From a virus, in IMG/VR virus record IMGVR_UViG_3300025083_000185, positions 1-27,036 of that record: a DNA stretch of 27,036 bases; one strand, given 5' to 3'. The notes under the pieces were generated by a model. That model saw only the letters and a list, made by a program, of their open reading frames with translations. It searched no databases and was not told the origin of the DNA. Shown piece after piece: positions 1 through 27,036 of this stretch (the stretch's first letter is position 1; every line of letters begins with the position of its first letter). The position numbers and the translations under genes were made by a program.

Positions 1-1
1 A

Positions 2-1486
2 GACCCTAGTTTTCTACCTCCAGGGATTCATATGACCTTTGATTCTTTGACAACATTAGAAGACATGAGCAAGACAATATGTCGTATAACAATTTACGAT
101 AGAAATGACAACCCCTATCAGTCTATATGTGATGTCTACAATGAAAGATTTCTTTCAAGATCAGAAGATTTTAGAAAACTTAAGCAAATAGAACATGAGT
201 TAAAGAGTAAATCATTAAAAAACTTAAATAAAATAAAAGAACTAGAAACTACTGCACAAAAATTAATTAAAAATCTTTTGGATCCAGAAACAGGATTGTT
301 TAAAAGACTAGAGAACGGAAGGTATGAGTTTAAGTCAGGCTTTGGTTTTGATGATCTAAAAGAAAAATACAAAAAAATAGTACCTGCAGCAACTTTTGCA
401 ACACAAAATACTTCTCTTATAAATGCATCAGTCGCAACTGTCAACGAAGGAAAACTAAACACTGTTTATATCACAAGAGCAGACAGAAATAACAAATATG
501 AATTAAACAACAAAGTGTTGCTTGATTCTCCCTTAAGGATTCTTCCAGCACAAGCTAGTATTGAAATGTTTGGCTGTCCTTGGATAAATTTTGGACAATA
601 TATATTTTTAGACTTTGAAACTGGTACAACGTTAGATAATACATATGCAGTAACTGGTGTTAAACACACAATCACTCCAGGTAAATTCTCTACACAAGTA
701 TCACTAAGTTATGGAGATGCATATGGAAGATATGAAGGAATGGCAGACGGATTTAGTAGATCTCTTCAAAAATTTGTTGAATCAGATGATGAAAACAAAG
801 AAAAATCTGTAGGTAGTGTTGCTTCTATCTCGTTAGAACGCAAAAATATAAGACTAAGTAAACGACCCTCTACAGAAAGATTTAGTGTCCGACATTTATT
901 CTTCAATAATGAAGAATTTAACTTTAAAAAAGTTTTATCTTTCTTTTTAAAATACAGTGCGTTTGTGGACGATAAAGAAATAACTAGTTTTAATCTTTCT
1001 AAAAGAAAATATAGACAGGAAGAATTGACTATAAAATCTATAATTGGTGACAAAACATTAATAAGATTACATAGAAAAATAGAAAAACTTAGAAACTTTT
1101 TAGAAGACATTTACGATGACGAAAACAGAATACTTGACGTCATTTTTAGCAAAACAAACAAGCCAGCTAACGCCGGATATAAATTAACAAGAACGTCAAG
1201 AAAGGCCTACTCTTATAAATATTTAAAATTAGAATGTGTTGTCATAAACGAAAAAACTTCAACAGTTGAGTTAGACGTTGAATTTAAAAAAAACAAGCTT
1301 TTAAATATTAGAAAAAGAGATTCAAATCTTAAACAAATAGTATGGGAAGAATTTGGTGTGACCTTGGATAACATTATAGAATCTCCAGACGATTTTGATA
1401 AATATAAAAAACGTAAACTAAAAGTCACTATTGATAGTGATAGCAATGTAGATGTTAATTTAGTTAAACAAAAAAGTGTAAATTAA
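2..1486 (+). CDS. Baseplate hub-like virion protein, 5' end outside window
   Basis: The frame is already open at base 2 and runs through an internal Met at base 32, so the true start probably lies upstream of the window and this is a C-terminal portion of at least 490 residues. After the Met at base 32 there is a helical, charged stretch (about residues 35-80), then a beta-rich part holding the motif AVTGVKHTITPGKFST near residue 210. That 'VxGVxHxxxPGxFxT' signature is typical of phage baseplate hub / late control D-like tail proteins, where it belongs to a beta-barrel domain. The last 230 residues are Lys/Asp/Glu-rich and not recognised. The assignment as a structural tail protein rests on this motif; the exact subunit is unknown. 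A putative promoter for the next gene overlaps its stop codon. Confidence 0.6.
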   Translation, partial: DPSFLPPGIHMTFDSLTTLEDMSKTICRITIYDRNDNPYQSICDVYNERFLSRSEDFRKLKQIEHELKSKSLKNLNKIKELETTAQKLIKNLLDPETGLFKRLENGRYEFKSGFGFDDLKEKYKKIVPAATFATQNTSLINASVATVNEGKLNTVYITRADRNNKYELNNKVLLDSPLRILPAQASIEMFGCPWINFGQYIFLDFETGTTLDNTYAVTGVKHTITPGKFSTQVSLSYGDAYGRYEGMADGFSRSLQKFVESDDENKEKSVGSVASISLERKNIRLSKRPSTERFSVRHLFFNNEEFNFKKVLSFFLKYSAFVDDKEITSFNLSKRKYRQEELTIKSIIGDKTLIRLHRKIEKLRNFLEDIYDDENRILDVIFSKTNKPANAGYKLTRTSRKAYSYKYLKLECVVINEKTSTVELDVEFKKNKLLNIRKRDSNLKQIVWEEFGVTLDNIIESPDDFDKYKKRKLKVTIDSDSNVDVNLVKQKSVN

Positions 1487-1504
1487 AGTCTTAATTAATA
1501 ATAT
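1477..1504 (+). promoter_or_regulatory. Putative promoter of the TGTAAA family
   Basis: TGTAAA at 1477-1482, a 16-base spacer, and TAATAT at 1499-1504. The first element matches the four better copies in this window exactly; the -10 element has two mismatches to TATAAT. It overlaps the stop codon of the upstream gene. The expected transcription start (about 7 bases after the -10) falls on or beside the ATG of the polymerase gene at 1511, which has no visible Shine-Dalgarno sequence, so a leaderless message is possible. Confidence 0.4.
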
Positions 1505-1510
1505 GTCTAT

Positions 1511-2578
1511 ATGACAAGAGACTTATATAAATTATACAATATACAATCACTAAATAAATACAATAAATATTTCAAGTTTCTATTAGAGGAGGTTTCTGAA
1601 AACAGTATCAATGAGAATCAAATATTACCTGACTATTTAGTTGAAAATTACAATACAGACATTGCTTTATCAAACGACAAAGTAAAAGAACTAGATTCTG
1701 AGTTTGCTTACTCAACACTTTTTACTTCATACAGTAAGTTATTCGATGAAATTAAAAGTACTAAAATAAACTCTCTTTACTATAGAATTGCATGTAATAT
1801 GGAAAAAAACGAAACCATATCTTCGTGCCTCACAACATTTCAGCCAAATAGAGATTCTTTTTGTAAGAAAACATATTACAATCTGGTTAACAACGTATCA
1901 GGAAGACTAACAGTAAAAAGTGGTCCTAGTATATTAACTTTACCTAAGCGACATAGAAAGATATTAGACACTAGATTTGCAAACGGTGATGTTTTAAGTC
2001 TAGACTTTTCTTCACTAGAACCACGACTTTGTTTGTCATTAATTGGAAAACAAATTAAAGGTGATCTTTATGACGAGATTAAAAATGTATTAGGTCTAGA
2101 TGTTGATCGTGTAATTATTAAAAGAGCTATAATATCTGTATTGTATGGCGCACATTATACGTCATTAAAAGGACTAAGTGAATCTCGTGCAAAAGATGTT
2201 TTTCATAGTGTAAAAGAGTTTTTTGAACTAGACAAGTTATTAGAATTTGCAACAAACATTGATGACAATGGATTACGCAAGAACTATTTTGGCCGACCTT
2301 TATGGAATCTTGAAGAGCAAAAAGAAAATATTCTAATAAACAACTACATCCAGTCATCAGCAGTAGATCTGGCATTGAGTTATTTTTCTATGCTAACTGA
2401 TAAATTAGATACTGAAAAGTTTGTTCCAATTTTTGTTTTACACGATGCAATTATATTTGATATTAACAATGATTATAAAGAGGAGTTTTTAAATGTAATC
2501 ACAACAGGTTATACTCATGATAAATTAAGACATTTTCCTCTGGAGTTAGATATATTTAATATTAAAAATCAGGAGTAG
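1511..2578 (+). CDS. Short family A DNA polymerase (polymerase domain only)
   Basis: Template-directed DNA synthesis in phage replication. Family A motifs are visible in order: SGRL (residues 130-133), motif A LSLDFSSLEPRL with catalytic D165 and E170, motif B R200-x3-K204-x7-Y212-G (the position of E. coli F762 is I208), and motif C VLHDAIIFD with H311-D312. The Glu that normally follows the Asp of motif C (HDE) is Ala313. At 355 residues it is far shorter than Pol I or T7 polymerase: there is no 3'-5' exonuclease domain and only about 130 residues before the palm. The start ATG has no clear ribosome binding site. It is followed 3 bases later by the next gene. Family membership is secure; whether it is the main replicase, and where proofreading comes from, cannot be seen here. 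Confidence 0.9.
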   Translation: MTRDLYKLYNIQSLNKYNKYFKFLLEEVSENSINENQILPDYLVENYNTDIALSNDKVKELDSEFAYSTLFTSYSKLFDEIKSTKINSLYYRIACNMEKNETISSCLTTFQPNRDSFCKKTYYNLVNNVSGRLTVKSGPSILTLPKRHRKILDTRFANGDVLSLDFSSLEPRLCLSLIGKQIKGDLYDEIKNVLGLDVDRVIIKRAIISVLYGAHYTSLKGLSESRAKDVFHSVKEFFELDKLLEFATNIDDNGLRKNYFGRPLWNLEEQKENILINNYIQSSAVDLALSYFSMLTDKLDTEKFVPIFVLHDAIIFDINNDYKEEFLNVITTGYTHDKLRHFPLELDIFNIKNQE

Positions 2579-2581
2579 AAA

Positions 2582-2830
2582 ATGAATATTAAAGAGCATG
2601 TTTTACATCAAGTTGCTGCAAGATACATTTCAGGAAAAGACGTTGAAATATCTATAGACGGCTCACGATTACAAATGGAGTGCCTTGAACAATTACTTAA
2701 CACTTCTAAGAAACTCAAGGAAGAGTTAGACAGCGGCACAGATTTAAACACAGTTAAAACTTTATTAGAAGACAAAAAGAAACTAACACATAGATTCCAA
2801 GATTTAACTGGGATCATCTGGCGACTTTAG
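2582..2830 (+). CDS. Small hypothetical protein
   Basis: 82 residues, not recognised. It begins 3 bases after the polymerase stop with a good Shine-Dalgarno (AGGAG upstream of the ATG) and ends 8 bases before the next start, so it is almost certainly translationally linked to both. Predicted mostly helical: residues about 30-75 are rich in Leu, Lys and Glu with heptad-like spacing (LEQLLNTSKKLKEEL), compatible with a short coiled coil. No membrane segment or metal-binding motif is seen. An accessory protein of the polymerase is possible by position only. Confidence 0.7.
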   Translation: MNIKEHVLHQVAARYISGKDVEISIDGSRLQMECLEQLLNTSKKLKEELDSGTDLNTVKTLLEDKKKLTHRFQDLTGIIWRL

Positions 2831-2838
2831 GAGATATA

Positions 2839-3444
2839 TTGTTCGAAGAACGTAATATTGAAGAAATTTGGGGAAAATACGAAACCTTTCTTAAACAGTT
2901 TAATAACGAAAGTATTAACAAACTCTTAGAAGAACAAGGTCAGAGAATTATCACTACCTCAATGACATTAAAAGACAAGGATCCTTTTTGCGGTATTGGA
3001 GGTATTGTTGACTACTCTTTAGAGTTAGCACGTGCTGCTAACAAACTAAACAAGGCATGTTCGTTTAACATTAGCAATGCTAGTATTATAAAATGTGCAC
3101 TCTTATCAGTTGTAGGAAGAATAGGAACACTTGCAGTTAATCGTTTAGTAGATAAAGACTCTGATTGGCATAAAGAAAAGTTAGGACAGTATTACGACTG
3201 GAATGAAAGCTGTCCAAAATATAGACCTCAAGACATGACTTTGTGGTACATGCAGCATTACAATATTTCGCTAACTTGGGAAGAGTGGTCTGCAATTAAG
3301 TTAGTGTCTGAAAGTAACGCTGAAATTACTATTTTCTATGCACAAGATCGATCCAACCTAGCGTTAGCAATGCAAATGGCACATGACGTCGTGATGAAGA
3401 TTGAAAAAGATAAGATTTTAGGGCTTCATGTAACACCTTTTTAA
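2839..3444 (+). CDS. HD-domain-like phage protein, catalytic residues lost
   Basis: 201 residues from a TTG start (AGGAGA seven bases upstream decides it). The stretch GGIVDYSLELARAANKL followed some 30 residues later by CALLSVVGRIG has the layout of HD-family phosphohydrolases found in many phages, where one expects GGLxxHSL and then LLHDxGK. Here the His of the first motif is Asp/Tyr and the HD pair is replaced by VV/VG, so metal-dependent catalysis is unlikely. The rest contains Trp-rich helices (MTLWYMQHYNISLTWEEW). The relationship is my reading of the pattern; if right, the protein is a non-catalytic HD-fold, perhaps a nucleotide sensor or binding subunit. It could equally be an unrelated helical protein. 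Confidence 0.55.
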   Translation: MFEERNIEEIWGKYETFLKQFNNESINKLLEEQGQRIITTSMTLKDKDPFCGIGGIVDYSLELARAANKLNKACSFNISNASIIKCALLSVVGRIGTLAVNRLVDKDSDWHKEKLGQYYDWNESCPKYRPQDMTLWYMQHYNISLTWEEWSAIKLVSESNAEITIFYAQDRSNLALAMQMAHDVVMKIEKDKILGLHVTPF

Positions 3445-3476
3445 TATATAACTTTATATAAACTAAAGAGGGAACC

Positions 3477-4961
3477 ATGGAAAACGTTATATACAAACGT
3501 GTCTTAGAAAAACTTATTAATGAATTTTCTACTATGGGAGGAGGTGCTGTTGGTGGAGTTGCTACGCCTTTAGGCACAGGACCAAAAGCAGGCAGTAAAG
3601 GTGAAAACATCTACAAAAGTAGTAAAGCAACAGATAAAAAACATAGGTCTAAAGGTAAAAAGAAAAAGACTTATACTAGATCTGTTCAGCACTACTTAAA
3701 AAACGGTGGTGAAAAAGGCAGAAAAAGATCTTTTAAAGAGTGTTTACAATACTTTTCAGACTCTATTAATGAAAGTAGGACTGCAAGAATAAAAGATCTT
3801 TCAAAACCTGAGATCATTGCTTTTTTAAATTTCTTAAAAGGTGAGGTTACTGAAAATATAACGTTTTCAACTACAGAGAAAATAGCTGGTCAAGCAATGA
3901 ATGTAGGAATTAAAGGTACTAGTATTGGAAACATTGTTTATTGTGCTACTAAAGATTCACTAATACAATCAAAAGAAGATCTTTTTGCCAAACGATTTAT
4001 GAGATCTCCAGGCACTTCTAAACTACTCAAGAAAGCATTAAGAAGAAAGTTTAGGCCTTTGCCTCCTGGTGAAAAGATAACACTAGGAATAGAGATAATA
4101 AAGCCTGATTGTAGAAAGCCTGACTTAATTGCATATGACTTACCACCTGAAAAGGAAATAGCAGCTGTTTTTAGTATTCAACCTCAAGGATCCTTTACAC
4201 AGCAAGATGCAAAAAACATTTCAGGTAATTACGAGTCAAAAAGACATAATGCAAATTCTGTACTTCAAGTTTTGATGCCAGACGATATACCACTCATTCC
4301 TGACATTAATATTGATCAAGATACTCTTAGCGAGATTGATGCACTTATAGATGACGTTAACAACTCTCCTTCTAGTAGAGTAAAAGGACCAGCTTTTCCT
4401 GTCAAAGCTCACATCAATAGAGAAATTGCACCACGCATTAGAAGTCTTGTAGCAAGAATATTTCCGGGAAGCAACTTAAATCCTAACAGTCCTGTAGAAG
4501 GCATTGCTGTTAATATGTTAAGTGGTGATGATAGTACATTCTTTAAGGTGCCAAATCAAGAGTTTGATAGTCTACAAAGTGTTCATGCATCAATTGTTGC
4601 TGAATTCAAGACTAGAGGTTATATGACCAATGCAAATAGAGCTAGTGAGATTATTAATCACTCACAAGAGGAAAAACTAGGATTCCCTAAAGTCTTATTT
4701 AAGTTGGTTAGATATATGAACAGTACAGGCAAGTTAAAAAGAAACCTTAGAACATTCTTCAGTCCTAGTCAGTTTGAAAGAATGTGTCAAAGCATTTTGC
4801 AAGGATTACAAGCTAATGATCCGACATTAATAGAGAAAGGTTTGGATGAAATAACTCCTGCCAGATCTATTAGATACTATACCTGCAAAGGTAATGAAAA
4901 CTACAACAATCATGCTGCTTCTGAGCTAATAGAATATGTTGAACAAAATAATTTACTTTAA
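3477..4961 (+). CDS. Probable nucleotidyltransferase/ligase-fold protein
   Basis: 494 residues, ATG preceded by AGAGGG. Residues about 20-85 are Gly- then Lys-rich (MGGGAVGGVATPLG, then many Lys), low complexity and probably exposed. From about 125 on, motifs spaced like those of covalent nucleotidyltransferases (RNA/DNA ligases) can be picked out: EKIAG with candidate nucleophile K135 (motif I is normally KxDG), LGIEII 203-208 (motif III), EGIAV 341-345 (motif IV) and FFKV with K357 (motif V). The Asp of KxDG is replaced by Ala. Spacing between III and IV is longer than usual, with an Asp-rich insert. Function is inferred from motifs alone. The N-terminal helix YKRVLEKLINE resembles those of the genes at 14229 and 15363. 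A strong promoter begins just after the stop codon. Confidence 0.5.
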   Translation: MENVIYKRVLEKLINEFSTMGGGAVGGVATPLGTGPKAGSKGENIYKSSKATDKKHRSKGKKKKTYTRSVQHYLKNGGEKGRKRSFKECLQYFSDSINESRTARIKDLSKPEIIAFLNFLKGEVTENITFSTTEKIAGQAMNVGIKGTSIGNIVYCATKDSLIQSKEDLFAKRFMRSPGTSKLLKKALRRKFRPLPPGEKITLGIEIIKPDCRKPDLIAYDLPPEKEIAAVFSIQPQGSFTQQDAKNISGNYESKRHNANSVLQVLMPDDIPLIPDINIDQDTLSEIDALIDDVNNSPSSRVKGPAFPVKAHINREIAPRIRSLVARIFPGSNLNPNSPVEGIAVNMLSGDDSTFFKVPNQEFDSLQSVHASIVAEFKTRGYMTNANRASEIINHSQEEKLGFPKVLFKLVRYMNSTGKLKRNLRTFFSPSQFERMCQSILQGLQANDPTLIEKGLDEITPARSIRYYTCKGNENYNNHAASELIEYVEQNNLL

Positions 4962-4963
4962 TG

Positions 4964-4991
4964 TGTAAATTTAAAATTTATAGTCTATAAT
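4964..4991 (+). promoter_or_regulatory. Promoter of the SSB gene (TGTAAA family)
   Basis: TGTAAA at 4964-4969, 16-base spacer, perfect TATAAT at 4986-4991. The 14 bases GTGTAAATTTAAAA from 4963 are identical to those at 20204 in front of the second thyX-like gene. Expected transcription start is near 4998, giving an mRNA leader of about 78 bases. Confidence 0.75.
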
Positions 4992-5075
4992 ATCGAAGTA
5001 ATTGGTCGATATTAACATTGAAAATTAACCAATTAAAAAATTAAATATTTAAAACAATAAAAGGAAAAATCAATT
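4988..5075 (+). promoter_or_regulatory. Structured SSB mRNA leader with two exclusive hairpins
   Basis: Two inverted repeats share bases. Hairpin A: TAATATCGA (4988-4996) with TCGATATTA (5006-5014), perfect 9 bp, 9-base loop. Hairpin B: TAATTGGT (4999-5006) with ACCAATTA (5028-5035), perfect 8 bp. They overlap at base 5006 and cannot form fully together. The 5' arm of A overlaps the -10 box, so it should be absent from mRNA begun at about 4998, leaving B; read-through RNA can form A. After B come about 40 bases of almost pure A/U up to AAGGAAAA and the ATG. T4 gene 32 uses a 5' structured nucleation site followed by an unstructured A/U-rich ribosome binding region for autogenous repression; the same role is inferred here. 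Confidence 0.5.
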
Positions 5076-5882
5076 ATGGCAATCGATCTAGATGCAATCC
5101 GTAAGAAGCTTGGTCAACTCTCCGGTCAGAACTCAAAGAAGAACGTTATGTGGCGTCCTGAAGAGGGATCAGAGACAACTGTTCGTCTACTTGCTTATCC
5201 TGACAATGACGGACAGCCTTTTAAAGAGCTTATGTTCTACTATAACATTGGAAACAATCGTGGACTTTTAGCACCTTACCAGTTTAATAATCCTGATCCT
5301 TTTCAAGAGCTTATTACAAAGCTTCGAGACGAAGGCACTAAAGAGTCTTATGATCTAGCAAAGAAACTTTATCCAAAGATGAGGTGTTACGCTCCTGTTG
5401 TTGTTCGTGGTGAAGAGGATCGTGGTGTTCGAATTTGGGCTTTTGGAAAGAACGTTTACCAAACTCTACTCAACTACATGATTGATGAGGACTATGGAGA
5501 CATCACAGACCCACTTGATGGACGAGACGTTCGAATTACATGTACAAAGAATCCAGGCCAGCAATACGCTACCACAGATGTTCGACCGCGAGGAAAGTCA
5601 TCACCTCTATCAGAAAACAATACACAATCAAAGCAGTGGCTTGATAACATCCCAGATGTCAATGATCTTTTTGACCTTAAGTCTTACGATGAGCTCGAGC
5701 GAATCATTAACTCATGGCTTAATGGTGATGATGAGAAGCAAGAAACTACTCGAGGAGGCTCAAGTAACTTCGGTGGACAAAGCAATTCAACTTCTAAAAA
5801 CACAGACGAAAACTCTCCAGATGCAATATCTTCAAAATACAAGAGTTTAGATGATGCATTTGCGAGTCTTGACGACCTCTAA
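5076..5882 (+). CDS. Single-stranded DNA binding protein, T4 gp32-like
   Basis: Coats ssDNA at the fork and in recombination, and in T4-type systems recruits helicase loader, polymerase and recombinase through its acidic tail. The 268-residue protein has the gp32 signature: a basic N-terminal segment (residues 5-27, KKLGQLSGQNSKK), then MWRPEEGSETTVRLLAYP, LYPKMRCYAPVVVRGEEDRGVRIWAFGKNVY (OB-fold core), a Ser/Asn/Gly-rich linker from about residue 215, and an acidic C-terminus SLDDAFASLDDL. No Cys/His zinc-binding cluster is present, unlike T4 gp32. Arginine codons are almost all CGT/CGA, in contrast to the AGA-rich neighbours, consistent with very high expression. Own promoter and structured leader upstream; a hairpin follows the stop. 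Confidence 0.93.
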   Translation: MAIDLDAIRKKLGQLSGQNSKKNVMWRPEEGSETTVRLLAYPDNDGQPFKELMFYYNIGNNRGLLAPYQFNNPDPFQELITKLRDEGTKESYDLAKKLYPKMRCYAPVVVRGEEDRGVRIWAFGKNVYQTLLNYMIDEDYGDITDPLDGRDVRITCTKNPGQQYATTDVRPRGKSSPLSENNTQSKQWLDNIPDVNDLFDLKSYDELERIINSWLNGDDEKQETTRGGSSNFGGQSNSTSKNTDENSPDAISSKYKSLDDAFASLDDL

Positions 5883-5921
5883 TCAACAAAGTAAAAAACT
5901 TAAGTCTATAACTTAACTCAA

Positions 5922-5939
5922 AGCCTCTGTAAAGAGGCT
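5922..5939 (+). terminator. Hairpin after the SSB gene, possible weak terminator or mRNA-end stabiliser
   Basis: AGCCTCT (5922-5928), loop GTAA, AGAGGCT (5933-5939): a perfect 7-bp stem with a tetraloop, 40 bases after the SSB stop. It is followed by GCAGCATACTTG, not by a T run, so it is not a classical intrinsic terminator. It may protect the 3' end of abundant SSB mRNA or mark a processing site. A smaller inverted repeat TTAAGT/ACTTAA (5900-5905 / 5911-5916) precedes it. Confidence 0.4.
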
Positions 5940-5968
5940 GCAGCATACTTGTATTTAAAAGGATATAA

Positions 5969-6730
5969 ATGGCTAAGGTCAAAAAGAAGAAAAAAGAAGA
6001 ACTAGACGATTTTACAGTTGACCTCATTAAGTCATTAAACAAGGAAAGAGGGACTAGGGTTGCTTATAATTTAAGCACTGATGAGTCCCCTACTCATGTC
6101 AGCAGGTGGATTAGTACAGGATCAAAACAGTTAGATTATATTATTTCAAATCAAAGATCAGGAGGACTTCCAGAAGGTCGTATTGTAGAGATCTTTGGTC
6201 CCCCTTCAATCGGAAAGTCTCATATTGCTACGCAAATTGCTAAGTCTACCCAGAGTATGGGTGGAATTGTAGTCTATATTGACACAGAAAACGCAACTAG
6301 CGTTGAAAACTTGCGTCTGCTAGGTGTAGATATATCTAAGCGATTTGTTTATGTTGATACTCATTGTACTGAAGATGTCTTGTCTATTGCAGAAAGCACA
6401 ATAATTAAAGCAAAAGCAATGGACAAAGATGTACCAGTAACGATTATTTGGGACTCTGTAGCTGCTACTTCACCCAAAGCAGAGCTTAATGGCGACTATG
6501 ATAAAGAGTCAATTGGTTTGCAAGCAAGAGCTATCTCAAAAGGAATGAGAAAGATTAATGGCGTTATTGCAAATGAAAAGGTTTTGTTTGTATGTTTAAA
6601 TCAGATTCGAACAAAGGTCGGCGTGCTATACGGTGACCCTACGTGTGTAGACTTAGATACAGAAATAGAAGTCGAGTTTGATGAAAACTCTATGTTTAAT
6701 AAAGAATACTTTAATAAAAATTTTAAATAA
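5969..6730 (+). CDS. RecA/UvsX-type recombinase, N-terminal part fused to N-terminal split intein
   Basis: ATP-dependent strand-exchange recombinase, first of two polypeptides. Residues 1-225 are RecA: Walker A GPPSIGKS (77-84), catalytic Glu in DTEN (E107), Walker B VTIIWDS (157-163), and the L2-loop start NQIRTKVGVLYGDPT (211-225). At residue 226 the RecA sequence is interrupted by CVDLDTEIEVEF and 16 more residues, ending at a stop codon: a 28-residue N-intein with the class 1 Cys1 and block A pattern. The RecA sequence resumes in the next gene exactly where it stopped, so a functional recombinase needs protein trans-splicing. It is closer to bacterial RecA (NQIR, TTPGG) than to T4 UvsX. 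Start ATG has AAAGGATATAA upstream. Lys-rich N-terminus (residues 3-9). Confidence 0.93.
   Translation: MAKVKKKKKEELDDFTVDLIKSLNKERGTRVAYNLSTDESPTHVSRWISTGSKQLDYIISNQRSGGLPEGRIVEIFGPPSIGKSHIATQIAKSTQSMGGIVVYIDTENATSVENLRLLGVDISKRFVYVDTHCTEDVLSIAESTIIKAKAMDKDVPVTIIWDSVAATSPKAELNGDYDKESIGLQARAISKGMRKINGVIANEKVLFVCLNQIRTKVGVLYGDPTCVDLDTEIEVEFDENSMFNKEYFNKNFK
6644..6727 (+). other. N-terminal half of atypically split intein (28 residues)
   Basis: Starts at Cys (TGT 6644-6646) right after RecA GDPT and ends at the stop codon. CVDLDTEIEVEF is a block A motif. Only about 28 residues lie on this fragment; canonical split inteins (DnaE type) carry about 100 residues here. Short N-fragments of about 25 residues define the 'atypically split' inteins such as AceL-TerL. 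Confidence 0.88.
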
Positions 6731-6741
6731 AAGAGAAGAAC

Positions 6742-7083
6742 TTGAAAATTAAAACAACGTTAAGAAACATTGCAAGCCAGCTAAATATTGATGACTTTGA
6801 AACGCCATGCGAGTACGATCTATCAGACTTAGGTATTAAAATCAATACACCAAGTGGATATAAAGACATGACAAATTTTGTTGTTAAAAATGCTGTCGAT
6901 ACACATTACATTCTACCTTCAGGACTAAAAACAACATCAGTACATAAAACGCTTGTTAACAATGAATGGATTAAGTCAAAAGATAGAAAAGATTCAATCA
7001 AGGTTGACCAACGAATGCAAGTTGTCGACGTTTCTGTTCCTGATGGTGAATGTTATCTTGCAGGTAACGAAGTTAATCACAAT
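6742..7083 (+). other. C-terminal half of atypically split intein (114 residues)
   Basis: Runs from the TTG start to AAT (Asn, 7081-7083); the +1 extein residue is Thr (ACA 7084-7086). Contains block B, F and G motifs; total intein size with the N-half is 142 residues, the size of a mini-intein without endonuclease. Confidence 0.87.
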
Positions 7084-7611
7084 ACAACTCCGGGTGGTAT
7101 GGCAATACCTTTTCACAGTTCAGTCCGTATTAAATTAGGTGCTGGTTCACAAATTCTTAACAAAGACAAGGAGCCAATTGGAATCAACGTTTCAGCAAAG
7201 ACAATTAAGAACAAAGTTTCTGCTCCTTTTAGGAAGTGTGACTTTGAAATCCACTTTGGGATTGGTATTAAAGAGCATGAACAAGTATTCGATTTGTTAA
7301 GGAAACATGGCACAGAAGTTATAGATGGTAATACTATTCAAGTAGGAGGCACAGGTGCCTGGAAAACACTTCATGTCTGGGACAAAGAAGGTGAAGAGAT
7401 TCTTGAAAAGAAGTTTTATAAATCAGAGTTTCAATCAATCATGAAACATCCTGAGTATGGTCCTTACATTGATACTTTACTTGAAAGAGTTATGATTAGA
7501 AAAAATAACACTGATGATCCTGATATTGATCCTGAAAGCTACTCTGAGATTGAGGAAGTTGCAAAACAGGTAATAGATATTCATGAAGAAGCATTCGAAC
7601 ATTTGAGTTAA
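6742..7611 (+). CDS. C-terminal split intein fused to C-terminal part of RecA-type recombinase
   Basis: Second recombinase polypeptide. It opens with a TTG codon 11 bases after the preceding stop and in another frame; AAGAGAAGAA lies just upstream and no in-frame ATG precedes residue 43. Residues 1-114 are the C-intein: TTSVHKT (block B His, about 68), VVDVSVPDGECYLAGNEVNHN (blocks F and G) with penultimate His113 and Asn114. No homing endonuclease domain fits in. From Thr115 the RecA sequence resumes: TTPGGMAIPFHSSVRIKLG (end of L2 and following strand), then the C-terminal region to residue 289. Joining 225 + 175 residues gives a 400-residue RecA, normal for the family. The insertion point, in the DNA-binding L2 loop, is a known favourite for inteins. 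Confidence 0.92.
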   Translation: MKIKTTLRNIASQLNIDDFETPCEYDLSDLGIKINTPSGYKDMTNFVVKNAVDTHYILPSGLKTTSVHKTLVNNEWIKSKDRKDSIKVDQRMQVVDVSVPDGECYLAGNEVNHNTTPGGMAIPFHSSVRIKLGAGSQILNKDKEPIGINVSAKTIKNKVSAPFRKCDFEIHFGIGIKEHEQVFDLLRKHGTEVIDGNTIQVGGTGAWKTLHVWDKEGEEILEKKFYKSEFQSIMKHPEYGPYIDTLLERVMIRKNNTDDPDIDPESYSEIEEVAKQVIDIHEEAFEHLS

Positions 7612-7612
7612 T

Positions 7613-8578
7613 ATGAAAAAGCCTATAGTTTACGTCGACGGATTAAACGTTTTTATGCGCCACTTTGCTGCAAACCCTAAAAAGTCTTTGAACGGTCATC
7701 TTTGTGGCGGAACTATAGGCTTTTTAAGAAACATAGAACATTTAGCTGCTAAATTTAACCCACAAAAAATAGTTGTTGCGTGGGAAGGCGGTGGTTCGAT
7801 AAGAAGAAGAAGTATTGACCCTAATTACAAAGAAGGAAGAAGACCAGTCAGACTTAACAGGAGTCAATATTATAAGGAGATACCTGACACAGTTGAAAAT
7901 AGAGACAATCAATTAAAAACTCTAATAGAAATTCTTTACGAGACGCCTGTTACACAAATATATGCTGATGATTGCGAAGCAGATGATGTAATCTCTTATC
8001 TTGTTAAAACAAAAAAAACAACGCAAAAGAGTATTATCGTAACTTCAGATAAAGACTACTACCAACTCGTCGACGAAACGACAGAAATATGGTCGCCTAA
8101 CAAGAAACAATTAATTGATGAAAAATATATATTAGAAAAATGGAATGTTCCTGCTTCAAATTTTTGTCTTGTTAGATGCTTTGCAGGCGATATAAGTGAT
8201 GGTATAAAAGGCGTAAAAGGTGCAGGCATCAAAACAATGGTCAAGCGTTTTCCAGAATTGATCCAGCTTAAAGAATCTTCAATACATGATATAATTAATG
8301 AGGCTCAAAATAAAGTTAATTCTGGGTGTAAAATAAGAATCTTTGATGATATAATAAATTGTGAGGAACAGCTACAAAAAAATTGGAAGCTAATGTACTT
8401 AGACTCTGCAATGTTAAGCGCAAGTCAAATCCAAAAAATTAATCATCAATTTGATAACAAAGAACACACAATAAATAAAATGAACCTTATTAAAATTATG
8501 AACCGTGAAGGTTTGAATTTTTTTAATATACATACATTTTTAATTTCACTCAACTCTTGTTTAAGGAATAATCTTTAA
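7613..8578 (+). CDS. 5'-3' exonuclease / flap endonuclease (RNase H-like, PIN fold)
   Basis: Removes RNA primers and 5' flaps on the lagging strand. In 321 residues the metal-binding acidic motifs of the T4 RNase H / T5 flap endonuclease family appear in order: YVDGLN (D9), the helical arch region with RRRSIDPNYKEGRRP (about 64-78), DDCEADDVISYLV (about 120-132), IIVTSDKDYYQLV (about 142-154) and the helix-hairpin-helix GDISDGIKGVKGAGIKT (about 193-209). Start ATG overlaps the end of the recA C-gene by context (1 base between stop and start), and the last base of its stop is the first base of the helicase ATG (TAATG), so the three are translationally coupled. Confidence 0.93.
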   Translation: MKKPIVYVDGLNVFMRHFAANPKKSLNGHLCGGTIGFLRNIEHLAAKFNPQKIVVAWEGGGSIRRRSIDPNYKEGRRPVRLNRSQYYKEIPDTVENRDNQLKTLIEILYETPVTQIYADDCEADDVISYLVKTKKTTQKSIIVTSDKDYYQLVDETTEIWSPNKKQLIDEKYILEKWNVPASNFCLVRCFAGDISDGIKGVKGAGIKTMVKRFPELIQLKESSIHDIINEAQNKVNSGCKIRIFDDIINCEEQLQKNWKLMYLDSAMLSASQIQKINHQFDNKEHTINKMNLIKIMNREGLNFFNIHTFLISLNSCLRNNL

Positions 8579-9951
8579 TGAGTCAAAAAAACTTTTCTAA
8601 ATTTGGCAAAGCTTTTCAAGAAAAAGTTTTCCAAAGCATGCTAACAGACACAACATGGTCAGCACAGTTAATTGAAGTAGTCGAACCAGAATACTTTGAT
8701 CTTAAATATCTTTCATACCTTTGTGAAAAGTATTTCTCATACTATAACAAGTATAAGACGTTTCCTACTCTTACAATTTTAATTACAATCATCAAAGAAG
8801 ATCTTTCAAAAACAAAAGAGTCTGTCCTTAGAGACCAAATTATAGAGTATCTACACAGGATGAAAACTAATCCTGATGTTGGAGACTTGCAGTATGTAAA
8901 AGATAAGTCTCTAGAATTTTGCAAAAAACAAGCATTTAGGGAAGCGCTAGAACAAAGTGTCGAGCTAATTCAAACTGAAAAGTACGAATCAGTCATTAAC
9001 ATAATGAAAGAAGCGATCTCAGTTGGAATGCCTAATACTACAGGTCACGACTTCTTTGATGATATTGAGGCTCGATTTGTTCAAATTAACAGACAAGTGT
9101 GTCCAACTGGTCTAGATCGTATTGACGCTCAAGATATTTTAAGAGGTGGTCTAGGGAGAGGCGAGCTAGGTGTTATTGCTGCCAATACAGGGGTTGGTAA
9201 ATCTCACTTCTTAGTAGCAATGGGTTGTGCTGCAATGCTTGCAGGAAAAAACGTAATTCACTATACCTTTGAGTTATCTGAACATGACACAGGTAAAAGG
9301 TACGACTCAAACTTATGTGATATTCCAAGCAATGAAATCATTGTAAGGAAAGAAGAAGTAGTTGGAAAATATCAACAAATGGAATTAGGAAAGCTAATCA
9401 TAAAAGAATACCCAACAGGTTCAGCTTCAGTCATGACATTAAGAAATCACATTGAAAAGCTAACACTTAAAGGTTTTAAACCAAGTTTAGTCACTGTTGA
9501 CTATGCAGACGTAATGAAGTCCTCTCGGGCATATGATTCTTTACGACATGAGTTAAAATTAATTTATACAGAGTTGAGAAACTTGGCTGTTGAGCTTAGC
9601 ATTCCTATTTGGACTGCGTCCCAAGCTAACAAAGATTCATCAAAGTCTGACGTCGTAGGCCTAGAAAATCTAGGAGAATCATATGGAAAAGCGCAGGTTG
9701 CTGACGTAGTGCTTTCGATCAGTAGGAAGCCTATGGAAAAGTCTGAAGGTACTGGTAGAATATTTGTTGCTAAGAATCGCGCCGGCCGAGATGGCTTACT
9801 GTTTCCGATAAATATTGACACTGCAAAATCAAAGTTTCAAATCTTAGATGAAACTTCAATGACACTAAACGAAGCAGTTTCTCAAGATAACAGTTCAATG
9901 AAAGAAAAGCTTCGAGAGAAATGGAAAGAGGTAAATAAAAAAGATGACTAA
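8578..9951 (+). CDS. Replicative DNA helicase, DnaB/T4 gp41-like
   Basis: Hexameric 5'-3' helicase of the replication fork. 457 residues: N-terminal helical domain (about 1-155), then a RecA-fold motor with Walker A ANTGVGKS (202-209), the catalytic Glu in TFELSE (about 231-233), Walker B SLVTVDYADVM (D308), Q-containing sensor WTASQANKDSS (about 342) and a C-terminal arginine-finger region AKNRAGRDG (about 399-407) typical of DnaB. The start overlaps the exonuclease stop by one base with AAGGAAT upstream; the end overlaps the dUTPase gene by 8 bases. No primase domain is fused, and no primase is visible in the window. Confidence 0.93.
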   Translation: MSQKNFSKFGKAFQEKVFQSMLTDTTWSAQLIEVVEPEYFDLKYLSYLCEKYFSYYNKYKTFPTLTILITIIKEDLSKTKESVLRDQIIEYLHRMKTNPDVGDLQYVKDKSLEFCKKQAFREALEQSVELIQTEKYESVINIMKEAISVGMPNTTGHDFFDDIEARFVQINRQVCPTGLDRIDAQDILRGGLGRGELGVIAANTGVGKSHFLVAMGCAAMLAGKNVIHYTFELSEHDTGKRYDSNLCDIPSNEIIVRKEEVVGKYQQMELGKLIIKEYPTGSASVMTLRNHIEKLTLKGFKPSLVTVDYADVMKSSRAYDSLRHELKLIYTELRNLAVELSIPIWTASQANKDSSKSDVVGLENLGESYGKAQVADVVLSISRKPMEKSEGTGRIFVAKNRAGRDGLLFPINIDTAKSKFQILDETSMTLNEAVSQDNSSMKEKLREKWKEVNKKDD

Positions 9952-10456
9952 TATTTTTGTTTTAAATTCACTATGTAATGTTCTTGAGAGTAAAAACATC
10001 AATGTAAAAGATTATACTCCTGCATATAATGGAGAAAGTGCAGGATTAGACTTATACAATTGCGGTAAAACTATTAGTGTAGTTCCAGGTTCATATGAAA
10101 ATACAACAGTTGTTTCACGCCATGAAAATCAAAAATTCAAGACACTAATCCCTACAGGAATAAAAATCGATGTGCCTATTGGCTATGTCGCCCTTGTTCA
10201 AGAAAGAGGGTCTGTTACTAAGACGCCTCTAAAGGCTAGAGCGGGTGTTATTGATGCAGGCTATACAGGTGAGGTTTTTGTTAATTGTGTCAATATTGGC
10301 AACGTAGACTACGTTATTGAAGAAGGCTCCAAGTTGCCTTTTCAAATAGTTGTAATTAAGTGTGACAACCAGTTCAATATCGTTAGTGAAGAAGAATATG
10401 TAAGTCTTACAGAAGGCGCAAAAAGAAAAGACGGAAGCGTCGGAAGTTCAGATTAA
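9944..10456 (+). CDS. dut: Trimeric dUTP diphosphatase
   Basis: Hydrolyses dUTP to dUMP and pyrophosphate, keeping uracil out of DNA and feeding thymidylate synthesis. The five conserved motifs are present in 170 residues: 1 SAGLDLYN (32-39), 2 QERGS (86-90), 3 GVIDAGYTGEV with catalytic D104, 4 GSKLPFQIVV (a variant of GDRIAQLI), and 5 a basic/Gly-Ser tail RKDGSVGSSD that should close the active site. Residues 50-66 hold an insertion relative to minimal dUTPases. The start overlaps the helicase gene; NrdA follows after 10 bases behind a strong GGGGA. A second, unrelated pyrophosphatase candidate lies at 18746. Confidence 0.92.
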   Translation: MTNIFVLNSLCNVLESKNINVKDYTPAYNGESAGLDLYNCGKTISVVPGSYENTTVVSRHENQKFKTLIPTGIKIDVPIGYVALVQERGSVTKTPLKARAGVIDAGYTGEVFVNCVNIGNVDYVIEEGSKLPFQIVVIKCDNQFNIVSEEEYVSLTEGAKRKDGSVGSSD

Positions 10457-10466
10457 AGGGGAAAAA

Positions 10467-12278
10467 ATGATTAAAGAGTGCTACAGTATTAATATTGATT
10501 TAAGTAGAGACGACAACCTAACAGAGTTTTCTAAGAATCTCTTGAGAGACTACTACATGTTAGACAGTGAAGACTCTCCTCAGGAAAGCTTCGCTCGAGC
10601 GGCTGTAGCATTTTCAACTGATGACTCGAGCAAGATTGGTAAAGAAGGTCTCGATCTCGCTCAAAGAATATATGACTATGCATCAAAAGGATGGTTTATG
10701 TTCTCTTCACCTATTCTAAGTAATGCACCAAGCATAGATAAAAAGTCGTTAGGTTTACCTATATCATGTTTTTTAACTTATGTAGATGATTCTCTAGAAG
10801 GACTTATTTCACATACAGACGAGCTCCGCTGGATGTCTGTAAAAGGTGGTGGTGTAGGAGGACATTGGTCATCTATAAGATCAAACAGCACTATTGCTCC
10901 AGGACCTATTCCTTTTCTTAAGACAGTTGACTCCGATATGACTGCATATCGTCAAGGTAAAACTAGAAAAGGATCATATGCAGCTTATATGGATGTATCA
11001 CACCCAGACATACTTGAGTTTTTAAATTTAAGAGTACCAACAGGCGGAGATGTTAACAGGAAATGTTTTAACTTAAATAACGCAGTCAACATTCCAGATG
11101 ACTTTATGAAAGCTGTTATTAGTGATGGAGAATGGAATCTTATTGATCCTGACGACGGTACAACTAGAGACACAATTTCTGCTAGACAACTTTGGCAAAG
11201 AATTGTACAAGTAAGATTTAGAACGGGTGAACCCTATATCACTTTTATTGACGAAGCTAATAGGCACTTACCACAGTTTCAAAAAGACTTAGGACTTAAA
11301 ATTAATGGTTCTAACCTTTGCAATGAGATTGTTTTGGCTACATCCAAAGATAGAAGTGCTGTTTGTTGTTTAAGCTCTTTAAATGTAGAAAAATATGATG
11401 AATGGAAAAATACTCAAATTGTAGAAGACTTAATTGAGTATTTGGATAATGTAATTTCATACTTTATAGAAAATGCTCCTCCTTGTCTTTCTAGGGCAAT
11501 TGATTCTGCTAGGAGCGAAAGAAGTCTAGGGCTAGGTGCTATGGGTTTCCACGCATATCTTCAATCAAAGAACGTGCCGTTTGAATCAGGGATTGCCATT
11601 GGACTTAATAAAGATATATTCAGTAACATTAAAGAAAAAGCAAAGCAGCGTACAATAGAGTTAGCACTGTCCAAAGGAGAGTGCCCAGATGCAACTGGTC
11701 ATGGTGTAAGAAATTCACACCTTTTAGCAATTGCGCCTAACGCAAACTCTTCTATTATTGCAGGCACTTCACCTTCAATAGAACCCTGGAAAAGTAATGC
11801 ATATACACATCGTACAAGAGTAGGATCATATTTAGTAAAAAACCCGCAACTAGAAAAAGTACTAGGTGAGTATAGTATGGACATAAGCGAAGATCAACGG
11901 TTAAAATGGATCGATGATCAATGGACGTCTATTATTTTAAACGAAGGCTCAGTACAACATTTAGACTTTCTTTCAGAGTGGCATAAAGAAGTATTTAAGA
12001 CTGCATTTGAATTAGATCAAAGATGGATTGTTGATCATGCTAGTGACAGACAAGAATTTATATGTCAAAGTCAAAGTGTTAACTTGTTTTTCCCAGCAGG
12101 AACTAGCAAGTCTACTGTAAATGCAGTTCATATTAGAGCATGGAAAAAAAATCTTAAAGGTCTTTATTACTTAAGGACAAGTGCCGGTGCACCCGCAGAA
12201 AAGGTCAGCCAAAAGGTTGAACAAGACAAGTTGCAAGATTATACAGATCCTGATGAATGTTTAAGTTGTCAAGGATAA
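10467..12278 (+). CDS. nrdA: Class Ia ribonucleotide reductase, large subunit
   Basis: Reduces ribonucleoside diphosphates to deoxy forms. Residues 95-103 carry LPISCFL (C101, redox Cys), NLCNEIV (N283, C285 thiyl radical Cys, E287), VCCLSSLN (C300/C301, partner Cys), LKGLYYLRTS near 575 (the radical-relay Tyr pair) and a C-terminal ECLSCQG (C598, C601) that passes electrons from thioredoxin. At 603 residues it is shorter than E. coli NrdA (about 760) because the N-terminal ATP-cone is absent, so dATP activity inhibition is not expected; this is common among phage enzymes. Forms a unit with NrdB (32 bases downstream) and the thioredoxin. Confidence 0.95.
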   Translation: MIKECYSINIDLSRDDNLTEFSKNLLRDYYMLDSEDSPQESFARAAVAFSTDDSSKIGKEGLDLAQRIYDYASKGWFMFSSPILSNAPSIDKKSLGLPISCFLTYVDDSLEGLISHTDELRWMSVKGGGVGGHWSSIRSNSTIAPGPIPFLKTVDSDMTAYRQGKTRKGSYAAYMDVSHPDILEFLNLRVPTGGDVNRKCFNLNNAVNIPDDFMKAVISDGEWNLIDPDDGTTRDTISARQLWQRIVQVRFRTGEPYITFIDEANRHLPQFQKDLGLKINGSNLCNEIVLATSKDRSAVCCLSSLNVEKYDEWKNTQIVEDLIEYLDNVISYFIENAPPCLSRAIDSARSERSLGLGAMGFHAYLQSKNVPFESGIAIGLNKDIFSNIKEKAKQRTIELALSKGECPDATGHGVRNSHLLAIAPNANSSIIAGTSPSIEPWKSNAYTHRTRVGSYLVKNPQLEKVLGEYSMDISEDQRLKWIDDQWTSIILNEGSVQHLDFLSEWHKEVFKTAFELDQRWIVDHASDRQEFICQSQSVNLFFPAGTSKSTVNAVHIRAWKKNLKGLYYLRTSAGAPAEKVSQKVEQDKLQDYTDPDECLSCQG

Positions 12279-12310
12279 TTAATAATATTAGATATAACAA
12301 AGGATAAACA

Positions 12311-13273
12311 ATGTCTTTACTAAAATATAACGAAACCTATAAGCCTTTTAAATATCCATGGGCAATGGAGATCGCTGAAAGTCATGAAAAGATTCACTGG
12401 GGAAGTTGGGAAGCAAAACTTGCTGAGGACGTCAATCAGTGGAAAGGCGGAAAGATATCTACAGAAGAAAAAAATCATATTACACAAGTCTTAAGATTAT
12501 TTACACAGTCTGACGTCCAAGTTGGTGGTAATTATTGTGATCTGTTTATTCCTAAATTTAAAAACAATGAAATTAGGAGTATGCTATTAAGCTTTGCAAA
12601 TCGTGAAGGCACGCATCAACGTAGTTATGCTCTTCTTAACGATACGCTTGGTTTGCCTGAGGAGGAGTACAGGGCATTTTTAGACTACGAAGAGCTAAGA
12701 AATAAAATTGAGTTCATGCAAAACAACGATGTGTCGACGAAAAAAGGCTTAGGGTTAGCTTTGGCACAATCTGCATGCAATGAAGGAATGAGCCTATTCA
12801 GCGCTTTCGTAATGCTTCTTAACTATCAGAGATTTGGCAAAATGAAGGGAATGTGTGAAATTGTTGAATGGAGTATTAGAGACGAAACTATGCATGTTCA
12901 AGGTATGACACATCTCTTTAGAGAGTACTTAAAAGAACACCCAAGAATTATTAACGATAAGTTTAAAAAAGACGTTTACCAGATGTATCGAGACGCTGTT
13001 GACCTTGAGGACAGAGTAATTGATCTATCGTACGAAATGGGTGACATTGTCGGATTAACTAAAGAGGAAGTCAAAGAATACATCAGATATCTTGCTGATA
13101 GACGCTTAATCCAATTAGGTCTTAAGCCTAATTTTGGTGTTAAAGACAATCCTTTAAAGTGGTTAGATTGGATCGTTAACGGAGATAGCTTTAAAAACTT
13201 CTTCGAAGGAACAGTGACAGACTACAATGCAGATGGGATGAGTGGCGATGACTGGGGATGGGATACATTTTAA
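12311..13273 (+). CDS. nrdB: Class Ia ribonucleotide reductase, small subunit
   Basis: Holds the di-iron centre and the tyrosyl radical used by NrdA. Ligands are readable by alignment to the family: D68 (FTQSDVQ), E99 and H102 (REGTHQRSY), E158 (ACNEGMS), E192 and H195 (RDETMH). Y106, four residues after H102, is the radical tyrosine, so this is the Tyr type and not a manganese/Phe variant. The C-terminus DWGWDTF is short and aromatic as expected for the tail that docks on NrdA. 320 residues, normal for phage NrdB. ATG preceded by AAAGGATAAAC. Confidence 0.95.
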   Translation: MSLLKYNETYKPFKYPWAMEIAESHEKIHWGSWEAKLAEDVNQWKGGKISTEEKNHITQVLRLFTQSDVQVGGNYCDLFIPKFKNNEIRSMLLSFANREGTHQRSYALLNDTLGLPEEEYRAFLDYEELRNKIEFMQNNDVSTKKGLGLALAQSACNEGMSLFSAFVMLLNYQRFGKMKGMCEIVEWSIRDETMHVQGMTHLFREYLKEHPRIINDKFKKDVYQMYRDAVDLEDRVIDLSYEMGDIVGLTKEEVKEYIRYLADRRLIQLGLKPNFGVKDNPLKWLDWIVNGDSFKNFFEGTVTDYNADGMSGDDWGWDTF

Positions 13274-13284
13274 AGTATAATTCT

Positions 13285-13313
13285 TGTAAATTATCTCCTC
13301 TTAATGATATAAT
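13285..13313 (+). promoter_or_regulatory. Promoter of the thioredoxin gene (TGTAAA family)
   Basis: TGTAAA at 13285-13290 (preceded by T, giving TTGTAAA), 17-base spacer, perfect TATAAT at 13308-13313. Expected start near 13320, that is, after the upstream arm and just before the downstream arm of the surrounding inverted repeat. Confidence 0.7.
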
Positions 13314-13335
13314 AATAAATACTAAGAGGAGATAA
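13291..13335 (+). promoter_or_regulatory. RBS-sequestering inverted repeat enclosing a promoter (-10 in loop)
   Basis: TTATCTCCTCTTA (13291-13303) and TAAGAGGAGATAA (13323-13335) are perfect 13-base inverted repeats with a 19-base loop. The downstream arm contains the thioredoxin Shine-Dalgarno AGAGGAGA, three bases before ATG. The upstream arm fills the promoter spacer. Read-through RNA from nrdAB should hide the ribosome binding site; RNA started at the internal promoter lacks the upstream arm. Confidence 0.75.
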
Positions 13336-13337
13336 CA

Positions 13338-13577
13338 ATGAGCAAAATACTGTTTTTTAGTGCACCCTGGTGTGGCCCATGTCAACAAATGAAAAAAATG
13401 TTGACAGACGTCATCAAGGAAGAACTAAATATTGAAATTATAGACATTGCTTTGGACACAGACATGTCTATAAAGCACAAGATTATGAACGTTCCTGCTT
13501 TTATAAAGTTAAAAGAAGACAAAGAAGTAGCTAGAAAGATAGGAACACAAACTATTGAATCACTTAAGAATTTGTAA
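13338..13577 (+). CDS. Thioredoxin-like protein
   Basis: Dithiol reductant, most likely the electron donor for the NrdAB pair encoded just upstream. 79 residues with the active site FSAPWCGPCQQMKK (WCGPC) at residues 11-15 region and the cis-Pro loop NVPAFIKL near 53-60; the C-terminal helix is short. It is smaller than E. coli thioredoxin (about 108), closer to glutaredoxin length, but the WCGPC site is thioredoxin-type. Transcribed from its own promoter as well as from nrdAB read-through, with translation of the long transcript probably blocked by the inverted repeat covering its ribosome binding site. Confidence 0.9.
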   Translation: MSKILFFSAPWCGPCQQMKKMLTDVIKEELNIEIIDIALDTDMSIKHKIMNVPAFIKLKEDKEVARKIGTQTIESLKNL

Positions 13578-13588
13578 AAGGATAAAAA

Positions 13589-14191
13589 ATGAATTTTCTA
13601 ACTGAGGTTTCTTCACTAATTAAGACGCTTGAACTCAAGCACGAACCAATTATTATTACTGTAAATGAGTTTACTGAAGAGTCTGCATCAGAATTTGGCG
13701 CTGCTATTAGTCTTGCACATAACACAGGTCAAAATGTTATTCCCATTATTATTGATTCTTTCGGCGGGCAAGTATACTCTCTTATGTCAATGATATCTGC
13801 AATCAAACACTCAAAACTTCCTGTCGCTACTATAGTTAGAGGAAAAGCTATGTCTTGTGGCGCTTTGCTATCATCTTTTGGTGCTGATGGCTTGAGATTT
13901 ATGGACCCAGATTCTACAATGATGATCCACGACGTATCTTCTGCTGCTTTTGGTAAAATCGAAGAACTAAAGTCAGACGTTAGAGAATCTGAGCGACTCA
14001 ATAAAAAAGTATATCAAATGATGTCTGAAAATTGTGGTCAGCCCGAGTCTTATTTTGTTGATTTAATTCATGATAAAGGACATGCAGACTGGTTTTTAGA
14101 CGCAGAAGAAGCAAAAGAACACAACATTGTACAACACTTAAGAGTACCTAATTTAAAAGGAGTAGTTTCTGTAGATATTGATTTAGTTTAA
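13589..14191 (+). CDS. ClpP-like serine protease
   Basis: 200-residue member of the ClpP/crotonase-fold protease family. Catalytic residues can be placed: nucleophile S89 in GKAMSCGALL, H114 in TMMIHDVSSAAFG, and probably D167 in GHADWFLDAEEAKEHNIV. The oxyanion glycines lie in IIDSFGGQVYS (55-64). The family processes unfolded or specific proteins as a ring; in phages such enzymes either mature the prohead or act on host proteins. Its place after nrd/thioredoxin and before two proteins with candidate prohead-protease sites is compatible with a maturation role, but the scaffold or capsid genes are not in the window, so the substrate is unknown. Good Shine-Dalgarno AAAGGATAAAA. Confidence 0.85.
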   Translation: MNFLTEVSSLIKTLELKHEPIIITVNEFTEESASEFGAAISLAHNTGQNVIPIIIDSFGGQVYSLMSMISAIKHSKLPVATIVRGKAMSCGALLSSFGADGLRFMDPDSTMMIHDVSSAAFGKIEELKSDVRESERLNKKVYQMMSENCGQPESYFVDLIHDKGHADWFLDAEEAKEHNIVQHLRVPNLKGVVSVDIDLV

Positions 14192-14228
14192 TATATATTA
14201 TATTAAAACACATAGAAAGCTACAGAAC

Positions 14229-15239
14229 ATGAGTAAAGATCTTCAAAACTATATTTTTGAAAAAATACTAATACTAGAGAAAAATCAAGAGCTCTTAGAA
14301 GAAAACAAAGTCTTAGCAGGACTTTCAGCAATAGCACTTGCAGGAGCTGCATATTTTGCTCAAGGTTTTTTACAAAATGATAGCATATCAACAGACGATG
14401 TATCGAGTAAAGCTGTTAAGAGCCAAAAGCTCACACAGAACCAGTTGGATCAAATTAAAAAGGGTGCTGAACTTGCTAAAAAAATGATTAGCACAGGAGT
14501 AGCTCCAGAAAAAATTGCAGTCAAACAAAAAGAATCTAACATATCAAGTGTTTTTAAGGCATTGTTTGACAAAAAAATATCTAAAGATGAAATGTTATAT
14601 AACAAAACTCCAATTGCAAGTGCAGAAGATATTAATATAGACGAAATGTTCTTTTTTACTCAAGAGGAACTCAATCAATATTTTGACCTACATGATGAAG
14701 TTTTAACTTTAGATGACGGCACTTCTTTGACTAGTCTAAGCACAGAAGATCTCAACAGTGCACTTTCTGATCCTTCTAGTGAAGCTGTAAAACTGATTGC
14801 TAGAGAAATTTTATCTGCATCAATAGCAGAAAATGAATTTATGAAAGCATCTGAGAGCGTTTTTGATACATATGCAGATGACCCGAGCGAATTAAGATCT
14901 GCTTTGAAAAGAATAGAAAAAGACTACTCAAAAGAGTTTTATAGAATAAAGTCAGTTAAAAACTGGCTTAACAAAAACGTTGTAGACGACGAAGCAAAGT
15001 CTACTTTAAAAGACATATTAAGATCTGCTAAGCATATTACTTCGGCTGAAGATGTTGATTCGTGGATAAATGATTATGGGAGAGGAGAAAAAGTAAATGA
15101 TAAAGGTCAATTTATAGATGGTTATAGTGATTACGAAGACGATGATACTGATATTGACTTAGATAATGAGTTTAAAAATAGACCTAAGCGAGACACAAGC
15201 GCAATTTCAGACTTCTTTTCCGACGATGACGATTTATAG
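14229..15239 (+). CDS. Unknown protein with hydrophobic N-terminal segment, possible internal virion protein
   Basis: 336 residues, not recognised. The N-terminus is a charged/hydrophobic helix (LQNYIFEKILILEKNQELLEE, written here with positions 5-25) followed by a hydrophobic, Ala/Gly-rich stretch at about 29-48 that could span a membrane. The middle and C-terminal parts are acidic and helical; the last 60 residues are very rich in Asp (DYEDDDTDIDLDNEF and FFSDDDDL). The N-terminal helix resembles that of the next gene. Acidic, low-complexity proteins with such N-terminal helices occur among phage prohead core and injected proteins, so a virion-internal role is suggested but unproved. Ribosome binding site is weak (AGAAAG). 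Confidence 0.6.
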   Translation: MSKDLQNYIFEKILILEKNQELLEENKVLAGLSAIALAGAAYFAQGFLQNDSISTDDVSSKAVKSQKLTQNQLDQIKKGAELAKKMISTGVAPEKIAVKQKESNISSVFKALFDKKISKDEMLYNKTPIASAEDINIDEMFFFTQEELNQYFDLHDEVLTLDDGTSLTSLSTEDLNSALSDPSSEAVKLIAREILSASIAENEFMKASESVFDTYADDPSELRSALKRIEKDYSKEFYRIKSVKNWLNKNVVDDEAKSTLKDILRSAKHITSAEDVDSWINDYGRGEKVNDKGQFIDGYSDYEDDDTDIDLDNEFKNRPKRDTSAISDFFSDDDDL

Positions 15240-15362
15240 TGAAATATGTATTTTTTCTAAACAATAGAAGAACTAAGTCTAGATCATAGAAGAGTCGTAA
15301 TGAAATAGTGCATTCATATCTTAACTTGAACATATACTTATTGTTAAAAGAAAGAAGTTTAC

Positions 15363-16547
15363 ATGAAACCAGAAGATTACATACTGAAAACGTATATTCT
15401 AAGCGAAGTATATAATATAGAAAAAAGTATTTTTTTAAAAGAAAACGAAGGATTCACTTTAATCGAAGGTCATTTAGTAGAAGGCCTTTTAGTAGAAGGC
15501 AAGACATGGGAATGGACAAAAAAACTTTTTAGAAGTGCCAAGAACATCTTCAGGCTGAGTCCAGAAGAAATTAAGTCATGGGACAAGTTAATTAAAGATA
15601 AGAAAAGCCTAGGAAAAGATAAAAGTGCTAAACGGCTTGAAGAAATAAAACAAAGCATAGTGTCCCAGAGATTTAAAAATCAAAATATGTTAATACTATC
15701 AACAATTGCAGTAGTAATTTTCAATGCAACTGGTGACTTTAATAAAGTTGGTGCAGCGATTGATGAAGTAAACGACATGTCTAGTTCTAAAGATGCTAAG
15801 AAGGAAACGCAAAAAATAATGGGACGTTTTATCCCTAACTTTAACCCAGAAGTTTTTTTTCCTACTGAAGAAAACAGTTCAGACAATAGTGATGGTAACG
15901 ATAAAACAAATCCTGTAGTTACTATTCTACAAAGAGCAACAGAACTATATCGACAGGAAAACGAACAGGCACTCCGGGATGCAGAAAATAAAACAGCTGA
16001 ATTTGTGAAACAATCTTCTAATAGACAAGTTATCCATAAAGACGAAGCTAAAAAGACAAAAGAGATGAATGGTATGATCAGTAATATTAGTGGGATAGTT
16101 GATTTAGAAGGACTGTTTAATTCACATTCCGAATATTTTAAAGCAATTCAAGATCCTAAATCTAAAGGACATAAGGAAATTTTAGACGCAGTACGAGATT
16201 TAGATGAGGACGAGCTAATTAATGTGCTAGCTGAAGAAGCGTATGAGGGTGTAGAAACATATCAAGACAAACAAAGCGCTTCCTCAAGTCTTAATATTCT
16301 GATTTCTGATTTGGAATCAGCCTCTGGCGAGCTAGATCAAGATATTAAAGATCTCTCAAAAAGATTTAGAAAATTGCGAAACGCTTCCTATGTCGCTTCG
16401 AAAATCAGTGAAATAAAAGACGATGATACTAGAGAAAAAGCTTACTTAAACTACGGTCTTCAACAAGGTTTTATAGATGATGATAGTCAACTAACTGATC
16501 ATGTGTTTGCAGACGCTTATGAAAGCATAATAAACAGTAGAGATTAA
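15363..16547 (+). CDS. Unknown protein with possible prohead-targeting N-terminus
   Basis: 394 residues, not recognised. It starts with the helix DYILKTYILSEVYNIEKS (5-22), then LIEG, LVEG and LVEG at about 38-52, matching the (L/I)xE|(A/G/S) cleavage rule of T4-type prohead protease gp21 three times in a row. The last two sites come from a 15-base tandem repeat. A hydrophobic stretch NMLILSTIAVVIFN lies near 112-125. The rest is charged and helical. 123 bases separate it from the previous gene; AAGAAAGAAG precedes the ATG. Position between a ClpP-like protease and the endolysin suggests a late or virion role. Confidence 0.6.
   Translation: MKPEDYILKTYILSEVYNIEKSIFLKENEGFTLIEGHLVEGLLVEGKTWEWTKKLFRSAKNIFRLSPEEIKSWDKLIKDKKSLGKDKSAKRLEEIKQSIVSQRFKNQNMLILSTIAVVIFNATGDFNKVGAAIDEVNDMSSSKDAKKETQKIMGRFIPNFNPEVFFPTEENSSDNSDGNDKTNPVVTILQRATELYRQENEQALRDAENKTAEFVKQSSNRQVIHKDEAKKTKEMNGMISNISGIVDLEGLFNSHSEYFKAIQDPKSKGHKEILDAVRDLDEDELINVLAEEAYEGVETYQDKQSASSSLNILISDLESASGELDQDIKDLSKRFRKLRNASYVASKISEIKDDDTREKAYLNYGLQQGFIDDDSQLTDHVFADAYESIINSRD
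15473..15500 (+). repeat. 15-base in-frame tandem duplication
   Basis: TTTAGTAGAAGGC at 15473-15485 and again at 15488-15500, period 15 bases, so five residues (LVEGL-type) are duplicated in frame inside the gene at 15363. Confidence 0.8.
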
Positions 16548-16550
16548 TTT

Positions 16551-17345
16551 ATGGAACAATTTAAAACAATAAATAAAAACAAAGAATATGTTACTACACT
16601 TCAACAAGAAGTAGGCGCTTCTGCAGACGGAGTGTACGGTCCCGCAACTCATAGAGCAGTTAAAGCTTACTTTGAATCGCCTGTTATAATTCACATGGGT
16701 AAGGTAGTTCCTATCGATTCGCCTCTTGACATTGACTGGTCTTCTTCTCTATATGAGTTAGATGATGGTACAAAAAACTGGTATCATAGAAAAAAAGATC
16801 CAGAAACTATTTGTGTACATTGGGGTGGATTAAATAGTAGGCACTGTTACAATGTATTTAATCTTGCAAGAGGTCGACATGTTTCATCACATTTTTTAAT
16901 TGGAAGAAATCATAAGACAGATGAATATGAAATCTTGCAGTGTTTAGACACAGGATTAGTAGCATACCATGCAGGAAAGTTTAATAAGCCTTCTATTGGT
17001 GTTGATATTTGTATGCATCCTGAACCAAAATATTGGGAGAAGACACGAAAGTGGTATCCTGATGCTAGACTCGAAGTTTGTAAAATTCCTGATTCAAGAG
17101 TTAAAGGCAGAAAATTAGTTATGATTGGAGATGAATTTGCAGAAGTTTGCGCACAATTCCTTCAGTCTTTAAGAGAAGCTACAAATCTTACTGAAAAGCC
17201 GGTGTGTAAATCTTTAGATGTCATGGGTAATAAAGAAGCAACACAATATAGTGTTGTAGGCCACCACAACATTTCAGCTAAAAAGTGGGACGTCATCCCG
17301 TGGGCTGAAAAGGTTTATATGCATTTAGATGACGATATCGTATAA
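16551..17345 (+). CDS. Endolysin: N-acetylmuramoyl-L-alanine amidase with peptidoglycan-binding domain
   Basis: Cleaves the amide between MurNAc and the stem peptide to lyse the host. Residues 14-41 (LQQEVGASADGVYGPATHRAVKAYF) form a PG_binding_1 domain with the usual 'DGxxGPxT' turn. The Amidase_2 domain follows: ICVHWGG (H90, first zinc ligand), SSHFLIGR (113-119), AYHAGK (139-143), and VGHHNISAKKWD (H238 or H239 and D247 as further ligands/catalytic residues), like T7 lysozyme but with Asp in place of the Cys ligand. No signal peptide, so export would need a holin, which is not seen here. It starts 3 bases after the preceding stop without a clear Shine-Dalgarno, implying coupling. Confidence 0.88.
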   Translation: MEQFKTINKNKEYVTTLQQEVGASADGVYGPATHRAVKAYFESPVIIHMGKVVPIDSPLDIDWSSSLYELDDGTKNWYHRKKDPETICVHWGGLNSRHCYNVFNLARGRHVSSHFLIGRNHKTDEYEILQCLDTGLVAYHAGKFNKPSIGVDICMHPEPKYWEKTRKWYPDARLEVCKIPDSRVKGRKLVMIGDEFAEVCAQFLQSLREATNLTEKPVCKSLDVMGNKEATQYSVVGHHNISAKKWDVIPWAEKVYMHLDDDIV

Positions 17346-17356
17346 ATAAATTCTAG

Positions 17357-17384
17357 TGTAAATATCGTCATATATTAATATAAT
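17357..17384 (+). promoter_or_regulatory. Promoter of the thyX gene (TGTAAA family)
   Basis: TGTAAA at 17357-17362, 16-base spacer, perfect TATAAT at 17379-17384. Expected start near 17391, inside the loop of the surrounding inverted repeat and upstream of AAAGGAG. Confidence 0.72.
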
Positions 17385-17413
17385 TTCTTTATAAAGGAGC
17401 TATTAATATATGA
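17368..17413 (+). promoter_or_regulatory. Start-codon-sequestering inverted repeat enclosing a promoter
   Basis: TCATATATTAATA (17368-17380) and TATTAATATATGA (17401-17413) are perfect 13-base inverted repeats with a 20-base loop. The downstream arm contains the thyX ATG (17410-17412); the loop carries the rest of the -10 box, the expected transcription start and the Shine-Dalgarno AAAGGAG. Long transcripts should hide the start codon; the internal-promoter transcript lacks the upstream arm. Confidence 0.75.
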
Positions 17414-18108
17414 CACACTTTTTATATAGCGATAATATTGGTAAGATTGAACTTGTTCAACATATGGGAGACGACATCACTGTTGTAAACTCAGCTAGAG
17501 TTTCTTTTGGAGTTCAAAAGAGTGAATTAGATGATAAAGACAAAAAGTTAATTTCTTATCTTATTAGACACAAACATACCTCTACATTAGAACATAACAT
17601 TGCAACTTTTAGAATTAAGGTTCCTATTTTTGTTAGAAGTCAACATCACAGGCATCGCACATGGTCTTATAATGAGATTTCTAGGAGGTACACAGGAGAA
17701 AACTTAGAGTTTTATGTACCTAACAAATATAGAACACAACATGAATCAAATCGACAAGCTTCTAATGCTGACAACTTAATTAATCCAATTGTCTCTGCAT
17801 ACCCAGTTGACTTAGAAAGCAGGCCTTGCGACGAAGCAGTTCAACATCACATATCTAACTCTGTCCTCTTATATAATTCTATGATTGAAAGCGGTGTAGC
17901 TAGAGAGCAAGCAAGAATGGTGTTACCTCAAAACTTATATACAGAATATTATGCAACTGCTAATCTTAACAACATTATAAAGTTTATTGATCTAAGGACA
18001 CATGAAGGAGCGCAACAGGAAATACGAGTCCTTGCTGAATGTATGCGTGATATTATCTTAGCTATATGGCCTGAGACTATTAAAAGTTATATTGACTTAA
18101 ACACATAA
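17410..18108 (+). CDS. thyX: Flavin-dependent thymidylate synthase
   Basis: Makes dTMP from dUMP using methylene-tetrahydrofolate, FAD and NAD(P)H. The hallmark RHRxxSxxxxSxR is intact: RHRTWSYNEISRR with R81-H82-R83, S86, S91 and R93. TSTLEHNIATFRIKVPIFVRSQHH before it is also typical, as is the C-terminal ESGVAREQARMVLPQNLYTEYYATANLNN (about 157-185) with dUMP/FAD-binding Arg and Gln. 232 residues, normal length. It is fed by the dUTPase product dUMP. Start is ATG behind AAAGGAG, gated by an inverted repeat. Confidence 0.95.
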   Translation: MTHFLYSDNIGKIELVQHMGDDITVVNSARVSFGVQKSELDDKDKKLISYLIRHKHTSTLEHNIATFRIKVPIFVRSQHHRHRTWSYNEISRRYTGENLEFYVPNKYRTQHESNRQASNADNLINPIVSAYPVDLESRPCDEAVQHHISNSVLLYNSMIESGVAREQARMVLPQNLYTEYYATANLNNIIKFIDLRTHEGAQQEIRVLAECMRDIILAIWPETIKSYIDLNT

Positions 18109-18149
18109 ACTTTATCAAGTATATTTAGCTTTAAACGAGGTAGTCGATT

Positions 18150-18518
18150 ATGAATAAAAAACTTGAATTACTCTTAGAGAGACACAGCGATTTAGTTAAT
18201 ATGCTTGTTAGATGTAGAATTAATATCGAAGACAGAGAAGATCCAACAGTTCTTGATATAATGACAGATATGAGAGCATTACCTGCCATTGTAACTGTTA
18301 GACAAACACGACCAATATCAGATGTTGTTACGTCTTACGGTCACAGACTTATTGAGCTTAACGTCTCTTATATTCCTTCATTCATTGAAGAGAAAGATAA
18401 GTTTATGACTGTAGTAAAATCTTTAAAAAAAGTTGAAGGTATTGATATAATAAAAGTAATGGAACATGACAGTGATGTCATTAACAATCAAATTCAAAAA
18501 TCACCTTTAGTGGTGTAA
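18150..18518 (+). CDS. Conserved-type phage hypothetical protein
   Basis: 122 residues, no assigned function. The core MRALPAIVTVRQTRPISDVV, then LIELNVSYIP and, after a helix, VEGIDIIKVMEH looks like a beta-alpha-beta ferredoxin-like fold ('R-x-LP-x-IVTV' strand, second strand, helix, last strand). Similar small proteins accompany structural or packaging genes in large phages, but I cannot name a family. Start ATG follows GAGGTAG; it is 41 bases after thyX and 8 bases before the next gene, so part of the same operon. Confidence 0.65.
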   Translation: MNKKLELLLERHSDLVNMLVRCRINIEDREDPTVLDIMTDMRALPAIVTVRQTRPISDVVTSYGHRLIELNVSYIPSFIEEKDKFMTVVKSLKKVEGIDIIKVMEHDSDVINNQIQKSPLVV

Positions 18519-18526
18519 GGGAAAAA

Positions 18527-18745
18527 ATGAGACTACACGATAATACAATTGGACACATTGCTAAACTAGTACAAGTAGCTATTCTTACAGGTACAGATGT
18601 TATTGATCATCTTAGAATGGTAACACTTAGTGAAGAAGACGGAATGCTGTTTGTTGAGCAAGAATATCTAGATGTATTTGAAAATCAAATTCAAAAAATG
18701 CTGCACAACGCAGATTCACAAAATAAAAATGAAGCTGAGGACTAA
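18527..18745 (+). CDS. Small hypothetical phage protein
   Basis: 72 residues, unrecognised, starting with NTIGHIAKLVQVAILTGTDVIDHLRM (residues 6-31) followed by a short beta hairpin and an acidic tail (NKNEAED). This compact alpha-helical form, one helix-turn-helix-like unit without membrane segment, is of a type found in many T4-like genomes. Strong Shine-Dalgarno AGGGAAAAA before ATG; the next gene starts on the base after its stop. Confidence 0.65.
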   Translation: MRLHDNTIGHIAKLVQVAILTGTDVIDHLRMVTLSEEDGMLFVEQEYLDVFENQIQKMLHNADSQNKNEAED

Positions 18746-19123
18746 ATGAGCACTGATAGATTGAGCGAACTCTTTGATAAACGAGAAACATTTATGAATC
18801 TTATCAAAGAAAAATATCCTCATACATACCAAAGTTGGCCAGTTGACATCAGTAAAAAAGAGAGTCAAGCAATGTTAAGAGAGACTGCTCTAAAAGGTGT
18901 AGAAGAGATGTTTGAAGCTCTAGGTCATCTTAAAAACTGGAAGCCTCATCGAGAAACAGACGTTCCTGAAATTGATCGTGAAGATTTTCTTGAAGAAATC
19001 GTTGATGCTTTTAACTACTTTTATTCACTCATGATTTTAATGGGTGTTGATGTTGATGAATTTTATGAAGCTTTTAACAAGAAAGACGAGATAATTAGGA
19101 AAAGGATACAAAGAGGATATTAA
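18746..19123 (+). CDS. All-alpha NTP pyrophosphatase (MazG-like / dimeric dUTPase)
   Basis: Likely hydrolyses a (d)NTP to the monophosphate. 125 residues with the metal-binding pair of this superfamily: EEMFEALGHLKNW (E53, E54, E57) and EEIVDAFNYFYSLMILMGV (E84, D87), followed by a helix EFYEAFNKKDEIIRKRIQRGY whose Lys/Arg would contact phosphates. The fold may be that of dimeric dUTPase or of MazG; substrate cannot be told from sequence. A trimeric dUTPase is already encoded at 9944, so a different substrate (for example a host or modified nucleotide) is plausible. Starts immediately after the previous stop. Confidence 0.82.
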   Translation: MSTDRLSELFDKRETFMNLIKEKYPHTYQSWPVDISKKESQAMLRETALKGVEEMFEALGHLKNWKPHRETDVPEIDREDFLEEIVDAFNYFYSLMILMGVDVDEFYEAFNKKDEIIRKRIQRGY

Positions 19124-19124
19124 C

Positions 19125-19808
19125 ATGTTTATATATGATGAGCTAAAATTGTACACAAAAAAAGAATTTAGCTCATCATATTATCTCAAATTAATATGGG
19201 ACACTATTTTTAGTGACATATGCTTTGCACTAGGCATATCAAAAAATCTTCAATTAACAATTATAATTGATTATAACATACTCTATGTAGATGCATCTTC
19301 AAACTATAATCTAGTATTAAGCAAAAAACACAAAATAGACTTTAGACACAGCTTAAGTTTATGCGAAGAATTTACTGTTGACATGTTAATTAATATAAGT
19401 ACAGAAACAAAAAAATTTAGTATGATTTGTAATAAAGCAAGATACTATTACAACAAAGATACGTTTGACGAAGGTATTGTTGAACTAGAAGCTAATATTT
19501 CTGCAAACGTTTCGCAAGTAGAACATTTAAAACAAAAGATACAACACGCTCTAATTAGAGAAATACAGTTTTCTATTTGTAGAAATGTATTCCATTTAGA
19601 TATTGACGACAAAGACTTTGTTGCTTCAAAAACACATGCGGACTACGAGTCCGTTTTTTTGTATTCAAAAAACAATAATATGAGTTTTAAACAGAGTATA
19701 GATAGATGTATACAAAACAAATACGTAGATAGAGACAGCAAACATGTTTTGGAGTCTCTATATGAATTAACCAGCGAGGGAAAAAATGAAAAAACACCAG
19801 CTATCTGA
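19125..19808 (+). CDS. Hypothetical protein with a hairpin in its start region and an internal terminator
   Basis: 227 residues, not recognised. Sequence is mixed alpha/beta with hydrophobic strands (LTIIIDYNILYVDASSNYN, near 46-64) and Lys-rich helices; no membrane segment or catalytic motif is apparent. It starts one base after the previous stop behind AAGAGGATATTAAC. A perfect 15-bp inverted repeat begins 8 bases after the first base of its ATG, and a textbook intrinsic terminator lies inside codons for ADYESVFL (about residues 173-180). Its last 23 bases overlap the next gene. Both RNA elements could limit its expression. Confidence 0.7.
   Translation: MFIYDELKLYTKKEFSSSYYLKLIWDTIFSDICFALGISKNLQLTIIIDYNILYVDASSNYNLVLSKKHKIDFRHSLSLCEEFTVDMLINISTETKKFSMICNKARYYYNKDTFDEGIVELEANISANVSQVEHLKQKIQHALIREIQFSICRNVFHLDIDDKDFVASKTHADYESVFLYSKNNNMSFKQSIDRCIQNKYVDRDSKHVLESLYELTSEGKNEKTPAI
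19133..19181 (+). promoter_or_regulatory. 15-bp perfect inverted repeat at the start of a gene
   Basis: ATATGATGAGCTAAA (19133-19147) and TTTAGCTCATCATAT (19167-19181), 19-base loop. In RNA this stable hairpin would lie within the ribosome footprint of the ATG at 19125. The arm spacing equals that of the repeat at 13291, but no good promoter is visible in the loop and the Shine-Dalgarno lies outside the stem. Confidence 0.7.
19639..19660 (+). terminator. Intrinsic terminator inside a coding region
   Basis: CGGACT (19639-19644), loop ACG, AGTCCG (19648-19653), then seven T (19654-19660). Short G/C-rich stem plus T run is the classical factor-independent terminator. It is within the gene 19125-19808, about 155 bases before its stop. 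Confidence 0.75.
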
Positions 19809-20196
19809 CGTCTTTAAAAGTCTTTTTGAAAACAAAAACTCTGAAGACGAAGTTCCAGAAAAAATAGACAAGTCGAAGATTGCGCAGGAAGTGTGTGAAG
19901 TATTTGAAAAAGCTTCTAAGATGCCTACAAATTGGTCAAATATATTTACTTCAATAGAAGAATTTAGAAATAATCTTCTTAGCGACGACAAACAAGACTC
20001 AAGTGCAACTGAATCGCAGATGGCACTTACAATCCCATTAGTAGCTTATTTTATTCTGGTGTTAGAAACTGACCTGTTAATGCCTCCTGAAGAAACCAAA
20101 ATAATAATAAACCTTATCAGTGACAACTTTACTAAACCTAATCAATTGCAAAAACTTAAAGACTTTCTGAATGTAATGCACCCAAACAAATTTTAA
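19786..20196 (+). CDS. Hypothetical protein
   Basis: 136 residues, unrecognised. The N-terminal 30 residues are charged and helical (QLSDVFKSLFENKNSEDE), residues about 75-95 are hydrophobic (MALTIPLVAYFILVLETDLLM) and might insert in a membrane or form a buried helix, and the C-terminus PNQLQKLKDFLNVMHPNKF is amphipathic. ATG overlaps the preceding gene by 23 bases behind GAGGGAAAA, so it is likely co-translated. It lies downstream of the internal terminator and would be reduced by it. The thyX-like gene follows under a separate promoter. Confidence 0.6.
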   Translation: MKKHQLSDVFKSLFENKNSEDEVPEKIDKSKIAQEVCEVFEKASKMPTNWSNIFTSIEEFRNNLLSDDKQDSSATESQMALTIPLVAYFILVLETDLLMPPEETKIIINLISDNFTKPNQLQKLKDFLNVMHPNKF

Positions 20197-20204
20197 TTTA
20201 TTGG

Positions 20205-20232
20205 TGTAAATTTAAAAAAATGGACCTATAAT
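20205..20232 (+). promoter_or_regulatory. Promoter of the second thyX-like gene (TGTAAA family)
   Basis: TGTAAA at 20205-20210, 16-base spacer, perfect TATAAT at 20227-20232. Shares GTGTAAATTTAAAA with the SSB promoter. Expected start near 20239. Confidence 0.75.
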
Positions 20233-20256
20233 TTCAATATAAGAAATATATTGAAA
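20232..20256 (+). promoter_or_regulatory. Hairpin between promoter and RBS of the second thyX-like gene
   Basis: TTTCAATATA (20232-20241) and TATATTGAAA (20247-20256), perfect 10 bp, loop AGAAA. The upstream arm begins at the last base of the -10 box, so most of it lies before the expected start; the downstream arm runs into the Shine-Dalgarno AAGGAA (20255-20260). Only read-through RNA can form the complete stem. Confidence 0.65.
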
Positions 20257-20267
20257 GGAACATTAAA

Positions 20268-21251
20268 TTGCCAATTAATAATAACCTCGATCCAGTTCGT
20301 TTACCTATGGACCTTAAGTTTGATCAAGTGCCAGTTACTAATTTTATTAATAATCTTGAGTCGCTTACAATTGAGATGGTAGATGGACCATCTCGAGAGC
20401 AAGCACAAAAAATTGCATGGAACATGACAAAAGCAACATGGGCTGATCATCCTGATGAGGTTTTGTTTGAGAATGCTACTCCTGAAGAGGCATCTGAAAA
20501 TCTTCGTGATGTTCTTAATTTTAGAGCATTACCGACTCCAATGGAGTGCTTAGGCTTTACTTTTAAAATCAGTGGAATTGATACTCAAACTGTGACACAC
20601 CTGATTCGTCACCGTGCAGGTTCATTTGCTGCACAGTGTACAGGTGATCGCGATCTTAGAAATGATAATGCATTAATACCAGAGTCAATTGAAAATTGCA
20701 ATAGCACACCTAATGATTTCTATTATAGATATATTGAGTTGGCAGCTCAAGCAAAGCAACTGTACGCAGACATGGTTGATAGCAAAATCGTTTCAATGAT
20801 GGACGCACGAGTTATTTTACCGAAGTGCATGGAAACTTTTTACATTGCCAGGTTTAATCTTAAAGATTTAATTGGATTCATTAAGCAACGTCAAGACTTG
20901 CAAATTCAACCCGAGGTAGACAATATTATGGCAACAAAGATTGCACGTCTTGTTGTTGATTGTATACCAGAAGTTGCAACCTGTCTAGATTTCAATAAGC
21001 CTGACATGCATTATGTTCGAACTTTTCGTGTAAAGTTACCTGACGGTTCTTATACTTCAAGAGGCACAAATCTTTACTACCCAGAACCAAAGAATGATCT
21101 CTTTGAATACAATGAGAACGATGCAATATACCAATGCCGTCGCGAAGAAATTAATGGCCGATCTAGTGGGGAGGAAAAAATATTTACTCGACTTTGGAAC
21201 GAAGACGTAGCAGCTATTGAAAATGTTCGAAGTAGCTTTTCAAAGGTTTAA
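20268..21251 (+). CDS. Divergent ThyX-family protein (possible pyrimidine-modifying enzyme)
   Basis: 327 residues from a TTG start set by AAAGGAAC eight bases upstream. Central FRALPTPMECLGFTFKISG and LIRHRAGSFAAQCTGDRD (112-129) match ThyX: R114-H115-R116 and S119 of RHRxxSxxxxSxR are kept, but the second Ser is C124 and the final Arg is G126, with R128 two residues on. Later VSMMDARVILPKCMETFYIARFNLKDLIGFI parallels the ThyX 'QARxxLP' substrate-binding segment. It is longer than the true ThyX at 17410. A ThyX paralogue beside an intact thyX may act on another nucleotide; flavin-dependent hydroxymethylases of dUMP are known relatives. Arg codons are mostly CGN, unlike neighbours. Confidence 0.82.
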   Translation: MPINNNLDPVRLPMDLKFDQVPVTNFINNLESLTIEMVDGPSREQAQKIAWNMTKATWADHPDEVLFENATPEEASENLRDVLNFRALPTPMECLGFTFKISGIDTQTVTHLIRHRAGSFAAQCTGDRDLRNDNALIPESIENCNSTPNDFYYRYIELAAQAKQLYADMVDSKIVSMMDARVILPKCMETFYIARFNLKDLIGFIKQRQDLQIQPEVDNIMATKIARLVVDCIPEVATCLDFNKPDMHYVRTFRVKLPDGSYTSRGTNLYYPEPKNDLFEYNENDAIYQCRREEINGRSSGEEKIFTRLWNEDVAAIENVRSSFSKV

Positions 21252-21327
21252 AAGCACTAACAGTTTTAGAAAAGCATTTACAAATTAAAAAATTTAAAGA
21301 AAAATAATTATTAAGAGGAATACACAT

Positions 21328-21777
21328 ATGAAAAAGATTTATCTAGCTAGCGGTTGGTTTAACCCAGTACAAGCAGAAGAATTAACTCGACTCGAACAAA
21401 TCTTCGATGATAGATCAGATTACTTTAATCTTGCTTCTCCAAGAAGAATTTTTGTTTGTCCACCTAATGCTCCAAAAGAAGTGCAAGATGAAACGTTTGA
21501 TGGAAATCTTCATCACATCAAGACATCAGACTTCTTGTTGGTAAATACTCGCGACAAGGATATTGGTACTATTTGGGAAGCAGGCTATGCATTTGCATTT
21601 GACAAGCCAATCATCTATTTTTGCGCAGGGCTACCGGATGGTGCTAAGTTTAATTTGATGTTAGCAAGAAGTGGAATTAAGGTTTGTACATCTTTTGAGC
21701 AGTTAGAAGATTATTTAGATAGAACTATTGAAAGTGACAAGTTGCCAATTGAGCCATATTCGGACGCAATCGAGTAA
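21328..21777 (+). CDS. Nucleoside 2-deoxyribosyltransferase-like protein
   Basis: 149 residues. KIYLASGWFNPVQAEE at the start is the usual first strand and loop of the family, and DKDIGTIWEAGYAFAFDKPII (76-96) is its signature; E84 corresponds to the nucleophilic Glu that forms the 2-deoxyribosyl-enzyme intermediate. D68 in KTSDFLLVN is the typical Asp/Asn strand end. The family swaps bases on deoxynucleosides or hydrolyses modified deoxynucleotides. Together with ThyX, the ThyX paralogue and pyrophosphatases it points to salvage or sanitation of unusual nucleotides. RBS AGAGGAAT before ATG. Confidence 0.85.
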   Translation: MKKIYLASGWFNPVQAEELTRLEQIFDDRSDYFNLASPRRIFVCPPNAPKEVQDETFDGNLHHIKTSDFLLVNTRDKDIGTIWEAGYAFAFDKPIIYFCAGLPDGAKFNLMLARSGIKVCTSFEQLEDYLDRTIESDKLPIEPYSDAIE

Positions 21778-22054
21778 AGTTCCAGACAAGTTTTGGTCGT
21801 TTAAGGACACAAAGAACTACAGAAAAGCAAAATATGAAGAGTTGTGCAACTTAGATGTCTATAGGCGATTTATTTTTACAAAGTCATACTTGTTAGAAGT
21901 TTATGACAGTTTTACAAATTCTACATTTTATGTTGTGCCTTTAGAATTTAAATCCAGAAAATTTCCATTAGGTAGTTATACTGGATTAACGTACAACAAA
22001 AACGAAAGATCATTTTCAGATCAAGACATCGTAAAGGTAATAAATGAAAATTAA
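21728..22054 (+). CDS. Small hypothetical protein, start uncertain
   Basis: Up to 108 residues, unrecognised. The frame has no ATG near its beginning; TTG at 21728, GTG at 21734 and TTG at 21749 are possible starts, all inside the end of the previous gene and without a clear Shine-Dalgarno. From KVPDKFWSFKD (about residue 17) the sequence looks like a real protein, with beta-rich segments (SYLLEVYDSFTNSTFYVVPLEF). The end overlaps the next gene by 11 bases. Probably expressed by translational coupling. Confidence 0.55.
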   Translation: MKVTSCQLSHIRTQSSKVPDKFWSFKDTKNYRKAKYEELCNLDVYRRFIFTKSYLLEVYDSFTNSTFYVVPLEFKSRKFPLGSYTGLTYNKNERSFSDQDIVKVINEN

Positions 22055-22259
22055 AAACATTATTAAAAGCTATGCATTTCATAATATTGTTGCACACCCA
22101 ATTATGCAGTTACTAATTGCATTTGATCAAGAGAGACTTGGAAATAAAATTCATGACGCGACCTTACCGAAAGAAGGTGTAGATCAAAACTCAGCAAACA
22201 CTGACGATGATCATCCAGAAGTAAATCGTACAGAATCTTCTCAAAAAAAGGAAAATTAA
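22044..22259 (+). CDS. Small phage protein with HNIVAHP motif
   Basis: 71 residues. The N-terminal half YAFHNIVAHPIMQLLIAFDQERLGNKIHDATLP (10-42) follows a pattern found in small proteins of many phages and proteobacteria ('FHN-x-VAHP-x-x-x-L ... xxHDxTxP'), function unknown to me. The C-terminal third is acidic and low complexity. It overlaps the previous gene by 11 bases and is separated from the CTG-initiated glycosylase gene by one base. ATG preceded by AAAGGTAA. Confidence 0.65.
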   Translation: MKIKNIIKSYAFHNIVAHPIMQLLIAFDQERLGNKIHDATLPKEGVDQNSANTDDDHPEVNRTESSQKKEN

Positions 22260-22260
22260 T

Positions 22261-23061
22261 CTGCCTGAAGGACCTGAAGTTCGGCTTTTTATTGATAAAC
22301 TAAATGACTACTGTCAATATCAAACAATCAAAAACGTCACAGTTTTAAGCGGAAGATATACTAAAAAGCCAATAGAAAACTTAGTAGACTTAGACGGACT
22401 CAAGATTTTATCATTTAATTGTAAGGGGAAATTTATTTGGTTTGACTTGGGAGACAAAGTTATTTTTAACACTCTTGGAATGACAGGGTCATGGAATAAC
22501 TTAGAGACAAAACATACTAGAATAAAGATAACTACTGATGATGGTTTGACACTTTGCTTCAATGACATAAGAAACTTTGGCACATTTAGGATAAAGTTCA
22601 AGAAGGATCTAGAAAAGAAACTTTCTTCTATTGGCCCTGACATGTTATTTGATCCTCCGAGTGCAAAAGACTTTATTCGAATCCTTAGAAAAAGAGACAA
22701 TAAAAATATATGCTCGGCTTTAATGAATCAAAATGTTGTTTCTGGAGTCGGAAATTACATCAAGGCTGAATCTTTATGGTATTCACGTATAAATCCACAT
22801 GCCCTAATAAAGAATTTAACAGACGTCAACCTAATGACTCTTCGTCTGTCTATAATTTATGTCATAAACAAGTCGTATAAAGAGCAAGGTGCAACTATAA
22901 AATCTTACTATACTTTTAGTGGTGAAGAAGGTAGTGCTACGAAAGGATTTGTTGTTTATGGAAGACAAAGAGATTATAACGGTCACGTAGTGACAAAAAA
23001 CACGACACCTGACCAGCGGACTACACATTGGGTTAAAAGCAGACAAGTATTGGGCATGTAA
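22261..23061 (+). CDS. Fpg/Nei-family DNA glycosylase, zincless finger, CTG start
   Basis: Removes damaged bases and cleaves the abasic site. The start is CTG at 22261: translation gives (M)PEGPEVRLF, and Pro2 must be N-terminal after Met removal because it is the Schiff-base nucleophile; E3 is the catalytic acid. AAGGAAA lies eight bases upstream, and no other start fits. Further landmarks are GKFIWFDL (conserved Lys near 58), NTLGMTGSW, and the helix-two-turns-helix NQNVVSGVGNYIKAESLW (about 158-175). The C-terminal finger FVVYGRQRDYNGHV then DQRTTHWVKSRQ has no Cys, so it is a zincless finger like those of NEIL1 and plant/fungal enzymes. 266 residues, full length. Confidence 0.9.
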   Translation: MPEGPEVRLFIDKLNDYCQYQTIKNVTVLSGRYTKKPIENLVDLDGLKILSFNCKGKFIWFDLGDKVIFNTLGMTGSWNNLETKHTRIKITTDDGLTLCFNDIRNFGTFRIKFKKDLEKKLSSIGPDMLFDPPSAKDFIRILRKRDNKNICSALMNQNVVSGVGNYIKAESLWYSRINPHALIKNLTDVNLMTLRLSIIYVINKSYKEQGATIKSYYTFSGEEGSATKGFVVYGRQRDYNGHVVTKNTTPDQRTTHWVKSRQVLGM

Positions 23062-23065
23062 GAAG

Positions 23066-23320
23066 TTGACCAGTAATGTTTGTAGTTGTGGTAAAAATAA
23101 AATTAACATAACAAACTTGTTTTCACTAGATAAAAATAACACTGGTGATCTTGTATGTGTAATTCTATCTACATTCCATTACAATGAAAGTATTGAATAT
23201 CATAATACAATAATATTAAATGTCAATACAAAAAAAAGGTCATTTGCTGTTTTGCTTAACAATGACGTAGTAAAGACAATAAATACGCAAGAAACATATA
23301 CACAAATTTTATTTAGATAA
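23066..23320 (+). CDS. Small hypothetical protein, start uncertain
   Basis: 84 residues from a TTG start 4 bases after the glycosylase stop; no ATG is available in frame and the Shine-Dalgarno is poor (AAGAAG). The frame is open back to about 22994, so a longer protein overlapping the glycosylase end is possible; the upstream residues YWACKKLTSNVCSCGK would add a third Cys to the CSCG pair and hint at a small metal knuckle. The rest is beta-rich (VCVILSTFHYN, NTIILNV, SFAVLLNNDVV). No function assigned. Confidence 0.5.
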   Translation: MTSNVCSCGKNKINITNLFSLDKNNTGDLVCVILSTFHYNESIEYHNTIILNVNTKKRSFAVLLNNDVVKTINTQETYTQILFR

Positions 23321-23331
23321 AAGGTTTAAAG

Positions 23332-24324
23332 ATGAGAATTGGAATTACAGGTGAAAAAGGTTTTATTGCTGTTAATCTTTCAAAAGAAATTGAAAGACAA
23401 GAAAACACTTTTGTTTCTCTAGACAGTTCTATTTATGCAAACAAATACATGCAATTTACCAAGTCTGGTGAGGTTTGTGTTTATAGAAATAGTGTAAACG
23501 ACTGGGTGTCTTTATTTGACGATCTAGACTTAGATGTTATTGTTCACAATGCTGCAGTTGTTGGAACTGATGTGGTTGCTCTAAACCCAGATGATTCTGT
23601 CATGACAAATGTTCTAGGCACAAAAAAAATAACTGAAGCTGCAAACATTTCAGGTATAGAAATTGTATACACTGGAACTACAGTTATTTATGATACATTT
23701 CTTTATCAAGATTGTGATATCACTGAAGAAAGCGTTGTTTTTCCAAGAACAGATTACGCAGTTCAAAAATATGCAGGTGAGATGTTTGTAAGGAATAACG
23801 CAAAGAACTGGCTAGTTGTCAGGCCTTTGTTTGCTTACGGAGGTATAGGCGACATGAATTCTCTTATTGCAAAGTCTTTATACGCTGTTAAAAACAACGT
23901 TCAAAATATTGATATGTTTTTAGATCCTGACAAAATTAAAGATTACATGCATGTAGAAGACTTCTGCTACAGCGTCGTCAAGCTTATTAATAGTAATGTT
24001 AGAAACGACCATTTCAACATTACAGCTGAGAATCCTTTAAATACTTCATCGATTATATCACTTATAGAAAAAGTGTCTGGCAATTCTTTGGACAATATTA
24101 TTAAGTGGTATCCTGAAACTGATTATCTTGGAAATCATAGATTAAGCAAACAAAAATTTAAAAACAAAACTGGTATTACTAAAGCTAGATCACTTGAATT
24201 AGGAATTACACAGTCTTGGGAGTCAATCACCAGCTCAGACTGTGATTATAATCCTCTTAAATACTTAAATGAAGCCAAGAATGCAGGAATTGACTTGCTA
24301 GCTCATTTTCCTAAAATTAACTAA
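23332..24324 (+). CDS. NAD-dependent epimerase/dehydratase (extended SDR)
   Basis: 330-residue nucleotide-sugar epimerase or dehydratase. N-terminal Rossmann motif ITGEKGFIAVNL (5-16, TGxxGFIx), D71-region VIVHNAAVVGTD (69-80), TGTTVIYD (114-121) supplying Thr, and the catalytic YAVQK (Y142, K146). DPDKIKDYMHVEDFCYSVV (near 199-217) is the usual 'RDYxHVxDxxxA' loop. Substrate cannot be inferred. Phages use such enzymes to build sugars for DNA or surface glycosylation or to alter host polysaccharide. ATG follows AAAAGGTTTAAAG. Confidence 0.88.
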   Translation: MRIGITGEKGFIAVNLSKEIERQENTFVSLDSSIYANKYMQFTKSGEVCVYRNSVNDWVSLFDDLDLDVIVHNAAVVGTDVVALNPDDSVMTNVLGTKKITEAANISGIEIVYTGTTVIYDTFLYQDCDITEESVVFPRTDYAVQKYAGEMFVRNNAKNWLVVRPLFAYGGIGDMNSLIAKSLYAVKNNVQNIDMFLDPDKIKDYMHVEDFCYSVVKLINSNVRNDHFNITAENPLNTSSIISLIEKVSGNSLDNIIKWYPETDYLGNHRLSKQKFKNKTGITKARSLELGITQSWESITSSDCDYNPLKYLNEAKNAGIDLLAHFPKIN

Positions 24325-24340
24325 AGTAAGCTGATTTGCG

Positions 24341-24388
24341 TTGTATACTTTCTTTGTCGTCATATATTTATGATTAAAGGAGGTGTAT
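24341..24388 (+). promoter_or_regulatory. Candidate promoter plus imperfect RBS-masking hairpin
   Basis: TTGTAT (24341-24346), 16 bases, TATATT (24363-24368) may be a promoter. ATACTTTCTTT (24345-24355) can pair with AAAGGAGGTGTAT (24376-24388): 11 pairs, three of them G-U, with one bulged base. The downstream arm contains the whole strong Shine-Dalgarno of the nuclease gene at 24390. Layout resembles the perfect repeats at 13291 and 17368. Confidence 0.45.
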
Positions 24389-24389
24389 T

Positions 24390-25148
24390 ATGCCTAGCGT
24401 AAATTTAAATTGCCAGTCTTGTAATGAAGAATATAAACTTCCACTGTCAAAAGCAAAAAACTCAAAATTTTGCTCTAAAACCTGTAAAGACATTTCAAGT
24501 AAAAAGTATTTAATTAAAAACTGTGAATGTTGCAAAACAGAATTCAAGTCTAAGAGAGGATCTAAATACTGTTCTAGAGAATGCTATCTTAAGGTTAATA
24601 AAAAAGAAAGAGTAAAACTAACCTGTGATTACTGTGGAACCGAGTATTATAAAGCTATTGGCAGAGAAACAACATATTGCAGTAAAGATTGTCAAAACAA
24701 AGCACAGAGTAGTGGCTTACATGAAATACCATCATCAGGAAGGTGTGGATTTAGGTACGATTTACCAAAACAATACTTTTTTAAGTCCTCACTTGAAGCT
24801 GACTATGCTAGATGGTGTGAATCAACCGGGAAGCCGTATGTTTATGAGCATAAAACATTCACAGTAGGCTATGATGGAAGAGACAAACAATACACTCCAG
24901 ACTTTTATCATCCTGATGAAAATAGATATGTAGAGCTAAAAGCAATTAGACGTGATAAAAAGTATAATACAAACCTACTAGCTGCAGATATTTTGAAATC
25001 AAACGGGCTTAACATTGACGTAATGCTAATGCATGAGTTTTATACTAAGATAAAGCAAAGCGGTCACTACTGGTCAATTGACAATATAGAAAACAAGAAC
25101 TACTTAGGCACTAGACATCTAATATATCTCAAGAAAAAAAATGTATAA
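24390..25148 (+). CDS. Zinc-finger PD-(D/E)XK nuclease, probable free-standing homing endonuclease
   Basis: 252 residues. Three consecutive CxxC...CSxxC zinc fingers: C8/C11/C28/C32, C45/C48/C61/C65 and C79/C82/C97/C101. Then a nuclease core of the TnsA / endonuclease I type: SSLEADYARWCE (E136), YTPDFYHP (D171) and RYVELKA (E182, K184), that is D-(x10)-ExK. The C-terminal part continues with YNTNLLAADILK and a Trp-containing end. DNA-binding fingers plus a compact nuclease and its lone position suggest a homing-type or defence-type DNase. It has a very strong Shine-Dalgarno (AAAGGAGGTG) that may be masked in long transcripts, as known for T4 I-TevI. The stop overlaps the next gene by 8 bases. 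Confidence 0.78.
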   Translation: MPSVNLNCQSCNEEYKLPLSKAKNSKFCSKTCKDISSKKYLIKNCECCKTEFKSKRGSKYCSRECYLKVNKKERVKLTCDYCGTEYYKAIGRETTYCSKDCQNKAQSSGLHEIPSSGRCGFRYDLPKQYFFKSSLEADYARWCESTGKPYVYEHKTFTVGYDGRDKQYTPDFYHPDENRYVELKAIRRDKKYNTNLLAADILKSNGLNIDVMLMHEFYTKIKQSGHYWSIDNIENKNYLGTRHLIYLKKKNV

Positions 25149-25359
25149 AAAAGCAAAAGAATGTGTTTATAAAGAAAACATAGGATCGTTATACGATTTA
25201 TGTCATCAATACAATCAACCATTTAATATTAAGACTACTTTTCTTAATTGTCTTCTATTAAAGATTAATAACAGTAAAGCTGAGTTTTTAATAGAAGATG
25301 CTGTTTATAAGTGTGACTTTCAAAGTGAAGATTATTGTATATATGCAGAAAAAAAATAA
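25141..25359 (+). CDS. Small hypothetical protein
   Basis: 72 residues, unrecognised, with four Cys (C8, C21, C37, C59, C66 region) spread without a clear zinc pattern and alternating hydrophobic strands in the second half (LLLKINNSKAEFLIEDAVYKC). It overlaps the nuclease gene by 8 bases and the vWA gene by 17 bases, and has only a weak purine stretch (AAGAAAAAAA) before the ATG. Probably expressed by coupling. Confidence 0.5.
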   Translation: MYKKAKECVYKENIGSLYDLCHQYNQPFNIKTTFLNCLLLKINNSKAEFLIEDAVYKCDFQSEDYCIYAEKK

Positions 25360-26539
25360 AAACAAAAAAGGATTTGCAGCATTAATAGTAATAATGATTT
25401 CAGCTATAATGGCTACTCTAGCAATCTTGACAATAGAATTTGGAAGAACTTCTTTAAACGTTGCAAATGAAAAACAGTCGCTAGATACATGCAGCATAAG
25501 CCTAGGACAAAGCATTATTGCTACAAACAATATACAGCATGCTTGTAATGAAGAGTTTTTGAATTCTTGTGCTCACCTTGTTGATATGCCTAATCCTAAC
25601 TTTTACTGTGAAGAGCTAGATCTAGTTTGTGACGAAAACGATTTGTGCAAAAGAGAATTTAAGATATCTTCTGAGTACAATCCAGGAAGAGGAAATGTTA
25701 CAAAGACTACAATAGTTTCTGTTTTAGAAGAAAAACATGACGTTAACATAATAAATGCAGCTGTGATAATGTTATTAGATTATAGCGGTTCAATGAGTGG
25801 TAATAGAATTGCACAGCTTAAAAGTACAGTTTCACAATTTATAAGTGCAGACTACAATTTAAGCTACTCAGTTATTCTTTATAACGAAGGTATCATAGAA
25901 AAATCATTTATTGATAAAGGCTTAAATCATAGGCAAACTGTGCAATCTATTGTTAATAATAGGTCACCTGGCGGAGGAACAAATTTTGTTAGACCACTAC
26001 AGGAAGCAATGTCTCAAATACAATCAACTGAGTATGAAGCATATTACATACTACTAATCTCAGACGGTTCTCCTAACGAAGGAACACAGCCTTCGCAAAT
26101 CTTTGTTCAAAATAACATACGCAGTATAAGCAACAATAATTGCATTTATACTACAAAAGAAGCACCATGTATAACTGTGTACACATTAGGTGTAGACAAT
26201 GCAAACTCACAAGCACTACAACATATTAGCGGGAATACTTTAAGCACTCTGCCTGAAGAGTTTTCATTTACAGTTAGTGTGGCCCAAGTCTCAGCAGCTT
26301 TCAATGCTATTATCGAAGAAATAATGTGCAGAATTGGACCGGTCATTGCTGACGGAACGATAAACGTATTTAATAATACTACAATGTTACAAAAAGATCT
26401 AGACTATGTTTATGATGATCTATATAAAATTATTAAATTTTATGACAGTGAGCCATTTAACATATGTACAAATATGATAAATAATAACACTCAACTAACT
26501 ATTAGATGGGGAAAGCCAGAAGTATATGTCGAACATTGA
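25343..26539 (+). CDS. TadG-like membrane-anchored von Willebrand factor A domain protein
   Basis: 398 residues from the ATG at 25343; earlier in-frame codons are non-standard or inside the previous gene. Residues 1-9 are basic (QKKNKNKKG), 10-34 form a transmembrane helix (GFAALIVIMISAIMATLAIL) and the following FGRTSLNVANEKQSLDTCS matches the 'vDxGRxxxxxxxLQxAxDAAA' part of TadE/TadG pilus-assembly proteins. A Cys-rich segment (C50-C102) may form disulphides outside the cytoplasm. The vWA domain has a complete MIDAS: D146-x-S148-x-S150, T213 in GGGTNF and D241 in LLISDGSPNEG. Metal-dependent adhesion or pilus interaction is the family role; a phage use at the host envelope is inferred. Confidence 0.82.
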   Translation: MQKKNKNKKGFAALIVIMISAIMATLAILTIEFGRTSLNVANEKQSLDTCSISLGQSIIATNNIQHACNEEFLNSCAHLVDMPNPNFYCEELDLVCDENDLCKREFKISSEYNPGRGNVTKTTIVSVLEEKHDVNIINAAVIMLLDYSGSMSGNRIAQLKSTVSQFISADYNLSYSVILYNEGIIEKSFIDKGLNHRQTVQSIVNNRSPGGGTNFVRPLQEAMSQIQSTEYEAYYILLISDGSPNEGTQPSQIFVQNNIRSISNNNCIYTTKEAPCITVYTLGVDNANSQALQHISGNTLSTLPEEFSFTVSVAQVSAAFNAIIEEIMCRIGPVIADGTINVFNNTTMLQKDLDYVYDDLYKIIKFYDSEPFNICTNMINNNTQLTIRWGKPEVYVEH

Positions 26540-26741
26540 ATACGCATCACAGTTAAGAAAAAATGACTTAGTCACTATAAGCTTTTATGGAGAAGACATA
26601 AAACAAAATTGTATAGTATTAGATACGATACAAGATCATTATTTTACGAAAGGACTTGTTATTTATTTAAATGGGACACAGAGAGAAACAATAGATCTGG
26701 AAAACACTGAAGGCCTTTGGGTCAAGAGGTTAGAGGTTTAG
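26526..26741 (+). CDS. Small hypothetical protein
   Basis: 71 residues, unrecognised. Almost entirely beta-strand in appearance: DLVTISFYGEDIKQNCIVLDTIQ, FTKGLVIYLNG, ETIDLENTEGLWVKRLEV (pieces of 23, 11 and 18 residues; the first spans 14-36), like a small SH3/KOW-type barrel. ATG overlaps the end of the vWA gene by 14 bases, so probably coupled to it. No catalytic motif. Confidence 0.55.
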   Translation: MSNIEYASQLRKNDLVTISFYGEDIKQNCIVLDTIQDHYFTKGLVIYLNGTQRETIDLENTEGLWVKRLEV

Positions 26742-26769
26742 TGTATAAGTCTAATTTATTCTTTAATAT
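26742..26769 (+). promoter_or_regulatory. Weak candidate promoter
   Basis: TGTATA (26742-26747), 16-base spacer, TAATAT (26764-26769). It keeps the spacing of the TGTAAA family but both boxes deviate. It lies in the 110-base gap between two genes, where nothing else stands out apart from T-rich runs. Confidence 0.3.
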
Positions 26770-26851
26770 TTTTTTGCGCAGTTAAAATTTTTTGGATTCT
26801 GGAAATTAAACATCATCATATCATAAATAAATAAAAACAGAAAGACTTCAG

Positions 26852-27036
26852 ATGTCGAAGTGTCTAATTATTATAGATCATAGCTTTAGAACAAACAGTC
26901 TTCTATTTTATAAGGCAATAAATTCATATAACAACATATGTGTATTACACGTTTCAAATTATTACTTAGACAAAAAATTTAAAAGTTTTTATGAAACAAG
27001 TGACAATGAATACTATTACAAAGTTTTAGATGATTT
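26852..27036 (+). CDS. Start of an unidentified protein, cut by the window end
   Basis: ATG at 26852 followed by 61 codons without a stop to the window edge. It begins MSKCLIIIDHSFRTNSLLF and continues with KAINSYNNICVLHVSNYY, a beta-alpha-beta start as in Rossmann or photolyase-like N-terminal domains, then a Tyr/Asp-rich segment. The Shine-Dalgarno is weak (AGAAAGA). Too little is present to identify it. Confidence 0.6.
   Translation, partial: MSKCLIIIDHSFRTNSLLFYKAINSYNNICVLHVSNYYLDKKFKSFYETSDNEYYYKVLDD

What the first reader, a model, noticed from the sequence alone, without database searches (positions are those of the whole stretch)
6644..7083. RecA-type recombinase interrupted by an atypically split trans-splicing intein
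Seen: RecA sequence stops at GDPT, continues as a 28-residue block A fragment (CVDLDTEIEVEF...) and hits a stop; 11 bases later, in another frame and from TTG, a 114-residue piece with block B His, and blocks F/G ending VNHN leads into TTPGGMAIPF, the exact continuation of RecA L2. Known: inteins broken after about 25 residues are rare (AceL-TerL and relatives, mostly from viral metagenomes), and useful because the N-fragment is so short. Inference: the phage makes recombinase only when both fragments are produced and spliced. Having the two halves adjacent, with no endonuclease gene between, may capture an early step of splitting.
Basis: partly seen in the sequence, partly recalled or inferred. 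Interest (0 to 1): 0.92.

Follow-up and report, generated by a model that had tools for sequence, protein, structure and literature searches.

The report
Phage RecA joined by split intein
This marine phage encodes its RecA-type recombinase as two separate proteins that should stitch themselves together through a split intein with a very short first half; the arrangement is real and conserved across many uncultured phages, a new example of a known but rare kind of protein splicing.

Summary
RecA N-extein plus a 28-aa Int-N (6644-6727, TAA) is followed after 11 nt, in another frame, by a TTG-started 114-aa Int-C joined to the RecA C-extein. Removing both gives GDPT-TTPGG, the sequence of intein-free relatives. 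It is not a frameshift error. A 99.9%-identical contig has the same junction, and 17 further homologous inteins keep a stop and a new start while the reading-frame offset varies (0, 1, 2). A contiguous homologue (L062) is predicted to have the HINT fold; its best structural matches are all inteins, with VidaL first. The split lies after helix alpha-1, the known S2 site. Int-C is under strong purifying selection (dN/dS about 0.03-0.07). So this is an atypically split class 1 intein, predicted to trans-splice; splicing itself is untested. New context: in most relatives a group I intron, usually carrying an endonuclease, sits exactly 15 nt downstream of the intein. The window lacks the intron but keeps its 15-nt exon motif. 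In L045-L049 RecA is cut by two split inteins plus the intron.

The parts
5969..6643 (+). RecA/UvsX-like N-extein (225 aa, Walker A GPPSIGKS, ends ...GVLYGDPT)
   Evidence: Pfam RecA E 6.3e-43; phrog_97 UvsX-like E 1.6e-51
6644..6730 (+). Int-N, 28 aa, begins with Cys1 (block A), stop TAA 6728-6730
   Evidence: homologous Int-N of 17-41 aa in relatives
6731..6741 (+). 11-nt gap; the ribosome-binding site of the Int-C gene is here, weak purine-rich AAAGAGAAG (duplex -2.9 kcal/mol)
   Evidence: relatives have AAGGAG-like sites of -5.3 to -10 and ATG
6742..7083 (+). Int-C, 114 aa, TTG start; block B TSVH, block F VVDVSV, ends NHN
   Evidence: the TTG aligns with ATG in L023, L045, L050
7084..7098 (+). 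15-nt exon TTPGG, ACAACTCCGGGTGGT: starts with +1 Thr; identical to the exon that pairs with the group I intron in intron-bearing relatives
7099..7611 (+). RecA C-extein (170 aa, MAIPFHSSVR...), stop 7609-7611

Best explanation
The locus is a naturally, atypically split class 1 mini-intein inserted in the L2 loop of a phage RecA/UvsX-like recombinase. Two proteins are made from one operon: N-extein-IntN, and IntC-C-extein by re-initiation at TTG 6742 just after the stop. The 28-aa Int-N docks on Int-C and completes the HINT fold. Cys1 starts an N-S acyl shift, the chain moves to Thr+1, the terminal Asn cyclises, and a 400-aa RecA without scar is released (shown: anatomy, conservation, predicted fold; inferred: the chemistry). 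It carries no endonuclease and reached this phage laterally. I infer that such inteins spread with the group I intron and its endonuclease 15 nt downstream in relatives, and that the window allele has lost, or was acquired without, that intron.
For: Exact junctions and empty sites. Split conserved with different frame offsets (L023 0, window and L045 2, L050/L063/L076 1) but always a stop and a new start. Second contig with the same junction. Invariant Cys1, block B His, VD in block F, N-H-N end in 19 sequences; +1 residue Thr in those inspected. AlphaFold2 of contiguous L062 pLDDT 82, pTM 0.79; Foldseek's first rows all inteins or intein-like, VidaL first (E 2.5e-4), and VIA Z up to 13.4. The split falls in the loop after helix 18-27. 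Purifying selection dN/dS about 0.03-0.07 on Int-C. Lateral transfer: intein DNA 93% and 90.5% identical to L045 and L023 while RecA flanks are 73-79%; the closest RecA (L003, about 86.5%) is empty. Intron: RF00028 at 71-79 bits in L031/L034, conserved ends in eight loci.
Against: No splicing assay. Pfam and NCBIfam give no significant intein hit for the window pieces, and sequence search of the PDB gives none. The structure is of the L062 homologue (about 53-55% identity over Int-C), not of the two window fragments. The Int-C start is TTG with a weak ribosome-binding site. Co-spread with the intron is inferred; the intron also occurs without the intein, and two intron-free, intein-free allele types carry the same 15-nt exon.
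Confidence: 0.9

Rival explanations
1. A contiguous mini-intein whose frame was broken by a sequencing or assembly error at 6720-6745.
For: The gap lies in an A/T-rich homopolymer stretch, one contiguous homologue exists (L062), and the two frames differ by a single-base step.
Against: The same junction is in an independent contig that differs at 9 SNPs. Close relatives L023 and L045 keep the TAA, and have ATG plus a better ribosome-binding site at the same place, with different frame offsets; in L023 both halves are in one frame and separated by an in-frame stop.
Confidence: 0.03
2. A decaying intein or pseudogene: the split has killed splicing and the phage relies on RecA fragments or on host RecA.
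For: TTG start and weak ribosome-binding site in the window.
Against: Strong purifying selection on Int-C (dN/dS about 0.03-0.07), all catalytic residues intact, and both exteins intact and open.
Confidence: 0.05
3. Translational frameshifting or read-through joins the two frames, so that the intein is made as one chain.
For: The halves are only 11 nt apart.
Against: The -1 frame has a stop at 6724-6726, just before the N-frame stop, so slippage at TTT AAA ends at once (read). Frame offsets and spacing differ among relatives while start codons are kept.
Confidence: 0.02

Closest known systems
AceL-TerL and GOS-TerL atypically split inteins (and engineered TerL Cat)
   Same: Short Int-N (25 aa in AceL-TerL, 30 in Cat), split after helix alpha-1, the S2 site (PMC13014065); phage-type host genes. 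Cat (6dsl) is a Foldseek match.
   Different: Different host gene (terminase) and insertion site; no detectable sequence match in the PDB sequence searches.
VidaL split intein (PDB 6vgv)
   Same: Best Foldseek match (E 2.5e-4, 13% identity); short Int-N, cysteine-dependent. From memory, not checked: one VidaL intein (UvsX-2) sits in a UvsX gene, which would make the same host family already known.
   Different: VidaL Int-N is 16 aa, split after beta-2, the S1 site (PMC13014065); ours is 28 aa at S2. Whether VidaL UvsX-2 shares this insertion site could not be tested.
PolB16 OarG split intein
   Same: Natural atypical split with a short (15 aa) Int-N (PMC10189870).
   Different: Ser1/cysteine-independent, in a PolB gene; ours uses Cys1 and Thr+1.
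Fractured genes (Dassa et al. 2009, cited through PMC10448857 and PMC3653736; text not held)
   Same: Split inteins in metagenomic phage-type genes; from memory, linked to a Vsr-like endonuclease family between the halves. L109 has that layout, as does the first intein of L045.
   Different: The window has no gene between the halves and carries the atypical short Int-N.

Membership tests
Intein (class 1) | Cys or Ser at position 1 | tested here: met
   Cys1 in the window and all 19 aligned sequences
Intein (class 1) | Block B T/S-x-x-H and blocks F/G ending H-N, followed by Cys/Ser/Thr | tested here: met
   TSVH, VVDVSV, NHN then Thr; His and HN invariant
Intein (class 1) | HINT fold | tested here: met
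   Tested on the contiguous homologue L062: pLDDT 82, top matches all inteins, Z up to 13.4
Intein (class 1) | Precise insertion: removal restores the host protein | tested here: met
   GDPT-TTPGG as in the empty alleles listed
Intein (class 1) | Match to curated intein profiles | tested here: inconclusive
   Window pieces: none; L062: PF14890 E 0.043, TIGR01443 12.9 bits against a 15.6 cut-off
Naturally split intein | Two separate genes, each with its own start and stop, conserved | tested here: met
Naturally split intein | Protein trans-splicing of the two products | not testable with these tools
   Needs co-expression
Atypically split intein | Int-N of about 15-37 aa, split at S1 or S2 | tested here: met
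   28 aa; split maps after helix 18-27 of the model, S2 (definition PMC13014065)
Fractured gene with endonuclease between the halves | Endonuclease gene between Int-N and Int-C genes | tested here: not met
   Only 11 nt between halves in the window; present in L109
Group I intron at 7098/7099 | Intron core present | tested here: not met
   Window RecA runs on without a break at that point and has no Rfam match; only the 15-nt exon motif is kept

The most novel reading that the evidence does not exclude
The intein is half of a compound mobile unit: a split intein that carries no endonuclease and a group I intron with a Vsr-like endonuclease, inserted exactly 15 nt apart in recA, spread together by co-conversion, so that one DNA cut moves both a protein-splicing and an RNA-splicing element. 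The window allele is the unit after loss of the intron. Splitness is ancestral and can be reversed by re-fusion (L062).
Probability: 0.4. Interest if true: 0.78.

Novelty: new member of a known kind. Interest (0 to 1): 0.58.

Why it matters
Atypically split inteins with a chemically synthesisable Int-N are few and useful for protein labelling; this family adds about a dozen distinct natural pairs at one insertion site, with a natural contiguous control (L062). It offers a test of how split inteins arise, persist and possibly re-fuse. RecA is cut in its DNA-binding loop L2, so trans-splicing may gate recombination during infection. The neighbouring group I intron makes co-homing of intein and intron directly testable.

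Tried and rejected
Frameshift or assembly error: rejected from L043 and the relatives. Programmed frameshift or read-through: rejected from the -1 stop at 6724 and the variable offsets. Curated profiles and PDB sequence search: no significant hit, so fold prediction on a native contiguous homologue was used. Isolated phages: no intein match; two RecA hits inspected (LR756508, MZ417324) are intein-free and contiguous. Prokaryote genomes: none. Rfam at the gathering score misses the introns that carry an ORF; recognised by alignment with L031/L034 instead (L063/L064). MAFFT misaligned the short Int-N with full-length sequences, so Int-N was aligned by hand for the tree. Reading the 15-nt exon as a sure scar of intron loss was rejected: two empty allele types carry it too. 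Rooting is by midpoint; root-to-tip variation is larger with the root on L062 (CV 0.51 against 0.23 for the best root), so a contiguous ancestor is disfavoured, not excluded. Papers on VidaL UvsX-2 and the 2009 fractured-genes paper are not held.

Full report
Observation. The RecA N-extein (5969-6643) runs into a 28-aa Int-N (6644-6727, stop 6728-6730). After 11 nt, TTG 6742 opens a second ORF in another frame: 114 aa of Int-C (6742-7083), then TTPGGMAIPF and the rest of RecA to 7611. Pfam RecA covers the outer parts and phrog_97 calls it UvsX-like. Intein-free relatives read GDPT-TTPGG-MAIPF with no insert, so exact removal gives a 400-aa RecA.

Is the split real? Yes. L043 is a separate contig, 99.9% identical over 9,097 bp with 9 SNPs (those in recA synonymous) and with the same junction. 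Close relatives L023 and L045 keep the TAA and have ATG where the window has TTG, with better ribosome-binding sites. Across relatives the offset between the two frames takes all three values, yet a stop and a new start are kept. Int-C evolves under strong purifying selection (WIN-L023 dN 0.019, dS 0.60; WIN-L045 dN 0.023, dS 0.33). Int-N is too short for a useful estimate.

Is it an intein? Profiles alone are inconclusive. L061/L062 encode the same intein as one open 148-aa chain. Its AlphaFold2 model (pLDDT 82) matches inteins: the first 37 Foldseek rows are inteins or intein-like domains, VidaL (6vgv) first, and VIA-align gives Z up to 13.4. Cys1, the block B His, VD of block F and the terminal N-H-N are invariant in 19 sequences. 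The split falls in the loop after helix 18-27, one of the less confident parts of the model: the S2 site described for AceL-TerL and GOS-TerL (PMC13014065). Int-N lengths in the family are 17-41 aa.

Evolution. In the tree of 19 inteins the contiguous L062 groups with five split ones (UFBoot 93) and all other branches are split. With midpoint rooting the parsimonious reading is one re-fusion. Any single tip can be an outgroup in an unrooted tree; rooting on L062 makes rates far more uneven. L109 has a long ORF with similarity to the intron endonuclease between its 17-aa Int-N and its Int-C, and L065 has a 143-aa ORF of unknown kind between the halves. So adjacent halves may follow endonuclease loss, the opposite of an early step.

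Lateral transfer. The window intein is 93% and 90.5% identical in DNA to L045 and L023, while the RecA flanks are only 73-79% identical; the nearest RecA, L003 (about 86.5%), is empty.

Neighbouring elements. In L023, L045-L060 and others an insert of about 1.1 kb, or 322 nt in L031/L034, begins exactly 15 nt after the intein. The short form is a group I intron (RF00028, 71 and 79 bits). The longer forms share its ends and carry an ORF with zinc-finger and Vsr/DUF559 similarity. The exon end GGGUGGU pairs with GCCUCCC in the intron with a terminal U-G; in L101 both sides change together (GGGGGGT with GCCCCC). The window lacks the intron but has the same 15 nt, ACAACTCCGGGTGGT, as intron-bearing loci whose inteins are only 62-93% identical to it. 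None of the 13 empty alleles listed has it; by window codon usage the chance is 0.002. Two other empty allele types do have it (L169/L170 and L171), so it may be a target-type exon rather than a scar. The intron also occurs without the intein.

Three-part RecA. In L045-L049, a further intein with an 18-aa Int-N interrupts RecA upstream. Order: N-extein-IntN1; endonuclease-like ORF; IntC1-TMYGDPT-IntN2; IntC2-TTPGG-intron with endonuclease-like ORF; C-extein. IntC1 matches TIGR01443 above its cut-off (28.9 against 15.6 bits). RecA there would need two protein trans-splicing events and one RNA splicing event around a 7-residue middle extein.

Verdict. The window feature is a new member of the atypically split inteins. 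The family around it is more unusual than the window alone. From memory, and unverified, a VidaL intein in UvsX has been described, which lowers the novelty of the host gene. No splicing has been shown.

Noticed in passing
L045 582-4884 (also L046-L049): RecA broken into four ORFs by two different split inteins and a group I intron; the middle piece is IntC1, 7 extein residues (TMYGDPT) and IntN2.
   Followed up: partly
L062 3881-4324 (L061; same contigs as L004, L005): The only contiguous form of this intein, in one open frame of 148 aa; looks like a re-fusion. Its linker DNA holds GAGGTGAT...ATG out of frame, possibly a relic start site.
   Followed up: partly
L031 3330-3652, L034 3184-3506: Group I intron without an ORF, starting 15 nt after the intein; in L023, L045 and L050-L060 it carries a Vsr/DUF559-like ORF.
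   Followed up: yes
L109 1205-4120: Fractured layout: 17-aa Int-N, an endonuclease-like ORF of up to 357 aa, Int-C, then a short group I intron.
   Followed up: partly
L065 3540-3971 and 4883-5275: A 143-aa ORF of unknown family between an 18-aa Int-N and its Int-C, and a small MTES_1575-like ORF just after recA.
   Followed up: partly
window 7084-7098; L169-L171: The 15-nt exon ACAACTCCGGGTGGT is shared by intron-bearing alleles, the window and two intron-free, intein-free allele types.
   Followed up: partly
window 24390-25148: Probable free-standing endonuclease (phrog_1271 E 8e-14, weak Phage_endo_I) with Cys-rich repeats and the strongest ribosome-binding site of the window starts tested (-12.9).
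   Followed up: no
window 1511-2578: Short DNA polymerase A-like ORF (355 aa) covering mainly the later part of the Pfam model; no ribosome-binding site detected.
   Followed up: no
PHROG profiles phrog_97 and phrog_9666: Both leave a gap in model positions at or near this RecA site, hinting that other phage RecA proteins carry inserts there.
   Followed up: no
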